From Elusimicrobiales bacterium (GTDB taxonomy: Bacteria > Elusimicrobiota > Elusimicrobia > Elusimicrobiales > UBA9959), in the NCBI GenBank assembly GCA_028713125.1, contig JAQTOU010000003.1, positions 62,001 through 126,000 of the forward strand: DNA of 64,000 nt, given 5' to 3'. The notes beneath the pieces were generated by a model, which was not told where the DNA came from, searched no databases, and saw only the letters and a list, made by a program, of their open reading frames with translations. A program made the translations under genes and the position numbers. Positions 1-64,000 of the stretch are shown here, piece after piece (position 1 is the first letter of the stretch; each line of letters begins with the position of its first letter).

Positions 1-894
1 ATCGTTCAGGAAATAAGTGTTGCGGCCGTCGGCTTTCACCAGCACCCGGTCCTTGTCATCCGATTCGAGCTCGGTGGAAGAGCCGAACCAGACGGCGCCC
101 TCTTTCTCGTAAGCCATCCCGCGCTCTTTCAGGGTAGCCAGCGCTTTGGCCGGCCCGCCGGCCGCGTGCAGCTCGGATTCGAGGAACCAGCGGTCGAAAT
201 CCACGCCGAAAGCTTTCATGTCCGCCCGGTGCAGCTTCAGCATTTCCGCCACGGCGTATTCCGAGAACTGCGTTCCGGTCCAGCCGGCGGCCTCTCCCGG
301 GAGGGCCGCGGCCATGTCTTTAAGGTAAGCGCCCTGGTAGCCGCCCTCGGGCGGCTCCTGCCCCGCGAGGCGGGCTTTAAGAGAAAGACCGAGCATCTCC
401 ACCTGCTTGCCCACGTTGTTCACGTAAAATTCGGTAGCGACTTCGGCGCCCAGCGCCCTGTAGATGCGGGCCAGGCTGTCGCCCAGGGTGGCGCCGCGGC
501 CGCTGGCCAGATGCATCGGTCCGGTCGGGTTGGCCGACACGAACTCGAGATTTATTTTTTCGCTTTTGAAGTCCGGCCGGGAGAAGCAATCCGGCTTCTC
601 GAGCTCCTTCAGAGCCTCGAACAGGACGGAATCCTTGAATTTAAGATTGACGAAACCCGGCGGGACCGACTCGGCCTCGAATTCCGCGCCGAGCGCGGCT
701 TTAAGCTCCTCGGCGATCTTGAGGGGCGGCTTCCTGAGCAGTTTTGCGCCGGCGATAGGCCAGGCTATGGAGACGTCGGCGGCGATATGCGGGGGCGGCG
801 CGGCCAGGTGGAAGCCGGCCATAGCCGCTTCTTCCAGGCCAAAGGCCGCCGCCGCGCGGCTTTTAAGGCCGGCTTCGAGGATCGATAGCTTCAT
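1..894 (-). CDS. argS: Arginyl-tRNA synthetase, N-terminal 298 codons (3' part outside the window)
   Basis: Class I aminoacyl-tRNA synthetase that charges tRNA-Arg in the cytoplasm. Reading leftward from the ATG at 894, the protein begins MKLSILEAGLKSRAAAAFGL. It has an N-terminal additional domain (about residues 1-110), then the catalytic core with the block EFVSANPTGPMHLASGRGA (codons near 480-545) and downstream YVNNVGKQVEMLG, both typical of bacterial ArgRS. The start overlaps the rsfS stop by four bases (ATGA), so the two are translationally coupled. The HIGH signature reads HLAS, keeping only the first His. The KMSKS region and C-terminal domain lie beyond position 1. The family call is secure; activity cannot be judged from the part visible. 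Confidence 0.93.
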   Translation of the reverse strand, partial: MKLSILEAGLKSRAAAAFGLEEAAMAGFHLAAPPPHIAADVSIAWPIAGAKLLRKPPLKIAEELKAALGAEFEAESVPPGFVNLKFKDSVLFEALKELEKPDCFSRPDFKSEKINLEFVSANPTGPMHLASGRGATLGDSLARIYRALGAEVATEFYVNNVGKQVEMLGLSLKARLAGQEPPEGGYQGAYLKDMAAALPGEAAGWTGTQFSEYAVAEMLKLHRADMKAFGVDFDRWFLESELHAAGGPAKALATLKERGMAYEKEGAVWFGSSTELESDDKDRVLVKADGRNTYFLND

Positions 895-1544
895 TTTTTC
901 TTGGCCGTTTTTTTAGCGGGCTTCGCTTTTTTCGCGGCGGTTTTCTTAGCCGGCTTGCTCTTCCCGGCCGCTTTCTTGGCCGCGGTCTTTTTGACCGGGG
1001 CCTTTTTAACGGCTGTTTTTTTCGCGGCGGTTTTCTTCGCGGCGGTTTTTTTCACGGCGGGCTTTTTCGCGGCAGGCTTCTTTGCCGCGGGTTTCTTCGC
1101 GGCGGGCTTTTTGGGCTCCGCTTTTTTGGCCGGGGCTTTTGCGGGCGCGGTCGCGGCGGGCCGGGGTTCCGGCTTCGGCGCGGTCGCTTCTTCCCATTCC
1201 ACGGTCTTGTAGCCTTCGTAAACTTTGTCTATGGCGTAAAATTCGGCGGCCTTGCCTTCGTAGATATGCACCAGCACGCCGCCGTAGTCCAGCACTTTCC
1301 AGTTCTTGGAGCGCATCCCGTCCCGGTGGAGGCAGTAGATCCCCTCCTGCTTCAGCTTTATCTGCACCTCTTCCTCGATGGCGTCGAGCTGCGGCGCCGA
1401 CTCGGCGACCAGGAGCACGGCGTAGTCGGCCAGCGGGGACTTGCCGGCGAGGTCGAAAATAGTGACGGGGGAGGCTTTCTTGGAGTCTCCCGCGCGGGCC
1501 GCCGCGACCGCGATTTTTTTAAAGCCTGGTTTTGTCATTGTCAT
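891..1544 (-). CDS. rsfS: Ribosomal silencing factor RsfS with a histone H1-like Lys/Ala tail
   Basis: Residues about 5-115 match the RsfS/YbeB/Iojap family, which binds ribosomal protein uL14 and blocks subunit joining in starvation. Visible family features are DLAGKSPLADYAVLL, DGMRSKNWKVLDYGGVLVHIY and the YAIDKVYEG end. Ordinary RsfS proteins stop at 105-130 residues. This one continues for about 95 residues of AAKKP/AAKKT/VKK repeats ending in AKKTAKKK, like bacterial histone H1-type tails. The start overlaps the upstream cyclic-nucleotide-binding gene by four bases (ATGA), and the stop overlaps the argS start. The NadD-YqeK-LytR_C-RsfS order is the standard context of this family. The tail's role (nucleic-acid or ribosome binding) is inference. 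Confidence 0.9.
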   Translation of the reverse strand: MTMTKPGFKKIAVAAARAGDSKKASPVTIFDLAGKSPLADYAVLLVAESAPQLDAIEEEVQIKLKQEGIYCLHRDGMRSKNWKVLDYGGVLVHIYEGKAAEFYAIDKVYEGYKTVEWEEATAPKPEPRPAATAPAKAPAKKAEPKKPAAKKPAAKKPAAKKPAVKKTAAKKTAAKKTAVKKAPVKKTAAKKAAGKSKPAKKTAAKKAKPAKKTAKKK

Positions 1545-2428
1545 ATTGTGTTCTTTCTGTTCTTCAGTTTTTCCAGCATGGCGGCTTCCGCCTGGTGCTC
1601 GATATTTATCATCGCGGAGCCCGCGATGGATGATATTGTATTAAATATGGTGGCGAGGTTGTTTTTCTCCACGGCGGACAGCTTCTCGGAGCGCTCGAAC
1701 ACCGCGCAGGCCAGCGGCCGCCTGTCCGCGGAGCAGACCAGCGTGTAGGTGCTCTCGTTCGTCCAGCCGCTCTCCGGCCTGGCGGGGAGAACGCGCGGCT
1801 CTCCCGCGGGGGTAAAGGACTCCCGCGAGTAGACCTCCTCGTATTCCTCGTTGAACATATTGTAGGAGTAGCCCTTCACGTTCCAGGACCCTTCCAGGTA
1901 AATATGCATCTCGCTCAGCACCGTGGAGAAGAACTCCGCCGGGGACTTGTGCTGGACCAGCAGCTGGCGGCTGAGGTCGAACAGCATGGTAAGCTCGCTC
2001 GAGGTGTGCTGGAGGCGGCGGAAGACGGTGCGCATGATCTCGCTGATCACGCCCACGCCCGTCTCGGCGTGGTCCTTGATGAAGGAGAAGAACTGCGGGC
2101 GGCTGACCTCGTAGAGCGCGGAGTCGCCGGAGGCGCGGGCCTGGGCGAAGCGCGCGGCCTTGTCTATCAGGGCCATCTCGCCGAAGAAGTCGCCGGCGGC
2201 GAGGATGGCCAGGGTCTTGAACTCGCGGCCTTCCTCGTCCATGGCCTTCTCTATGACCACTTCGCCGGATACGATTATGTAAAGGCTGTCGCCCGCGGAG
2301 CGCTCCTTGAATATGATATCCCCGGCCGAATAGGCGGAGGGCTTGAAAGAACTCGAGAATTCTTTCAGCATGTCGCCGGAGAAATTGCGGAAGAGCGGTA
2401 TGTTCCTGAGTTTTTCTGTTTCGGACAT
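1541..2428 (-). CDS. Cyclic-nucleotide-binding domain protein with a C-terminal GAF-like region
   Basis: Residues about 5-130 form a Crp-type cNMP-binding domain: an IPLFRNFSGDMLKEF start, GDIIFKERSAGDSLYIIVSGEV, and the phosphate-binding cassette region GDFFGEMALIDKAARFAQARA. The cassette has the FGEMAL core, and its Arg position reads RFAQARA. There is no DNA-binding helix-turn-helix. Instead about 150 further residues start with an HTSSELTMLFDLSRQLL helix, which looks like a GAF-type sensory region. A strong AAGGAGG ribosome site lies just before the ATG at 2428, immediately after pilT. Sitting next to PilT suggests a second-messenger sensor for surface motility, but that is inference. Confidence 0.78.
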   Translation of the reverse strand: MSETEKLRNIPLFRNFSGDMLKEFSSSFKPSAYSAGDIIFKERSAGDSLYIIVSGEVVIEKAMDEEGREFKTLAILAAGDFFGEMALIDKAARFAQARASGDSALYEVSRPQFFSFIKDHAETGVGVISEIMRTVFRRLQHTSSELTMLFDLSRQLLVQHKSPAEFFSTVLSEMHIYLEGSWNVKGYSYNMFNEEYEEVYSRESFTPAGEPRVLPARPESGWTNESTYTLVCSADRRPLACAVFERSEKLSAVEKNNLATIFNTISSIAGSAMINIEHQAEAAMLEKLKNRKNTI

Positions 2429-2440
2429 GAAGTTCCTCCT

Positions 2441-3508
2441 TTATACCCCGCCCGTGCAGAGCTTCTTGAACGATTCCTGGTCGTGGGCCTTCGCGAGCGC
2501 CACTTCGTAGGAGACCAGGTTCTGCTTCACCAGCATCACGAGGGACCTGTCCATGGGCATCATGCCGTACTTGGCCCCGGTCTCTATGGCGCTGTAGATC
2601 ATATGCGTCTTGCCCTCGCGGATAAGGTTGGAGATGGCCGGCGTCATCACCATGATCTCGCGCGCGGCCACGCGGCCGTGCCCGTCCTTCTTGGGCAGGA
2701 GGATCTGGGAGACCACGCCCTGCAGCGAGGCCGCCAGCTGCACGCGCACCTGCGTCTGCTGGTGCGGGGGGAAAACGTCGATGATGCGGTCCACCGTCGA
2801 GGGCGCGTCCTGCGTGTGCAGCGTGGCGAAGGTCAGGTGGCCCGTTTCGGCCGCCGTGATCGTCAGCTGTATCGTTTCGAGGTCGCGCATTTCGCCTACC
2901 AGGATCACGTTGGGATCCTCGCGCAGCGCGGCGCGCAGGGCGTTGCTGAAAGAGCGGGTGTGCTGGCCTATCTCGCGCTGGCGCACCACGCAGGAATTGG
3001 CCTCGTAGGTGAACTCTATGGGGTCTTCGACGGTGAGGATATGGCCCTTGCGCTTCTGGTTTATCTGGTTGATCAGCGCGGCCAGGGTGGTAGACTTGCC
3101 GGAGCCGGTGGGGCCGGTCACCAGGACCAGGCCTTTAGGCAGGGTGGAGAAGTTCACTATGGTGGGCTGCAGGCCCAGCTCCTCCGGCGTGGGGATCTTG
3201 GAGGGGATGACGCGCATTACGGCCTCCACGCCGTTGCGGGCCACCAGGACGTTGAGGCGGAAGCGGGAGACGCCGGTGACGGCGAAGGAACAGTCCAGCT
3301 CCCAGTCCTTTTCGAATTTGGCGCGCTGCTCGTCGTAGAGGGTAGAGTAGACCAGCGCTTTCGTCTGGTCGGCGGTAAGCGGCGCCAGGCCTTCGGCCAC
3401 CGGCACCATTTCGCCGTTGCGGCGCATCATCGGCGGCTTATTGACGCAGATATGAATATCGCTCGAGCCCGCCGTCACCGCCGTCTTCAGGATAGTTACC
3501 ATGTCCAT
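2441..3508 (-). CDS. pilT: Type IV pilus retraction ATPase PilT
   Basis: Hexameric cytoplasmic ATPase that drives pilus retraction and twitching. The 355-residue length is normal for PilT. Visible motifs are Walker A GPTGSGKST (132-140), Asp box EDPIEF (161-166), Walker B with ILVGEMRD (202-209), and His box TGHLTFATLHTQDA (222-235). The AIRNLIRE-type retraction motif appears as AISNLIREGKTHMIYSAIETG near residue 285. The start at 3508 has GGGAG about 8 bases upstream. It is embedded in the nadD-lytR_C-rsfS-argS operon, between the LytR_C gene (19-base gap) and the cNMP gene (12-base gap). No pilin or PilB is in the window. PilU is the only close alternative. Confidence 0.93.
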   Translation of the reverse strand: MDMVTILKTAVTAGSSDIHICVNKPPMMRRNGEMVPVAEGLAPLTADQTKALVYSTLYDEQRAKFEKDWELDCSFAVTGVSRFRLNVLVARNGVEAVMRVIPSKIPTPEELGLQPTIVNFSTLPKGLVLVTGPTGSGKSTTLAALINQINQKRKGHILTVEDPIEFTYEANSCVVRQREIGQHTRSFSNALRAALREDPNVILVGEMRDLETIQLTITAAETGHLTFATLHTQDAPSTVDRIIDVFPPHQQTQVRVQLAASLQGVVSQILLPKKDGHGRVAAREIMVMTPAISNLIREGKTHMIYSAIETGAKYGMMPMDRSLVMLVKQNLVSYEVALAKAHDQESFKKLCTGGV

Positions 3509-3527
3509 ATTTATCTCCCGTACGCTT

Positions 3528-4376
3528 CTATTTTTCGGTATCGTCAGCCTTATAATCCTGCCCGAGTATCACCGCCGCGCCCGCCACGCTCTTTTGCGAG
3601 GACCTGACGCGGATCTCGAGCCCGTCGAGCCGCATGGCTTCGCGCAGCTTGCGCGCCGCGGCCGTATCCGCGGAAAAACTCAGTATGCTGGTGTGCTTCT
3701 GGAGGGTGGGGTAGGACGTCTCGGTTATCACGTCGTAGCCCAGCGCCCTCAGGCGCTTCGCCGCCAGCGCGGCCAGGCCCGTTATGCCGGAGGCGTTGAA
3801 GACCTCCACCATCGGGGCCGGCCCTTCCTCCTGCGCGGCCTCGGGGGCCGGGGCCCTGCGCGGGACTTCGGTAAGGATGAAATTGGAAGAGGTCAGTTTC
3901 GAGAATTCCGAAGAAAGCGAGAACAGGTCGAAGCCGGACAAATTCGTCGCCCCGGAAGTCCGCAGGCCGGAAAGCCAGGAAGCGGCGGGCAGCACGCGCT
4001 TAGGCTCGGCGCGCCAGTTATTAAGCGCGCCCCAGAGGACGTCCAGGTCAGGGGCGGAAGAAAGCGCGATGTAAAAAATATTTTCTCCCGTTCCAGCGCC
4101 GCCGGCGGCCTTTATGACGTCCGCGGCGCGGTGCCAGTTGGAGATCCCGGGTTTCGGCTTCGGGTGGGACAGGGTGAAGGCGTTCACCGTGCTCGAAAAA
4201 GGATGGTAGACCAGAAGCGCCGAGGCGCGTTCTCCTAGCAGGGCCAGGCTCACGTCCCGCCCGGCCAGAAGCTCGCGCGACGCCGGGGAAAAATACTGCC
4301 AGGCAGCGGTTCCAAGCGCCAGGACGAGCCCGCAGGCGAGCATCAACCTTTCTTTTTTTCCTGAAGACTGTTCCAT
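3528..4376 (-). CDS. LytR_C-domain membrane-anchored protein
   Basis: The N-terminus MEQSSGKKERLM is followed by one transmembrane segment (about residues 12-27), so the protein is probably anchored in the inner membrane and faces outward. The C-terminal 90 residues match the LytR_C domain (VEVFNASGITGLAALAAKRLRALGYDV, then TSILSFSADTAAARKLREAM). That domain often accompanies LCP proteins, but no LCP phosphotransferase domain is present here. The middle region is unrecognised. Two starts are possible. The ATG at 4376 overlaps the nadD-yqeK gene by 34 bases and supplies basic residues before the membrane segment. The ATG at 4343 shares one base with that gene's stop (TGATG). I prefer 4376 on topology. 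The function is unknown; cell-envelope work is likely from the family. Confidence 0.72.
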   Translation of the reverse strand: MEQSSGKKERLMLACGLVLALGTAAWQYFSPASRELLAGRDVSLALLGERASALLVYHPFSSTVNAFTLSHPKPKPGISNWHRAADVIKAAGGAGTGENIFYIALSSAPDLDVLWGALNNWRAEPKRVLPAASWLSGLRTSGATNLSGFDLFSLSSEFSKLTSSNFILTEVPRRAPAPEAAQEEGPAPMVEVFNASGITGLAALAAKRLRALGYDVITETSYPTLQKHTSILSFSADTAAARKLREAMRLDGLEIRVRSSQKSVAGAAVILGQDYKADDTEK

Positions 4377-5503
4377 AGTGCGACGCTCAGCGGGTGCACC
4401 CAGCCCCCGCCGGAAAACGCATAGACAAGTTTAACATAATTAGCCGCCCGAAAAGCCGCCCCGAGATCCTTAAAAGCCAGCCTCCGCACCAGCCCGGCCT
4501 CGCTGAAACCGCGTCCCTCGTTGGCCAGGTCGCTGACATAGACCAGCCTGGCCAGCGGCCCCATACCGGGGGACCCCGTGGCGTGCTGTTCTATCGCTTC
4601 AAGTATCTCCGGATCTTTTACCCCGAATTTTTCAGCGGCCAGGGCGGCTCCGGCCCAGGCGTGGGCGAGCACCGGGGCCTCCTTAAGCATCAGCCTGGTC
4701 AGGGCGGAGCGCGGGGCGCGCTTCAGGCAGTACCTGTTCTGTGCCGCCTGGCCCAGGTCCCTGGCGCAGTCATGCAGCAAGGCGGCCAGCGCGGCCTTTT
4801 GCTGCGGAACCCCCGCGGCTGGGGCCAGCCTGAGGGCCAGCTCAGTGGTATAAAGGGAGTGGGCGTAGCGGCCATGGCCAAGGAGCTTCCTTAGGAGCGC
4901 CCTTTCGCGCGAAAGGTAAAGCGCTTTTTTTTCTATCCTGTCCAGCACGGCGCGGTGAAGCTGGGCCGGCCGGCCGCCAAGGAACAGCTCCGCGCGTATC
5001 CCGGTCGAGTCGGCCCTGGGGAAGCGGCCGGCCAGGGCGGTGAAAGGCGTGCCCGGACTTTTGCCGATAGCGTAGCCGGGCCGCAGCCCCGCCAGGAGGC
5101 GCGCGTTCTTAAGGATGAAGCCGGGCCGCCGCCAGCGCCTGAACCCGGCCAGGCAATCGGAGCCCATAAGGAAATAAAGCGGGGCGCCGGGATGCAGCTT
5201 CCGGAAATGCTCCACGGTTTCGCAGGTGTAGACGACTTTCTTCTGGTCCGCCTCGAAGGAGCTGATCCTGAGCTCCTTCCTGCCGGCCAGCCCGGCCTCG
5301 GCCAGCGCCGCCCGGAGCAGCGCGGCGCGCCCGGCAAAAGGCGTCGGCCGCAGGTCTTTGAAAGGGGTGTGGAAGCCTGGGACGAAATAGAGCACGGAGG
5401 GCTTAAGCTGGGACAGGGCCGCCGCGGCCAGCGCCGTATGCCCGCGGTGGGGGGGGTCGAAACTCCCGCCGTAGATAATTACAGGTCTTTTTTCCTCTGC
5501 CAT
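4343..5503 (-). CDS. nadD: Fused nicotinate-nucleotide adenylyltransferase (NadD) and YqeK HD hydrolase
   Basis: Residues 1-195 are NadD, which makes deamido-NAD from NaMN and ATP. They show GGSFDPPHRGH (12-22, the nucleotidyl-transferase T/HxGH site) and the STGIR end motif near 166-170. Residues about 200-386 are a YqeK-type HD-domain hydrolase (symmetrical Ap4A-cleaving family): RYAHSLYT (H215), LLHDCARD (HD at 244-245) and EQHATG. In many bacteria nadD and yqeK are separate neighbours; here they are one frame without a stop. I chose the ATG at 5503 because NadD homology starts there; an in-frame ATG at 5536 would add 11 unrelated residues. It heads the minus-strand operon, divergent from the gene at 5562. 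Confidence 0.88.
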   Translation of the reverse strand: MAEEKRPVIIYGGSFDPPHRGHTALAAAALSQLKPSVLYFVPGFHTPFKDLRPTPFAGRAALLRAALAEAGLAGRKELRISSFEADQKKVVYTCETVEHFRKLHPGAPLYFLMGSDCLAGFRRWRRPGFILKNARLLAGLRPGYAIGKSPGTPFTALAGRFPRADSTGIRAELFLGGRPAQLHRAVLDRIEKKALYLSRERALLRKLLGHGRYAHSLYTTELALRLAPAAGVPQQKAALAALLHDCARDLGQAAQNRYCLKRAPRSALTRLMLKEAPVLAHAWAGAALAAEKFGVKDPEILEAIEQHATGSPGMGPLARLVYVSDLANEGRGFSEAGLVRRLAFKDLGAAFRAANYVKLVYAFSGGGWVHPLSVALWNSLQEKKKG

Positions 5504-5540
5504 AAAGTGTCTGCCCGCCCACCGGTGCGGCTCCATTTAG

Positions 5541-5546
5541 TATAAT
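5541..5546 (+). promoter_or_regulatory. Putative -10 element for the gene at 5562
   Basis: A perfect TATAAT hexamer in the 58-base divergent spacer between nadD-yqeK and the gene at 5562. No good -35 is visible 17 bases upstream. With this -10 the transcript would begin only about 9 bases before the ATG. The surrounding AT-rich stretch (5541-5550) is nearly palindromic and could serve both directions. Confidence 0.35.
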
Positions 5547-5561
5547 ATACTTTACCTTACT

Positions 5562-6302
5562 ATGTCACAAAAACGCGACAACTGCATAATACTCCTTGTT
5601 GATCCCCCCGAACCGGACAAGATAAGCCAGGAATTCAAAACAGCCTTCGGCCCGGAGCGGGCCACCCACGTGAACAGCGACCTGCTCTCTTCCGCTTACA
5701 AGCTGGCCAAAGGCTTCAGTGAATCCATCCTTTTGCTCTCTTACCTGAAGACGCCGCGGCATCCCGACCTGACCTGGCTCGACCCGGAAGATCCCGGCTT
5801 CCTCGAAGTGAAAAGCCACGCGCTCGAGGACCGGATCCAGGAGGCTTTCCGCCTGGCCTTTTTTACCGGGGCGAAGAAAGCGGTCCTTATCCGGCACCTT
5901 TCCCCCGAGCTTAAAAGCGAGTGGCTCTCCCTCTCTTTCGAGGCGGTAAGCGACAAGACCGTCGCCATAGGCGCCAACCAGGACGGCTCCTTCTACCTGC
6001 TCGGCCTCACCCAGCAGAATTTAAAGCTCGTGGAAGCGCCGGGCTTTTTCCACGGGAAAAGCGCGGAGACCCTGGTGGAGCGCGCAAAGAAAAACAAGCT
6101 GACCGTTTTCAGCACCCCCGAGACTTACGCCCTGAACAGCGAAGAAACCCTCTTGAAATGGATGGAGTCGAAGGAGACCCTTCCTCCCCTTTTCCAGCAC
6201 CCGCAGCAGGCGGGGCAGCAGGAGAGCAAAAAAAGCCACAGGCACCATAGCCGCCACCAGGAAGCCCAGGTGCAGCCCCCTCCGGAAAAGCCGCCGCTGT
6301 AG
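5562..6302 (+). CDS. DUF2064-like (glycosyltransferase-A fold) protein with a charged C-terminal tail
   Basis: The 246-residue protein resembles the DUF2064 / 'rSAM-selenodomain-associated transferase 1' family of small nucleotidyl/glycosyl-transferase-like proteins. It starts CIILLVDPPEPDKISQEFKTAFG, has a LEDRIQEAFRLAFFTGAKKAVLI helix, and has GANQDGSFYLLGL in place of the usual G-x-x-x-DGGY-x-L-I-G motif. The last 40 residues are rich in Gln, His and Lys and probably disordered. The usual radical-SAM partner is not adjacent. No clear ribosome site precedes the ATG, and a TATAAT lies only 16 bases upstream. The family match is moderate and the substrate unknown. Confidence 0.55.
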   Translation: MSQKRDNCIILLVDPPEPDKISQEFKTAFGPERATHVNSDLLSSAYKLAKGFSESILLLSYLKTPRHPDLTWLDPEDPGFLEVKSHALEDRIQEAFRLAFFTGAKKAVLIRHLSPELKSEWLSLSFEAVSDKTVAIGANQDGSFYLLGLTQQNLKLVEAPGFFHGKSAETLVERAKKNKLTVFSTPETYALNSEETLLKWMESKETLPPLFQHPQQAGQQESKKSHRHHSRHQEAQVQPPPEKPPL

Positions 6303-6426
6303 GGTTTAAAAATCAAGCATATCAGCTTCGCCAGGGAGGAGCAGAGGACCGGAGAAATATTCATGGATATTTTTACCCGCGCCCTCCGCGCCTTTGCGGT
6401 TATTTTACGGAGAAAGCCGAGAATTT

Positions 6427-7755
6427 ATGAAAAATATAGAAACCGTCTGTAAAGAAATATTCAAGCTGGCAAAAGGGACGCAGTGCGAGGTGATGGCCGA
6501 GGCCCGCGACAGCGCGCTGACCCGCTTCGCCGACAATGTGATCTCCCAGAACGTCGCCTCCTCCTCCGTGAACTTCTCGGTGCGGCTGCTCGACGGCGGC
6601 CGCTCGGCAAAGGTCAATTTCAACCAGGCCGACGCGGCCACGCTGAAACATTCCATCTCCTCCGGCCTGGAAATACTCCGGCGCCAGAAAAAAGACCCGG
6701 CGCTGCTGCCGCTGGCCAAACCGCGCCCTATACCGGCCGGCAAGAACCTTTTTAAAAAGGAAACGGCGGAGCTGTCCCCGTCCTTCCGCGCCGCCAAAGC
6801 CGCGGAGCTGGCGAGGGCCTGCAGGAAGTCCGGGCAGGTCGCCTGCGGCACCGTGGACAACGGCGTCTCGGAGCTCACGATAGCCAATAATTTGGGCCTT
6901 TACGCGACGCATAAGGAAAGCTATATCACCCACAGCGTCACGGTGCGCGACCGCGACGGCTCCGGCTGGGCCGAGCAGCCTTCGCACGATGTTAACGAGA
7001 TCGATTTCAAGCGCCTTAACGAGACCGCCCGCGCGAAAGCCGCGGCCAGCCGCGCCCCGCGGGAGATAAAGCCCGGCAAATATACCGTAGTCCTCGAGCC
7101 CTGCGCCGTGGCCGGCCTGGCCTCGTACCTGGCGGCCTACGGTTTCGGCGGACAGCTTTATAACGAGGGCCGCTCGTTCGCGGCCGGCAAGCTCGGCAAA
7201 AAACTGTTGAGCCCGCTGCTCACCATCGAGGACAACGCTTTTGACGGCGGCGCGCCCGGCATGACCTTCGACTACGAAGGCCAGCCCCGCACCAGGGTGA
7301 CGCTGGTGGAGAACGGCGTGCTGAAAGCCGTGGTCCACGACCGGAAAACGGCCAAAAAGGCGCGGACGGCCTCCACCGGCCACGCGCTGCCCCAGCCCAA
7401 CTATATGGGCCCCATCCCCCTCAACCTGTCCGTAAAACCCGGCCAGGGCACGCTGGCGGACCTTATAAAGGGTACGGAGCGCGGCATCCTTGTCACCCAA
7501 TTCCACTATACCAACATCCTCAAGACCCAGATCGTTGAAATGACCGGCATGACCCGCAACGGGACTTTCATGGTGGAGAACGGCAAAATAGCCTACCCGA
7601 TAAAGAACATGCGCTTCACCCAGAACATGGTGGAGGCCTTCAATAACATAGAAGCCGTCTCGGCGGAGACCGGCCTGGTCTCCGAGTGGGGCAGCCTGCG
7701 CTGCCCCGCGATGCGCCTGTCGGGCTTCAATTTCTCCTCTTCCACGAAATTCTAA
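6427..7755 (+). CDS. tldE: TldE/PmbA-family subunit of the TldD/TldE protease
   Basis: The TldE (PmbA) subunit pairs with TldD to form a heterodimeric metalloprotease that trims RiPP leaders and unfolded peptides in the cytoplasm. The 442-residue protein starts MKNIETVCKEIFKLAKGTQC. It has the family features SVNFSVRLLDGGRSAKVNFN and GTLADLIKGTERGILVTQF. It lacks the HExxxH motif, as expected for the non-catalytic subunit. I chose the ATG at 6427; a TTG at 6394 would add 11 residues without homology. The tldD gene follows after 11 bases. No RiPP precursor or modification enzyme was seen nearby. Confidence 0.88.
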   Translation: MKNIETVCKEIFKLAKGTQCEVMAEARDSALTRFADNVISQNVASSSVNFSVRLLDGGRSAKVNFNQADAATLKHSISSGLEILRRQKKDPALLPLAKPRPIPAGKNLFKKETAELSPSFRAAKAAELARACRKSGQVACGTVDNGVSELTIANNLGLYATHKESYITHSVTVRDRDGSGWAEQPSHDVNEIDFKRLNETARAKAAASRAPREIKPGKYTVVLEPCAVAGLASYLAAYGFGGQLYNEGRSFAAGKLGKKLLSPLLTIEDNAFDGGAPGMTFDYEGQPRTRVTLVENGVLKAVVHDRKTAKKARTASTGHALPQPNYMGPIPLNLSVKPGQGTLADLIKGTERGILVTQFHYTNILKTQIVEMTGMTRNGTFMVENGKIAYPIKNMRFTQNMVEAFNNIEAVSAETGLVSEWGSLRCPAMRLSGFNFSSSTKF

Positions 7756-7766
7756 AGGATAAAATC

Positions 7767-9212
7767 ATGTTCAAACTCGCCTCCAAAGCCATAGAAGTAG
7801 CGAACAAGCACCATGTCGATTTCGGCGACATCCGCATCGTCGAGGACCGCGGCCAGTACCTCGGCGTGAAGAACGGGGAGATCGCCGGCCTGACCGACAC
7901 GGTCACCCTGGGCTACGGCATCCGCGTGCTCTACAAAGGCGCCTGGGGCTTCGCCTCCGGCAGGGACATGACCGAGCGCGCCGTGGCCGAGACCACGCTG
8001 AAAGCCATCGCTATCGCCAAGGCCAGCCGCCTGCTGATGCACGGCAAAGTGCGCCTGGCCCACGAGCCGGCCCACACCGACTTCTGGCAGACCCCTTTCC
8101 TGAAGGACCCCTTCGCCGTGTCCGTGCAGACCAAGCTGGACCTGATGTTCCGGCTGGACGCGGTGCTGAGAAAGAACAGCAAGATCCGCGTGGCCGCCAC
8201 CAGCATGCGCTTTACGCGCGAGCACCAGTGGCATATGACCACCGAGGGCTCCCGCCTGGAACAGGTGCTCCTTTCCTCCGGCGCAAGCATGACCGCCACC
8301 GCCGTGGAGAACGGCGAGTCGCAGCTGCGCGGCTACCCGTGCTCCCACGGCGGCCAGACCCTCGGCGGCGGCTGGGAGATAATTGAGGCTATGGACCTGC
8401 CCGCCCACGCCGAGCGCGTGCGCGACGAGGCCGCCGCGCTGCTTAAAGCGCCCACCTGCCCAGCCGGCGAGAGGGACCTGATAATCTCCGGCAACCAGAT
8501 GGCCCTGCAGATCCACGAATCCGTCGGCCACGCTTCCGAGCTCGACCGCGTGCTCGGCTACGAGGAATCCTACGCCGGCTCGAGCTTCGCCACCACCGAG
8601 AAACTGGGAAAGTTCCGCTACGGTTCCCCGATAGTGAACCTGGTGGCCGACGCCACGCTGCCCGGCGGCCTCGCCACGGCCGGCTACGACGACGACGGAG
8701 TGAAAGCGCAGCGCTGGAACATCGTGAAGGACGGAACCCTGTCCGGCTATATGACCAACCGCGAATTCTGCGGCAGGATAGGCAAGGAGCGCTCCTGGGG
8801 CTCCTGCCGCGCCGACGGCTATTCCAATATACCGATAACCCGCATCTGCAACCTCAGCCTGATGCCCGGGAACACGCCCCTGGACCAGCTCGTCGGGGAA
8901 GTGCGCGACGGCATCATGATGGAGAACAACGTCTCCTGGAGCATAGACCAGCGGCGCCTGAATTTCCAGTTCGGCTGCGAGCTCGGCTGGCTGATAAAGA
9001 ACGGCAAGAAAACCAAAATGGTAAAGAACCCCACCTACCAGGGCATCACGCCGGAATTCTGGGGCTCCTGCGACGCGATCGCGGACCACAATGAATGGCG
9101 CCTTTGGGGCGTGGCGAATTGCGGCAAGGGTCAACCGGGCCAGACCGCTATGATGTGCCACGGCTCCAGCCCAGCGCGCTTCCGCAAGGTCAAGATAGGA
9201 ATGCACGGCTAA
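7767..9212 (+). CDS. tldD: Metalloprotease TldD, catalytic subunit
   Basis: Zinc-metalloprotease subunit of the TldD/TldE complex, 481 residues. The active-site helix HESVGHASELDR carries the HExxxH signature (H250, E251, H255). The distal zinc ligand should be Cys in the C-terminal region, where LNFQFGCELGWLIKNGK fits the family. The start at 7767 has AAAGGAT 6-13 bases upstream; an in-frame extension back to 7686 would overlap tldE and is not supported. A strong hairpin terminator follows at 9230. This closes the transcription unit just before the replication origin region. Confidence 0.92.
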   Translation: MFKLASKAIEVANKHHVDFGDIRIVEDRGQYLGVKNGEIAGLTDTVTLGYGIRVLYKGAWGFASGRDMTERAVAETTLKAIAIAKASRLLMHGKVRLAHEPAHTDFWQTPFLKDPFAVSVQTKLDLMFRLDAVLRKNSKIRVAATSMRFTREHQWHMTTEGSRLEQVLLSSGASMTATAVENGESQLRGYPCSHGGQTLGGGWEIIEAMDLPAHAERVRDEAAALLKAPTCPAGERDLIISGNQMALQIHESVGHASELDRVLGYEESYAGSSFATTEKLGKFRYGSPIVNLVADATLPGGLATAGYDDDGVKAQRWNIVKDGTLSGYMTNREFCGRIGKERSWGSCRADGYSNIPITRICNLSLMPGNTPLDQLVGEVRDGIMMENNVSWSIDQRRLNFQFGCELGWLIKNGKKTKMVKNPTYQGITPEFWGSCDAIADHNEWRLWGVANCGKGQPGQTAMMCHGSSPARFRKVKIGMHG

Positions 9213-9229
9213 ACTAATTTTATCAGCCG

Positions 9230-9259
9230 GCCGGAAAGACTGAATTTAGTCTTTCCGGC
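9230..9259 (+). terminator. Terminator hairpin after tldD
   Basis: Perfect 12-bp stem, GCCGGAAAGACT and its complement, around a six-base GAATTT loop, followed by a short T-rich run (CTTTT). It lies 17 bases after the tldD stop. Confidence 0.8.
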
Positions 9260-9513
9260 GATCTTTTATGCGCATAAAAACCATTGTTTTATATGCATTT
9301 TTTAATAGTTGACTACTTCCTATTAAATATATACTATATAGATATCCCATAAAAGAAGCTCGTTTTGCGCGATTTTTAGCCTTTTCTGTTCATTATTTTG
9401 CAACCTTTTCCCGGTAGAAACGCGGTCAAAGCATAGGTTTAAAAAAAGTTGCCAACATAATATCTGTATATAAAACAAGCATTTTCCGGGTATTTCAAAA
9501 AATTACTAACAGT

Positions 9514-9522
9514 TGTGGATAA
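9514..9522 (+). promoter_or_regulatory. DnaA box 1
   Basis: TGTGGATAA, the exact complement of the consensus DnaA box TTATCCACA. It lies 11 bp (one helical turn) upstream of a second identical box. Confidence 0.8.
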
Positions 9523-9524
9523 CT

Positions 9525-9533
9525 TGTGGATAA
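9525..9533 (+). promoter_or_regulatory. DnaA box 2, containing the dnaA start codon
   Basis: TGTGGATAA again. The GTG start codon of dnaA (9526-9528) lies within the box, so codons 1-3 (GTG GAT AAC) are partly written in the binding site. DnaA bound here would block its own initiation region. Confidence 0.78.
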
Positions 9534-10881
9534 CTTAACCGATATCAAGGAAATCTGGCAGGAAGTGGTAAAAAACCTTGGGACCGAGATAGGTTCCGAG
9601 GCCGTAGACCTTTGGGTGCGCCCGATAAAACCCCTGGTAATAGAGGGAGACACCATCAAACTCGAAGTTTCCGACTCGATAATTTATAATACGGTAAAAG
9701 ACCGCTACGAAGGGAAAATAGTGGCCCTGCTGCTCCAGGCCACAGGGAAGACCCTTAAAGTTAATTATTCAATGTCCCTGACCCAGGTGGAACCGCCGCC
9801 CCAGTCCAAGGCCACCCCGGCCTCGGTCGCTCTGCCCGCGAATTATTATTCCTTCAATCCGAATTATACTTTCGAAAGTTTTATCATGGGCACCTCCAAC
9901 CGCTTCGCTTTCGCTTCCTCTGAAGGCGTGGCGAAGAACCCGGGCCAGCAGGCCAACCCTTTCTTTATCTACAGCGCCCCGGGCCTCGGGAAAACCCACC
10001 TGCTCCATGCAATAGCCCACGGGATCTTCAAGAATAATTCCTCGGCGCGCATCCTCTATACCGCCAGCGAGAATTTCGTGAACGAGTACATCGACTCGGT
10101 GCGCGGCGGCGCCACGGAGCAGTTCAGGAGCAAGTACCGCAAGCTGGACTGCCTGCTCCTGGACGATATACAGTTCCTGGTGAACAAAGAGCGCAGCGAA
10201 GAGGAATTCTTCTACACTTTCAATTCCCTGTTCGAATCGAAGAAGCAGATCGTGGTCACTTCCGACCGGCCGCCGCGGGAGCTCGCGCTGGGCCAGCGCC
10301 TCATCTCCCGCTTCCTTTCCGGCGTCGTGGCCGATATCAAGATCCCCGATTTCGAGACCCGGATGGCCATCCTCCGCCAGAAGAAAGAGCAGCATAAATT
10401 CGAGCTGCCCGACGACGTGATAACTTTCATAGCCGAGAACGTCAAAAAGAATATCAGGGAGCTGGAAGGCTGCCTGATCACCGTGGTGAACTTTTTCTCC
10501 AATATGCCCGTGCAGCCGTCCATAGACGCCGTAAGAGAGCTTATAAAGGACCATATAAGCGACCAGGACCACGACGACAAGAAAGTGACCATCGAGCTGA
10601 TAAAGACCGTGGTTTCCGACAAATACTCCGTCGAAGCCAGGGACCTGAATTCGAAGAAGCGCAACGAGAACATCGCTTTCCCCAGGCAGGTAGCGATGTA
10701 CCTGGCCTGCACGCTGACGGACCTGACCCAGACGGACATAGGCGAAGCTTTCGACCGCGACCACGCCACGGTGATCTACGCCAAGAATAAAATAGGGCAG
10801 ATGGTGCAGACCGACCCGTATTTCAACGAGACCCTGAACCAGATAATTTCGAAGATAAAGACCGTTAATAACCAGGGGTAG
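9526..10881 (+). CDS. dnaA: Chromosomal replication initiator DnaA
   Basis: AAA+ initiator that binds DnaA boxes and opens the origin; 451 residues, normal length. Domain I is residues 1-85 (IKEIWQEVVKNLG). A linker with Pro/Ala follows. The AAA+ core starts near NPNYTFESFIMGTSNRFAFA, with Walker A SAPGLGKTHLL, Walker B LLLDDIQFL, and the RLISRFLSGVVADI sensor/arginine-finger region. C-terminal domain IV carries the box-recognition signature DRDHATVIYAKNKI. The start is GTG at 9526, embedded in a DnaA box; the reading begins MDNLTDIKEIW. The dnaN gene follows after 117 bases. Confidence 0.97.
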   Translation: MDNLTDIKEIWQEVVKNLGTEIGSEAVDLWVRPIKPLVIEGDTIKLEVSDSIIYNTVKDRYEGKIVALLLQATGKTLKVNYSMSLTQVEPPPQSKATPASVALPANYYSFNPNYTFESFIMGTSNRFAFASSEGVAKNPGQQANPFFIYSAPGLGKTHLLHAIAHGIFKNNSSARILYTASENFVNEYIDSVRGGATEQFRSKYRKLDCLLLDDIQFLVNKERSEEEFFYTFNSLFESKKQIVVTSDRPPRELALGQRLISRFLSGVVADIKIPDFETRMAILRQKKEQHKFELPDDVITFIAENVKKNIRELEGCLITVVNFFSNMPVQPSIDAVRELIKDHISDQDHDDKKVTIELIKTVVSDKYSVEARDLNSKKRNENIAFPRQVAMYLACTLTDLTQTDIGEAFDRDHATVIYAKNKIGQMVQTDPYFNETLNQIISKIKTVNNQG

Positions 10882-10998
10882 GACGTCCGCGGCGCGGAGT
10901 TTTGTCGGTACAGTTAATAAAATCGGATAAGCTGCTGATAACTTTCTCCTATAGATCCAACGCTTTGACGCTATCAACAGACTGTCTTATAGAGGATC

Positions 10999-12117
10999 AT
11001 GACCATGAAAATAAACAGTAACAGGGAAACCCTGATAAAGGGAATTCAGACGATACAGGCCGGCGTCTCCTCGAAGACCGGAACCATACCGATACTGCAG
11101 AACTTCCTGATGGAAACCGAGGATAAGGGCGTCAAGGTCGTATTCACCGACCTCGAAATGGCCATCAAGCACCACATCCCCCTCGAGATAAAAGGGGAGG
11201 GAAGCATTACGGTCCCGATAAAGAAATTCATGGAGATCCTCCAGAACCTGGGCGCGGATTCCCCCGTGAACATAGCCGTGGACGAGAACAACAGGATCTC
11301 GATCCTGAGCGGCAAATCCCGCTTCAAGCTGGGCGGCACGCCGAAGAACGACTACCCGGTGATCCCCGACCTCGACGAGAGCAACTCTTTCAAGATCCCG
11401 GCCAAGCTCCTGGGCGAGATGATCACCAGCACCATCTTCTCCGCCTCCACCGAGGACGACAGGCATTTCCTGAACGGCCTGCTCTGGAAGTTCGAGAAAG
11501 ACACCTTCTCCCTGGTGGCTACCGACGGCCGCCGCCTGGCCATCACCTCCACTAAAAAGATCAAGGCGAAAAAAGAATTCAAGGTCATAGTGCCTTCCAA
11601 GATCCTCGGCGAGCTCGCCGGCTACCTCAAGAGCGGCGTAAAGGACGCGGACGAGGTCACCGTGGGCCTGTCCTCCAACCAGATAGGTTTCAAGATCGGC
11701 AAGACCGTGTTCATCTCCCGCCTGGTGGAGGGGAACTTCCCCGCCTTCGAGCAGATCATTCCCAAGACCCACGAGATGGAGATCCTGCTCAACGCCGAAA
11801 AGCTCATGGCCGTGACCAAGCGCGCCGCTATCTGCTGCAACGAGCGCTCCGGGGCCGTGAAATACACTTTCAAAAAGGACGCGCTGGTGGTCAACTCCGC
11901 CTCGCAGAGCATGGATTTCGAGGATGAGCTGGAAATAGACTACAAGGGCAAGGAATTCCAGATCAGCTTCAATCCCAAGTTCGTGCTGGACATCCTCAAG
12001 GCCGCCGGCGACAGCGACATCACCGCGGAATTCACTTCCCCGGCGACGCCCGCGCTGCTGCGGGTGAAGGGCCGCGAAGACCTGATCTATATCGTGATGC
12101 CGCTGCGCACCCAGTAA
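10999..12117 (+). CDS. dnaN: DNA polymerase III sliding clamp (beta subunit)
   Basis: Ring-shaped processivity clamp, 372 residues with the three repeated clamp domains. Recognisable stretches are GIQTIQAGVSSKTGTIPILQNFL near the N-terminus, HFLNGLLWKFEKDTFSLVATDGRRLA in domain 2 and the C-terminal VMPLRTQ (the usual VMPMR-L end). Two ATGs at 10999 and 11005 are both possible (MTMKIN or MKIN). AGAGG at 10991-10995 is better spaced for the second, which would remove two residues. The DUF721 gene starts one base after the stop. Confidence 0.97.
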   Translation: MTMKINSNRETLIKGIQTIQAGVSSKTGTIPILQNFLMETEDKGVKVVFTDLEMAIKHHIPLEIKGEGSITVPIKKFMEILQNLGADSPVNIAVDENNRISILSGKSRFKLGGTPKNDYPVIPDLDESNSFKIPAKLLGEMITSTIFSASTEDDRHFLNGLLWKFEKDTFSLVATDGRRLAITSTKKIKAKKEFKVIVPSKILGELAGYLKSGVKDADEVTVGLSSNQIGFKIGKTVFISRLVEGNFPAFEQIIPKTHEMEILLNAEKLMAVTKRAAICCNERSGAVKYTFKKDALVVNSASQSMDFEDELEIDYKGKEFQISFNPKFVLDILKAAGDSDITAEFTSPATPALLRVKGREDLIYIVMPLRTQ

Positions 12118-12118
12118 T

Positions 12119-12421
12119 ATGTTCCTGGAGAAAAGAAAGGCCAACTGGACCAAAGCGAGCGCGGTCTGCTCGTCCCCGAAAGTGCTGGGGGTCTTTACCG
12201 ACAGGCTGGCTCTTCTGGACGCGGTCTGGAAGAAGGAAATGGGGCGCCTTGGCGAGCATTGCGTCCTGCTCGGAGTGGACCGGGACGTTATCCTGGTGAA
12301 GCCCTCCTCGGCGACGGCGGCCAGCGAGCTCTCACTGCGCAGCTCGGTGCTGGTCAAGAGCCTTAACAAGCATTTCAGGAAGCCGTGGATAAAAGCGATA
12401 AAGACGGCCAACAGTATATAA
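12119..12421 (+). CDS. DUF721/DciA-like protein
   Basis: A 100-residue protein between dnaN and gyrB. Short DUF721 proteins sit here in many phyla, and the family includes DciA, the ancestral loader of the DnaB helicase. Features are KVLGVFTDRLALLDAVWKKEMG, then ILVKPSSATAASELSLRSSVLVKSLNKHF, the 'surface-exposed strand then basic helix' pattern of the family. It begins one base after the dnaN stop, so it is probably co-translated. The recF gene often found at this locus is absent. The family assignment is from context and pattern and should be confirmed by profile search. Confidence 0.62.
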   Translation: MFLEKRKANWTKASAVCSSPKVLGVFTDRLALLDAVWKKEMGRLGEHCVLLGVDRDVILVKPSSATAASELSLRSSVLVKSLNKHFRKPWIKAIKTANSI

Positions 12422-14938
<2,517 letters not shown>

Positions 14939-14957
14939 TTAACGGAGCACAGATAAA

Positions 14958-17471
14958 ATGGCAGAACCTAAAGACCTTACACCGAAGCAGACGGAAAACA
15001 TGTTCATCAACATCGTCGACCGCGATATCAGCGAGGAGATGAAGTCCTCCTATATAGACTACTCCATGAGCGTCATAGTCGGCCGGGCCCTGCCCGACGT
15101 GCGCGACGGCCTTAAGCCGGTGCACCGCCGCGTGCTGTACACCATGGACGATATGGGCCTGCAGCATAACAAGCCCTTTAAAAAATCCGCCCGCATCGTC
15201 GGCGACGTGATGGGTAAGTACCACCCGCACGGCGACGCCTCCATCTACGACACCCTCGTCCGCATGGCCCAGTCCTTCAGCCTGCGCTATATGCTGGTGG
15301 ACGGGCAGGGTAACTTCGGTTCCGTGGACGGCGACCCCGCCGCCGCGATGCGTTATACCGAGGCCCGCCTCTCCGGCATCGCCGGCGAGCTGCTCGCCGA
15401 TATAGAAAAAGAGACGGTCAAGTTCGTTCCCAACTACGACGGGTCCATGACCGAGCCTTCTGTGCTGCCCGGCAAGCTGCCCAACCTCCTCGTCAACGGC
15501 TCCTCCGGCATCGCTGTCGGCATGGCCACCAATATCCCCACCCATAACCTCGGCGAGGTCTGCGACGCGACCATCGCGGTGATGGAGAACCCTGACATCG
15601 AGACCAAAGAGCTGATGAAGATCATCAAGGGTCCCGACTTCCCGACCGGCGGCATCATCCGCGGCCGCAAAGGCATCAAAGATTACTTCGAGACCGGCCG
15701 CGGCTCCATCACCACCCAGGCCCGCGCCGAGATCGAGGAGATGAAGGGCAACCGCGAATGCATCGCGATCACCGAGATCCCCTACCAGGTGAACAAAGCC
15801 ACCCTCATCGAGACCATCGCCGAACTCGTGAAAGAGAAGAAGATCGCCGATATCTCCGATATCCGCGACGAGTCGGACCGCCGCGGGATGCGCATCGTCA
15901 TCGAGATCAAGCGCGACGGCAATGCCCAGGTAGTCCTGAACCTCCTTTACAAGCACACGCAGATGGAAGCTTCCTTCGGCGTGATCATGCTGGCCATCGT
16001 GGACGGCCGCCCCCGCGTACTGCCCATCAAAGAAGTGATGCTCCAGTACGTGCGCCACCGCCGCCTGATGGTGGTGAACCGGACCAAGTACGACCTTAAG
16101 AAGGCCCTGGCCCGCGCCCACATCCTGGAAGGCTACCTGATAGCCCTGCAGAACATCGACGCCGTCGTCGAGATCATAAAGAAATCGAAGGACGCCCTCG
16201 AAGCCAAGATGAAGCTGATGGCGAAGTTCGCCCTCACCGACATCCAGTCGCAGGCCATCCTCGACATGCGCCTGCACCAGCTCACCCGCCTCGAGACCGG
16301 CGCGATAGAGGAGGAGCACAAAGCCCTGATGAAGCTCATCGGCGAGCTGCGCGCCATCCTGGCCGACCCCAAGCGCGTCCTCAAGATCATCGTCGAGGAA
16401 CTCAAAGAGATGAAGGAAAAGTACGGCGACAAGCGCCAGACCGAGATCACCGGCGAAGCCGCCGAGCTCGATATCGAAGACCTCATCCCCGAAGAGGACG
16501 TCATCATCACCATGTCCCACGGCGGCTACATCAAGCGCATCCCGGCCGACACCTACAAGGTGCAGGGCCGCGGCGGCAAAGGCATCATCGGCTCGGACGT
16601 GAAAGAGGAGGACTTCATCGAGAAGCTCTTCATCACCTCCAGCCACGCCACGATCCTGATGTTCACCACCCGCGGCAAAGTGTACGCGCTCAAGGGCTAC
16701 GAGATCCCCGAGGGCAACCGCACTTCGCGCGGCAAAGCCATCGTGAACCTGCTCCAGATCAAGGACGAGCGGGTCACCTCGGTGCTCGCCATCGAGTCCT
16801 TCGCCGAAGCCAAGGGAAAGGAAAGCTTCATCGTGATGTGCACCCGCAAGGGCAATATCAAGAAGACCCCGATCTCCGACTTCGCCAATATCCGGAAAGG
16901 CGGCATCATCGCCATCGGCCTCGAGGACGGCGACATCCTGACCAGCGTGGGGCATACCGACGGGAACTATGAGATCATCATAGGGACCAAGGAAGGCATG
17001 TCCATCCGCTTCAGCGAGAGCGACGTCCGCTCCATGGGCCGCGGGGCCATGGGCGTGCGCGGCATCCGCCTGGACAAGACGGACACCGTCATCGGGATGG
17101 AAGTGGCCGAGCCGAAGACCAAGAAGACGCTCCTGACCGTCTGCGAGCTGGGCTTCGGAAAGCGCACCGACCTCGACGAATACCGCCACCAGAACCGCGG
17201 CGGCTCCGGCGTGATCACCATCAAGGCCACCGAGCGCAACGGCGCGGTGGTCGGCATCTACCTGGTGGAGAACAAAGACCACCTGATGGTGATGACCGAG
17301 AAGGGCAAGATCATCCGCATGCCCTGCAAGACGCTGCGCGTCATCAGCCGCAATACCCAGGGCGTCCGCCTGGTCCGCATGGAGGAAGGCGACAAGATAG
17401 CCTCCGTGGAGCCGGTGATAGACGACGGCGTGGAAGGCGGGGAAGTTAAGCCGCCGGAAGAAAAGAAGTAA
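14958..17471 (+). CDS. gyrA: DNA gyrase subunit A
   Basis: DNA-breaking subunit of gyrase, 837 residues. The catalytic tyrosine is Y133 in [12 protein letters not shown]. The C-terminal beta-pinwheel carries the gyrase-specific GyrA box QGRGGKG (536-542), which argues against ParC. In the quinolone-determining region the sequence [13 protein letters not shown] has Ala94 where E. coli has Ser83, and Asp98 at the Asp87 position. The tail is acidic ([16 protein letters not shown]). It is co-directional with gyrB and is followed by a terminator at 17489. Confidence 0.97.
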
Positions 17472-17488
17472 TAACGCCCCAAAGAACG

Positions 17489-17526
17489 GCGGCCGGCGGA
17501 GCTAAAACTCCCCGGCCGCTTTCTTT
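17489..17526 (+). terminator. Terminator after gyrA
   Basis: GCGGCCGG pairs with CCGGCCGC across a 15-base loop, followed by TTTCTTTT. It lies 17 bases past the gyrA stop and just before marC. Confidence 0.7.
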
Positions 17527-17541
17527 TGCTAAAATTAAAGC

Positions 17542-18138
17542 ATGGACCTGGCTCAATTCATCTCATCCGTCTTCACGCTTACGCTGGTCATGGACCCGCT
17601 CGGGAACATGCCGCCTTTCGTCACGGCCCTGAAGGGCGTGCCGCAGGAGCGGCGCCGCGCCGTGGTCAGGCGGGAACTATTTATAGCCCTCGGCATCATG
17701 ATCTTCTTCCTGCTCTTCGGGAAATCCCTGATGACTTTCCTGGCGCTGGATATCGTTTCACTCAGCGTGGGCGGGGGGATAGTGCTGTTCCTGATAGCCA
17801 TCCAGATGATCTTCCCCACTAACCACTCGTCCTTCGGCGAGCTCCCCGGCGGAGAGCCTTTCATCGTGCCGCTGGCTATCCCGTTAATCGCCGGGCCTTC
17901 CACGCTGACCACCATCCTTATTTTTTCCATGAATTCCGGCGGCTGGCTGGGCACCCTGGCCGTGGTCATCGTTTCCTGGCTGATCAATATGGCCATCCTC
18001 GCCGGGTTCTCCGAAAGGATCTCGCGGTTCATGGGCGCCCGCGGCCTGATCGCGATGGAAAAGCTCATGGGCATGATCCTCGTGACGATTTCCGTACAGA
18101 TGATAATGACCGGCCTGAAAAAATTCCTGACCGGCTGA
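17542..18138 (+). CDS. MarC-family integral membrane protein
   Basis: Inner-membrane protein of 198 residues with about six hydrophobic helices. The N-terminus FTLTLVMDPLGNMPPFVTALKGVP is the typical MarC/UPF0056 start, and VPLAIPLIAGPSTLTTILIF is the family's second conserved block. Its transport role is not established in general; the old link to multidrug resistance was not upheld in E. coli. It starts soon after the gyrA terminator and is followed 18 bases later by proC. Confidence 0.85.
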   Translation: MDLAQFISSVFTLTLVMDPLGNMPPFVTALKGVPQERRRAVVRRELFIALGIMIFFLLFGKSLMTFLALDIVSLSVGGGIVLFLIAIQMIFPTNHSSFGELPGGEPFIVPLAIPLIAGPSTLTTILIFSMNSGGWLGTLAVVIVSWLINMAILAGFSERISRFMGARGLIAMEKLMGMILVTISVQMIMTGLKKFLTG

Positions 18139-18156
18139 ACCATAGGAACTTGAAAT

Positions 18157-18987
18157 ATGAAACAGAATAAAGTTTCGGAGACCGGCGCTGGGAAAATAGC
18201 CGTCATAGGCGCCGGGAATATAGGCGCGGCCATAGCCAGGGGGCTGGCGGCTTCCGGGAAGTTCCTGCCGCAGGACATAATCCTTACCCGGCGCCGCGCC
18301 GAATTCCTGGAGGAGCTGCGCGCTGAAAAATTCACGGTACTGTCGGACAACCGCGCGGCGGTGAAGAGCGCCGGCATCGTCATCCTGGCCGTGGGGCCCC
18401 TGGAGGCGGAAGCCGCGGTAAAAGAAATAAGCCCCGCGCTGACCGGGGGGCATATAGTGATCTCAATAGTCTCCGGCGTGACCACCGCGCAGATCTCCGG
18501 CTGGATGAAAAAGAAGGTCAGCCTGGTCAGGGCCATGACCAATACCGCCATCGCGATACGCGAAGCGATGACCTGCCTCTGCGCCGCCCCCGAAAGCCGG
18601 GCCGCGCTGGCCGAAGCCAAGGAGATCTTCGACGCTCTTGGAAAGACGCTCGTCATAAAAGAGGAACTCATGCTTTCCGCCACCGCGCTGACCGGCTGCG
18701 GGATCGCTTTTTTCCTTCGCGCGATACGCGCCGCCTCCCAGGGCGGGACGCAGATAGGCTTTCATTCCGAAGAAGCCCTCGCCATGGCCGCCCAGACCGC
18801 GCGCGGCGCCGCCTCGCTCCTCCTCGACAAGCGGGGCCACCCGGAAAGCGAGATAGATAAAGTTACCACGCCGCGCGGCTGCACCATAGAGGGCCTCAAT
18901 GAAATGGAGCATCACGGCTTCAGCTCGGCCATGATAACCGGGATAGTGACCTCCAACGAGAAAGCCGCCAAATTATTCGACAAGTGA
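18157..18987 (+). CDS. proC: Pyrroline-5-carboxylate reductase
   Basis: Last step of proline synthesis, NAD(P)H-dependent, cytoplasmic. The 276-residue protein has an N-terminal Rossmann motif IAVIGAGNIGAAIARGLA, a second block VVILAVGPLEAEAAVKEISP, and the dimerisation-domain signature (ALTGCGIAFFLRAIRAASQGG ... DKVTTPRGCTIEGLNEME), close to the classical V(T/A)SPGGTT signature. The stop overlaps the GTG start of the next gene (GTGA), so they form one operon. Confidence 0.92.
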   Translation: MKQNKVSETGAGKIAVIGAGNIGAAIARGLAASGKFLPQDIILTRRRAEFLEELRAEKFTVLSDNRAAVKSAGIVILAVGPLEAEAAVKEISPALTGGHIVISIVSGVTTAQISGWMKKKVSLVRAMTNTAIAIREAMTCLCAAPESRAALAEAKEIFDALGKTLVIKEELMLSATALTGCGIAFFLRAIRAASQGGTQIGFHSEEALAMAAQTARGAASLLLDKRGHPESEIDKVTTPRGCTIEGLNEMEHHGFSSAMITGIVTSNEKAAKLFDK

Positions 18988-20396
18988 ATCCATCTCCGCC
19001 TAAAACCGACTTGCTCCTGGTGCGCCCTAAAGCCGCGGCCATGGGCGTCTTCAAAGCGATAGGGGCTTCGCAGCCGCCTATAAACCTGGTTTATCTCGCC
19101 ACTTGGCTGAACGCCCACGGTTTTAAAGCCGCTATTTACGACCTGGAAGTCAGTTCTGCGGAAGGTTTGCGGCGTACGCTTGAAGCTTCGGCCCCGGTGC
19201 TGGTCGGGATAACCGGGATGACCACGGATATCCCGGCGGCGAAAGAGATCTGCCTGCTCTGCCGGGAATTGAAAATAAAAACCGTGATCGGCGGGGCCCA
19301 CGCCTCGGCCTTGCCCGCCGAAACGCTCACGGACGCGGCTTGCGATTTTGCGGTGGTAGGAGAGGGGGAGAGGCCGCTGCTTGAGCTCGTTACGGCTTTG
19401 AAGAACGGCGGCAGTTTTGAATCAATTGCGGGTCTGGCTTTTATGCGCGGCGGCAAGCCGGCGGTGAACCAGCGCGGCGAGCCGCTCGATATCGACCTGC
19501 TCCCGATCCCCGACCGGCGGCTGCTGGACAAGGAGCTTTACGCCGGCGGCTACACTACGCCCGGCGTGCCCGCCGGCGGGACGGTGATGTTCACGTCCCG
19601 GGGCTGCCCGTACCGCTGCGCTTTCTGCGCTTCGCAGGTGATAAACGGGCCGCGCGCGAGGCTGCGGGCCATGGACAAGGTCCTGAGGGAAGTGGACGAG
19701 ATCGCGGCCCTGGGCTATAAACATATCACGGTGGACGACGACACTTTCGCCCTGAAAAAATCCAGGGTACTGGAATTTTCGGCCCACCTGGAGCGCAATT
19801 ATCCCGGCCTGACCTGGAACTGCGACGCGCGCGCCGGGGAGCTGGACGAGGAGATGCTCGCGGCGATGAAGCGCTCCGGGTGCCGGAAGATCGCCGTGGG
19901 CGCCGAAAGCGGATCCCAGCGCGTCCTGGACAGTATCAGGAAAGGGACCACGGTCGGGCAGATAAAAGAAACTTTCAGGCTTATAAAAAAACACGGCATC
20001 CAGGCGCAGGCTTTTTTCATGATAGGCCATCCGGAGGAAACCCGCGAAGACCTGGCCGGGACCGTTAAGCTTATCCACGAAATAAAACCGGATTTGGTCT
20101 CGCTCGCGATCAGCGTGCCGCTCCCCGGCACCGAAAACTATCTTAAAGCGAAAGCGGACGGCTTCCTGCCGGAAGGGCTCCCCTGGCAGGTTTATGATTT
20201 CTTCGGCAGCTCCGTCCCCTGGCGGACGAAGCATTTTACAGGGGCCGAACTGGTGAAGCTCAGGGGCGGGATAGGCCGCGGCTATTATTTCAGTTTCCCC
20301 TATATAAGCCGCAAACTATTGTCCATAAGGGGAACCGAAGATCTGAAATACCTGGTCAAAGGCGCCCTGGCCGCCCTCAAGGTTTTTAAAAAATGA
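18984..20396 (+). CDS. B12-binding-domain radical SAM protein
   Basis: Residues about 1-150 resemble a cobalamin-binding Rossmann domain (INLVYLATWLNAHGFKAAIYDLE, then GITGMTTDIPAAKEICLLCRE and VIGGAHASALPAETL). Residues about 190-400 are a radical SAM barrel with the cluster motif RGCPYRCAFCAS (CxxxCxxC). It also has AVGAESGSQRVLDSIRKGTTVGQIKETF and FFMIGHPEETRED, both typical of this superfamily. The start is GTG at 18984, overlapping proC by four bases. The 470-residue size fits class B methyltransferase-like or related enzymes, but no substrate can be assigned. The next gene starts within its stop (ATGA). Confidence 0.85.
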   Translation: MNPSPPKTDLLLVRPKAAAMGVFKAIGASQPPINLVYLATWLNAHGFKAAIYDLEVSSAEGLRRTLEASAPVLVGITGMTTDIPAAKEICLLCRELKIKTVIGGAHASALPAETLTDAACDFAVVGEGERPLLELVTALKNGGSFESIAGLAFMRGGKPAVNQRGEPLDIDLLPIPDRRLLDKELYAGGYTTPGVPAGGTVMFTSRGCPYRCAFCASQVINGPRARLRAMDKVLREVDEIAALGYKHITVDDDTFALKKSRVLEFSAHLERNYPGLTWNCDARAGELDEEMLAAMKRSGCRKIAVGAESGSQRVLDSIRKGTTVGQIKETFRLIKKHGIQAQAFFMIGHPEETREDLAGTVKLIHEIKPDLVSLAISVPLPGTENYLKAKADGFLPEGLPWQVYDFFGSSVPWRTKHFTGAELVKLRGGIGRGYYFSFPYISRKLLSIRGTEDLKYLVKGALAALKVFKK

Positions 20397-21199
20397 ATAA
20401 ACATCCGCTCCCGGGCATAATGAAATTCCACCGCGGCTTTCCTTCGCGCGTCCTGAAAAATAAAAGGACCCTTTTGGTCTGCCTGCCCTTTACTTACTCC
20501 GCGGATAAAAACAGGCGCTATCCCGTCATCTATATGCACGACGGGCAGAACGTTTTCGACAGCTCCACTTCCTATTCGGGCGTGGAGTGGGGGGCCTATG
20601 AAACGGCCGCGGCCCTCGTTAAAGAGGATCCGCCTTTGGAGGCTATAATAGTAGGGATCTATAATAAAGGCGAAGAGCGGATCTCGGAATACGCCCCGGA
20701 CCGGGACGCTGTCCGCGGGGGAGGAAAAGGCCGCGAGTACTCGGAGTTCCTCGTAAAAGAAGTAAAGCCTTTTATCGACGCCTCTTACCGCACCTTGGGC
20801 GACAGGGAACATACGGCCGTGGCCGGCTCCTCGCTGGGCGGGCTGATCTCTCTTTTCCTTATCCTCGAATACCCCGAGGTTTTCTCTAAAGCGGGGGTCC
20901 TTTCTCCCTCGCTCCACTGGGCCGGGCATACCCTGCTGCCCCTGGCCGGGCGGAAAGCGGACCCTAAGAAAATGGGGATCTGGCTGAGCATGGGGACCGA
21001 GGAGGGGGGGCGGCCCGGGAAGCTGAAAAAACCGGCCGAATCCGTGCAGGATTCCAGGAAACTGCGGGATATTCTGCTCGCCAGAGGCTTCAAAAAGAAC
21101 AAGAACCTTATCTATTACGAAGAAAAAGGCGGCCGGCATAATGAGAAATACTGGGCCAAACTGCTTCCGGACGTCTTCCGCTTCTTTCTTAAGCCTTAG
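20393..21199 (+). CDS. Esterase-D/enterochelin-esterase-like alpha/beta hydrolase
   Basis: 268 residues of the putative esterase (Fes/EsD) type. It opens with a strand pattern ending RYPVIYMHDGQNVFD, then has IIVGIYNKGEERISEYAP, and the nucleophile elbow GSSLGG (Ser in AVAGSSLGGLISLFLILEYPEVF). A catalytic His is probably H in KGGRHNEKYW near the C-terminus. No signal peptide is evident, so it is probably cytoplasmic. It starts inside the stop of the radical SAM gene (ATGA). The substrate is not predictable; a link to the radical SAM product is only suggested by coupling. Confidence 0.82.
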   Translation: MNKHPLPGIMKFHRGFPSRVLKNKRTLLVCLPFTYSADKNRRYPVIYMHDGQNVFDSSTSYSGVEWGAYETAAALVKEDPPLEAIIVGIYNKGEERISEYAPDRDAVRGGGKGREYSEFLVKEVKPFIDASYRTLGDREHTAVAGSSLGGLISLFLILEYPEVFSKAGVLSPSLHWAGHTLLPLAGRKADPKKMGIWLSMGTEEGGRPGKLKKPAESVQDSRKLRDILLARGFKKNKNLIYYEEKGGRHNEKYWAKLLPDVFRFFLKP

Positions 21200-21271
21200 G
21201 GCCTAAAGACCCAGGCCTGCCAGGGCCCCCTGGCACTTACCCCGTCAACCGCTGTCTGCCATACTATTGGT

Positions 21272-22195
21272 ATGAGGAAGATCCTGGCAGCCCTTGTAGG
21301 CCTTATCGCGATCGCCGCGCCCCTCAGCGCGGAGAATGCCGCTTTTCAGGAACTTCTTAGTAATTCCCGCGGCGGCTTAATGCCCGCCCCCCTCCCCGAA
21401 ATGATCCCCGCCCATGCCGACGGAACCGTGGATATGGTGCAGTACCTTCCCACGAATAACGATGAGCCCGGCTTCGAATGGCCCGGCAGGAATAAAGGCC
21501 TGGAAGAAAACTTCGTCTATATAGGGAGAGAGGCGGCTTTCCTTAAGGCTTCGCCTGGCGCTAACGACATCCTTCTGGAGGGCGTCGGCAAATGCGCGCT
21601 TGCCGCGAATACGCTTTATAAAACCACGGCTAAGCCGGAATTTTCAGGCGAGCATATGATAATAACCCTCGCGGAGCCTCTTCCGGATTGCCAGCTCAGC
21701 CGCGGGTTTGTTTATATAGCGCAGGTTTCCTCCAGCTCGGCCGGAGGCGCCTGGGAGCTGCCCAGGAATATCAGGGCTTTCCTGGACACGCTTGCTTACG
21801 CCGAGGGAACCAACGAGAGCTATAACTATATTTTCACCCACGCTACTTTCGAAAGCTACGCGGACCATCCCCGCAAGCGCAAATGTTCCGGAAAGCTCTG
21901 CTCTAACGCTTCGGGGCGCTACCAGTTCCTCTCGGACACCTGGGACGGCCTGGCTCCCGACCTAGGGCTTAAGGATTTCACCCCTCCCAGCCAGGACAAA
22001 GCGGTCGTTGAGGCGATACGCCGCAGCGGGGCTTTCCGCAACGTGAGCAAATCCTCTAAATACGAAGAATTCACCGAGGCCCTGCGGAAGCTCAATGGCG
22101 TCTGGGCTTCCCTGCCCGGCAGCCCCTACGGCCAGCCCACGCATAGCAAGGCCCAGCTGTGGAAAGTCTACAAGGCCGCGCTGGCAAAATATTGA
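21272..22195 (+). CDS. Exported lambda-endolysin-like (GH104) peptidoglycan lytic enzyme
   Basis: A signal peptide (MRKILAALVGLIAIAAPLSA) is followed by about 140 residues of unrecognised sequence, then a domain from about 165 to 307 that tracks phage lambda R endolysin closely. Matching stretches are FLDTLAYAEGT (putative catalytic E178), FESYADHPRK, GRYQFLSDTWDGLAPDLGLKDF, SQDKAVVEAIRRSGAF and VWASLPGSPYGQPTH. In lambda R the equivalents are AWSEGT, YSDHPRK, GRYQLLS and ASLPGAGYGQ. Lambda R is a lytic transglycosylase, so a periplasmic wall-cutting role is likely. The gene stands alone with its own terminator and no phage neighbours. An extra Cys pair (C205, C210) lies in the inserted loop. 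Confidence 0.85.
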   Translation: MRKILAALVGLIAIAAPLSAENAAFQELLSNSRGGLMPAPLPEMIPAHADGTVDMVQYLPTNNDEPGFEWPGRNKGLEENFVYIGREAAFLKASPGANDILLEGVGKCALAANTLYKTTAKPEFSGEHMIITLAEPLPDCQLSRGFVYIAQVSSSSAGGAWELPRNIRAFLDTLAYAEGTNESYNYIFTHATFESYADHPRKRKCSGKLCSNASGRYQFLSDTWDGLAPDLGLKDFTPPSQDKAVVEAIRRSGAFRNVSKSSKYEEFTEALRKLNGVWASLPGSPYGQPTHSKAQLWKVYKAALAKY

Positions 22196-22213
22196 ATTTT
22201 ATCAGCCCTGGAC

Positions 22214-22237
22214 CGGCCCGCAAAAGCGGGCCGTTTT
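22214..22237 (+). terminator. Terminator after the GH104 gene
   Basis: CGGCCCGC-AAAA-GCGGGCCG hairpin followed by TTTT, 19 bases past the stop. The next 83 bases (to the promoter at 22321) show no gene. Confidence 0.88.
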
Positions 22238-22320
22238 AATTTATCCGGATATATTTAAGACGCTGAAACCCACGAGCTCGACGTGAAAATATATTTTATC
22301 CGCTATTTTTTGTCTGGGCC

Positions 22321-22349
22321 TTGACAAGTCAAGTTTCCTCTGTTATACT
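22321..22349 (+). promoter_or_regulatory. Near-consensus sigma-70-type promoter of the adenine-poor RNA
   Basis: Perfect -35 TTGACA (22321-22326), exactly 17 bp of spacer, and -10 TATACT (22344-22349). The start site should be about 22356. It is the best sigma-70-like promoter I found by eye in the window. Confidence 0.82.
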
Positions 22350-22355
22350 CGGAAT

Positions 22356-22749
22356 GTAGTCTTGCTCTCTTTATGCGGTTGCGCCGGTTGTGTGGTCGCG
22401 GGCCCCGCGGTGCAGTGTGGTCTGTGAGTGTGCGAAGTGTGCGCGGTGCGGTTGCGGTCGGGCCCGGGCGGTGTGCGGTCGAGCTGGTCTTGGTGCGGCA
22501 GTGGCGGTTGGGCTTCAGGGGTTTGCCCCGGCCCCGGCGCGGTTCCCCGGTCCGCTGGTCTGCTACAGGCAGGGCGGGTTTCCCGGGATCCCGGTTCGGC
22601 CCGCTTTCGGCGGCGCCCCCCGGGAGGGTGTTCCGGCCCTTCGGCTGCGGTTAGTGCGCCGTCGGTCCCCCGGTCGCCCCCAGTGTGGTTGCGGTTACTG
22701 GCCCGTGTGCCAGGTGAAGAGCCCCCGTTCATCGGGGGCTCTCGCTTTT
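22356..22749 (+). ncRNA. Unassigned adenine-depleted structured non-coding RNA, about 390 nt
   Basis: Between a near-consensus promoter and a strong terminator lies a stretch with no ribosome site and no recognisable protein. Its base use is extreme: in 22381-22680 I count 13 A in 300 bases (about 4%), while G, C and T are abundant. It can form many GC helices. Examples are CGCGG-GCC-CCGCG near 22397 and CTGGC (22698-22702) with GCCAG (22709-22713). An imperfect internal repeat, GTGCGGTTGCGGT (22446-22458) and GTGTGGTTGCGGT (22683-22695), is followed in both copies by a GGCCCG-like stretch. I find no RNase P, tmRNA, SRP or 6S signature. Open frames across it exist only because stop codons need A. 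Confidence 0.72.
22718..22749 (+). terminator. Terminator of the adenine-poor RNA
   Basis: AGAGCCCCCG and CGGGGGCTCT form a perfect 10-bp stem with a five-base TTCAT loop, then CGCTTTT. Textbook rho-independent layout. Confidence 0.9.
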
Positions 22750-22798
22750 GAGCCTCTTCCCCTCCTTCCCCCGGTTTGCTTACAATATCTATACAGAT

Positions 22799-24352
22799 AT
22801 GATCAAAACATTCTCCATCGCCGCCCTTCTCGCCATAGTAACCTGTCTGAACACCCAGGCAGCGACTATAGCCGTCTATCACACCTCCGACGTGCACGGC
22901 TGGTATTCGGCGCGGCCGGCGCTGTGGGATAATGAAAATTCCAGCAGAAGCATAGGCGGCTTCGCGGCGCTTTCGGACCTGCTTAAAAAAGAGACTACGC
23001 CCTACCTCCTGCTCGATTCCGGCGATATGTTCCAGGGCACGCCCGAGGGTATACTCACGAAGGGCATGGCCAGCATGGTCCTGATGAACCAGCTTGGCTA
23101 CTCGGCCGCCGTTCCCGGCAACCATGACTTCGATTTCGGCGAACCTAATCTGAAGACGCTTGTTTCAAGCGCGGCTTTCACTTTTTTGGGCGCCAACCTG
23201 TACACTAAAGCCGATGGCGCCGGCGCGGCTTACCTTAAGCCTTATACGATAATAGAAAAGGGCGGGAAAAGAATAGCCGTGCTGGGCCTGCTCGGCAAGC
23301 ATACCGCCACTTCCACCCTGCCCTCCGCCGTAAAGCATTTGGACTTCCGGGACGAGGCCGCGGAGGCGGCTAAATGGCTGCCGGAGATAAAAAAACACAG
23401 CCCCGACGCCATAATAGTCCTGGCGCATCTCGGGCTCAGCGATGAATTGGGCCTGAAGCGCGTAGATATCTCTACCTGGACTTTCGAGCCGCCGCCATTC
23501 GGCACGCTGGGCGTGGCCAGGGCCGCGCAGGGCATAGATCTTTTGCTTGGCGGGCATAACCACGCCGCCTTCCTGAAAGGCTACCATGACCCGGTTTCGG
23601 GCGTATGGCTGGGCGAGAGCGGCTATGGTCTTTCCTATGTTACCCGCGCCGAGCTGGACTTCAACGACGCCGCCGGCGGCCTGGACGGAATTAAGGTGAC
23701 CCTTGTCCCGCTTTGGACGGACCAAAGCGGAGAGGACCCGGCGGTGATCAAGACTATAGCCGGGTTTAACGCGAAGGTAGAGCAGGAGATGGGCCGCGTA
23801 GTCGGAAGCGCCGTCGGGGACCTGGGCTTCAGCGCGGAAGGGCTGGATTCGCCTATAGGCAACTGGGCCTGCGACATTACGCGCGAGGTCGCCGGAACCG
23901 AGCTCGCCTTCCAGAATACCAGGGGCATCAGGGCGGAGATAAGAAAAGGCGAAGTGCGCCTGCGCGATCTTTACCAGGCCGTCCCGTTCGACAATACCAT
24001 CGTCACGATGAAGCTTAACGGCGCCCAGCTCGAGCGCCTGATGGCCGATAATCTGTACAAAGGCAGGAGTTTAATGCAGGTTTCCGGCCTCGAAGTGGAG
24101 TTCAACCCGGCTCCCGAAGGCAGGGTGGATAAAATTTTCCTGAAGCGGGACGGACGGTTAATAAAGCCGCAGGACGAGTTCACCGTGGCTACAAATAACT
24201 ACCTCGCTTTCGGCGGCAACGGCGGCGACGCTTTCGCCGGCGGCAAGGAGATAAAAGACACTCTGCTCCCGGTGCGCGACGTAATGCTTAAAGCTTTCTC
24301 CAAAGGCCCCGTGACCCCGCCGAAAACAGGAAGGATAAAACTATCGAAGTGA
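22799..24352 (+). CDS. Exported 5'-nucleotidase / 2',3'-cyclic phosphodiesterase (UshA-like)
   Basis: 517 residues with signal peptide MIKTFSIAALLAIVTCLNTQA, so periplasmic. The N-terminal metallophosphatase domain has the dimetal motifs HTSDVHGW, LLDSGDMFQGT, GNHDFDFGE, LAHLGL and LGGHNHA. The C-terminal 5'-nucleotidase domain has GNWACDITREVAGTELAFQNTRGIRAEI and NNYLAFGGNGGDAFAGGKE, the usual substrate-binding end. Such enzymes release nucleosides and phosphate from nucleotides. I chose the ATG at 22799 because it begins the signal peptide; an in-frame ATG at 22748 lies against the upstream terminator. A possible TACAAT -10 lies 18 bases upstream. Confidence 0.9.
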   Translation: MIKTFSIAALLAIVTCLNTQAATIAVYHTSDVHGWYSARPALWDNENSSRSIGGFAALSDLLKKETTPYLLLDSGDMFQGTPEGILTKGMASMVLMNQLGYSAAVPGNHDFDFGEPNLKTLVSSAAFTFLGANLYTKADGAGAAYLKPYTIIEKGGKRIAVLGLLGKHTATSTLPSAVKHLDFRDEAAEAAKWLPEIKKHSPDAIIVLAHLGLSDELGLKRVDISTWTFEPPPFGTLGVARAAQGIDLLLGGHNHAAFLKGYHDPVSGVWLGESGYGLSYVTRAELDFNDAAGGLDGIKVTLVPLWTDQSGEDPAVIKTIAGFNAKVEQEMGRVVGSAVGDLGFSAEGLDSPIGNWACDITREVAGTELAFQNTRGIRAEIRKGEVRLRDLYQAVPFDNTIVTMKLNGAQLERLMADNLYKGRSLMQVSGLEVEFNPAPEGRVDKIFLKRDGRLIKPQDEFTVATNNYLAFGGNGGDAFAGGKEIKDTLLPVRDVMLKAFSKGPVTPPKTGRIKLSK

Positions 24353-24416
24353 GGGCGGAGGATCCGCGCGAAAAAACGAAAAAAACAACTCGCTTTTTGT
24401 TATTATAGCGGATAGA

Positions 24417-24437
24417 CGATTTTTTAAAAAAATCGTG
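24417..24437. repeat. AT palindrome in the 171-base gap before the zinc-ribbon pair
   Basis: ACGATTTTTT followed by AAAAAAATCGT, a near-perfect palindrome. It may act as a terminator for the nucleotidase gene or as an operator. The rest of the gap shows only a GGGAGGAG ribosome site before 24524. Confidence 0.4.
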
Positions 24438-24523
24438 CAGGCGGAAAGATAAAAACTTCCAGGGGAATTAGCGATAACAGCGCTTATATTTCCCGTAGAT
24501 CAACAAGTCTTCGGGAGGAGAAT

Positions 24524-24853
24524 ATGCCGGGCTATAAACATCCGTGCAGGTATTGCGGTGAGCTTGCTCCCGCCGACGCCAACGCCTGCCCCGCCTGCGG
24601 GAAAGTCAACCCTTACGGCGACCTTAAATGTCCGAAGTGCCGCGCCTCCATTAAAGAGGGCTGGAAGGCCTGCGCCGGCTGCGGCCTGAAGCTCGAGGTC
24701 GCCTGCCCCGCCTGCGGCAAGACGGTATTTTTCGGAGATTACTGCCCCTGCGGCGCGCGCCTGACGGTAACCTGTGAGGCTTGCGGTAAGGAGCAGCCTC
24801 CTTTGTCGCTCGACTGTTCTAAATGCGGCAGCCTGCTTAAAGGAAAAAAATAA
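24524..24853 (+). CDS. Multi-zinc-ribbon protein
   Basis: A 109-residue protein made almost wholly of CxxC knuckles: CRYCGELAPADANACPACGK, CPKCRASIKEGWKACAGCG, CPACGKTVFFGDYCPCG and CEACGKEQPPLSLDCSKCG. That is four zinc-ribbon units at about 25-residue spacing. No membrane segment is seen. The ribosome site GGGAGGAG is strong. The stop shares one base with the start of the next gene (TAATG). No catalytic domain is present, so a scaffold or nucleic-acid-binding role is possible but unproven. Confidence 0.78.
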   Translation: MPGYKHPCRYCGELAPADANACPACGKVNPYGDLKCPKCRASIKEGWKACAGCGLKLEVACPACGKTVFFGDYCPCGARLTVTCEACGKEQPPLSLDCSKCGSLLKGKK

Positions 24854-25521
24854 TGTCCGACCAGCTTATAGCTTTCACCAGCAACTATGCCGATAACAGC
24901 ACGGAGGCGGGCTTCCAGTTCACTTTTTTCTGCGACACCTGCCGCGAAGGCTACAAGTCCAGGTTCATTGAATCCTCCACCTACAAGAAGAAGAAGTTCT
25001 TTAAAGGCCTGGGCGATATGATCGGCGTCGTGGCGCAGCTGACCGGCCAGTCCAGCCTGGGTTCAAGCCTGACGCGCGGCACTAACGCGATCAGCGAGAA
25101 GTTCAACGGCATGTCGCCGGAGTGGCATAAGGAGCACGAGGTAGCGTTCGAGGCCGCCCAGAACGAGGCCAGGGGCCAGTTCAAGCGCTGCCCTAAATGC
25201 AATAAGTGGCATTGCGAGACCTGCTGGAACGAGCAGGCCGGGCTCTGCGTGGCGGACGCCCCGCGCGAGAACGTGGAAGTGGCCGCCGCCCGGGCCCAGA
25301 AGATGGTAAAGGATATAGGCGCGGCCGCCGACGCGACCCCGGTCTTTACCGGGAAAGTGGACGCGCGGCAGACCATCTGCCCGAAGTGCTCCAAGCCCTG
25401 CGGGGAAGGTAAATTTTGCGGCAATTGCGGCGCCACCCTGCAGCTGCCGGCCTGCGCCAAGTGCGGCGCGCAGAACCAGCCCGGCGCCAATTTCTGCTCC
25501 GGGTGCGGCGGAAAACTGTAG
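24853..25521 (+). CDS. Zinc-ribbon protein with N-terminal unknown domain
   Basis: 222 residues coupled to the preceding zinc-ribbon gene. The N-terminal half has one knuckle (FFCDTCREGYKSRF), then a Gly-rich helical stretch (FKGLGDMIGVVAQLTGQSSLGSSL) and RCPKCNKWHCETCWNEQAGLC. The C-terminus carries a double zinc ribbon (CPKCSKPCGEGKFCGNCG, then CAKCGAQNQPGANFCSGCG). The pair probably works together. I do not recognise a named family, and the function is unknown. Confidence 0.75.
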   Translation: MSDQLIAFTSNYADNSTEAGFQFTFFCDTCREGYKSRFIESSTYKKKKFFKGLGDMIGVVAQLTGQSSLGSSLTRGTNAISEKFNGMSPEWHKEHEVAFEAAQNEARGQFKRCPKCNKWHCETCWNEQAGLCVADAPRENVEVAAARAQKMVKDIGAAADATPVFTGKVDARQTICPKCSKPCGEGKFCGNCGATLQLPACAKCGAQNQPGANFCSGCGGKL

Positions 25522-25538
25522 GTCCGGCAGCGAAAAAG

Positions 25539-25557
25539 CCCCGGTCTCAGGCCGGGG
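25539..25557 (+). terminator. Short hairpin after the zinc-ribbon gene
   Basis: CCCCGG and CCGGGG with a seven-base loop, 17 bases past the stop and immediately before the long palindrome at 25558. Confidence 0.5.
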
Positions 25558-25607
25558 AAAACGGGACAGGCTACTTTATTTACAAATAAAGTAGCCTGTC
25601 CCGTTTT
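25558..25607. repeat. 50-bp perfect palindrome (REP-like), also a bidirectional terminator
   Basis: A 24-bp perfect inverted repeat (left arm 25558-25581, right arm 25584-25607) with only two bases between, beginning AAAACGGGACAGGCTACTTT and ending in a run of five T. It sits between two convergent genes (stops at 25521 and 25612), so it can terminate both. Its core GGACAGGCTACTTTATT recurs at 27953-27969, which marks it as a repeated element rather than a one-off terminator. Confidence 0.85.
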
Positions 25608-25611
25608 TGGA

Positions 25612-27042
25612 TTAGTTCGGGGTCTTGGGATTGTCTTCGTCGCCGTTCACATGGGAGAGGGCGGTGTTCTCGCCTTCGGCCGCGTGCACCCGGTCTATGA
25701 TGGTCTGCCAGGAGGGGCGCTGGCCGGCCGCTACGCTGGTGAGGAAAGCCACGTCCACTTTCGCGCCTACGTCGAAAGCAGCGCCGATGCCGGTGGTGAT
25801 GATGTCCAGGTTCTTCGTACCTTTCGGGTCGGTTCCGGAGCGTTTAAGGTTGAAATAAGCGGAGTTGTAATAAGCGTAGGTGGAGCAGCCCTGGAAGACG
25901 AAGATCTGGTATTTGTTCTTCGGCAGTTCGAGCGGGCGGCCGGTGTCCTCGGCCAGGCGGTCGGGGCTGAGATAGCCGCCGAGGCCGGAATGGCCGTCGT
26001 AAAGGAAGATATCCGCGGTTTTCATCCCGCGCACGGCTTCCTGGGCGAATTCGGCCGAGTTCGGGTCGCTCAGTATCATCTCGATGGAAGCGCGCTTGGT
26101 CCCGAAGCGGAAGGACAGCATTTTGCGGCGGGGCTGGTCCACGGTGACCTGGAAACCCGCGGCCTTGAGGCCGGCGAAAGCGTCGGTGAAGGTCTTTTTC
26201 CCGAGGTCCCCGCTCTGGAAATTCTCGTCCACGCCCACCAGGTAGCTCACCTGCAGGACTTCGCCGTTCCCGTTCTCGCCGTAAAGCTTGGAGTATTCCG
26301 GGTAAGTGTTGCGCGTCACGTTCATCGGGGTCAGGTCGGTCTGAACGCTGACCAGGTCGCCGCCGTCTATGGGGCAGCCTTCCTGGTAGGGGTTCCAGAA
26401 ATACCAGAAATCTCCCTCGCTGTTATAGTGCTCGTCGGTGCAGCGGTTGACGCGCGAGCCGGGGGTGGGGAAGCCTTTTTTGTAGATAGTTACCGGGTCC
26501 TTAGGCAGGACGAAATTTATCCGGGTAGCGCCGCTGCCGCGGAAAAGCTTGGTGGAGAAGACCACTATATCGTCGTAGGAATAAGAAACTCTGGCATAGT
26601 TCTCATTCGGGACTTTTTCCGCGCCTATCAGGGTTACCTTATAATCCCCGGAGGGGATGCCGGGAGCGTCCACGAAGCCGGGATGGGTGGTGAAAGCGCC
26701 GTACATATGCTGCAGCTGCAGGTCTATCAGCTCGGAGATCTTTTGTTTCTGCGTTGAATTTGAAAGTATCTGCGAGACGGGGCCGGTATAGCCGGCGGGA
26801 ACTTTATAGTACATATAAGCCGTGAACTGCATCCGGGCCTGGCGGGAATCGGCGCCGTACCATTTGGAAGAGCCGGGGTCGGAGATGACGGGGAGGTCGA
26901 GGGGCCCCGGGGTAATATTGAGGGTGCGGGCGGCTGAAAGGGCTTTAAGGGAGTTTGCGTTGACCGCGAGGTCGCTGAAGTCGGCGGCCTTGGCGCCGCA
27001 GGAAAGCGAGAGTATAATCGCCGCGAAGAGTGTTTTGTTCAT
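25612..27042 (-). CDS. Exported protein of unknown family with a caspase-like His/Cys arrangement
   Basis: 476 residues with signal peptide (MNKTLFAAIILSLSCGAKAA). The C-terminal half has strand-plus-motif blocks reminiscent of clan CD cysteine peptidases: ADIFLYDGHSGLGG (H351), then 35 residues later YQIFVFQGCSTYAYY (C386). In both, a hydrophobic strand precedes the putative catalytic residue. A later strand LDIITTGIGAAFDVG follows. Two other cysteines (C201, C223) may pair outside the cell. The ribosome site AAGGATAAACC precedes the ATG at 27042. I do not recognise a named family; the peptidase idea is inference from motif spacing. Confidence 0.7.
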   Translation of the reverse strand: MNKTLFAAIILSLSCGAKAADFSDLAVNANSLKALSAARTLNITPGPLDLPVISDPGSSKWYGADSRQARMQFTAYMYYKVPAGYTGPVSQILSNSTQKQKISELIDLQLQHMYGAFTTHPGFVDAPGIPSGDYKVTLIGAEKVPNENYARVSYSYDDIVVFSTKLFRGSGATRINFVLPKDPVTIYKKGFPTPGSRVNRCTDEHYNSEGDFWYFWNPYQEGCPIDGGDLVSVQTDLTPMNVTRNTYPEYSKLYGENGNGEVLQVSYLVGVDENFQSGDLGKKTFTDAFAGLKAAGFQVTVDQPRRKMLSFRFGTKRASIEMILSDPNSAEFAQEAVRGMKTADIFLYDGHSGLGGYLSPDRLAEDTGRPLELPKNKYQIFVFQGCSTYAYYNSAYFNLKRSGTDPKGTKNLDIITTGIGAAFDVGAKVDVAFLTSVAAGQRPSWQTIIDRVHAAEGENTALSHVNGDEDNPKTPN

Positions 27043-27195
27043 GGTTTATCCTTGATAGACGGCGCGTCAGTCCGCCGTACCTATATTATCCCGTTTTTCC
27101 CGGGAACGCGTATGGGCCATAGGTCCGCAAGAGTCCCGTTAATAGGCCCGCGCTTTTAGGCCTTTAGGCCCCCGTCGGTATGGGCCGGGTTGCCT

Positions 27196-27224
27196 TTGCC
27201 AGTTGCCGGGAAAACGTGTAAGAT
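27196..27224 (+). promoter_or_regulatory. Putative promoter of the AAA-kinase gene
   Basis: TTGCCA (27196-27201), 17-bp spacer, TAAGAT (27219-27224), 36 bases before the ATG at 27260. The upstream part of the 217-base gap (27043-27195) shows no gene. Confidence 0.5.
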
Positions 27225-27259
27225 AGTGTATCCCAATTTAAAAATTTACAGGAGTTCAA

Positions 27260-27886
27260 ATGTCTTCAACAAAAAAACGGCCGTACAAGATCTCTCTTGT
27301 TTCAACGCACGGTACCGGGAAGACCACGCTTTGCTACGAAGTGGCCGCCGAGCTTAAAAAACGCGGGCTGAAAGTAAAAGTTTTTTCCGAGATAGCCGCT
27401 TCCGCTTTCGAGCAGGGCATACCGATAAACGAGACCACCACGCTGCCGGCCCAGATGTACATAATGATGCAGCATATCACCGAGGAGCTGCGCGCTATCA
27501 TCCGCAACTACCAGGTTGTGGTCTGCGACCGCAGCGTGTTCGACAATTTGGCCTATATGGAGCGCCGCTGCGGAACCAACCAGTTCATCCGGGATTTCCT
27601 GCAGGGCTACGCCGCCGAGTTCCCCTACGACGTGATCTACAAGCTGCCGATGTTCGGGGCGGAGATGACCGACGACGGCATCCGCGACGCCGAGAGCGTA
27701 GAGTTCCAGGCCGATATCTATAACCGCCTCAACGAGCTTCTTTCGGACATGAAGATAGAGCACCGGACCCTTCCCGCGCCGAGCACGGAGCTGCGCAAAG
27801 AGTGGTCCGACCTGATAGTGCGGGAAACTTTGGAAGCCCTCGGCCGGACGGCCCCCGCCCCCAAAGAAAAAGCCGCCGTAGCCTGA
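27260..27886 (+). CDS. P-loop kinase of the AAA_28/NadR-kinase-like type
   Basis: 208 residues. The Walker A is STHGTGKTTLCYEVAAEL at residues about 14-31, and a Walker-B-like block reads RNYQVVVCDRSVFDNLAYME (DRS as in deoxynucleoside and NadR-type kinases). A FPYDVIYKLPMFGAEMTDDGIRDA lid-like region follows. The layout fits the AAA_28 / thymidylate-kinase-like fold. The substrate is not evident; no NadR nucleotidyl-transferase domain is attached. AGGAG lies eight bases before the ATG. A strong hairpin terminator follows at 27904. Confidence 0.75.
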   Translation: MSSTKKRPYKISLVSTHGTGKTTLCYEVAAELKKRGLKVKVFSEIAASAFEQGIPINETTTLPAQMYIMMQHITEELRAIIRNYQVVVCDRSVFDNLAYMERRCGTNQFIRDFLQGYAAEFPYDVIYKLPMFGAEMTDDGIRDAESVEFQADIYNRLNELLSDMKIEHRTLPAPSTELRKEWSDLIVRETLEALGRTAPAPKEKAAVA

Positions 27887-27903
27887 ACTCCGACCTGCCG
27901 CAC

Positions 27904-27944
27904 AAAAAAATATCCGGGCCTCTAAAAGGCCCGGATATTTTTTT
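27904..27944. terminator. Bidirectional terminator between convergent genes
   Basis: A 17-bp stem (AAAAAAATATCCGGGCC and its complement) with a seven-base loop TCTAAAA. It has A-runs on one side and T-runs on the other, so it works for both the kinase gene (stop 27886) and pcp (stop 27960). Confidence 0.88.
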
Positions 27945-27950
27945 AATAAA

Positions 27951-27969
27951 GAGGACAGGCTACTTTATT
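27951..27969. repeat. Half copy of the GGACAGGCTACTTTATT palindrome
   Basis: GGACAGGCTACTTTATT (27953-27969) matches 17 bases of the left arm of the 25558 palindrome. The right arm is missing here. The stop codon of pcp (27960-27962 on the minus strand) lies inside it, so the repeat may have supplied the gene's end. Confidence 0.7.
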
Positions 27970-28595
27970 GCCTTTATCGCCGCTTCCACCGCTTTTACCA
28001 GCAGGGACAGCGGCAGGGACGGGGGGATTCCCCGGCCTGGTTTTTCAAGCAGGGCCATTTCGGTGGTGAGCGGCAGGTGGATAAAAGCGAATTTCGTCTT
28101 CAGACCGGCGGCCCCGATGGAGCGCATAGCGGCGTACATCAGGTGGTTGCAGACATAAGCGCCGGCGTGATTGCTTACATAAGCCGGGACGCCGGCTTTA
28201 CGGGCGGCGGCGGCAAGCTTGAGCGGGTCCGTATTGACGAAATAAGCGGCGGGGCCTTTTTCGTCTATTTTTTTGCCTTCCGGCATGTAGCCTGAGTTGT
28301 CCTTTATCCCGTAATCCTGTATATTAAGCGCGAACCGCTCCACCCTTATCCCGGTTTCCCCGGCCGCGAGGCCAAGTGAGACCAGGAAATCCGGTTTCAG
28401 CCTGGAGACAAGCGCTTTTATACGGTTCTCCACCGCTTTACCGCTGACCGGAAGTTTTTCCCGGTAAAGACTGCAGCCAAAAGCGGCGGGTTTAAGCGCA
28501 GCCAGCACCTGGAGGGAAGGATTTATCTTTCTTCCGGCAAAAGGCTCGAAAGCCGTGACCAGTATCTTTTTCTTCATGATGATATTATATTCCAT
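27960..28595 (-). CDS. pcp: Pyrrolidone-carboxylate peptidase (pyroglutamyl peptidase I)
   Basis: Cytosolic cysteine peptidase (C15) that removes N-terminal pyroglutamate; 211 residues. The family signatures are complete: ILVTAFEPFAGRKINPS near the start, the Glu block GLAAGETGIRVERFALN, the Cys block SNHAGAYVCNHLMYA (nucleophile C), and FIHLPLT with the catalytic His. I chose the ATG at 28595 because GGAGG lies six bases upstream. A second ATG at 28577 would remove six residues. A longer in-frame extension upstream has no homology. It is divergent from the PfkB gene. Its stop lies in a copy of the local palindromic repeat. Confidence 0.93.
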   Translation of the reverse strand: MEYNIIMKKKILVTAFEPFAGRKINPSLQVLAALKPAAFGCSLYREKLPVSGKAVENRIKALVSRLKPDFLVSLGLAAGETGIRVERFALNIQDYGIKDNSGYMPEGKKIDEKGPAAYFVNTDPLKLAAAARKAGVPAYVSNHAGAYVCNHLMYAAMRSIGAAGLKTKFAFIHLPLTTEMALLEKPGRGIPPSLPLSLLVKAVEAAIKAIK

Positions 28596-28695
28596 ATTTG
28601 ACCTCCGGCAGGGCAGGGGTGCTTTCAATTTTGATATTATAGGCAGGTAGGCCCGTTGTCCGGGCCGCCATTCTTTCCGGGAGCGAATTGCAGCC

Positions 28696-29607
28696 ATGAA
28701 AAACACTATCCTTGTGGTCGGTTCCGTAGCGCTCGACTCGGTGCAGACTATACACGGAAGCACCAAGCGCGCCCTGGGCGGCTCCGCCGTGCATTTCTCT
28801 CTTTCGGCCTCGCAGTTCTCCCCCGTACAGATGGTCGGCGTGGTAGGCGAGGATTTCCCCGCCCCTTTCCGCCGTTTCCTGAAGCGCCGGAATATCTGCC
28901 AGAAGGGCATAGAGGTCATGCCGGGCAAGACCTTTCACTGGGTGGGCCGCTACGACCGCGACTACAAGAACGCCGAGACCATAGCCACGGAGCTGAACGT
29001 CTTCCAGCATTTCAAGCCCAAGCTTAACGGCGACCACGCCCGCTGCGGAGTGCTCTTCCTGGCCAATATCGACCCGGACCTGCAGCGCAAGGTCCTGGAC
29101 CAGATGGGCAAGCCCCGGCTGGTGGCCTGCGACACGATGAATTACTGGATCTCCCTCAAGAAGCCCTCGCTGCTGAAGCTGCTCAAGAAGGTGGACATGC
29201 TCTTCGTCAACGAGGAAGAATGCCGCCAGCTCACCGGGGAATACAATCTGATAAAGGCGGCCCGGCTGATCATGAAGATGGGCCCGAAGGGCATTATAGT
29301 GAAGCGCGGCGACGCCGGCGCGATGATGTTCTTCAAGGACAATGTCCTCTCCGTCCCCGCCCACCCGATAGAGAAGGTGGTGGACCCCACCGGGGCTGGC
29401 GACACCTTCGCCGGCGGTTTCATGGGGTACCTCGCCGCCGCGCCCGACTGGAAGAATTTCAACGTGATCCGCCGGGCGATGTCCTACGGCACGGTGATGT
29501 CCTCTTTCAGCGTGGAAGATTTCAGCGTAAAGCGCGTAGGCGGGCTTTCCAAGGGAGAGATCTGCGCGCGCTTTAATAAGTACGTTGACGCGCTTCATGT
29601 AAGATAA
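28696..29607 (+). CDS. PfkB-family sugar/nucleoside kinase
   Basis: 303 residues. The N-terminal strand ILVVGSVALDSVQTIHG and GGSAVHFSLSASQFSPVQMVGVVGEDFP match the PfkB substrate-binding half. The signature DPTGAGDTFAGGFMGYLAA holds the catalytic Asp and anion hole. LMFFNEEE-type FVNEEECRQLTGEYN is also conserved. The best guess within PfkB is a nucleoside or ribose-type kinase, since an adenosine deaminase gene follows in the same direction, but the substrate is not decided by sequence alone. Confidence 0.85.
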   Translation: MKNTILVVGSVALDSVQTIHGSTKRALGGSAVHFSLSASQFSPVQMVGVVGEDFPAPFRRFLKRRNICQKGIEVMPGKTFHWVGRYDRDYKNAETIATELNVFQHFKPKLNGDHARCGVLFLANIDPDLQRKVLDQMGKPRLVACDTMNYWISLKKPSLLKLLKKVDMLFVNEEECRQLTGEYNLIKAARLIMKMGPKGIIVKRGDAGAMMFFKDNVLSVPAHPIEKVVDPTGAGDTFAGGFMGYLAAAPDWKNFNVIRRAMSYGTVMSSFSVEDFSVKRVGGLSKGEICARFNKYVDALHVR

Positions 29608-29654
29608 GCGGGGCAAGCGGCGAAGATTTTCAACTTCGAAGGCCTGGGGGGGCT

Positions 29655-30068
29655 ATGAAAAAGAATACCGGCGGTTACGATCCGGACGTGGAGCTCGCCA
29701 AGGGCGCCGAGCTCACCGCGTCCTCCTATGACAAAACGCAGGGCGCGGCCGTAGCGGCCGGCAAGGTCACGGTGGGCGGAAAGCCCGGCGTGGCCGAAAT
29801 TACCGGTATAGCCACGGGCCGGGCCGGCGGCGGTATAGACGGGACTATAAATCTCTGGCTCTCCATCTTCCGCTTCAAGCGGCCGGACGGAACCGTGAAC
29901 CACGTTGCAGGCTGGAACATTATGCTCGCGCTCAAGGCCGGCCAGACAGCGCTTGAAACCGTTAAAGGTTTCGAGGCCTATATAAACGCCGGAACAAGGC
30001 CTTATAAAGCCAAAGCTTCCGGAACCAAGTTGGCCGCGAAGATAGAGATAACCTACACCGAGAAGTAA
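29655..30068 (+). CDS. Hypothetical protein, 137 residues, beta-rich
   Basis: No family recognised. There is no signal peptide and no membrane segment. The first 65 residues are rich in Gly and Ala; then NLWLSIFRFKRPDGTVNHVAGWNIMLALKAGQTALETVKGFEAYINAG suggests alternating strands and a helix. GGGGGG lies nine bases before the ATG. It sits between the PfkB kinase (47-base gap) and adenosine deaminase (6-base gap), so it is likely in the same transcription unit. Confidence 0.6.
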   Translation: MKKNTGGYDPDVELAKGAELTASSYDKTQGAAVAAGKVTVGGKPGVAEITGIATGRAGGGIDGTINLWLSIFRFKRPDGTVNHVAGWNIMLALKAGQTALETVKGFEAYINAGTRPYKAKASGTKLAAKIEITYTEK

Positions 30069-30074
30069 CCCCTT

Positions 30075-31103
30075 ATGACGGCGGAAGAAAAAATACGCGT
30101 GATGCCCAAGGCGGAGCTCCACCGCCATATCGAGGGCTGCGTGCGCGTCGGTACCGTCATAGACCTCGCCCGCAAAAATAATTTAAAACTTCCCACTTTC
30201 GACCCCGCCGGCCTGGACCGTATCTACAAACTGCGCGCCCCCGGCGCTTCGCTGCGGGAAGTGCTCGGCATGTTCGAGCTTGCGCAGTCTTCTTTCGCTT
30301 CTTACGAAGCGGTAGAGCGAATAACCTTCGAAGCGCTGGAAGACGCCTATAAAAAAGAGAATATCCGCCTGCTCGAGCTGCGCTACAGCCCGGACTTTAT
30401 GTTCAAAAAAGCCGGGCTGGACTGGCAGAAGGCCCACGACCTTATAAATTCCACCGCTGTAAAATTCGAAAAAACCAGCAATATGGTCTGCGGGATCATC
30501 CTTATCGCTTCCCGGATCTACGGGGTGGAATCCGCGGAAAAAACCGCCGCTTTCGCCGTGAAGAATAAAAAAACCGTCATAGGCTTCGACCTGGCCGACA
30601 ATGAAGCCGATTATCCCGCCGTTCTGTATAAAGAAACCGCTAAAAAAATGCATGCGGCGGGCCTGCCGATCACCGTGCATTCCGGGGAAGAGGGGCATTA
30701 CTCCCAGATAGGTGAAACTATAAGGACGCTTAAGCCGCGCCGGATCGGTCACGGAGTCAAAGCCGCGGATGATAAGTCGGGCCGGACCATGGAACTCATA
30801 AAAAAGTCCGGCATTACGGTCGAGACCAACCCCTGGAGCAATTACCTGACGCGCGCGGTTCCGTCCATTGAAGCGCACCCGCTCGGCAAATTCATCAAGG
30901 CCGGTATTAAATGCACCATAGGCGCCGACGATCCCGAGATCCTGGACACACATTTGAACAAAGAATACCTTCTGGCCGTGGAGAAAATGGGTCTTTCTTT
31001 CGAGGATATCAGGTATACCCTTGAATGCGCCGCTGAAGGGTCCTTCCTTCCCGAGGATAAAAAGCAGCAGGCCGCCAAAGAGCTGGGGGTAGTTAAAAAA
31101 TGA
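30075..31103 (+). CDS. Adenosine deaminase-family protein
   Basis: 342 residues. Metal-dependent deaminase motifs are PKAELHRHIEGCV (HxH zinc ligands), the helix LRYSPDFMF, HSGEEGH (His and catalytic Glu), RIGHGVKA and GADDPEILDTHLNKEY (Asp pair, replacing the usual NTDDP). This fits purine salvage: adenosine or adenine to inosine or hypoxanthine. Whether adenosine, adenine or another substrate is used cannot be told. The stop overlaps the next start (ATGA). Confidence 0.87.
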   Translation: MTAEEKIRVMPKAELHRHIEGCVRVGTVIDLARKNNLKLPTFDPAGLDRIYKLRAPGASLREVLGMFELAQSSFASYEAVERITFEALEDAYKKENIRLLELRYSPDFMFKKAGLDWQKAHDLINSTAVKFEKTSNMVCGIILIASRIYGVESAEKTAAFAVKNKKTVIGFDLADNEADYPAVLYKETAKKMHAAGLPITVHSGEEGHYSQIGETIRTLKPRRIGHGVKAADDKSGRTMELIKKSGITVETNPWSNYLTRAVPSIEAHPLGKFIKAGIKCTIGADDPEILDTHLNKEYLLAVEKMGLSFEDIRYTLECAAEGSFLPEDKKQQAAKELGVVKK

Positions 31104-31900
31104 AAACCTATAAATACTGGAAGCGTGTAACCGAAGAAATAACCGCTCCGGGCGGCGAGCGGGTTAAGATCACCGGGCTGGGCAGGTCCAACTCTTCCGA
31201 GATCGAAGCCGCCTCTGACGCCAGGGTCCGGCTGCGCAAGGTGGAGGCTAAAATAGCCGGCGAAGAACCGGAACTGGAAGACTACTCCGCCGATATAAAA
31301 GAAGAGGTGGTCAAAGAGCTGGACCCCAAAAATATCGTTACCCGCAACCGCTACGGCGCGCTGGTGCTCAACAGCGAAAGCGTGACTATGATAGACGTGG
31401 ACCAGCACCATAAAGGCTTCCTTGAATTTTTCGGCTTTAAAAAACGGGAGAACAAGGCCGCGATAATAGAGGATCTGGAGAAGGTGGCGCTCGATCCGGA
31501 ATACGCGAACCTTGGCTTCAGGCTTTACGAGACCAGCAAAGGCGTGCGCGTTATAATAACCGGCGCCTACCTTGACCCCAAAGATATCGGCTGGAACCTG
31601 ATGCGCGCCTGCTATTCCGACCCGCTGTTCAGAACGCTCTGCATGAAGCAGAACTGCTACCGCGCCCGCCTTACGCCCAAACCGCACCGGCTGAAACTGA
31701 AGGCTATAAAGTACAAATGGCCGCTTGAAGGAGAGGAACTGGAGGCCGCCCGCCTCTGGATCAAAGAATATGACGAGCGTTCTGAAAACTACGCGATCTG
31801 CCGTCATATAAAAAATCTCGGCCGCAAGGCGCTGACGGGACTCATCGTGCAGTTCCATGATGAGGAGACCCGGGCTTTCTCCGGCCTCCCGCTGGCTTAA
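31100..31900 (+). CDS. Conserved hypothetical protein, possible nucleotidyltransferase-like core
   Basis: 266 residues, coupled to adenosine deaminase by an ATGA overlap. The central block ALVLNSESVTMIDVDQHHKGF contains a DxD pair after a hydrophobic strand, then FRLYETSKGVRVIITGAYLDP, and later CYRARLTPKPHRLKLK. This order (DxD strand, then a 'Y-T-x-x-G-x-R' strand, then a basic strand) is loosely like archaeo-eukaryotic primase cores, but I cannot place it in a named family. There is no signal or membrane segment. The N-terminal 90 residues are acidic and probably helical. Confidence 0.6.
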   Translation: MKTYKYWKRVTEEITAPGGERVKITGLGRSNSSEIEAASDARVRLRKVEAKIAGEEPELEDYSADIKEEVVKELDPKNIVTRNRYGALVLNSESVTMIDVDQHHKGFLEFFGFKKRENKAAIIEDLEKVALDPEYANLGFRLYETSKGVRVIITGAYLDPKDIGWNLMRACYSDPLFRTLCMKQNCYRARLTPKPHRLKLKAIKYKWPLEGEELEAARLWIKEYDERSENYAICRHIKNLGRKALTGLIVQFHDEETRAFSGLPLA

Positions 31901-31934
31901 GGCAGTCTATCGAGGCTCAACCTCAATAGTAAAT

Positions 31935-33050
31935 ATGAAAAATCCTTTTCACCTTTTCGGGCTGGGGCTGGCGCTGTTTTACCTGGCTTTCAATGTTTAT
32001 ATCGCGCTCTGGCTGGCTTTCAGGCTCAGGCTGGGGCCGAAAGGCCGGTTTATCGTCTATGAAACGGCGCTTCTCCTTTCGGCTTTTTATCCGCTCGCGC
32101 GGGTTTTTGCCTCTAACCATTTCGGCGGCATCGCGGATATTATGCTTTGGCTGGCTTTATTCGGTTTCGGGGCCGGCTTTGTTTCCTTCTGGGTGCTGCT
32201 GGTTTGCGACCTGTCGCTGTCCTTGCTGAAGGCGCTGGGCGCGGGCTGGGCGCGGTCCCGGGCCGCGGCTGTGGCCGTGCTTCTGCTTGCGGCCGGGCTC
32301 GTGGCGCAGGCTGTCTGGAGCGGGGCAGAGGCGCCGCGCCTTAAGCGCGTGGAAGTAACCGTAAAAGGCCTGCCGAAAAAACTGGACGGCTTCACTATAG
32401 CGCAGATCTCCGACCTGCATTTGGGCAGGATGATAAAACTTGAGCGGCTTGAAAAAATAGCCGGGACTATAAACGCCGCGCGGCCGGACCTGGTGGTTAT
32501 CACCGGTGATTTCTCGGAAAGACGCGAGCCGATGCCCGAGGGGACCTGCGGGGTAATCAAGGCCATCTACTCCCGCTACGGCAAAGCCGCGGTGCTCGGG
32601 AACCACGATATGTTCACTGCCGGAGAGGTCGCGGCCGGTTTCTTTGAAGCTTGCGGGGTGAAAATGCTCCGCGGCCAGGTCTATGAGCCTGTTACCGGAC
32701 TGCTTGTGGCCGGCGTGGACGACCTGCGTCGCGGGGACGGGGAGGCTGTCCGAAAACTGGCGGCCGTGCTGGACCGTTCCAAACCGCTTATTTTCCTTTC
32801 GCACCAGCCGCAGGGCTTCGACGAGATAACCACTTCCGGGTCGGGCCTTGTGCTGAGCGGTCACACCCACAGGGGCCAGATCTTCCCTTTCGGACCTATG
32901 GAGAGGAAGATGTTTAAATATTTCTACGGGCTGTATAAAGTCGGAAACTTCAGCGTCTATGTGACTTCCGGCGCCGGCGCCTGGGGCCCGCCTATGCGCC
33001 TTTTCGCCGATTCCGAATTGCCTCTGCTTATCCTGCGTTCAGGCTTGTGA
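31935..33050 (+). CDS. Membrane-anchored metallophosphoesterase (YkuE/YaeI-like)
   Basis: 371 residues. The first 150 contain four hydrophobic helices (NPFHLFGLGLALFYLAF, TALLLSAF-type, IMLWLALFGFGAGFVSFWVLL, AVAVLLLAAGLVAQAVW). A phosphoesterase domain follows with ISDLHLGRM, VVITGDFSE, VLGNHDMF, IFLSHQP and LSGHTHRGQIFP, a complete dimetal set. Homologues such as YaeI (LpxH-like) and YkuE act on lipid or wall precursors. I chose the ATG at 31935, where the hydrophobic segments begin. No clear ribosome site. It is the last gene before the motif-rich envelope region. Confidence 0.85.
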   Translation: MKNPFHLFGLGLALFYLAFNVYIALWLAFRLRLGPKGRFIVYETALLLSAFYPLARVFASNHFGGIADIMLWLALFGFGAGFVSFWVLLVCDLSLSLLKALGAGWARSRAAAVAVLLLAAGLVAQAVWSGAEAPRLKRVEVTVKGLPKKLDGFTIAQISDLHLGRMIKLERLEKIAGTINAARPDLVVITGDFSERREPMPEGTCGVIKAIYSRYGKAAVLGNHDMFTAGEVAAGFFEACGVKMLRGQVYEPVTGLLVAGVDDLRRGDGEAVRKLAAVLDRSKPLIFLSHQPQGFDEITTSGSGLVLSGHTHRGQIFPFGPMERKMFKYFYGLYKVGNFSVYVTSGAGAWGPPMRLFADSELPLLILRSGL

Positions 33051-33063
33051 TTTATCGTCTTAT

Positions 33064-33129
33064 CCGTAATACTACCGATAAAAGCGCGTGAAAGTACGGA
33101 TTATCTCACATCTCCCTATAGGATATAAT
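33064..33129 (+). promoter_or_regulatory. Bipartite promoter element, copy A (CheB/CheR kinase)
   Basis: Box 1 CCGTAATACTACC at 33064-33076, box 2 AAGTACGGATTA at 33092-33103 (offset 28), -10 TATAAT at 33124-33129 (offset 60). No -35 is recognisable. It precedes the CheB-CheR-PAS-kinase gene, whose start lies 14 to 56 bases downstream. Confidence 0.75.
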
Positions 33130-33184
33130 CATTATTGACCTTGTGCGGGCACCGCAGACAAGGTATAGTTACCTATGGGGCAAT

Positions 33185-36100
33185 GTGAAAAAAATAATAA
33201 ATTCTAAGGCGTTCCCGGTCGCCGCTATAGGCGCTTCGGCCGGGGGCCTCAAGGCTTTCTCGGACCTGCTGGGCGCATTGCCGCCGGAGCCGGGCATGGC
33301 TTTTGTGATAGTCCCTCACCTGGCTCCTCAATACAAAAGTCATTTAGCCGAGATCCTGGCGCGCAATACCAGGCTCCCGGTCAGCGAAGTCAAGAACGGG
33401 GACCTTGTCCTGCCGAACCGGATCTATATTCTTCCTCCCAACCGCTCGATGCTGATGAAGGGCGGGGCGCTGCATCTTTCTTCCTTCGGGCATAAAGCGG
33501 ACTGGCGCAGCCCTATAGACAGTTTTTTCCGCTCCCTGGCGGCAGACCAGGGGAAGAACGCGATCGGAGTTCTCCTGTCCGGTGAGGGCGAAGACGGAAC
33601 CGACGGCCTTAAGGCTATCAAAGAGAGCGGCGGAAAAACTTTCGCGCAGGACGAAAAAACCGCGTCGCATCTCAGTATGCCGCATACGGCCGTGGTTTCA
33701 GGCCACGTGGATTTTGTTCTTTCACCGGCGGAGATAGGCAGAAAACTCTGTTTACCGCGCGGCCAGGGGCGGTACCCGGAGGAGAGAGGGGTAAAGGGAA
33801 AGCCGACCGAAGAAGAATCCCTGGCCGGCATCCTGGAGCTTCTGCGCACCGCCAAGGGCGTGGAGTTCGACCTTTATAAACGCAACACTCTGCGCCGGCG
33901 CATCCAGAGGCGGATGACGCTGAAGGGCTTACGCGATCTGGGGAAATACTTCCATATTCTCAAGGGCGACTCTAAAGAAGTCGGGGAGCTCTACGCCGAT
34001 ATACTTATCTGCGTTACCTCTTTCTTCCGGGAGCCGGAATCTTTCAAGGCCCTGAAGCACACTATTTATCCGCGCCTCCTTAAGAACAGGGCCTCTGCCG
34101 CGCCTATCCGCATCTGGGTTCCGGGCTGCTCCACCGGAGAAGAAGCTTATTCCCACGCTATAAACCTGGTCGAGTTCCTCGGCCCGCGAGTTGCCCAGGT
34201 CCCTTTCCAGATCTTTGCTACAGACGTGAACCCGGCCGTCATCGACAAAGCGCGCGCGGGGCTTTACTCCAAAAAGATCAGGGCGAACGTTTCGCCGGAG
34301 AGGCTGCGGCGTTTCTTCACGGAGACTAAAGACGGTTACCGCATAGTCCCTGCGATACGCGAGCGGTGCATCTTCGCCGCAAAGAACCTGGTGCAGGATC
34401 CGCCATTCACGAATGTGGACCTGATCAGCTGCCGCAACCTCCTTATCTATCTCGGCGCGACGCTCCAGGAAAAAGCGATGCAGATCTTCCAATACGCGCT
34501 TAAGCCCGGAGGCATCCTGATGTTGGGCCATTCGGAGACTACCGGGGATTTCTTCGGCGGCTTCTCTATTCTGAAGGCTAAAAAAAACGTTTTCTGTGAA
34601 CGGACCTCGCCTTCCAAGATGCCTCTGGATTTCTCCCAGTCCGGCCGGTTCCTGGAGACGGAGTCGGCTTTCAAAAGTCCCGAACGAGAGGGGCCGGACA
34701 GGCCGACCCAGGATGCCCTGGACCTGCAGGGAGGCCTGGAGGGTGTGCTGCCAGCCCGCTATATACCCAATGGAGTCGTAGTGAACGGCGACCTGGAGAT
34801 ACTGCGTTTCCTCGGCAATACTTCTTCTTATCTCAGGCCGGCGCCCGGCAAACCCAGCATGAACCTCCGCCGCATGGTCCCGGGCGGGCTGCTGCTTGAG
34901 CTCCGGACTTCCATACACGTGGCAAAAAATTCAGCCTGCGCCGTACGTAAAGAAATTGAAATGATTCAGCCCGGCGCCGCACACAGGCGCGTCCAGCTGG
35001 AGGTCCTGCCGGTCAATTCCGCCAGCCTGAACCAGGAATATTTCTTGATACTGTTCGAGGAGATCGCCGCGGCGGAACCCGGCAAGCCGCGGGCCAGTGC
35101 GGTCCCCGGCGGAAAGGAAAGCCGCCGCGTCATCGAGCTCAAAGAGGACCTGGCCGTTTCAGGCGAGCACCTCAAAGCCATCATAGAAGAGCAGGAGTCG
35201 ACCAATGCGAGGCTTAAAGCCTCCAATGAAGAACTCCTTTCCGGGAATGAAGAGCTGCAGAGCGTGAACGAGGAATTTGAGACCGCAAAGGAAGAGCTGC
35301 AGTCCACGAACGAGGAACTTATAACTTCTACGGAGGAGCTCGGCGACGCCAACCAGGTGCTGAACCGCGCCAACAGCGATTTTTCCAACCTCCTGGCCAA
35401 TATCGACATCCCGATAGTTCTGCTGGATTCGGACCTTTCCATACGCCGCTTTACGCCGCCGGCGGAGAAAGCGCTCGACCTGTCCCAGGACAAGATAGGC
35501 CGGTCCATAGCGGAGATAAGGCTGCCGCTGCTAATTCCGGACCTGAAAAAAATGATCCTGAACGTGATCGGGAACGGCCATGTCCATAAACAGGAGATCC
35601 GGGATACCGAGGGCCGCTGGTATTACCTCATCATCCGGCCTTACCGGACAGATAAAAATAAGATAGAAAAAAGCAAAACCGATGGGGTCGTTCTCGCGCT
35701 GATAGATATCCAGGACAGGAAACTCGCTGAAAAAAATGTGCTCCGCTTGGCCACGGTGGTGCTTGACTCCAATGACTCCGTAATTATTGTCGACATGGAC
35801 GGCCGGATCACGGCTTGGAACAGGGGCGCCCAGAAGATGTACGGCTACACGGAAGCGGAAGCTCTGGGCATGAACATCAGCCGGCTAATTCCCAAAAAAT
35901 TGAAAATAAAAACGCGGGAGCTGGCCCGGGTATCGGCGGCGCCGATGGAGACCCAGCGCCTGGCCAAGGACGGCAGGATACTGGATGTGCAGCTTACGGT
36001 CACGGTGCTGCGGGACGAGGATGGCCGGCCGGTCGAGGTCGCTAAAACCGAACGGGATATCACCGGACAAAAGAGCGCCGAGCGGGAGAGGAAGCTCTCG

Positions 36101-37117
36101 GAGAAAAACGTGCTCCGCCTGGCGAACTCGGTGCTCGATTCCAACGACGCTGTCATAATCTGCGACCTGAAGGACCAGATCCTGGCCTGGAACAAAGGCG
36201 CGCAGAAGATGTACGGCTACACCGAAGCCGAAGCCCTGTCGATGAGCATCAAGCGGCTGATGCCTGAAAATAAACTTATAAAAGCCAAGGAGCTGGTGAA
36301 GGTTTCAGCTGCGCCGATAGAAACCCAGCGCCTGACCAGGGGCGGCCGGATCCTGGACGTGCTTCTTACTGTCACCGTGCTGCGCGACGAGAAGGGGCAA
36401 GCGGTCGAGGTTGCAACCACGGAGCGCGATATTACGGAGCAAAAGCGGGCCGACCGCGAACTCCGCGGGCTGCATTCCCGCTCTATTTCAGCCCAGGAAA
36501 CGGAGCGCAAGCGCCTTTCCCGGGAACTGCATGACGGAGTCGGGCAGATACTTTCCGGAGTAAAATTCAGGCTTGAATCACTGCCGGCCGAAATCTCATT
36601 GCAGGGGAAGGATGCGGAAAAAATAATCAAAGTGGGAGGGCTGCTGAGCCAGGCGATTTCAGAGATACGCCGGGTCTCCCAGAACCTTATGCCCTCTGAA
36701 CTGGTGGACCTTGGGCTTGAACCGGCCCTGCGCACGCTTTGCCGCGAGTTCAAAGAGCGGGCTGGCGTTCCTGTGACGCTGCAGGCCGGGAATGTCCCTA
36801 CGGATGTCGCGCCCGCGCTGGAACTGGCTCTTTTCCGCATAGCCCAGGAAGCGCTTAATAATATCGGAAAACATTCAAAGGCGAGCATGGCCGCGGTAAA
36901 GCTTTCCCGCAAAGGAAAAGAGCTTGTCTTGACCGTAAGCGACAACGGAATAGGTTTTACTCTCGGCGGCAAGCGCCAGCCGGCCGGGCGGGGCATAGGC
37001 CTCGGAAGCATGCGCGAGCGGTCGGAGCTGCTGGGGGGCTCCCTAGAACTAAATTCCAAACCGGGGGCCGGGACCACGCTGGTAGTCCGCGTACCGCTCT
37101 CAGGACCGAAAGGGTGA
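33185..37117 (+). CDS. CheB-CheR-PAS-histidine kinase fusion (NarX-type kinase core)
   Basis: About 1310 residues; in-frame GTG starts at 33143 and 33185 are possible. I prefer 33185 (GGGG eight bases upstream). Residue numbers here count from 33143. The order is CheB methylesterase (24-205; GASAGG with S32, VPHLAP, GEGEDGTDGLK), CheR methyltransferase (about 225-485; NTLRRRIQRRM, TSFFREPESF, WVPGCSTGEEAYS), a coiled coil (about 670-745), three PAS domains (about 750-1100), a HisKA_3 domain with SRELHDGVGQ (phospho-acceptor H1130), and a GHKL ATPase (SDNGIGF, GIGLGSMRER). The response regulator starts five bases later, so they form a two-component pair. The signal is unknown. Element A suggests autoregulation. 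Confidence 0.9.
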   Translation: MKKIINSKAFPVAAIGASAGGLKAFSDLLGALPPEPGMAFVIVPHLAPQYKSHLAEILARNTRLPVSEVKNGDLVLPNRIYILPPNRSMLMKGGALHLSSFGHKADWRSPIDSFFRSLAADQGKNAIGVLLSGEGEDGTDGLKAIKESGGKTFAQDEKTASHLSMPHTAVVSGHVDFVLSPAEIGRKLCLPRGQGRYPEERGVKGKPTEEESLAGILELLRTAKGVEFDLYKRNTLRRRIQRRMTLKGLRDLGKYFHILKGDSKEVGELYADILICVTSFFREPESFKALKHTIYPRLLKNRASAAPIRIWVPGCSTGEEAYSHAINLVEFLGPRVAQVPFQIFATDVNPAVIDKARAGLYSKKIRANVSPERLRRFFTETKDGYRIVPAIRERCIFAAKNLVQDPPFTNVDLISCRNLLIYLGATLQEKAMQIFQYALKPGGILMLGHSETTGDFFGGFSILKAKKNVFCERTSPSKMPLDFSQSGRFLETESAFKSPEREGPDRPTQDALDLQGGLEGVLPARYIPNGVVVNGDLEILRFLGNTSSYLRPAPGKPSMNLRRMVPGGLLLELRTSIHVAKNSACAVRKEIEMIQPGAAHRRVQLEVLPVNSASLNQEYFLILFEEIAAAEPGKPRASAVPGGKESRRVIELKEDLAVSGEHLKAIIEEQESTNARLKASNEELLSGNEELQSVNEEFETAKEELQSTNEELITSTEELGDANQVLNRANSDFSNLLANIDIPIVLLDSDLSIRRFTPPAEKALDLSQDKIGRSIAEIRLPLLIPDLKKMILNVIGNGHVHKQEIRDTEGRWYYLIIRPYRTDKNKIEKSKTDGVVLALIDIQDRKLAEKNVLRLATVVLDSNDSVIIVDMDGRITAWNRGAQKMYGYTEAEALGMNISRLIPKKLKIKTRELARVSAAPMETQRLAKDGRILDVQLTVTVLRDEDGRPVEVAKTERDITGQKSAERERKLSEKNVLRLANSVLDSNDAVIICDLKDQILAWNKGAQKMYGYTEAEALSMSIKRLMPENKLIKAKELVKVSAAPIETQRLTRGGRILDVLLTVTVLRDEKGQAVEVATTERDITEQKRADRELRGLHSRSISAQETERKRLSRELHDGVGQILSGVKFRLESLPAEISLQGKDAEKIIKVGGLLSQAISEIRRVSQNLMPSELVDLGLEPALRTLCREFKERAGVPVTLQAGNVPTDVAPALELALFRIAQEALNNIGKHSKASMAAVKLSRKGKELVLTVSDNGIGFTLGGKRQPAGRGIGLGSMRERSELLGGSLELNSKPGAGTTLVVRVPLSGPKG

Positions 37118-37121
37118 AAAT

Positions 37122-37805
37122 ATGAAAAAGAAAAGTCAGCCCAAGATAAAAGTATTTTTAGTGGACGACCATCCCGCCGTGCGCGAGGGCGTGCGGTCCT
37201 ACCTGACCAACCAGGGCTCGGTCCTGGTAGTGGGGGAAGCTTCCGACGCCAGGGAGGCCCTCAGCAAGGCAAAAAAACTGTCCCCTGAGGTTATAATTCT
37301 GGACGTGAACCTTCCTTCCCTTGACGGCGGCGAGCTCGCCCGGAAGCTGCGGCTGACGGTGCCGCGCGCCAAGATCATCGGTTTCAGCGTGCATGCCAGC
37401 CAGGAGTACGTGGTCCGCATGGCCCGCTGCGGCGCGCACGGCTACGTAATGAAGGACGCTCCCACGGCAAAACTGGTCGAGGCCATACAGCATGTTTATA
37501 AAGGCGGCCTCTATTTTCCTCCGGAGATGACAGACGCTATTCTGGCCCCGGAGTCCAAGTCCTCTTCCGAGGGCGAGGAGAACGCCGTGTTAACCACGCG
37601 CGAGAAGGAAGTTCTTACCCTCCTGGCCGAAGGCCTGGCTAATAAACAAGTGGCCCGCAAACTCGGCATAAGCGTGCGCACTGCCGAGACGCATCGCGAG
37701 CATCTCTCGCATAAACTGAATATCATGACCATAGCCGGACTTACGAAATACGCCATCCAGCACGGGATGACTTCGCTGGGGCTTCCGGTTCAGCCTAAAG
37801 TTTAA
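37122..37805 (+). CDS. NarL/FixJ-type response regulator (partner of the CheB/CheR kinase)
   Basis: 227 residues. The receiver domain (7-125) has VDDHP acidic pocket, phospho-acceptor Asp in IILDVNLPSLDGG, and Lys in YVMKD. The LuxR-type helix-turn-helix (about 155-215) reads LTTREKEVLTLLAEGLANKQVARKLGISVRTAETHREHLSHKL, complete and typical. It follows the kinase by four bases. As a DNA-binding regulator in the middle of the motif cluster it is a prime candidate to bind the bipartite element. NarL itself recognises TAC-rich heptamers, and the element has TAC triplets. Confidence 0.93.
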   Translation: MKKKSQPKIKVFLVDDHPAVREGVRSYLTNQGSVLVVGEASDAREALSKAKKLSPEVIILDVNLPSLDGGELARKLRLTVPRAKIIGFSVHASQEYVVRMARCGAHGYVMKDAPTAKLVEAIQHVYKGGLYFPPEMTDAILAPESKSSSEGEENAVLTTREKEVLTLLAEGLANKQVARKLGISVRTAETHREHLSHKLNIMTIAGLTKYAIQHGMTSLGLPVQPKV

Positions 37806-37811
37806 GTCTCT

Positions 37812-37877
37812 CCGTAGTATTACTGACCGCAGTGCGTAGAGTTACGCATGGGCGGCGGATGCCGCGCGCGGTATACT
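37812..37877 (+). promoter_or_regulatory. Bipartite promoter element, copy B (receiver-only regulator)
   Basis: Box 1 CCGTAGTATTACT at 37812, box 2 AGTTACGCATGG at 37840-37851 (offset 28), -10 TATACT at 37872-37877 (offset 60). An inverted repeat GCGGC-GGAT-GCCGC (37852-37865) fills the spacer. The gene starts 104 bases further on, leaving a leader of about 97 nt. Confidence 0.75.
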
Positions 37878-37980
37878 TTATATACAGGTTTATAAATTCA
37901 GGGCTTCCCGGACGCGCGCGCGGCGCATATCGCGGGGCCGTGGCGGTTTTGTTTTAGGTCTGTCCGTATGCAACTCAACA

Positions 37981-38517
37981 ATGAGCATTAAGGAAGAAAA
38001 ACAGGATAAGATCAGGGTTTTCCTGATAGACGATCACCCTATCGTTCGGGACGGGGTGCGCGCTTTCCTGACCAGCTGCGGCATAGATGTTGTGGGAGAG
38101 GCTTCGGACGCCCCTGAGGCGCTTCGCAAAGTTAAAAAAATAGCTCCGGACGTCATAGTGCTGGACGTGAACCTGCCTTCGATGGACGGCTGGGAAGTCG
38201 CCGAAGGCCTGCGCAGCGTGGTCCCGAAGTCCAGGATAATAGCTTTCAGCATACATTCCAGCGAAGAATATGTGGTGCGGATGGCCAAGAGCGGCGCGCG
38301 CGGCTATGTGATGAAGAGCCAGCCCACTTCGGAGCTGCTTGACGCGATCAGGGAAGTATTCAAAGGCGGCAGGTATTTCCCCGCGGGCATGAAAGAAGTT
38401 GTTCCGGCCAAGAAGCTAAAGTCCGCGATAAAAAGATCCGCCCGCAGAGCCGCCATCCGTAGACCTTCCTCCCGTCCCAAAGACGGCCGTTTTAAAAAAC
38501 CGTCACCGAAGAAATAA
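37981..38517 (+). CDS. Receiver-domain protein with a basic tail in place of the HTH
   Basis: 178 residues. Residues 8-127 are a NarL-type receiver very close to the neighbouring regulators (FLIDDHPIVRDGVRAFL, VIVLDVNLPSMDGWE, GYVMKSQPTSELLDAIREVFKGGRYFPAGM). After that the LuxR helix-turn-helix is missing. The last 45 residues are Lys/Arg-rich (KKLKSAIKRSARRAAIRR, ending FKKPSPKK). So this is a paralogue whose output domain was lost or replaced. It could compete for phosphate or dimerise with its paralogues; the basic tail could bind nucleic acid. Both are inference. Confidence 0.88.
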   Translation: MSIKEEKQDKIRVFLIDDHPIVRDGVRAFLTSCGIDVVGEASDAPEALRKVKKIAPDVIVLDVNLPSMDGWEVAEGLRSVVPKSRIIAFSIHSSEEYVVRMAKSGARGYVMKSQPTSELLDAIREVFKGGRYFPAGMKEVVPAKKLKSAIKRSARRAAIRRPSSRPKDGRFKKPSPKK

Positions 38518-38524
38518 GCCTCCT

Positions 38525-38591
38525 CCGTATTATCCCCGTCCTGCTGCGCGTATAATTCCGCATTGGCATGCGTGAGCGCATGCGGTATGCT
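38525..38591 (+). promoter_or_regulatory. Bipartite promoter element, copy C (OMP-regulator-kinase operon)
   Basis: Box 1 CCGTATTATCCCC at 38525, box 2 AATTCCGCATTG at 38554-38565 (offset 29), -10 TATGCT at 38586-38591 (offset 61). The inverted repeat GCATGCG-TGAG-CGCATGC (38566-38583) fills the spacer. Because transcription should start near 38598, the ATG at 38568 cannot be the start of the following gene. Confidence 0.72.
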
Positions 38592-38630
38592 CTATGTGAG
38601 ACCGCGATGCCAGCGGAAATAAATATATTT

Positions 38631-39215
38631 ATGACCATCCGCAAGATCTTTACTTTCTTTATGCTGCTGTCCGCCGGACTTTTCTCGGCCCTGCCGGCCG
38701 GCGCGCAAGACGAGGCTGAGGAAAGCCACGGGCCGCGGCCCGGCTTGTCTGTCGGCGGCCGCGCGGCTTATTCCCGTCCCAAGGGCGCCGATCACGGGGA
38801 CTTTGCCGAGGGCGCGCAGGTGCGTTATCATCTTACGCGCCGATGGGCTTTGGAGGGCTCGGTGGACTTGCGCCGGGAAAAGTTCTCCGGGACGAAAGTG
38901 AGCGTTGTCCCTATCCAGCTTTCAGTGCTGGTCTACCTTATGCCGCATGGCTACCGGTTCGCGCCCTATATCTTAGCCGGTGGCGGCTGGTATTACACCC
39001 AGGTCGACACACCGGCCGACAGCAGCGGGTTCCGTTTCGGGCCTCATGCCGGGGCGGGGGTAGAGTTCTTCAGGAACAGCGCCTGGTCTTTTGGCGGGTC
39101 TTACCGCTATCTCTGGACCCCGGATATACATTCGCAGGACGCGGCGCATCCATTGGGAAGGAATTTGAGGGATGAAGGCTTCATGCTTACGGCGGCGGTA
39201 AATTATTCATTTTAG
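38631..39215 (+). CDS. Outer-membrane beta-barrel protein (paralogue of the protein at 53779)
   Basis: 194 residues. Signal peptide MTIRKIFTFFMLLSAGLFSALPAGA, then an eight-strand-type barrel pattern: LSVGGRAAYSRPKGADHGDFAEGAQVRYHL, WALEGSVDLRREKF, VYLMPHGYRFAPYILAGGGWYY, and a C-terminal strand LTAAVNYSF ending in Phe. The protein at 53779 aligns along the whole length (GPRASYCTPKDADSG..., VLGGVGWYYTMVD, FALNFVF). I chose the ATG at 38631 at the signal peptide; upstream ATGs lie in or next to the promoter element. It heads an operon with a regulator, a lipoprotein and a kinase. Confidence 0.8.
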   Translation: MTIRKIFTFFMLLSAGLFSALPAGAQDEAEESHGPRPGLSVGGRAAYSRPKGADHGDFAEGAQVRYHLTRRWALEGSVDLRREKFSGTKVSVVPIQLSVLVYLMPHGYRFAPYILAGGGWYYTQVDTPADSSGFRFGPHAGAGVEFFRNSAWSFGGSYRYLWTPDIHSQDAAHPLGRNLRDEGFMLTAAVNYSF

Positions 39216-39233
39216 AAAAGCAGGGACATCAAA

Positions 39234-39893
39234 GTGACAGAAGATAAACAAAAAAAGATCAGGGTCTTCCTGGTGGACGACCATCCTATAGTGCGCGAAG
39301 GCGTACGCGCCTACCTTACCAGCCGCGCTATCTCGGTGGTGGGCGAGGCTTCAGATGCCAAGGAAACGCTCCGGAAAGTGAAGAAGCTGGCTCCTGACGT
39401 TATCGTCGTGGACGTGAATTTGCCGCTGATGGACGGAGGGGAACTCTCACGGCGCCTTCGCCGGCTGGTCCCGAAATCCAGGATCATAGCTTTCAGCATC
39501 CATTCCAGCGAGGAATACGTGGTGAAGATGGCGCGGTGCGGGGTGCGGGGCTATGTCGTGAAAGACCAGCCCACCTCGGAACTTCTTGACGCCATCAGGC
39601 AGGTGTCGCAGGGCGGGCTGCATTTTCCCGCGGGCATGACGGACGCAATTCTAGCCCCGGCCGCGAAAGCGGCCCAGGCCGAACCAGGCACTGTCCCTCT
39701 GACAGGGCGGGAGTTGGAAGTCGTTTCTCTGCTCGCCGAAGGCTTTTCGAACAAAGGCGTCGCGGCCAGGCTCGGCATAGGCGTGCGAACCGCCGAGACG
39801 CACCGGGAACATATCTCGCACAAGCTCCATATCCCGACCGTAGCCGGACTGACCAAGTACGCCATTCAGCACGGCCTGACCTCCCTAAAGTAA
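39234..39893 (+). CDS. NarL/FixJ-type response regulator
   Basis: 219 residues. Receiver domain 8-125 (FLVDDHPIVREGVRAYL, VIVVDVNLPLMDGGE, GYVVKDQ) and a LuxR helix-turn-helix about 150-210 (LTGRELEVVSLLAEGFSNKGVAARLGIGVRTAETHREHISHKL). The start is GTG at 39234. It is closely similar to the regulators at 37122 and 37981, so the three arose by local duplication. The operon (OMP 38631, this gene, lipoprotein 39909, kinase 40268) suggests the kinase is its partner. Confidence 0.93.
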   Translation: MTEDKQKKIRVFLVDDHPIVREGVRAYLTSRAISVVGEASDAKETLRKVKKLAPDVIVVDVNLPLMDGGELSRRLRRLVPKSRIIAFSIHSSEEYVVKMARCGVRGYVVKDQPTSELLDAIRQVSQGGLHFPAGMTDAILAPAAKAAQAEPGTVPLTGRELEVVSLLAEGFSNKGVAARLGIGVRTAETHREHISHKLHIPTVAGLTKYAIQHGLTSLK

Positions 39894-39908
39894 ACAGGGC
39901 TATTTTTT

Positions 39909-40271
39909 ATGTCCGTCCACCGCCTTAATAAATTTCTGTGCGCTTTTTTTTCCGCGGCGCTGTTTTGCGCCTGCGCCCATACTGCCCGGAAAATACCGGC
40001 GCCCGGGGCGCCGCCGGAGGCGCCGGTTAAAAAAGAGGCGGCGGTCAAAAAAGAGGCCGTTCTGAAGCTTTCCCCGGAGGACGCGAAGGAAGTGGAAAGC
40101 CTGTATTACAAGGCGGTCGGCGCCTACGGCAACAACGATATGGACGCGGCCCTTGGCTATATTAACGAGATCTCCACTCTGTACCCTTCCTATCCGCCGG
40201 CCGTGGAACTGCGGGACAAGATAAAAAGCGTTTCCGCAGCTGACAAACTCCCGCCGCCGCAAAAACCATGA
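39909..40271 (+). CDS. Small lipoprotein with a TPR-like helical pair
   Basis: 120 residues. N-terminal hydrophobic stretch with the lipobox LFCACAH, so probably a lipoprotein. A KKEAAVKKEA linker follows, then one helical-hairpin repeat (EVESLYYKAVGAYGNNDMDAALGYINEISTLYP) of TPR type and a Pro-rich end. The stop overlaps the ATG of the histidine kinase (ATGA). It may be the periplasmic sensor partner of the kinase, but that is inference from coupling. Confidence 0.75.
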   Translation: MSVHRLNKFLCAFFSAALFCACAHTARKIPAPGAPPEAPVKKEAAVKKEAVLKLSPEDAKEVESLYYKAVGAYGNNDMDAALGYINEISTLYPSYPPAVELRDKIKSVSAADKLPPPQKP

Positions 40272-41611
40272 AAACAGACAAGCTAAGGGAGACGGCCGTA
40301 AACGTCTCCATCGTTTTCTCCGCCCTCGTCTTCCTGCTCATACTCGGGGCGGCCAGGCTGATGCTCAATGACGCCAGGAAATCGGTCTTCGAGGATACCC
40401 GCCTCCGCGCCGAGATCTCCTCTAAAATGGCAGGCAAAGCCATGTTCCCGAAAGAGGACCTGTTCTCCCTGCACTTCCTTGTAAACAGCATCGCGCTGGA
40501 TAAGGCGATAAAATACGCAGTGGTGGCTGACCAGACGGGTAAAATACGCTCCCACTCCGACCCGGATAAGATCGGGGGGCAGGACGAAAGTCCGGAGGCG
40601 GCCGCGGCCAGGGCCTCGGCGGTGCCGCTGATGCAGTCTTTCAAGGGCCCGGGGGGGCTGGAATATTTTTATTTTTCGGAGCCGATAACGGTGGGCAAAA
40701 GGCGGCTTGGGACGCTCGCCGTGGCTATCAACAGCGAAACCATGAAATACCGCCTGGCCGCCACAAAGCATAAGCTGGTGATCATCTTCATCGCGGCTTT
40801 GGGCGCTATGGGCCTGCTCCTGGAGATAAGGTCGCTGCTGCGCCGGGAGCAAAGATCCTCCGCCGTAAAATCGGCCATGGTGCATACCGTCAGCCATGAA
40901 TTCAATAACGCGCTCACGGTGATCGACGCGGTTATTTTCCTGCTGCAGGAAACCGAGCCGGAGAAAAACGACCCGGCCCGGGGCGGCCTGTACAGGACGC
41001 TCGCCTACGAGCGGAAATCCCTGAAGAATTACGTAAAGAACATCCTGAGCGAGGCGAGGATGGAGGCCGGCAGGTTTAAGATAGAAAAGAAGCCGCTGGT
41101 CTTCTGCGACCTGGTGTCCGGCGCCGTCTCCGTCATGGAAGAACTGATGCGGAAGAAGAAAATTTCATTTACGCTGGATATGACGCAGGAGCCGCTGGTC
41201 GTGAACGCTGATTTCGAGGCGATGGCGCTGGTGCTCTCCAACCTTGTGGGCAACGCGGTGAAGTATACTCCGGAGAACGGCCGGATAGCGGTCAGGCTCG
41301 CGGCCGAAAAAGCCGGCCAGATAACTTTCCGCATAGAGAATTCCGGCCGGGGCATAACAGCGGCGGACCTGGAGAAGATCAAGACGGAATTTTTCAGGAC
41401 AGGCGAAGGCCAGGCCGCGGCCGAAGGGTTCGGGCTGGGGCTGAAGATCTGCAACGACATGCTGCTCCTGCACGGCAGTTCGCTGGAAATTAAAAGCGAG
41501 ATGGGAAAGAACGTCTGTTTCTGTTTCTCCCTGCCTGTCTCGGCGGAGAAGGCAAGCGGGGCCCTTCCTCCCGGGAAGGCCGGACCGAAAAGCCGGGAAC
41601 AGCTTCCGTAA
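40268..41611 (+). CDS. Sensor histidine kinase with periplasmic sensor domain
   Basis: 447 residues. Two transmembrane segments (about 10-32 and 160-180) flank a periplasmic domain with KYAVVADQTGKIRSHSDPDKIGGQD, a CHASE/PAS-like sensor. The dimerisation helix holds MVHTVSHEFNNALTV (phospho-acceptor H210). The GHKL ATPase has VLSNLVGNAVKYT (N box), RIENSGRGI (G1) and EGFGLGLKIC (G2). The N-terminal signal anchor is not cleaved. It is coupled to the lipoprotein gene and probably signals to the regulator at 39234. A new promoter element (D) follows its stop. Confidence 0.9.
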   Translation: MKTDKLRETAVNVSIVFSALVFLLILGAARLMLNDARKSVFEDTRLRAEISSKMAGKAMFPKEDLFSLHFLVNSIALDKAIKYAVVADQTGKIRSHSDPDKIGGQDESPEAAAARASAVPLMQSFKGPGGLEYFYFSEPITVGKRRLGTLAVAINSETMKYRLAATKHKLVIIFIAALGAMGLLLEIRSLLRREQRSSAVKSAMVHTVSHEFNNALTVIDAVIFLLQETEPEKNDPARGGLYRTLAYERKSLKNYVKNILSEARMEAGRFKIEKKPLVFCDLVSGAVSVMEELMRKKKISFTLDMTQEPLVVNADFEAMALVLSNLVGNAVKYTPENGRIAVRLAAEKAGQITFRIENSGRGITAADLEKIKTEFFRTGEGQAAAEGFGLGLKICNDMLLLHGSSLEIKSEMGKNVCFCFSLPVSAEKASGALPPGKAGPKSREQLP

Positions 41612-41672
41612 TACTACCTATCAGGACCAGCATTATCCCTAATAGCCGCCGTGGCGGCTACAGGGCTATACT
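41606..41672 (+). promoter_or_regulatory. Bipartite promoter element, copy D (BON-protein operon)
   Basis: Box 1 CCGTAATACTACCTA at 41606-41620 (it begins inside the stop region of the upstream kinase), box 2 TATCCCTAATAG at 41634-41645 (offset 28), -10 TATACT at 41667-41672 (offset 61). The spacer contains the inverted repeat AGCCGCC-GT-GGCGGCT (41644-41659). The leader is about 33 nt with AAGGAG before the ATG at 41711. Confidence 0.78.
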
Positions 41673-41710
41673 TATTATATAAGAGTAAAAAGCAGTTAAG
41701 GAGAACCATA

Positions 41711-42466
41711 ATGAGAGCAATATTTTCAATATCCCTGGCGGCAGGCCTGCTGGCGTTCAGCGCTCCCGCCTTCGCGTCCAGGATGGACGTTTATATCGTA
41801 AACACGGCCAGGCAGTCGTACGTATTCAATAATTACCTGCAGGGCGACGATATCAAGATCGAATCGAAGGACGGGGCGGTAACCCTGACCGGGATCATTT
41901 CCGAATACTTCCATAAATCCCTGGCCGAGGTGACGCTGACGGATATCCCCGGCGTCAGGAGCGTGGACAACAGGCTGGAGGTTAAAGGCTCGCTTCCCAC
42001 CGCTAATTCCGACGCCTGGTTCCGCGAGAAGATCAAGGCCACTCTTTTGTTCCACCGCAGCGTCAGCGCAAAAGACACCGAGGTAGACGTTAAAGACGGG
42101 ATCGTGACCCTGCGGGGCAATGCGACCAGCATGGCGCAAAAAGACCTGACGACGGAATACGCCAATGACGTAGAAGGTGTGATAAAAGTTATAAACGAGA
42201 TGGCAGTGGCTGTGCCCCTGGAAAAAGCGCCCCGCACGACCAAAGAACAGGTAGACGACGTTTCCGTGGCCGCCCTGGTCAGGATGGCGCTGGTGCTTCA
42301 TCATTCCACCAACGGCCTCTATACCACGGTCGCGGTAAAGCGCGGCGTGGTTACGGTGGGCGGGCGGGCCAGGACCGACGATGAGAAGGCCCTGGTAACC
42401 AAGCTCGTGAAAGACGTGAACGGGGTAAAGAAAGTTAAAAATCTGATGACGGTAGAGCCGTCTTAG
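41711..42466 (+). CDS. Exported protein with three BON domains
   Basis: 251 residues. Signal peptide MRAIFSISLAAGLLAFSAPAFA, then three BON domains, each with the I-x-V-x-x-G-x-V-x-L-x-G core: DIKIESKDGAVTLTGIIS (about 45-100), DTEVDVKDGIVTLRGNAT (about 105-170) and YTTVAVKRGVVTVGGRAR (about 185-250). BON proteins sit in the periplasm and help keep the envelope intact under osmotic or other stress. I chose the ATG at 41711 (AAGGAG ten bases upstream). It is the first gene after element D. Confidence 0.88.
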   Translation: MRAIFSISLAAGLLAFSAPAFASRMDVYIVNTARQSYVFNNYLQGDDIKIESKDGAVTLTGIISEYFHKSLAEVTLTDIPGVRSVDNRLEVKGSLPTANSDAWFREKIKATLLFHRSVSAKDTEVDVKDGIVTLRGNATSMAQKDLTTEYANDVEGVIKVINEMAVAVPLEKAPRTTKEQVDDVSVAALVRMALVLHHSTNGLYTTVAVKRGVVTVGGRARTDDEKALVTKLVKDVNGVKKVKNLMTVEPS

Positions 42467-42497
42467 TCTAGTACGGGAAAGCTGAGAGGAGAATCGT

Positions 42498-42647
42498 ATG
42501 CTGGAAACAATTGCCGTAATATTGGTGGTCCTGTGGTTGTTAGGTCTGGTGAGCAGCTACACTATGGGCGGTTTCATTCATATTCTGCTTGTGATAGCGG
42601 TCATAGTCGTGGTGCTCAGGGTCATCAGGGGGCGGAAAGTGCTGTAG
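42498..42647 (+). CDS. lmo0937-like small membrane protein (49 residues)
   Basis: A 49-residue protein with two hydrophobic helices, starting MLETIAVILVVLWLLGLVSS and ending VLRVIRGRKVL. This pattern (aliphatic start, LWLLGLVSSYTMGGFIHILLVIAVIVVVLR) matches the lmo0937 family of stress-associated small membrane proteins. GAGAGGAG precedes the ATG at a good distance. It lies 31 bases after the BON gene and 73 before the next, so it belongs to the same operon. Confidence 0.8.
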   Translation: MLETIAVILVVLWLLGLVSSYTMGGFIHILLVIAVIVVVLRVIRGRKVL

Positions 42648-42720
42648 CGGCCAGCGCCCGGGCCGGGAGTAACCCGGGGCGGTCTTTAGGTTCAAACTAG
42701 CCGTATAAGGAAAAAATTTT

Positions 42721-43032
42721 ATGAAAAAAAACATCATACTTCGGACTTTGGTTCTGTCCACTATGGCCGCCGCTTTTGCAGCCTGCGCGACTACGGGCAC
42801 CCCTGAAACCGCGGGCGAATTCATTGACGACTCGGTCATCACGACCAGGGTTAAATCCAAACTTGCCGATGACAATTTCTTCAAGTCTTTTCAGATCGGA
42901 GTGGAAACGCGCCAGGGCACTGTCCAGCTGAGCGGCTTCGTTAATTCCCGCGAGGCGGCGGATAAAGCGGGCAAGCTCGCGGAAGGCGTCAAAGGGGTAA
43001 GATCCCTGAAGAACGATCTGATCGTAAAATAG
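42721..43032 (+). CDS. BON-domain lipoprotein
   Basis: 103 residues. Signal sequence with lipobox AFAACATT (Cys about residue 22), then DDSVITTRVKSKLADDNFF and one BON core (IGVETRQGTVQLSGFVNSREAADKAGKLAEGVKGV). It is like OsmY/YraP-type single-domain lipoproteins. It is co-directional with the other BON gene and the AI-2E-type gene (29-base gap), so the four probably form one envelope-stress unit under element D. Confidence 0.87.
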   Translation: MKKNIILRTLVLSTMAAAFAACATTGTPETAGEFIDDSVITTRVKSKLADDNFFKSFQIGVETRQGTVQLSGFVNSREAADKAGKLAEGVKGVRSLKNDLIVK

Positions 43033-43061
43033 GCGGCTGTTATCCTTGTCCCGGAGGAGAT

Positions 43062-44120
43062 ATGACGGAGACCGAACAGAATAATTTCCCCGGGGGTACG
43101 CGCTTCCTTGTAATCTCGGCCGCGCTGGTGGTCATTATCTGGGGTATGAACCAGGCGCAGTCGGCGCTGATGTCCTCTCTTGTGGCCGTTTTCCTCTCCG
43201 TCCTGGGCATGCCGCTGGTACAGCGGCTTGAGCGGAAAGGCTTTCCGCAGGCGCTCGCCGTGCTGATCGTGCTGGCGGGGATGATCGCGATCCTGCTGGT
43301 CGGGGGCGTGCTGGTGAGCACCTCCCTCGGCGGCTTCAGCGCGTCCCTGCCCGCCTATCAGCAGCGGATGCAGGAAGAAGTTTCGGCCCTGACGGCGCTG
43401 CTGGCGAAGAAAGGCGTCACTGTCACGGACAAAGAGCTGCTGGGATATCTGAATCCGGCGGCGATAATGAAGCTGGCCGTAGACCTGCTCGGAGGGTTGG
43501 GAGCGGCGGTCTCCAACATCGTCCTGATCCTGCTCACGGTAATGTTCATCCTGCTCGAAGCCTCAAGTTTCCCTGTAAAACTCCGCGCAGTACTCGGCGA
43601 CCCCAGGCAGGTATTCCCGGAGTTCACGAAGTTCTTTGCGGACATCCAGCGTTATATGGTCGTCGCTACAGTGCTCAACCTGGCCGCGGGCCTCCTGCTC
43701 GGGATCTGGCTGACCATCCTTGGAGTGGATTCACCCGCTCTCTGGGGGTTCCTGGCCTTTATGCTGCTCTATATCCCCCATGTCGGCTCTATCATCGCCG
43801 CGCTCCCCGCGGTAAGTCTCACTCTTGTCCAGTTCGGGCTCGGCCGCGCCGCGCTCGTAGTTGCCGGCTATGTGCTGGTTCAGTTCACGATAGGCAACCT
43901 GCTCTGGCCGAAGCTCGTGGGGCGTAAAATGTCGTTATCCACGCTGGTAGTGTTCCTGTCGCTGATCTTCTGGGGAAGGATGCTCGGCCTGCTAGGCGCG
44001 GTCCTGTGCATCCCGTTCACCATGACGCTGAAGTTCGCCTGCGAACACCATAAAAACACGCGGTGGATCGCCGTTCTGCTGGGTCCCGCGGTGCCCGTAG
44101 GAAGTATTCCACCGGTGTAG
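43062..44120 (+). CDS. AI-2E-family transporter (PerM-like)
   Basis: 352 residues, about eight hydrophobic segments in the family pattern: two N-terminal helices (FLVISAALVVIIWGMNQAQSALMSSLVAVFLSVLG), a soluble part with HxxxE-like helices (YQQRMQEEVSALTALLAKKGV), then VSNIVLILLTVMFILLEA, LLGIWLTILGVDSPALWGFLAFMLLYIPHVGSIIAALPA and a GRMLGLLGAVLCIPFTMTLKF end. The PxxGxxxA-type block and YIPHVGSIIAALPA are typical. Members export autoinducer-2 or exchange Na+/H+; the substrate here is unknown. Confidence 0.88.
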   Translation: MTETEQNNFPGGTRFLVISAALVVIIWGMNQAQSALMSSLVAVFLSVLGMPLVQRLERKGFPQALAVLIVLAGMIAILLVGGVLVSTSLGGFSASLPAYQQRMQEEVSALTALLAKKGVTVTDKELLGYLNPAAIMKLAVDLLGGLGAAVSNIVLILLTVMFILLEASSFPVKLRAVLGDPRQVFPEFTKFFADIQRYMVVATVLNLAAGLLLGIWLTILGVDSPALWGFLAFMLLYIPHVGSIIAALPAVSLTLVQFGLGRAALVVAGYVLVQFTIGNLLWPKLVGRKMSLSTLVVFLSLIFWGRMLGLLGAVLCIPFTMTLKFACEHHKNTRWIAVLLGPAVPVGSIPPV

Positions 44121-44207
44121 GAAAAAGGACCGGTCACTGGCCCGGACCAATTGTCATCGCCCCGGTGTACGCAGGGTTAAAGCTTCACCACCGCTATAAC
44201 GTCTTTT

Positions 44208-45965
44208 ATGCTTCCTACAGAGAATTACAAAATATGGCCGGCCCTGCTGGCGCTGGCCGTACTTGCGGCTGTATGCGCCGTTCCGGCCGAAGCCGGGAAA
44301 AGAGCCGGGCCCTGCCCGCAGATACAGTTCTCGGGCAGTGAAAAGATAGAGCTGAACCCCATGGAGGCCCGCCTGGTCTGCGGCGATGCCGCTACCGAAG
44401 GCTGGGGACAGATCCCTTTCAACCAGGCCGAGAGTTTCCTGCGGGCTTTCCTTCAGCAGAGGGGCTACCAGGAGCCCGGGTTCGAACCCGGCCAGGATGT
44501 CCTCCGGGTCGACCCCGGGAAAAAAACTATCGTAAAGTCTTTCACCGTCACCGGCCTGCCGCCGGAGATAAAGTCCCGTACGCTGCGCAAGATCAAAGGG
44601 CAGCCTATGACGCCCGCGCTGCTCGACGCCGCCAAGGCCGCCCTGCTCGGAACGCTCCAGAACCGCGGCTACGCCTGCCCGGCCATAGAAATGCAGGGCA
44701 ACGGGACCACGGGGGAGCTCTCTGCGGAGGTGCGGCCCGGGGACGTATATGTGTTCGCCCATATCCGGCCCCAAAAAACTGACGAGGTGTACCCGCAGAT
44801 CTTCAGCCGCTACGAGGCTTTCAGGCGCGGCCAGCGCTTCGATTCCAGGCTCCTGGACCTGACGGCCCGGCGGACCATGGCCGACTCGCTGTTCCTGAAC
44901 GCCTACTTCGAGGTGGACTGCTCCACGGCCGGCATGGTCATCACCGAACGCGTCACAGCCGGCAAACCGCAGCTCTACCGGCTGGGCGTCGGCTTCGACA
45001 CCGAGGGTTTCTTTATCGGCAAGGCGCAGTGGCAGCATTCCCGACTCGGCACGCGCAGCAATTCCATGGGCGCCTCGGTCTACACTTCCTTCCGCGAGCA
45101 GACGGCCGTAGCGAATTTCCGCTACTACATGGGGCGGGCCTCGCGGCTTTACCTTATGCCGAAGCTGACCTTCGGGCGCCAGAACGAGCCGCAGTACGAG
45201 GCCATGCACGCGGAGTTCGCCCTCCTTCCCGGTTTCAGCTGGGACACAAAGCGCCTGCGCGGGGAGTTCTCGGCGGGCCCCGCGCTGGAATACGAGCATA
45301 CTATCCGGGGGCTGGGGCCGGTCACCAGCTACCCCGCCTTCGAGACGCAGCTGGAGCTGCGCGATCATTTGTTCGAATACTACGCCGGCGAGCCGCAGGC
45401 CGGGGGACAGCTTACTTTCAAATCGCAGTCGCGGATAGCGGGGCTGGAGTCCCGCATAACGGCGCACCTGCTGAGCCTGCAGGGGGAGCATATCTGGAAC
45501 CTTGGCGGGTACAGCCCCCCGGCCCTGATCCTGGCTACGCGCTATCTAGTGCAGACCACGCTGGTAAAAAACTCGCTTTTGGCCGCGGGGGAGATCCCGC
45601 TGGGCATGCGGATCTTCATGGGCGGCGACTCCGACCTGCGTGGTGCGGAACTGAACAAAATCCCGGCCGACAGCGCGGGCCTTCTGACTACGGTCTACGA
45701 CGGCGTAGAGCTGAGAATGGGCGACGTTTTTCCTCATGGTCTGCAGCCGCTTATCTTTCTCGACGCCGCGATGGCCGGCCGGAGTTCCGCGCACCTCGAC
45801 CCGAACGTCTATTTTTCCCCGGGCTTCGGCCTTCGCTGGGCCTCGCCGATAGGCTCGCTCCGGGCCACGCTGGCGCGCGGCATGGTCTGGCGCCGGGACC
45901 CCGCCGCCGAGGTCCTCATGACCCCGCAGTGGCGGCTGTTCCTGAGCCTGGGGAAGGAGTTCTGA
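44208..45965 (+). CDS. tamA: TamA-like Omp85 outer-membrane protein
   Basis: 585 residues. Signal peptide (N-terminal ENYKIWPALLALAVLAAVCAVPAEA). POTRA-like regions follow (about 85-270, e.g. VKSFTVTGLPPEIKSRTLRKIKGQPMTPALLDAAKAALLGTLQNRGYA), then a C-terminal Omp85 barrel with IFMGGDSDLRGAELNKIPAD, VELRMGDVFPHGLQPLIFLDAAMAGR and the terminal strand LFLSLGKEF. The stop overlaps the next start by one base (TGATG), and that gene is TamB. TamA/TamB insert proteins and move lipids at the outer membrane. Confidence 0.87.
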   Translation: MLPTENYKIWPALLALAVLAAVCAVPAEAGKRAGPCPQIQFSGSEKIELNPMEARLVCGDAATEGWGQIPFNQAESFLRAFLQQRGYQEPGFEPGQDVLRVDPGKKTIVKSFTVTGLPPEIKSRTLRKIKGQPMTPALLDAAKAALLGTLQNRGYACPAIEMQGNGTTGELSAEVRPGDVYVFAHIRPQKTDEVYPQIFSRYEAFRRGQRFDSRLLDLTARRTMADSLFLNAYFEVDCSTAGMVITERVTAGKPQLYRLGVGFDTEGFFIGKAQWQHSRLGTRSNSMGASVYTSFREQTAVANFRYYMGRASRLYLMPKLTFGRQNEPQYEAMHAEFALLPGFSWDTKRLRGEFSAGPALEYEHTIRGLGPVTSYPAFETQLELRDHLFEYYAGEPQAGGQLTFKSQSRIAGLESRITAHLLSLQGEHIWNLGGYSPPALILATRYLVQTTLVKNSLLAAGEIPLGMRIFMGGDSDLRGAELNKIPADSAGLLTTVYDGVELRMGDVFPHGLQPLIFLDAAMAGRSSAHLDPNVYFSPGFGLRWASPIGSLRATLARGMVWRRDPAAEVLMTPQWRLFLSLGKEF

Positions 45966-48334
45966 TGCGCCTGTTCAGGAAACTCCTCCTCGTTTCCATC
46001 GCCTCGGCCGCCGCGCTGCTCGCCGCGCTTGCGCTGGCGGCGGTCACGCTTATCGCCAAGCCGCACTGGTTCCTTACGACCCGTACCGTAACCATCGCGG
46101 TTAAAAATTTCGGCGGCTCCTGGCACCCCCGCTGGAAAAACATGGATTTCGGCATCCGTTCGATCAGTTTTCCGGAAAAAGAGATCCGCCTCCGGGCCGG
46201 CGACCTCTGTTTCGAGAACGCGGCAGCCGGGGCGGAGGGCTGCCTGAAGAGCCTGGACGTCCGGCTGAGCGTGCGCCTTCATTTTTTCGGCGCGAAGCTG
46301 ACCAGGGTCTCCAGGCTCATCGTCTCCGGCGACCACTTTAATCTGGACCTGAGCGGGCTTCGGCCCGGAGCTCCGCCGGTAAAGAGCGCGGGGCTGCCTA
46401 CCGCTCTGCCTAACCTGATCCCGGCGGCCCTGCGGGGTCTCGCTTTGGAATTAGTGAGGGTGGACCTGCCGGCTAACAAGATCGTAAGCGCCGGCGGCTC
46501 GTTCAAGGGGGGCGTCGGCCTGAACCTGGGGTTGGAAGGGGACAGGCCGCTTGCGCTCAAGGTGGACGTTGCGCATAGCTCCGGGAGCTTTACCAGGCAT
46601 TACAGCGGCGAGGCCACACTCGCTTCCGATCTTCTAAAGGGCCTGGGGTTCACTTACCTGGACGCGCGGGGACAGCTTAAATCGGAGGGAGTAAGCGCCC
46701 GGTTCCAGGCCCGTGTGGATGAAAAAGGCGCTGACGCCCTGGTCTTCAGCCTCAAAGCCGACGCGCGTATGCCGGGGCGGCGGATCGAGGCGGGCGTTGA
46801 AGGCTCTCAAAAAGGACAGGATTTCCGCCTGAACGGCTCGGCGGGGGTTTGGGAAACCACGGGGCCGGTCAAGAGCGTCCGGCTCAGGCAGTTCACCCTG
46901 GGGGCCCGCCTTAAGAAAAATTCCACTGAATGGGAAACTCTGAAACTGGACAGCGGCTTCGAGCTGGAACCGGAAACTTTCGGCGTCAGGGGAGCGGGGC
47001 GCAGCATGGCTAAAACCCTGGAGGGCAGGCTGTCGGTAAAAGCCCGCTCCACCCCCGGGCTTCTCGAGAGGGACCATTTCGACGCGGATGTGTCCCTGAC
47101 GGTCAACCCGGTCAAGTTCTGGTATGAGTTTTATGGCAGTTTCGAAGGCAAGGTCTCCGGCCGCGCCAGCCAACTCCAGGCGCTGGATATCAGCCATAAG
47201 CTCGACTTCGGGCTTAAAGTGGACAGGTTCGAGGACCTGGTAGAGTACCTGGCGCATACTCCGTATTCGGTGCCGGCGCCCATCAACGTTTTCCGCGGGC
47301 CGCTCAGCGTCTCGCTCAAGGGGAGCGGCGATTCCCTTAATGACATCCAGGATTTCGACTACGCGCTGGTAAGCGGGCTGGCGGCGGGCCGGCAGGCTTT
47401 GAAATTCGAAGTGAAGGGGAAGGTCGCCGCGTCCAGGCTTTGGACCCCGGAGCGGTCCTTCAAGAACAAAACGGAGTTGGCGCTGCGCGAGGTTGCGCTT
47501 CAGCTCCCGCGCTTCGACCTCAAGGGGATGGCGACTTTCGCTCCGGACAGCCGCATCAAGACCGGGGCGGAGCTGAACAAGGCGGCGCAGGCCCGGGAGG
47601 AAGAGCGTAAGCGGCCCGCCGAAGGCACGGCTGCGGCTGTTCAGAGTGAAATACGCGTCAAGACATTGAGCCCCGCCATCTTGTACTCGAACCTGGCCAA
47701 GGACCCTGTCCCGGTAGGGCTTGATTTTATTTTAAAGATACCGCCGGGCGGCATGGTCGGGACCGTGGAGATAAAGCCGTTCCGCGTAGAGATCTTCCGC
47801 CGTCTTGCGTCTATCGACCATATAAAGTTCACCGGCCGCGCAGGTTCGCCCGTCATGGGCCTGGACGGCCTTATAGTTTATAAAGCCGCCGAGGCCAAGA
47901 TCTTCATCCGGCTCCTTGGAACCGCCCAGAAGCCGCAGGTCAAGTTCGAAAGCGATCCGCCGATGAGCCAGGCCGACATCACGGCGATGCTGCTCTTCGG
48001 TAAATCCCCGGGCAAGCTGGACTCCGATCAGCAGGCGAGCGCGGCCAATACGCAGACCGCGGTGTCCAACAGCGCCTTCGGCCTGGCCTCGCTCTACCTG
48101 CTGGCTTCCACGCCCATCGATTACGTCGGGTATGACCCGGTCTCCAGGACCTACACGGTCAAGCTCCGGATCCCGGGCGGAGCGACGCTCCAGCTTGGCT
48201 CCGACGGGCAGAGCAAAGGCGTGCAGCTCCGGAAACGCATCGCTTCCAACCTGGCGATACAGACCGAGCTCACCAATACACAAACCCAGGGCAATGTCGT
48301 CACGACTCTTCTTGAATGGTACGGGCGGCGCTGA
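45965..48334 (+). CDS. tamB: TamB-like translocation-and-assembly protein (DUF490)
   Basis: 789 residues, coupled to tamA by TGATG. N-terminal membrane anchor (KLLLVSIASAAALLAALALAAVTLI), then a long beta-rich AsmA-like part. The C-terminal TamB/DUF490 domain includes PVMGLDGLIVYKAAEAKIFIRLLGTAQKPQVKFESDPPMSQADITAMLLFG and a C-terminal LEWYGRR. The protein is shorter than E. coli TamB (about 1250), as in several phyla. An in-frame opening upstream to 45029 lies inside tamA and is not a start. Role: inner-to-outer membrane bridge for lipid transport and protein assembly. Confidence 0.85.
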   Translation: MRLFRKLLLVSIASAAALLAALALAAVTLIAKPHWFLTTRTVTIAVKNFGGSWHPRWKNMDFGIRSISFPEKEIRLRAGDLCFENAAAGAEGCLKSLDVRLSVRLHFFGAKLTRVSRLIVSGDHFNLDLSGLRPGAPPVKSAGLPTALPNLIPAALRGLALELVRVDLPANKIVSAGGSFKGGVGLNLGLEGDRPLALKVDVAHSSGSFTRHYSGEATLASDLLKGLGFTYLDARGQLKSEGVSARFQARVDEKGADALVFSLKADARMPGRRIEAGVEGSQKGQDFRLNGSAGVWETTGPVKSVRLRQFTLGARLKKNSTEWETLKLDSGFELEPETFGVRGAGRSMAKTLEGRLSVKARSTPGLLERDHFDADVSLTVNPVKFWYEFYGSFEGKVSGRASQLQALDISHKLDFGLKVDRFEDLVEYLAHTPYSVPAPINVFRGPLSVSLKGSGDSLNDIQDFDYALVSGLAAGRQALKFEVKGKVAASRLWTPERSFKNKTELALREVALQLPRFDLKGMATFAPDSRIKTGAELNKAAQAREEERKRPAEGTAAAVQSEIRVKTLSPAILYSNLAKDPVPVGLDFILKIPPGGMVGTVEIKPFRVEIFRRLASIDHIKFTGRAGSPVMGLDGLIVYKAAEAKIFIRLLGTAQKPQVKFESDPPMSQADITAMLLFGKSPGKLDSDQQASAANTQTAVSNSAFGLASLYLLASTPIDYVGYDPVSRTYTVKLRIPGGATLQLGSDGQSKGVQLRKRIASNLAIQTELTNTQTQGNVVTTLLEWYGRR

Positions 48335-48362
48335 AGGACAGCGCGGGATAACCTAGAGGCCT

Positions 48363-48428
48363 CCGTATCTATACCCATCGCGAGAAGTATAATTCCGAAT
48401 TTGTAAAGCAGCTGCGCAGATGTAAACT
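48363..48428 (+). promoter_or_regulatory. Bipartite promoter element, copy E
   Basis: Box 1 CCGTATCTATACC at 48363, box 2 AATTCCGAATTT at 48391-48402 (offset 28), -10 TAAACT at 48423-48428 (offset 60). The palindrome GCAGCTGC (48408-48415) is in the spacer. This is the weakest -10. It precedes the small gene at 48495. Confidence 0.68.
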
Positions 48429-48494
48429 TTAACCAGGCGCCTTATCCAGATGCGGACAACTTACATGTAAGGCTAATTATAAAGGATATCCCAA

Positions 48495-48800
48495 ATGATA
48501 AAAGAGCATAAAAGCAAAAAGGTCATCACCGTTGCGGAGGTCTTTGTGAATTATCCGCAGCAGAAAGAATGTATTACCGGCTCCGAGTATGCCTTCCGTA
48601 TCGAAGCGGGAACTGCCGGCCGGGTGGAGATCTCGATCGATAACAAAGAGTGGCAGCCCTGCCGCCGGGCCGGAGGCTACTGGTGGTATGACTGGTCCGG
48701 TTATCTGCCGGGGAACCACGTGGCGACGGCCAGGTGCCAGACTCAGGACGATGGGCACAAGCCTACATCCGGAACAGTGCATTTCAGGGTTCAATTTTAA
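48495..48800 (+). CDS. Small Ig-like hypothetical protein
   Basis: 101 residues, no signal peptide. Strand-rich, with CITGSEYAFRIEAGTAGRVEISIDNKEWQPC and GYWWYDWSGYLPGNHVATARC. This resembles the E-set/Ig-type strand pattern seen in sulfite-oxidase-like dimerisation domains, but no cofactor domain is attached. Two or three Cys may pair. AAAGGAT lies eight bases before the ATG. It is the only gene directly behind element E, so it is likely part of the same response. Function unknown. Confidence 0.65.
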   Translation: MIKEHKSKKVITVAEVFVNYPQQKECITGSEYAFRIEAGTAGRVEISIDNKEWQPCRRAGGYWWYDWSGYLPGNHVATARCQTQDDGHKPTSGTVHFRVQF

Positions 48801-48940
48801 CCAGGGCCGGGAAGGGGCGAAGACTGTTTAACATATCGCCCGCCTGAGAAGGCGTATATTAGCGCCGGCGGTCAAAGGTGTGGAAAGAGTATCGTCTTGA
48901 CCGCGGGCGGCTGTTTACAGGGAATATAAGGAGATAGTAT

Positions 48941-49837
48941 ATGAACAGATACTGGTTAATTCTGGCGGCGCTCATTCCTCTTTCGGGGTGCGTAAGCGCC
49001 GAGAGATTCGGGGAGCAAAGATCCAAACTTGTTTCGGCCCGGCAGGAATTGGAAACGGCAAAGGTGAGCTTTTACGCCTCGGATAAAATGGCGAAGAACT
49101 ATGCCGATGTGCTCAAGACCAGGAATGCCGCCTGCGCCGAGAATTTGTCTTCGGTCCAGAAATCGAATACGGACTTGCATGAAGCCCTTGAAACCAGGAA
49201 GGACGAGTTTTCCCTTAAAGTCTCGGGCCTTATAAAAGAAAAAGACGGGCTTTCGCAGAAACTTTCCGCTTCCGCGGAGGAAAATATCAGCATCCGCAGG
49301 ATTAAGGATGAAGAGCTGGCAAAAGCCCTGGCGGAAAAGATGGCCCTTGCGGAAGCCGCGGAAAGAGAAGCGGCCCGGGTCAAAAGGAATTACGCGGACC
49401 TCGCTGACGGGCTCAAGGCCGAAATAGCCGCGGGGGCGGTAACTATTACGGAGCTCAGGGGCAGGCTTACCGTCAACATGGTGGACACGATTCTTTTCGA
49501 GTCGGGGATGGCTGAAGTGCGCTCCGGCGGAAAAAAGGTCCTGGACCAGATCGGGAGAGTCCTGGCAGGGATAACGGATAAGGATATACGGATAGAAGGA
49601 CACACTGACAATGTCCCCATCGGAGGGGAGCTGAAGAACAAATATCCCTCTAACTGGGAACTTTCGGCGGCCCGCGCCACCGCGGTAGCCAGGTATCTTC
49701 AGAATAACACAAATATAGACCCCGCTTCCCTGATCGCGGCCGGCTTCGGGGAATATCGTCCTGTACTTCCCAATGACACTCCTGAGCACAAAGCCCTGAA
49801 CCGCAGGATAGAAATAGCCCTGGTGGCAAAAGAATAA
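48941..49837 (+). CDS. OmpA-family peptidoglycan-binding lipoprotein
   Basis: 298 residues. Lipobox LSGCVSA at the end of the N-terminal hydrophobic stretch. A long coiled-coil helix (about 40-170) follows, then the OmpA C-terminal domain: DTILFESGMAEVRSGGKKVLDQIGRVL, IRIEGHTDNVPIGG, NWELSAARATAVARYL and the NRRIEIALVAKE end. It anchors the outer membrane to peptidoglycan. A 140-base gap upstream holds GGTCAAA ... TTGACC inverted arms near 48870-48902, and AAGGAG before the ATG. Confidence 0.87.
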   Translation: MNRYWLILAALIPLSGCVSAERFGEQRSKLVSARQELETAKVSFYASDKMAKNYADVLKTRNAACAENLSSVQKSNTDLHEALETRKDEFSLKVSGLIKEKDGLSQKLSASAEENISIRRIKDEELAKALAEKMALAEAAEREAARVKRNYADLADGLKAEIAAGAVTITELRGRLTVNMVDTILFESGMAEVRSGGKKVLDQIGRVLAGITDKDIRIEGHTDNVPIGGELKNKYPSNWELSAARATAVARYLQNNTNIDPASLIAAGFGEYRPVLPNDTPEHKALNRRIEIALVAKE

Positions 49838-49908
49838 AAAACAGGAAGATCAGGACAAGCAAAATGTGCCGAGCCTGGAAAAGCGAAGGCCGGATAGAGG
49901 GAGAAAAT

Positions 49909-50592
49909 ATGTGCTTTTCAGCAGGCGCTAGTTTTACGGCGGGCGTGGTACTTACGGCTGTAGGTGCGGCAACGCTAAAAAAAGTCAATAAACCTTCGCA
50001 GGTCGTGTTCGCCAGTATTACGATATTCTTCGCTTTACAGCAATTCGCTGAAGGCGTTTTATGGCTGACCATGACCCATCCGGGATATTCAGGTCTGCAA
50101 ACAATAACCACGCAAATATTTATCGTTATGGCGCAGGTTATCTGGCCCGCAATGATCCCTGTCTCCGTTTTGCTGCTGGAGGAAAATAAAACACGAAAAA
50201 AGATACTGGTCGCGCTGTTCCTTGCCGGTCTATACATCGCGTTGTCTAATCTGTACGGGCTGGTTCTTTACCCTGTACATGCGGACATCAGCAGCAGGCA
50301 CCTGGTCTACCAGAACGACCTGCACGCCGGTTTCGGCAAAGCCGCCCTGGCGCTGTATTTCGCGGTGACCGTGATCCCCCTTTTGGTTTCCGGCATCAGA
50401 AGGATGTATGTTCTTGGCATTATAATGGGCTTGTCCTTTATGGTTTCAGCAGTGTTTTATATGAAATGCCTGACTTCCGTATGGTGCTTCTTCGCGGCGG
50501 TGATAAGCTTCGTGATCTATTTCATTGTAAGGGATTTAAGTCATGGGTCTGCTGATTGTAAATCTTTTACATCCCTTGGAGACTTCGCTTAA
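49909..50592 (+). CDS. DUF6629-like multi-pass membrane protein
   Basis: 227 residues beginning MCFSAGASFTAGVVLTAVG, the typical MCFSA start of a small family of seven-helix proteins. Hydrophobic segments continue to the C-terminus (VVFASITIFFALQQFAEGVLWL, IFIVMAQVIWPAMIPVSVLLL, ILVALFLAGLYIALS, LALYFAVTVIPLLVS, YVLGIIMGLSFMVSAVF, CFFAAVISFVIYFIV). I chose the ATG at 49909 because the family starts there and GAGGGAG precedes it. An in-frame ATG at 49864 adds 15 residues. Function unknown. Confidence 0.72.
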   Translation: MCFSAGASFTAGVVLTAVGAATLKKVNKPSQVVFASITIFFALQQFAEGVLWLTMTHPGYSGLQTITTQIFIVMAQVIWPAMIPVSVLLLEENKTRKKILVALFLAGLYIALSNLYGLVLYPVHADISSRHLVYQNDLHAGFGKAALALYFAVTVIPLLVSGIRRMYVLGIIMGLSFMVSAVFYMKCLTSVWCFFAAVISFVIYFIVRDLSHGSADCKSFTSLGDFA

Positions 50593-50637
50593 AACTTAAC
50601 AAACACTCTGACAGGTCGCGCTAAAGCGGGAAAGACT

Positions 50638-51510
50638 ATGAAAAAGGAGCTTGGAGGCGGGGCCGGGTATTACTGGAGCCTGCTTGTCCGGACCTTTAAG
50701 GCCTGGGACTCCGACCACGGGCCGCGGATGGGCGCCGCGCTGGCTTATTACGCGCTGTTTTCGCTTGCGCCTCTCCTGATCATCGCCCTCGCCGTCGCGG
50801 GGTCTTTTTTCGGGGATATGTCGGCGCAGGACGAGGTCTTCAGGCAGGTCCGGGCCCATGTCGGGACACAAGGCGCCCAGGCGGTAAGGGACCTTATGGG
50901 GTCCATGGCGTCCTTCAAGAGCGGATTTTTAGGCGCTCTCGCCAGCGCGGCGGTGCTTCTCTTTGCGGCTTCGGGGCTGGTAAGCGAGCTGCAGTCGGGG
51001 CTGAACGATATCTGGAGGGTGGAGCCCCCGCCCCGCCCCTGGCTGGCCCTTATCCGACGGCGCGTTATGGCGCTTGGCTTCGTGCTCGGCTCCGGCTTCC
51101 TGCTTTTGCTGGCTCTGGTCCTGAGCGCCGCGGTTTCCGTGGCGGGCAAGTATGTGAGCTCCTGGCTGCCGGTGCCTGAGGCCGCCATGTACGCTATGGA
51201 TTTTGCCCTTGTTTTCGGCGTGACTACGCTGTTGTTCGCTATGGTCTATAAATACCTGCCCGATACGCGCATCGCCTGGCGGGACGTCTGGACCGGCGCG
51301 GGCGTCACGTCCATCCTGCTGACGCTGGGAAATCTGGTTATCGGCATCTACCTGGGGAAAAGCGACCTCACTACGGCTTTCGGCGCCGCGGGCTCGCTGA
51401 TCCTGGTACTGGTCTGGGCTTTTTACTGCTCGCAGCTTTTGTACTTCGGCGCCGAGTTTACCCGCGTGCGCGCCCAGGAGCGGGGGCTGGCGGCAGGCCA
51501 GCGGCCCTGA
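50638..51510 (+). CDS. YihY/BrkB-family membrane protein
   Basis: 290 residues. N-terminal DHGPRMGAALAYYALFSLAPLLIIALAVAG, the family hallmark (A-A-L-A-Y-Y-x-x-F-S-L-x-P). Four more hydrophobic helices follow, and the C-terminal FGAAGSLILVLVWAFYCSQLLYFGAEFTRVRA block. The family was once called RNase BN in error and is tied to envelope or serum-resistance functions. It has no clear own promoter; an 18-bp palindrome follows its stop. Confidence 0.88.
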   Translation: MKKELGGGAGYYWSLLVRTFKAWDSDHGPRMGAALAYYALFSLAPLLIIALAVAGSFFGDMSAQDEVFRQVRAHVGTQGAQAVRDLMGSMASFKSGFLGALASAAVLLFAASGLVSELQSGLNDIWRVEPPPRPWLALIRRRVMALGFVLGSGFLLLLALVLSAAVSVAGKYVSSWLPVPEAAMYAMDFALVFGVTTLLFAMVYKYLPDTRIAWRDVWTGAGVTSILLTLGNLVIGIYLGKSDLTTAFGAAGSLILVLVWAFYCSQLLYFGAEFTRVRAQERGLAAGQRP

Positions 51511-51523
51511 CCAAGCGGGCCGG

Positions 51524-51541
51524 AAGTCGCGGCCGCGACTT
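51524..51541. repeat. 18-bp perfect palindrome between brkB and the DUF4105 gene
   Basis: AAGTCGCGGCCGCGACTT, perfect over 18 bp, 14 bases past the stop at 51510. It has no T-run, so it is a weak terminator at best; an operator is possible. The remaining gap to 51614 is AT-rich (TTATATATAATTAAG). Confidence 0.6.
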
Positions 51542-51613
51542 TCAGTTATATATAATTAAGTCACATATGCTTCTCGCGAATAAAAAAAACCGGGCCGGGC
51601 GGCGGCGCGTCTG

Positions 51614-52594
51614 ATGAGGATAAAACAGGTTTTTGCCTGGTTTTCTTTCATGGCCTTGTCGTGCTGGGTGGTAATGGCCATTTCCTATTCCAACTTCCCG
51701 TACGGAGCGCGTATAGCGGCGGCCGCGGTCTTCGGGATACTGGCGCTATGCAGCGTTTTTATCCCGCGTGCGGGCAGAACTAAAATAATCCGCTTCTCCT
51801 CCTTATTCCTCATATCGATGGCATTCTGGCTGGCCCTGCCCCCGAGCAATGAGCGGGACTGGGCGCCGGATGTGGCGAAGCTCGCCTACGCCGAAGTCGC
51901 CGGCAGCACCGTTACCCTGCATAATATCCGGGATTGCGATTACCGGAGCGAAACGGATTATACCGTCCGGCACTATGACCGGACCTTCGATCTCGGCTCC
52001 CTGCGCAGCCTGGACCTTTATTTCGTCGACTGGGGGCTGCCGCATATCGCGCATACGATGCTCAGCTTCGGGTTCGGGGGGGGCAAATACGTCTGCTTTT
52101 CCATAGAGACGCGGAAAAAGAAAGGCGAGGAGTATTCCTCGGTCAGGGGCTTTTTTAAGCAGTATGAGCTGATCTATGTGGTGGCCGATGAGCGGGACGT
52201 GGTCAGGCTTCGCGCAAATTACCGCAAGGGGGAAAATGTTTACCTCTACCGCCTGGACGCGACCCCCGATTTTATCCGGAAGGTCTTCCTGGACTATCTG
52301 CAAAGCGTCAATAGCCTGAAGGACAGGCCCCAATGGTATAACGCCCTGACGGCGAACTGCACTACTGATATCTGGAAACATATCGCCCCCTATTATCCGA
52401 AGGCGAAGTTCGACTGGCGCATCCTCGCCAGCGGCCATGTCGATGAGATGGCTTACGAGCTAGGCGTGCTTGACCAGTCCCTTCCTTTCCCGGAACTCAA
52501 GCGCCGCAGCCTGATCAACGAGCGCAGCAAAGCCGCCGGAGCGGACCAGGCCTATTCGGAAACGATAAGGCGCGGGCTGCCCGGCTTTAAATAG
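51614..52594 (+). CDS. DUF4105-family (Lnb-like) membrane protein
   Basis: 326 residues. Three N-terminal hydrophobic helices (about 8-95), then a periplasmic domain: VTLHNIRDCDYRSETDYTVRHYDRTFDLGSLRSLDLYFVDWG, IETRKKKGEEYSSVRGFFKQYELIYVV, and WYNALTANCTTDIWKHI. The NC pair in TANCTT and the early Cys/His residues are typical of the DUF4105 (Lnb N-terminal) family, which is thought to process lipoproteins. It converges on pldA with one base between the two stops. Confidence 0.78.
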   Translation: MRIKQVFAWFSFMALSCWVVMAISYSNFPYGARIAAAAVFGILALCSVFIPRAGRTKIIRFSSLFLISMAFWLALPPSNERDWAPDVAKLAYAEVAGSTVTLHNIRDCDYRSETDYTVRHYDRTFDLGSLRSLDLYFVDWGLPHIAHTMLSFGFGGGKYVCFSIETRKKKGEEYSSVRGFFKQYELIYVVADERDVVRLRANYRKGENVYLYRLDATPDFIRKVFLDYLQSVNSLKDRPQWYNALTANCTTDIWKHIAPYYPKAKFDWRILASGHVDEMAYELGVLDQSLPFPELKRRSLINERSKAAGADQAYSETIRRGLPGFK

Positions 52595-52595
52595 A

Positions 52596-53561
52596 TCAGT
52601 AAGAAAATGAGAGCCCGGCGAAACCCCGGCGCCCGAACCGGTCGAAGCGCAGCAGGGTTTCCCCGTAGCCGTACCAGTACTGCAGATAGATCGCGAAATT
52701 CATCTCCGGCAGCTGCTGCCTGAATCCGAATTCGTAAGATCTTTTCCCGCTGTCGCGGAAAATAGGCGTTTTGATATCCAGCTGATGGTTCTTCAGGCTG
52801 CCGCCCCAGAGAAAGTTCCTTACGCTTAGCCCTACCTCGCCTCGCCCCATGTAGTCCAGGAATTTGGCCCCGCTGCCTATAGACTTAAGGTAGGCGTCCT
52901 GGTCGGAATACCCCGAGGGCTGCCAGAGCTTAACGTAAAAAAGCGCCTTGTCCGAGAGGAAGGAATTGGGTATTTCCAGTTTTTTCCGGGATTCCACTCC
53001 CAGCTTTACCATTATATACTGCCTGTTCCAGCTTCTGGACCTGGCGGCGTCGAGGCCGTTGGATTCGTGTTCGATAGGGCAGATGATTATATTGCGCAGC
53101 CGGAGCCGGCCCGCTATTTTGACTTTGACCGGGTAATCCAGGAAAAATTCCGGGTTGTAGTTGGTTTCTTCGAAGGGCCGCGAGGACCGGCCTTCGTTCC
53201 AGAGGGACTTCTGAGTATAGCCGATATAGGCCGGGAACAAATTATATTTAAGGACGTACAGGTTCGGCTCCAGCAGCCGGAACTTCATGCTTATCTGGAA
53301 CTTGACCTGCGCGTGGTTATTGCCGGGCCACTGGTCGATGGAAAAATAATTCACCTTGTGCGCGGAAACGGGCCTGTCCGTTTTCTTTCCGAAATAAGCG
53401 CTTTGCGGGAATGCCTGCTGCTCGCTGGTGGGCAGGGTGTTTTCTGGATTATTCACGTCCTGCGGGGCTGCCGCCGTGGAGGCCTCGACTAAAAAAGCGC
53501 CCGCTTCGCAGTAACCGGAGAAGAACAGCGCGGAGATAAAACAGATAGTTGTTATTTTCAT
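52596..53561 (-). CDS. pldA: Outer-membrane phospholipase A (PldA)
   Basis: 321 residues with signal peptide MKITTICFISALFFSGYCEA. The catalytic triad layout of OMPLA is fully preserved: EHESNG gives H165 and S167, and SRSWNR gives N179. The H-S spacing of 2 and S-N spacing of 12 equal those of E. coli H142, S144, N156. The C-terminal half shows barrel strands ending YGYGETLLRFDRFGRRGFAGLSFSY, with the family's YGYGE. PldA degrades misplaced phospholipid in the outer leaflet when the membrane is stressed. I chose the ATG at 53561 (GGAAAGG upstream); 53579 would add six residues. Promoter element H lies just upstream on the minus strand. Confidence 0.93.
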   Translation of the reverse strand: MKITTICFISALFFSGYCEAGAFLVEASTAAAPQDVNNPENTLPTSEQQAFPQSAYFGKKTDRPVSAHKVNYFSIDQWPGNNHAQVKFQISMKFRLLEPNLYVLKYNLFPAYIGYTQKSLWNEGRSSRPFEETNYNPEFFLDYPVKVKIAGRLRLRNIIICPIEHESNGLDAARSRSWNRQYIMVKLGVESRKKLEIPNSFLSDKALFYVKLWQPSGYSDQDAYLKSIGSGAKFLDYMGRGEVGLSVRNFLWGGSLKNHQLDIKTPIFRDSGKRSYEFGFRQQLPEMNFAIYLQYWYGYGETLLRFDRFGRRGFAGLSFSY

Positions 53562-53596
53562 GGCGCCTTTCCGGGGCATTCCCCGGACTTCTCCAT

Positions 53597-53663
53597 ATAG
53601 TACTCTTTGGGAAATTTGAACGCTATGAGGAGTTATACGCTCCGCGCTAGGTAGTATTCACGG
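53597..53663 (-). promoter_or_regulatory. Bipartite promoter element, copy H (pldA, minus strand)
   Basis: Read on the minus strand: box 1 CCGTGAATACTACCTA starting at 53663, box 2 AACTCCTCATAG starting at 53634 (offset 29), -10 TACTAT at 53602-53597 (offset 61). It lies back to back with copy F, with 39 bp between the two box-1 starts. The pldA ATG is 36 bases past the -10. Confidence 0.75.
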
Positions 53664-53702
53664 GGATCCGCGATTTTAGGTCTTACCGTTATTCAGCTTT
53701 TT

Positions 53703-53768
53703 CCGTAATATTACCTATCAAGCGGGGCATAATTACGAATAGATATAAAATTTGTGGAGGGGTATACT
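53703..53768 (+). promoter_or_regulatory. Bipartite promoter element, copy F (OMP-peptidase-ATPase operon)
   Basis: Box 1 CCGTAATATTACCTA at 53703-53717, box 2 AATTACGAATAG at 53731-53742 (offset 28), -10 TATACT at 53763-53768 (offset 60). The gene ATG at 53779 is only ten bases beyond the -10, so the transcript would be nearly leaderless unless the GTG at 53806 is used. Confidence 0.78.
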
Positions 53769-53778
53769 TTAAGCATAT

Positions 53779-54363
53779 ATGAAAACCAATAATTACAGCG
53801 GGAAAGTGAAAGGATGCATAGCGGCGGCGGCTTTGCTTCTGGGCCTGCAGCCAGCCGCGTTCGCGGAGACGGCGGAGGCAAAAAAAGCGCTCTCGGTCGG
53901 GCCCCGGGCAAGTTACTGCACGCCGAAGGACGCGGATTCCGGACAGTGGGCCCCGGGAGTTCAAGCCAGGGTTCATTTAACCCCGGACCTTGGCCTGGAA
54001 GCGTCCATCGATTATCTGAAGAACGATTTCGGTCCGCTCACCACTGTCAAGACCATCCCCCTGCAGGGGAGTTTACTGGCTTATATCAATCCCGGTGAAA
54101 TCGTGAAACCGTTCGTGCTCGGAGGCGTCGGTTGGTATTATACGATGGTGGACGGGCCGTTCGGTTACAGTAACAGCGCCTCACGGTTTGGACTGCATGC
54201 CGGATTAGGCCTGGAAATAATTATGAATAAATCACTATTCCTGAGCGGAACCTACCGGCATGTCTGGCTGAAAGACGTGGCTTCGAAGGACGCCAGCTCG
54301 CTGAGCAGAACCTATAATGACAGCGGGTCTATGATCACGTTCGCGCTGAATTTCGTGTTTTAA
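53779..54363 (+). CDS. Outer-membrane beta-barrel protein (paralogue of the protein at 38631)
   Basis: 194 residues. N-terminal signal-type stretch (VKGCIAAAALLLGLQPAAFA), then barrel strands LSVGPRASYCTPKDADSGQWAPGVQARVHL, LGLEASIDYLKNDF, VKPFVLGGVGWYYTMVD, RFGLHAGLGLEIIMNKSLFLSGTYRHVWLKD and the terminal FALNFVF. It aligns end to end with the protein at 38631, so the two are duplicates placed under two copies of the same promoter element. The ATG at 53779 has no ribosome site and lies ten bases past the -10. The GTG at 53806 would give a shorter signal peptide. Confidence 0.8.
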   Translation: MKTNNYSGKVKGCIAAAALLLGLQPAAFAETAEAKKALSVGPRASYCTPKDADSGQWAPGVQARVHLTPDLGLEASIDYLKNDFGPLTTVKTIPLQGSLLAYINPGEIVKPFVLGGVGWYYTMVDGPFGYSNSASRFGLHAGLGLEIIMNKSLFLSGTYRHVWLKDVASKDASSLSRTYNDSGSMITFALNFVF

Positions 54364-54400
54364 TCGCCCGGACCGGGCAGCTATACAAGGAGGAAGAAAT

Positions 54401-54784
54401 ATGAACATAAAGACTGTTATAACAGGCGGGAGAAGCGGTATCCTGGCTGCGCTGATACTGAGCACCACCATGACATGCATGTTATCTGGCAACGGTTGGG
54501 CCATGCTGGCTCCCGCGCAAAGCGCGCCCTCGGCCGAGGGCCAGGCCTACGACCGGGCTGGCGACGTGAAGGCGGTGCAGACGGCGCTGGAGTCGAAGAT
54601 AGTCCGCGACCGGCTGCAGTCGCTTGGGCTGAACGAGAAGGAAATAGAATCCAGGCTCGGAAAGCTCTCGGACCACCAGGTGCACCAGCTGGCCAAGGAC
54701 GTAAATACGCTCAGCCCGGGCGGAGGTGTTTTGGAACTTGTGGTCCTGGTGCTGCTGATAATACTGCTCGTACGCGCGTTATGA
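54401..54784 (+). CDS. PA2779-family protein
   Basis: 127 residues. Signal-like N-terminus (SGILAALILSTTMTCMLSGNGWA), a helical middle (QTALESKIVRDRLQSLGLNEKEIESRLGKLSDHQVHQLAKDVNTLSPGG) and one C-terminal transmembrane helix (VLELVVLVLLIILLVRAL). This layout is typical of PA2779-family proteins, which travel with PA2778-type peptidases, as here. AAGGAGGAAG lies before the ATG. The stop overlaps the next start (ATGA). Function unknown. Confidence 0.82.
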   Translation: MNIKTVITGGRSGILAALILSTTMTCMLSGNGWAMLAPAQSAPSAEGQAYDRAGDVKAVQTALESKIVRDRLQSLGLNEKEIESRLGKLSDHQVHQLAKDVNTLSPGGGVLELVVLVLLIILLVRAL

Positions 54785-55386
54785 CCTGCGGCGGGACGCC
54801 TGAGAGCCGGGCGCCGAAAGGCCTGCGCGGCGGCTTTCAGAAAGCCGCTCTGCCGGTCCTTGCGGCCTGCCTGCTTTCCGGCTGCTCGCTGAACAGGGTC
54901 TCGCTAGATCCGCAGAAAGCTGCCGGGGAGAAGCAGGTCTCGCTAAGCGTTCCGTTCTTCCCGGATAACACCGACCAGTGCGGGCCGTCCGCCCTGGCGA
55001 GCGTCCTGGAATATTGGGGCAAGCCGGAGGCGCCGGAGCGCCTGCGGACCGAGATCTACCGGGCCCGGCTGAAAGGATCGCTGACCGTCGACCTGCTGCT
55101 GGCGGCCGAGAGCCGCGGCCTCTCCGCCGAGATGGTGGAGGGCGGCCTTCCCCGGGTCAGGGCGGAACTGGACGCGGGGCGGCCCCTGATCGCCTTCGTC
55201 AACGCCGGCTTCAGTTTCTACCCCGTCGGCCATTACCTGGTCATCACCGGGTACGACGACAGGCGCCGGTGCATCCTGGCCCACTCGGGCATGAAGCGCG
55301 ACCAGCGGATACCTTACAGGAAGTTTGAAAAGCAATGGAAACAGAACGGACAATGGGCCTTACTGATACAGCCTCCACAACTGTAA
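54781..55386 (+). CDS. PA2778-family C39-like cysteine peptidase (lipoprotein)
   Basis: 201 residues. Lipobox LLSGCSL after an N-terminal hydrophobic stretch. The C39-type fold follows: VPFFPDNTDQCGPSALASVLEYWG (Cys in QCGP, the catalytic nucleophile), AELDAGRPLIAFVNAGFSFYPVGHYLVITGYDD (catalytic His in GHY) and the following D. It starts inside the PA2779 stop and is followed by a TPR lipoprotein gene, the usual PA2778-PA2779-TPR trio. Likely periplasmic; its substrate is not known. Confidence 0.85.
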   Translation: MTCGGTPESRAPKGLRGGFQKAALPVLAACLLSGCSLNRVSLDPQKAAGEKQVSLSVPFFPDNTDQCGPSALASVLEYWGKPEAPERLRTEIYRARLKGSLTVDLLLAAESRGLSAEMVEGGLPRVRAELDAGRPLIAFVNAGFSFYPVGHYLVITGYDDRRRCILAHSGMKRDQRIPYRKFEKQWKQNGQWALLIQPPQL

Positions 55387-56054
55387 CGGGAGGCCTCGCC
55401 GTAAGGGCGCTCGCGCTTGCGCTGGCGTGCCTGTTGGCCGGCTGCGCCGGGCTGCCGCGGCCGGCCGCCTACCGCGACGCCCTGTCGCCGGAGGAACATG
55501 CGCGCCTGGGAACCGCGTATGAGGCGCAAGGCCTGCGGCAGGAAGCCTTGAAACAGTATCAGGCGGCCGTCCGCGGCGGCCCGAAGTGCGCCGAGTGCTG
55601 GCTGGCCCTGGGCAATTACGAATTCACGGACGGGCGCTTCGGGGAGGCCGGGGCCGCTTTCCGCAAGGCGCTGAAAGCCGCTCCCCAACATTCCGGCGCC
55701 GCCAACAACCTGGCCATGACGCTGCTGGCGGACAATGGCAGCCTGACTGAAGCGGAGGCGCTCGGGCTGCAGGCGCTCCAGAACGCCGGCGCGCTGCGGC
55801 CGTACGTGCTGGATACGCTGGCCAACATTTTTCTCCGGCAGGGCCGCTGCGCCGAAGCCGCGGCGGCTATAGACAAGGCTGAAGCCGGGACACCCGCTGA
55901 CAATGGCCCCGTGCGCGGCCAGCTCCTGGAAACGCGCAATAATATCGCCTCAAACCAGGCTAAACAATCATGTGATTCAGACCGGGGAAGCGGGATGACG
56001 GCGTCTCCGCCGGCAGGCGGCGAGCCTGCGGCCGCGTCCCGGGAGAGCGAATGA
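55335..56054 (+). CDS. TPR lipoprotein of the PA2778 operon
   Basis: 239 residues. Lipobox LLAGCAG; then three TPR-like repeats (about 55-175: HARLGTAYEAQGLRQEALKQYQAAVRGGPKCAECWLALGNYEFTDGRFGEAGAAFRKALKAAPQHSGAANNLAMTLLA...). The tail (about 195-239) is Ser/Pro/Gly-rich. The ATG at 55335 overlaps the peptidase gene by 52 bases; an ATG at 55353 overlaps by 34. Long overlaps of this kind usually mean tight coupling. It probably helps the peptidase find its partner. Confidence 0.78.
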   Translation: METERTMGLTDTASTTVTGGLAVRALALALACLLAGCAGLPRPAAYRDALSPEEHARLGTAYEAQGLRQEALKQYQAAVRGGPKCAECWLALGNYEFTDGRFGEAGAAFRKALKAAPQHSGAANNLAMTLLADNGSLTEAEALGLQALQNAGALRPYVLDTLANIFLRQGRCAEAAAAIDKAEAGTPADNGPVRGQLLETRNNIASNQAKQSCDSDRGSGMTASPPAGGEPAAASRESE

Positions 56055-56380
56055 GCGTTACCTCCCACTATACCGGGTGCTATGTCCTTGACCGCCATTT
56101 TTCTTCAGCCATGAATTTCCGCTGGCTGGTAGTCGGCTCCGCTTTTCCTGACGCGTTAGTTTTTGACCGTGTTTTCATGTACGCCATCGATATGAAAAAG
56201 CACCGTGATTATTTTTCGGCTGGTTCCCCGCTGACTCAGATCGCGGAAAAGAAAATGTCTGCCGACGATCCGGCCTTCCATAATATTACCTGGCAGGCCG
56301 GGCAGAACTCATTATGGAGGTGGTATCCGCGAAAAAATATACTAATATTCACAGAGAGAGCGGTAAATAAATGTCTATGA
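56051..56380 (+). CDS. Doubtful short protein between the TPR gene and the P-type ATPase
   Basis: 109 residues that overlap the TPR gene by four bases (ATGA) and the ATPase start by ten. No family is recognised; composition is ordinary (AIDMKKHRDYFSAGSPLTQIAEKKM, WQAGQNSLWRWYPRKNILIF). The coupling arrangement supports it, but the sequence reads like unselected DNA in places. It may be a real orphan gene, a remnant, or simply a leader region for the ATPase. Confidence 0.3.
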   Translation: MSVTSHYTGCYVLDRHFSSAMNFRWLVVGSAFPDALVFDRVFMYAIDMKKHRDYFSAGSPLTQIAEKKMSADDPAFHNITWQAGQNSLWRWYPRKNILIFTERAVNKCL

Positions 56381-59046
56381 CAATACCTGCCGATACTGCC
56401 GTGCTGAATGACTGGCATAAAAAAAATATAGAAGAAGTTTTAAAGGAGCTCGGTTCGGGCCAGGCCGGCCTCGGCGCCGGCGAGGCCGCGCTACGCCTTG
56501 AGAAATACGGCCCCAACTCCCTTAAAGAAAAATCGAAGCGCGGCGCGCTGGCCATGCTCTTCGGCCAGTTCAAGGATTTCATGATAGTTGTGCTGATCGC
56601 TGCGGCCGCTATTTCAGGGGCCATCGGCGAATTGGTAGACGCCGGCGTGATAGCCGCCATAGTCGTGCTTAACGCCATAATGGGTTTCGCGCAGGAGTAC
56701 CGCGCCCAGAAGGCCATGGAGGCCTTAAAAAAGATGGCCGCGCCCAATGCTTCGGTAATACGGGCCGGCAAGGCCGAAACCGTGCCCGCCAGCGCGCTTG
56801 TTCCCGGAGATATAGTGGTTCTCGAGGCCGGCAGCATCGTCCCGGCGGACCTGCGCCTCGTAGAGGCCGCCTCGCTTAAAATAGAAGAAGCCGCGCTTAC
56901 CGGCGAATCCCTCTCTGTTGAAAAAAGTATACCGGCCATGGCCGGCGAGGACCTGCAGACAGGCGACAGGCTTAATATGGCCTATAGCGGCACCGCCGTT
57001 TCTTACGGCAGGGGCAAAGGCGTGGTTACCGCCACCGGCATGGCCACCGAACTGGGCAAAATAGCCGGGATGCTGCAGGACGAGGAAGAGGTGGAGACCC
57101 CGCTGCAGAAGCGGCTTACGGTCTTCGGGAAGAAGCTGGCCTGGGCGGTGCTGGCCATCTGCGCCGCGGTGTTCGGCTTCGGCCTGCTCCGCGGCGAGCC
57201 GGCCGCGCTGATGTTCCTGACGGCGGTGTCGCTGGCGGTGGCCGCCATCCCGGAGGCGCTGCCCGCGGTGATGAGTATCGCGCTGGCCCTCGGCGCGGGG
57301 AAACTGGTCAAACAGAACGCTCTTATCAGGAAGCTCCTTGCCGTGGAAACGCTTGGCTCCGTAACCTATATCTGCTCCGACAAGACCGGCACGCTTACGC
57401 AGAACAGGATGACGGTGGAGGAGATTTACGTGGACGGGACGCTGGTGAAGGCCGGGGAAGTCCCGCCGCAGCCAGGGATCTACGCGCGGCTGCTTACGGG
57501 CTTCGCCCTTAACAATGATTCGCTCCGGAAAGACGGGGGCTGGGCCGGCGACCCGACCGAGACCGCTCTCTGCGCGCTTGCGGCCGCCGGCGGCTTCGAC
57601 AAGCTGAAGCTCGACGCTGAACGCCCGCGCTCGGCCGAGCTGCCTTTCGATTCCGAGCGCAAGCGCATGACCACTTTCCACTCCGGGCAGCTGGCCGGCT
57701 GGGAGGGCGGCGCGTATTTCTCCGTCACAAAAGGCGCGGCGGAAGGGCTGCTGGAAAAGTCCGCGAACATAATGTATTCCTCGGGTATCGGCCCGGACGG
57801 CAAGGAGAAAATACAGGCTGCGGCCGAGGAGATGGCCTCCCGGGGCCTGCGCGTGCTAGGTCTGGCCGCCCGGCAGTGGGCTGCCCTGCCCGGGGCGCCG
57901 ACGCCGGCTGAGGCGGAGAAAGACCTGGTCTTTATCGGCCTGGCGGGCATAGCCGACCCTCCCAGGGAAGAGGCCAAAGCCGCCGTGGCGGAATGCCGCG
58001 GGGCTGGCATCGTAACGGTCATGATAACCGGCGACCACCCGGTCACGGCGCGCAATATAGCCGAGCGCCTGGGCATAGTAAAGCCGGGCGACGCGGAAGC
58101 CATGCTGACCGGCGCGGAACTCGGGAAGCTCTCGCCTGAGGCTTTCGCGCTGAGAGTCGAAGGGATAAGGGTTTACGCCCGCGTGGCCCCGGAGCAGAAG
58201 CTGCGCATCGTCAAGGCGCTGCAGGCCCGCGGCCAGTTCGCCGCCATGACCGGCGACGGGGTGAACGACGCCCCGGCGCTTAAGCGGGCCGATATCGGCA
58301 TCGCTATGGGGATAACCGGCACGGACGTTTCGAAGGAAGCGGCCCACATGATCCTGCTCGACGACAACTTCGCCACGATAGTAAAAGCCGTGGGAGAGGG
58401 GCGCAGGATCTTCGACAATATAAGGCGCTTCGTGCGCTACGTGCTTACCTGCAATTCTGGCGAGATCTGGACTATTTTCCTAGCTCCTTTCCTGGGGCTG
58501 CCGATACCGCTGCTGCCCATACAGATCCTTTGGATAAACCTGGTCACGGACGGCCTGCCGGGGCTGGCGCTGACCGCGGAGGCCGCCGAACCGGACATAA
58601 TGAAGAACCCGCCGCGCAGCCCCGGCGAAAGCCTGCTCGCGGGCGGGCTGGGCGTGCATGTCATCTGGGTGGGGCTGCTGCTCGGCCTGCTTTGCCTCTG
58701 CACGCAGGCCTGGGCCATGAAAACCGGCGCGCACTGGCAGACTATCGTGTTCACTGTGCTGTGCCTCAGCCAGCTCGGCCACGCGCTGGCCATACGTTCG
58801 GAGAAGCGGTCGCTTTTCCGGATGGGACTCCTGTCCAATAAACCGCTGCTTTATTCCGTCCTGCTGACCGTCGCGCTGCAGCTTGCTGTAATTTATCTGC
58901 CGTGGTGCAATAAGATCTTCCGGACCGCGCCGCTGCCGCCGCGCGAGCTGGTCATCGCTTTCCTGCTGTCTTCCATAGTGTTCCTGGCGGTGGAGGTCGA
59001 AAAGCTGATAAGAAGGCGCAGGTTCCCTTCTGTTCCCGCCGTGTAA
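56371..59046 (+). CDS. P-type cation ATPase (Ca2+-type, P2A)
   Basis: 891 residues. The N-terminal cation-ATPase domain starts DWHKKNIEEVLKELGSGQAGL. The actuator has EAALTGESLSVEK, and the phosphorylation site is SDKTGTLTQN (Asp337). The M4 motif is VAAIPEALPAVMSIALALG (PEALP, usual for the P2 group). The hinge has MTGDGVNDAPALKRADIGIAMG. Later helices include NSGEIWTIFLAPFLGLPIPLLPIQILWINLVTDGLPGLALTAE, with the N-x-x-x-E and N-x-x-x-D ligand pattern of Ca2+ pumps. Substrate Ca2+ (or Mn2+) is likely but not proven. It ends before promoter element G. Confidence 0.92.
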   Translation: MSMTIPADTAVLNDWHKKNIEEVLKELGSGQAGLGAGEAALRLEKYGPNSLKEKSKRGALAMLFGQFKDFMIVVLIAAAAISGAIGELVDAGVIAAIVVLNAIMGFAQEYRAQKAMEALKKMAAPNASVIRAGKAETVPASALVPGDIVVLEAGSIVPADLRLVEAASLKIEEAALTGESLSVEKSIPAMAGEDLQTGDRLNMAYSGTAVSYGRGKGVVTATGMATELGKIAGMLQDEEEVETPLQKRLTVFGKKLAWAVLAICAAVFGFGLLRGEPAALMFLTAVSLAVAAIPEALPAVMSIALALGAGKLVKQNALIRKLLAVETLGSVTYICSDKTGTLTQNRMTVEEIYVDGTLVKAGEVPPQPGIYARLLTGFALNNDSLRKDGGWAGDPTETALCALAAAGGFDKLKLDAERPRSAELPFDSERKRMTTFHSGQLAGWEGGAYFSVTKGAAEGLLEKSANIMYSSGIGPDGKEKIQAAAEEMASRGLRVLGLAARQWAALPGAPTPAEAEKDLVFIGLAGIADPPREEAKAAVAECRGAGIVTVMITGDHPVTARNIAERLGIVKPGDAEAMLTGAELGKLSPEAFALRVEGIRVYARVAPEQKLRIVKALQARGQFAAMTGDGVNDAPALKRADIGIAMGITGTDVSKEAAHMILLDDNFATIVKAVGEGRRIFDNIRRFVRYVLTCNSGEIWTIFLAPFLGLPIPLLPIQILWINLVTDGLPGLALTAEAAEPDIMKNPPRSPGESLLAGGLGVHVIWVGLLLGLLCLCTQAWAMKTGAHWQTIVFTVLCLSQLGHALAIRSEKRSLFRMGLLSNKPLLYSVLLTVALQLAVIYLPWCNKIFRTAPLPPRELVIAFLLSSIVFLAVEVEKLIRRRRFPSVPAV

Positions 59047-59084
59047 AGTAAATACCGCCGACGATGGGCAGCAGTCCTGATTTT

Positions 59085-59151
59085 CCGTAATACTACCTAG
59101 CGTACAGGGCATTACTCCTAATAGAACCCGGAGCGGTCATGGGGCTATACT
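59085..59151 (+). promoter_or_regulatory. Bipartite promoter element, copy G (PorV/adhesin operon)
   Basis: Box 1 CCGTAATACTACCTA at 59085-59099, box 2 TACTCCTAATAG at 59113-59124 (offset 28; its first seven bases TACTCCT fit the NarL heptamer TACYYMT), -10 TATACT at 59146-59151 (offset 61). The gene ATG at 59158 sits where transcription should start, so this looks leaderless. Confidence 0.78.
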
Positions 59152-59157
59152 AACCCT

Positions 59158-59733
59158 ATGGCGACCTATGGCGGGGAAAAAACAAGAACAACTCCTGATT
59201 TGAGCCGCTGGCTCGCCGCGGCGGCTTTGCTGACCGGCTCCCTGGTCTACGCCGAGGTGCTGATAAGTTCCCAATATTCCCTTTCCGCTCCCGTGATGGC
59301 CGGCGGCGGCGCAAACACTGTTTCTGCTAACTACAGGATCCAGACCGGGATCCTCGGGCAGGCCGTGGCCGGCGGCGCGCAAAGCCTCAATTACAATAAT
59401 TCAGGCGGTTTCGTGGTCCCGACTCTCGCCCTCCCGGCCGCCGATCTGCACGACGCCTACGTGTATCCGAATCCCTTCAAACCTAACAGCCCCGGCAGGT
59501 TCCAGGCCGCGGAGATAACCTTCGGGCACCTGCCGGCCGATGCGACTATCAGCGTCTTCGCGATAACCGGGAGACAGGTAGCGAAGCTTCACAAGACCGA
59601 CACTACGGTCGATTTCTACAAATGGAACGTTACGAACAGCGAAGGGCAGAAGCTGGCCAGCGGCGTTTACATATATTTTATGACGGCGCCGGGCGGCGGC
59701 AAGGCCAGGGGTAAATTCGCGGTGATAAGATAA
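59158..59733 (+). CDS. Exported protein with a type-9-secretion-like C-terminal domain
   Basis: 191 residues. A signal stretch (RWLAAAALLTGSLVYA, after a basic start) is followed by SSQYSLSAPVMAGGGANTVSANYRIQTGILGQAV. The C-terminal 95 residues, from AYVYPNPFKPNSPGRFQAAEITF to the final GKFAVIR, match the FlgD-Ig/type-A sorting-domain pattern: VYPNPF start, ITGRQVAKL, WNVTNSEGQKLASGVYIYF. The next gene is PorV, the usual partner for such domains. The ATG at 59158 is exactly where transcription is predicted to begin. The stop overlaps the porV start (TAATG). Confidence 0.78.
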   Translation: MATYGGEKTRTTPDLSRWLAAAALLTGSLVYAEVLISSQYSLSAPVMAGGGANTVSANYRIQTGILGQAVAGGAQSLNYNNSGGFVVPTLALPAADLHDAYVYPNPFKPNSPGRFQAAEITFGHLPADATISVFAITGRQVAKLHKTDTTVDFYKWNVTNSEGQKLASGVYIYFMTAPGGGKARGKFAVIR

Positions 59734-60698
59734 TGGCTATTAAAAAGACCATGAAAGCGGCGGCTTTGGCGGCTTTGGGGCTGCTGGGAGGCGCCAATTA
59801 TGCTTTTGCCGGTGGCGGGCAGGGCACGAGCGCGTTCCAGTTCCTCCAGTTGGGCGTGGGCGCGCGGCCGGCGGCGATGGGCGAGACTTTCGCCGGCGTG
59901 GCGGACGATGTGAATTCTATTTACTGGAACCCGGCGGGCCTGGCCGGGCTGGAGCGCCGCGAAGCGACCTTGTCGCACGCTCTTTGGCTTGAAGGCATCA
60001 CCTATTCCAACGGCGCCTGCGCCCTGCCACTGCGGAAGGGGACCATAGGCGTTGCGTTCAATGTCCTGAATACGGGAGACATCCAGAAAGTCGATAATAC
60101 GGGGCTGCGGCTCGCCGAGAACTTTAACCAGGTGGACGCTATGGGGATTTTTTCTTATGCCCGCAAGCGGGGCGCGCTGGCGCTGGGCGCTAATCTTAAA
60201 TATATTTCCTCCCGCATAGAAGAGGAGACCGCGCATTCGTACGCCGCCGACCTCGGGGCGCTCTACAGCGGCTTCAGGCCCTGGGGGAAAAAACTCAGTT
60301 TAGGCCTATCCGTGCAGAATATGGGTACAAAGGCCGAATATGTCTCTGAAAAATTTTCCCTGCCGGTCGTGATCCGCGCGGGTGGGTCCCTGCAGCTGTT
60401 TAAAAGCCTGCTGATCGCCTCCGACCTTAATTATATGGAGGGGAATGTTAATTTACATTCCGGAGCCGAATACACGCGCGCCTTTGGAACTGTGGTGCTG
60501 GCGGCGCGGGCCGGTTTCAAAGACGACACCATAAAAGAGCTGGGCGCGCTCTCCGGGCTGACCGCCGGCCTGGGCGTAAAATGGGGCGGCTACCAGCTGG
60601 ACTACGCCTGGAATTCTTTTACCGACCTGGGAATAACCCAGCGGATCTCTCTCGGCATCAAATTCGGCGGTATTAAAATAGGCGGAACCAGTCTATGA
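59733..60698 (+). CDS. PorV/PorQ-family outer-membrane barrel
   Basis: 321 residues. Signal peptide MAIKKTMKAAALAALGLLGGANYAFA. Then the family blocks GTSAFQFLQLGVGARPAAMGETFAGVADDVNSIYWNPAGLAGLERREATLSHALWLEGITYSNGAC, and later strands (LSLGLSVQNMG, WGGYQLDYAWNSFTDLGITQRISLGIKFG). PorV carries substrates of the type 9 secretion system to the cell surface. It is coupled to the gene before and to the adhesin after (ATGA). Other type 9 core genes are not in the window. Confidence 0.88.
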   Translation: MAIKKTMKAAALAALGLLGGANYAFAGGGQGTSAFQFLQLGVGARPAAMGETFAGVADDVNSIYWNPAGLAGLERREATLSHALWLEGITYSNGACALPLRKGTIGVAFNVLNTGDIQKVDNTGLRLAENFNQVDAMGIFSYARKRGALALGANLKYISSRIEEETAHSYAADLGALYSGFRPWGKKLSLGLSVQNMGTKAEYVSEKFSLPVVIRAGGSLQLFKSLLIASDLNYMEGNVNLHSGAEYTRAFGTVVLAARAGFKDDTIKELGALSGLTAGLGVKWGGYQLDYAWNSFTDLGITQRISLGIKFGGIKIGGTSL

Positions 60699-63600
60699 AA
60701 AATATAAAAAACCTTAAAACTCTCAACAATGCATTGTTAGTACTGTTCATAGCTTTAACAGCCGCGGCCGCTCCTGCGCTCGGGGCCGTTCCTGAATTGA
60801 TAAATTTCCAGGGAAAGCTTACGAACTCGGCCGGGAATCCGGTTACCGCGGCGGTCCTCATGGTTTTCAGGCTTTATACCGGCCCCGGCGCCGCCACGCC
60901 GGTCTGGACGGAAAGCCAGGATGTGACCCCTGACGCTTACGGGATTTACAGCGTGCTATTGGGCTCGGCAGCGCCTTTCAATGCTTTCAGCATAAGTTTC
61001 TCCACCGCTTACTGGCTGGGCGTGTCGGTCGGGACAGACGGGGAGATGCTGCCCCGCTACAGGCTGGTTTCCTCCGCGTATTCTTTATATTCCCTGAACA
61101 GCGCCACCGCGGCCTGGGCCGGCGGCGTAGATTGGCCTTCAATAACCAACAAGCCGAACCTTACTATCCAGGGGAACGCCTTCAATGATATTAATGAGCT
61201 TGTACGCCTGGACGCCTTCCAGAGATTGCCGGCGGTCGACGGCTCGCTGCTGACCGGCATAGCCACGGCTTTCCTTGCGGACGGCTCCGTCACTACGGTG
61301 AAGCTGGCCAACAACGCGGTGACCGACGCGAAAGTATCGCTCTCGACCGCGGCTATCTCTTTGGGAAAATTCGACGATGAGCGCGTGGCGATAAGTACGC
61401 GGGCCGTTTCGGGCGGCATTCATAATATCGCGGGCAGATTCGTGCAGCTCGGCTCCGACGGTTTTCTTCCTTCCTTGAACGGTTCCAATCTTTTAAATCT
61501 TACGAAGGCCCAGGTGGGCCTGGGCAGCGCGGATAATACCTCCGACGCCGCCAAGCCCGTGTCCACGGCGCAGCAGACGGCGCTGGACCTTAAAGCCAGC
61601 CTCTCCGGCGCTATATTCACCGGCGCTATCAGCGCCACGAACCTGTCCGGGAGCAATTCCGGCGACGAGACCGCCGTTTCCATAAAGAGCGCGCTGGGTT
61701 CCGCCACCTCGCTGGCGGACGGTTACCTTACTTCAGTAGACTGGATCGCTTTCAACGCAAAACTGGCTTCGAACGGGAACGGCTCCGGCCTCACAGGTCT
61801 TACAAAGACGCAGGTGGGCCTGGGCAACGTTACCAATACCTCGGACGCGGCTAAACCCGTGTCCACGGCGCAGCAGACGGCGCTGGACCTGAAAGCCGAC
61901 CTTACCGGGGCGGCCTTCAGCGGGGTAATTTCCGCCGTGAACCTGTCAGGGACCAATACCGGTGACGAAAATGCCGGTTCGATAAAGACTAAATTGGGCG
62001 CGGCCACCTCCCTGGCTGACGGCTACCTAAGTTCCGCGGACTGGGCCGTGTTCAACGGCAAACTTGCGGTTAACGGAAATGGTTCGACCCTGACCGGCCT
62101 TACGAAGACGCAGGTGGGCCTGGGCAATGTTTCAAATACTTCCGACGCGGCCAAGCCTGTGTCCACGGCGCAGCAGACGGCGCTGGACCTGAAGGCTGAC
62201 CTGACCGGGGCGGTGTTCAGCGGCGCGATCAGCGCCACTAACCTGTCCGGGACCAATACCGGGGACGAGAACGCCGGTTCGATAAAGACCAAACTGGGCG
62301 CGGCCACCTCGCTGGCGGACGGCTATCTGACTTCAGTTGATTGGGCGGCGTTCAACGGCAAACTGGCTGCTAACGGGAATGGTTCCAGCCTCACCGGCCT
62401 TACGAAGACGCAGGTGGGCCTGGGCAACGTTACAAACACTTCCGACGCTGCCAAGCCCGTGTCCACGGCCCAGCAGACGGCGCTGGACCTTAAAGCTGAC
62501 CTCGCCGGCGCGACCTTCGGCGGCGCGATATCAGCCACAAATCTTTCCGGGACCAATACCGGAGACGAAACCGGCGCCTCGGTGAAGAGCAAACTGGGCG
62601 CGGCCACCTCGCTGTCGGACGGCTACCTGACTTCCGTGGATTGGGCGGCGTTCAGCGGCAAGCTGTCGGCCAACGGGAACGGCTCGAGCCTCACCGGCCT
62701 TACGAAGGCGCAGGTGGGCCTGGGCAGCGCGGATAATACCTCGGACGCCGCCAAACCGGTCTCCACGGCGCAGCAGACGGCCCTTAACCTGAAGTCCAAC
62801 CTGGATTCACCGGCTTTCACCGGCACTGTTACCGGAATTACGAGCGCGATGGTTGGCCTGGGAAGCGTGAACAATACGGCGGACGCGCTGAAACCGGTCT
62901 CGTCCGCCCAGCAGTCGGCGCTGGACTTGAAGGCGAACCTCACAGGCGCGGCATTTACCGGCGCTATCACGGCCCCCAACTTATCCGGGAGCAATACCGG
63001 CGACCAGGTCTCGGTAACGGGCAATGCCGGGACCGTGACCAACGGCGTTTATACCACGGGGTCATACGCCAACCCGGCATGGATAACCAGCCTGGCGGCC
63101 AATAAGATAGACCTGTCCACGGTGACGGCGGCGATAACGTCCCTGCAGCTCGCCCTTTCTACCGCGGTCTATACTGTCGGGAACCAAACTATAGGCGGGA
63201 TAAAAACTTTCTCAAGCGCCATCGCCGGCGATATCAGCGGCAACGCGGCCACGGTGACGACTAACGCGAACCTTACCGGCGTAGTGACAAGCGTCGGCAA
63301 CGCTACCTCCATCGGCGCCGGCGCTATCGGCAACGCCATGCTGGCGAACGGGGCGGTCGCGAACCTGTCCGGCACAAATACCGGTGACCAGACCACAATA
63401 AGCGGCAATGCCGGAACCGTGACCAACGGCGTTTATACTACGGGGAACCAGACCATAGGCGGGATAAAAACATTCTCGAGCACCATAGCCGGAGATATCA
63501 GCGGCAATGCCGCCACGGCGACCAGCGCTGTGAGCGCCGGGAGAGCCGCGAATATAGCCGGCGGTTCTATCGGCCAGCTCCCGTACCAGACAGGTGCTGA

Positions 63601-64000
63601 TGCTACGGGTCTGCTTGCAGCCGGCACGCCGGGACAGGTACTGCAGAGCAATGGCGCGGCGGCGCCGAACTGGATAACTCCCTCCGGCGGTGATGTCTTT
63701 AAGGCCGGAACCCAGACTTTCACCGGGCAGAACACCTTTACCTCGACCATTACCGCCAAGGGCTACGCGAACGCGGCCCAGACCGTGGTAATTACGAATC
63801 AGACCTCTTTCGCGGCCGACGGCTCGGGAGTGGTATTGCTGACCTTCTCCGGGACCGCTAACGTCGCTACCGTCACCGGCTGCGCCTCGGGAGCCGTGGG
63901 GCAAGGCCAGATCGTAACTTTTGTGGAAGCGGCCTGGACCGTCGGCGGCGTGAGCTTCGTCGACACCCTGCGCGCCAGCGCCGCGGACGATACGATGCTC
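60695..64000 (+). CDS. Large exported protein with phage-tail-fibre-type repeats (runs off the right edge)
   Basis: At least 1100 residues with no stop before the window end. N-terminal signal (NALLVLFIALTAAAAPALGA), then an LINFQGKLTNSAGNPVTAAVLMVFRLYTG domain often found at the start of surface proteins. It is followed by 100-residue repeats with VGLGNVTNTSDAAKPVSTAQQTALDLKA, the classic collar repeat of tail fibres, and by TNGVYTTGNQTIGGIKTFSS blocks. The start overlaps the porV stop (ATGA). It is likely a surface adhesin exported with the PorV system. No phage structural genes are nearby. The true C-terminus, perhaps with a sorting domain, is outside the window. Confidence 0.82.
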   Translation, partial: MKNIKNLKTLNNALLVLFIALTAAAAPALGAVPELINFQGKLTNSAGNPVTAAVLMVFRLYTGPGAATPVWTESQDVTPDAYGIYSVLLGSAAPFNAFSISFSTAYWLGVSVGTDGEMLPRYRLVSSAYSLYSLNSATAAWAGGVDWPSITNKPNLTIQGNAFNDINELVRLDAFQRLPAVDGSLLTGIATAFLADGSVTTVKLANNAVTDAKVSLSTAAISLGKFDDERVAISTRAVSGGIHNIAGRFVQLGSDGFLPSLNGSNLLNLTKAQVGLGSADNTSDAAKPVSTAQQTALDLKASLSGAIFTGAISATNLSGSNSGDETAVSIKSALGSATSLADGYLTSVDWIAFNAKLASNGNGSGLTGLTKTQVGLGNVTNTSDAAKPVSTAQQTALDLKADLTGAAFSGVISAVNLSGTNTGDENAGSIKTKLGAATSLADGYLSSADWAVFNGKLAVNGNGSTLTGLTKTQVGLGNVSNTSDAAKPVSTAQQTALDLKADLTGAVFSGAISATNLSGTNTGDENAGSIKTKLGAATSLADGYLTSVDWAAFNGKLAANGNGSSLTGLTKTQVGLGNVTNTSDAAKPVSTAQQTALDLKADLAGATFGGAISATNLSGTNTGDETGASVKSKLGAATSLSDGYLTSVDWAAFSGKLSANGNGSSLTGLTKAQVGLGSADNTSDAAKPVSTAQQTALNLKSNLDSPAFTGTVTGITSAMVGLGSVNNTADALKPVSSAQQSALDLKANLTGAAFTGAITAPNLSGSNTGDQVSVTGNAGTVTNGVYTTGSYANPAWITSLAANKIDLSTVTAAITSLQLALSTAVYTVGNQTIGGIKTFSSAIAGDISGNAATVTTNANLTGVVTSVGNATSIGAGAIGNAMLANGAVANLSGTNTGDQTTISGNAGTVTNGVYTTGNQTIGGIKTFSSTIAGDISGNAATATSAVSAGRAANIAGGSIGQLPYQTGADATGLLAAGTPGQVLQSNGAAAPNWITPSGGDVFKAGTQTFTGQNTFTSTITAKGYANAAQTVVITNQTSFAADGSGVVLLTFSGTANVATVTGCASGAVGQGQIVTFVEAAWTVGGVSFVDTLRASAADDTML
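61501..62830 (+). repeat. Tandem 300-bp repeats in the adhesin gene
   Basis: The anchor CAGGTGGGCCTGGGCA recurs at 61511, 61811, 62111, 62411 and 62711, exactly 300 bp apart. That gives four full units and part of a fifth. Unit positions 1-120 are nearly identical; later parts vary. A diverged, shorter copy starts near 62850, and a second motif family (TTCTCGAGC-type blocks near 63200 and 63470) follows. Confidence 0.92.

Follow-up and report, generated by a model that had tools for sequence, protein, structure and literature searches.

The stretch of DNA analysed here (the window, 64,000 nucleotides) contains on its plus strand a predicted non-coding RNA gene of about 394 nt (22356..22749), with 22 adenines (5.6 %). 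A sequence-only reading had described this place as an adenine-depleted structured RNA with its own promoter and terminator. The promoter, which that reading called perfect, is a near-consensus sigma-70 promoter matching the consensus at 11 of 12 positions: the -35 hexamer TTGACA (22321-22326) and the 17-nt spacer stand as described, whereas the -10 box is TATACT (22344..22349). The -35 hexamer lies within an operator-like inverted repeat, TTGAC-nn-GTCAA (TTGACAAGTCAA, 22321..22332), which is nearly invariant in the family, and the -10 box with its extended TG (CTGTTATACT) and spacer is kept across the family. Four promoter-like sites were observed per 1.4-kb region, compared to 0.6 in shuffled sequences. 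At the predicted transcript start lies a conserved and mostly unpaired 5' leader, GTAGTCTTGCTCTCTT (22356..22371), with the consensus GUAGUCYUGaUCUyUU across the copies.

The gene ends in an intrinsic terminator (22713..22749), and the 10-bp GC-rich stem that had been noted was found, formed by AGAGCCCCCG (22718-22727) and CGGGGGCTCT (22733-22742) around the loop TTCAT and followed by the tail CGCTTTT. The stem is present in 59 copies and lengthens to 14 pairs via GUGA/CGC. The internal imperfect repeat was also confirmed, with GTGCGGTTGCGGT at 22446 and GTGTGGTTGCGGT at 22683..22695; it is part of a family-wide array of GCGGU words.

The earlier count of 13 A in 22381-22680 was exact (binomial p ~3e-17 at the 21.6 % A of the window), and the estimate of about 4-6 % A over about 390 nt agrees with the composition of the whole gene. 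No other non-coding 300-mer of the window is as poor in A. Only one stretch contains still less adenine (895-1195), and this is the antisense of the end of a Lys/Ala-rich gene, while the remaining low-A stretches inspected look protein-coding. The gene on the minus strand at 891-1544 ends in this Lys/Ala-rich tail, histone H1-like.

Distribution and genomic positions

A DNA search of 61 genomes, the window's own genome included, gave matches in 32. The RNA is conserved in close relatives, the family being found in 31 of the 32 genomes of the genus, and the one match outside the genus, in another family, was marginal (26 nt, E 9.5e-4). In the window's own genome the same search gave two paralogs, at C14:165613-166024 and C14:180038-180500, whose promoters are conserved, and the number of copies per genome ranges from 1 to 5. 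For comparison, 68 promoter-anchored places were extracted, 59 of them with a complete terminator. From the -35 box to the terminator the members measure 220-485 nt. They open with TTGACAAGTCAA or a close variant, followed by a CTGTTATACT-like -10 box and a TGTAGTCYTGaTCT-like leader, and close with a GAGCCCCC/GGGGGCTC-like terminator.

With a covariance model built on the P4-P6 core (described below), 32 of the 341 phylum genomes searched were positive. They represent three genera of a single family, and no match among the 341 genomes fell outside that one Elusimicrobiota family. When the promoter/leader pattern was searched in about 85,000 species genomes, 51 loci were found, all on Elusimicrobia-type MAG contigs; the record titles say Elusimicrobia or Elusimicrobiales, and some merely 'bacterium'. 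By these genome searches the RNA family is restricted to one Elusimicrobiota family, and it provides a clear, searchable marker for a poorly studied phylum. A literature search found no description of an A-poor RNA family of this kind, and PMC11109978 does not mention Elusimicrobia.

According to the neighbouring proteins, the copies form three main sets which occupy orthologous positions across species. The first set, to which the window's position belongs, lies downstream of a MarC/ProC/radical-SAM operon, the second downstream of a gene for a secreted protein of about 300 aa, and the third downstream of a RecQ-like helicase gene and in the same direction as it (the gene names are from sequence inspection). 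The conserved loci behind the same genes argue for vertical inheritance after duplication and thus against mobility. A mobile or selfish repeat could account for several copies per genome, but the three loci keep the same co-directional genes across species, and the insertion at non-orthologous sites and the linkage to mobile genes expected of such an element were not found. Plasmid and phage collections contained no match to the family, and two matches on viral contigs were a chance match in one AT-rich phage gene (26 % A). An unannotated protein gene might be suggested by the long reading frames, which arise because stop codons need A. However, of the 26 indels that separate close relatives only 8 have a length divisible by 3, so that the others shift the frame, substitutions have no codon phase, and most frames are broken. 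Both a mobile repeat and a protein gene are thus extremely improbable.

Two individual copies deserve mention. In one genome (G014:C9:63310-64587) two A-poor RNA copies stand in tandem, about 830 bases apart. The shortest complete copy (L089_2396-, G031:C129) is 220 nt from -35 to terminator; it does not have most of the P4-P6 core, retains the leader, a G/U-rich segment and the terminator, and represents a natural minimal version.

Fold and relation to known RNA classes

The folding energy of the single sequence was not unusual compared to composition-matched shuffles (z = +0.85), as can be understood from its GC content of about 70 %. It is therefore uninformative, and the evidence for structure comes from comparing species. 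When the cores were pooled in one alignment, RNAalifold produced a poor fold because those of type I (window-like) and type II copies misalign; this was solved by aligning the types separately. The two resulting alignments, of type I and of type II/III, have a common architecture consisting of P1 (GCGCCGG/CCGGCGC), P2, P4, P5, P6, P7 and the terminator, the stem of which extends below its GC-rich part in both.

In the window copy, the 5' strand of P1, UGCGCCGG (22380..22387), pairs at 8 of 8 positions with the 3' strand CCGGCGCG (22534..22541), and this helix occurs in both family types. Between the P1 strands lies a domain which varies in length from copy to copy (about 37-212 nt) and which in the window includes the fast-evolving, G/U-rich segment with the GCGGU array (22388..22517) and the P2 hairpin GGGG-TTTG-CCCC (22518..22529). 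The core follows, with the P4 domain (22545..22588; stem CCCCGG/CCGGG, CCGC/GCGG and apical hairpin CTGCT/GGCAG), the P5 domain (22590..22624; CCCGG/CCGGG with the inner hairpin GCCCGC/GCGGC) and the P6 domain (22626..22680; GGG/CCC, CCGG/CCGG and an inner hairpin). The P7 hairpin TGGC-CCGTGT-GCCA (22699..22712), of which TGGC/GCCA is retained in most copies, precedes the terminator.

Compensatory changes were found in this structure. Under a tree-aware null, in which substitutions were re-placed on the tree, six helix pairs covaried significantly, i.e. 4 of 99 structural pairs in type II/III (31 sequences) and 2 of 89 in type I (24 sequences), and no pair outside the structure did so in the same alignments. 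Pairs of the P4 apical hairpin covary in type I (E 0.014) and in type II/III (E 0.022 and 0.0001), these E-values being approximate because the null was computed with our own script after R-scape logic. The P5 inner pair covaries between CG and GC with a score beyond every null value, and the terminator extension covaries in type II/III. Examples are the changes from C-G to A-U in the P4 apical hairpin, from C-G to G-C in P5 and from A-U to U-A at the base of the terminator.

The absence of a known family signature that had been noted was borne out, as a covariance search with Rfam 15 gave no match even at E<=5. A divergent housekeeping RNA masked by its composition would be conceivable, since the genome has no RF00013 match and a 6S-like role is thus formally vacant. 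The 6S model, positive in five control genomes, matched nothing in the window or the RNA and nothing in the genome as a whole. However, 6S RNA is characterised by a rod whose large central bubble imitates an open promoter, whereas the fold P1-P7 is multi-domain, and the variable size and 1-5 copies per genome also speak against a housekeeping RNA. The RNase P RNA gene is located elsewhere (C35:117465-117850), and no tRNA or tmRNA (tRNA-like domain, tag frame) was found in the 64,000-nt window. With SRP RNA included among the candidates, we consider such an origin very improbable.

Conservation, paralogy and compensatory changes thus support the view that this is a gene for a structured RNA, equipped with a promoter and a terminator of its own, and 22356-22749 is very probably a member of a genuine structured ncRNA gene family, previously undescribed.

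Adenine depletion

The body of the 59 copies contains 5.1 % A, 38.9 % G, 33.1 % C and 22.8 % U, with 1.5-11 % A in the individual copies. Even in unpaired columns A amounts to 5-8.5 %, compared to 35-37 % U. Structured RNAs normally depend on A for loops and tertiary contacts, and unpaired positions which are poor in A and rich in U are the opposite of what is seen in ordinary structured RNAs. Over its whole length, the RNase P RNA encoded in this genome contains 22.5 % A.

The 55 distinct copies have flanks of 44-69 % GC, and among them the U content of the RNA follows the AT content of the host (rho 0.62, p 4e-7), whereas the A content does not (rho 0.23, p 0.09), the p-values being approximate since the copies are related. 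The ratio A/(A+U) amounts to 0.21 for the RNA, compared to 0.51 for its flanks. That U follows the host composition and A does not points to selection acting against A. The bias is more than GC pressure by itself can account for, and the earlier suggestion of selection is supported by a low A content that is independent of host base composition.

A mutational by-product, i.e. transcription-coupled or replication bias together with GGU/GCGGU slippage and no selection on A, could also be considered, and the repeats with pentamer and hexamer spacing do resemble slippage products. Yet the scarcity of A extends to the core, which is not repetitive, and to unpaired columns, RNase P RNA from this genome is not poor in A, and with host flanks of 44-58 % GC the A content of the RNA stays low while U rises. 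We consider this explanation improbable. Avoidance of GGA or of Shine-Dalgarno sequences was rejected as the sole cause of the loss of A: the depletion of GGA does not exceed that of other words containing A, so that avoidance of CsrA or of Shine-Dalgarno pairing alone is not the reason. The conservation of a multi-helix RNA at about 5 % A, with no exception for its loops or for hosts richer in AT, suggests that A is dispensable to it and raises the question of what forbids A.

GCGGU words and candidate partners

The pentamer GCGGT occurs 445 times in the family copies compared to 104 expected from dinucleotide shuffles, and the hexamer TGCGGT 186 times compared to 19 expected. The over-representation of GCGGU is put at 3-5-fold; slippage within a G/U-rich domain of low complexity may account for part of it, and the copies, being related, are not independent of one another. 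The body of the window copy contains 10 GCGGT (1.9 in shuffles, p = 0.0005) and the whole RNA gene 11, with a cluster at 22443, 22448, 22454, 22468 and 22475 (22443..22479). In 46 copies the fast-evolving domain keeps its GCGGT density (150 observed, 30 expected). The GCGGU bases are marginally less paired than average (0.40-0.43 compared to 0.48-0.50).

The genome-wide motif counts were obtained by pattern searches. A triple-motif pattern was found in the window RNA and in one other locus, a leader of the L104 type, and nowhere else; the count of 3 equals that of the reversed-pattern control and is informative by location only. Period-5 arrays gave a single match in the genome, again in this leader. 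The L104-type leader (G000:C35:224438-224700, L104 and L109, with further copies L110-L127) is a second undescribed conserved leader RNA, present in about 20 genomes of the genus. It consists of a promoter with the operator-like inverted repeat TTGACnnGTCAA, a hairpin, a c-di-GMP-I riboswitch and the gene of a HEAT-repeat protein, in this order. The hairpin CCCGCCC..GGGCGGG is long, contains GCGGU/GYRGY words and the near-invariant GCGGTCGCAGACAGACGCGG, and is packed with GCGGT (129 in 16 copies, 18 expected). The leader has both the promoter element TTGACnnGTCAA and the word GCGGU in common with the A-poor RNA, but differs from it in forming one long hairpin scaffold, in containing 13 % A and in lying upstream of a riboswitch.

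The promoter element has further occurrences. TTGACNNGTCAA was found at 13 sites of the genome compared to none for the reversed control, and precedes the three A-poor RNAs, two c-di-GMP-I riboswitch genes, clostripain-like proteases and an SLT transglycosylase. The sites with the inverted repeat TTGACnnGTCAA in this genome (G000) are L096-L105 and L222-L224. Judged from the genes that follow them, the TTGACnnGTCAA/TTGACNNGTCAA sites probably constitute a regulon for secreted and surface functions. At two loci (L091 and L092) the family promoter word stands upstream of a protein gene with normal A content, and the element is thus not exclusive to the A-poor RNAs. More short units of promoter, hairpin and terminator, possibly small RNAs, stand behind TTGACnnGTCAA at L224 (minus strand) and L102.

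Near-total avoidance of A together with repeated GCGGU suggests an RNA that works by gripping a protein, and the presence of GCGGU in two unrelated scaffolds is our main reason for proposing a shared binder. We tentatively prefer the reading that the RNA works by multivalent protein binding or titration via its GCGGU words. We infer that it would act in trans: dispersed GCGGU/CGGU sites, many of them in unpaired G/U-rich segments, would hold several molecules of one G/U-recognising RNA-binding protein, and high-level synthesis from the strong promoter would titrate the protein from its targets, e.g. the L104-type GCGGU leader. Avoidance of A would keep the binding surface G/U/C-only and would exclude signals which require A, such as AUG and stop codons, Shine-Dalgarno sequences and A/U-type RNase sites.

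In having its own promoter and terminator, several paralogs per genome, a structured transcript and one short word at high density, the A-poor RNA resembles CsrB/CsrC and RsmX/Y/Z of E. coli and Pseudomonas. It differs from them in its strong A-avoidance, its larger multi-domain fold and its lack of an Rfam match to either, and their word is GGA, in hairpin loops, instead of GCGGU/CGGU. GGA is not enriched here, with about 71 occurrences in 59 copies (about 1.2 each), and this scarcity makes CsrA an unlikely ligand. The target RNAs of TRAP (MtrB) in Bacillus likewise contain a short word with a spacing of about 5 nt. However, TRAP needs (G/U)AG triplets, to which A is essential, and a search for the TRAP gene (PF02081), positive in the Bacillus subtilis control, found none in the genome with the A-poor RNA.

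Another explanation is a structured RNP scaffold of the OLE, ROOL or GOLLD sort, in which the fold is functional, the GCGGU-rich domain is a tolerant spacer and nothing is titrated. OLE, GOLLD, ROOL and HEARO are also long, multi-domain RNAs with their own transcription unit, unlike which the present RNA is A-poor and has no Rfam match. The large multi-domain fold with conservation and covariation at the level of domains, the variable-length domain between constant parts, and the lack of targets dispersed in the genome, one leader excepted, are consistent with a scaffold. The maintained GCGGU density in the domain least conserved in sequence, the filling of an unrelated leader RNA with the same word and the loss of most of the P4-P6 core in the smallest copy (L089, 220 nt) speak against it, and we find a scaffold rather unlikely.

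A small RNA acting by base-pairing would use the leader GUAGUCYUGAUCUyUU to pair with mRNAs, possibly with those c-di-GMP-I riboswitches that have TTGACnnGTCAA in common with it, at their 3' strand. The leader is the most conserved segment that is largely unpaired, and its predicted duplex with the riboswitches reaches -15 to -18 kcal/mol (p 0.002-0.016 compared to shuffled leaders). However, 0.4-1.6 % of genomic 72-mers do equally well, the duplex is GU-rich, and the pairing is weak given that 11 transcripts and three leaders were tested. Moreover, size, fold, A-avoidance and the GCGGU array would all be left unexplained, and there seems little chance that base-pairing is the main function.

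Returning to protein binding via GCGGU, the genome encodes two RRM proteins of 112-117 aa with Arg/Gly-rich tails, which are, by plausibility only, the best candidate partners among those seen. The FopS sRNAs, a paralogous family of Bacteroides thetaiotaomicron, bind the RRM protein RbpB; they are short, with a single-stranded 5' stretch and a terminator, and repress by base-pairing, which RbpB antagonises (PMC11697453). Like the A-poor RNA, FopS is a multi-copy paralogous family in a bacterium with a single-RRM protein (both found here by sequence), but we have not seen A-avoidance or a GCGGU array reported for FopS (PMC11697453). The RbpB/FopS precedent makes an RRM partner a reasonable idea, and is not evidence for binding here. 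The family thus brings a testable partner hypothesis, two RRM-RGG proteins and GCGGU, together with a possible link to c-di-GMP control. Speculatively, the RNA could represent a new class of regulatory RNA in bacteria, a structured transcript of 300-400 nt from which selection has all but eliminated one base so that it can act as an A-free multivalent G/U platform for an RRM-RGG-type protein, in a circuit with c-di-GMP-controlled surface and secretion genes of an uncultured lineage, although we consider this full picture unlikely. The two RRM-RGG genes (L225, G000:C11:653547-653756, and L226, G000:C15:43504-43713) have a conserved 5' UTR (GGTAGT..ACTCAAGTTTTTGAAGCCTAT), and the start predicted for it is similar to the first bases of the A-poor RNA (GTAGTC).
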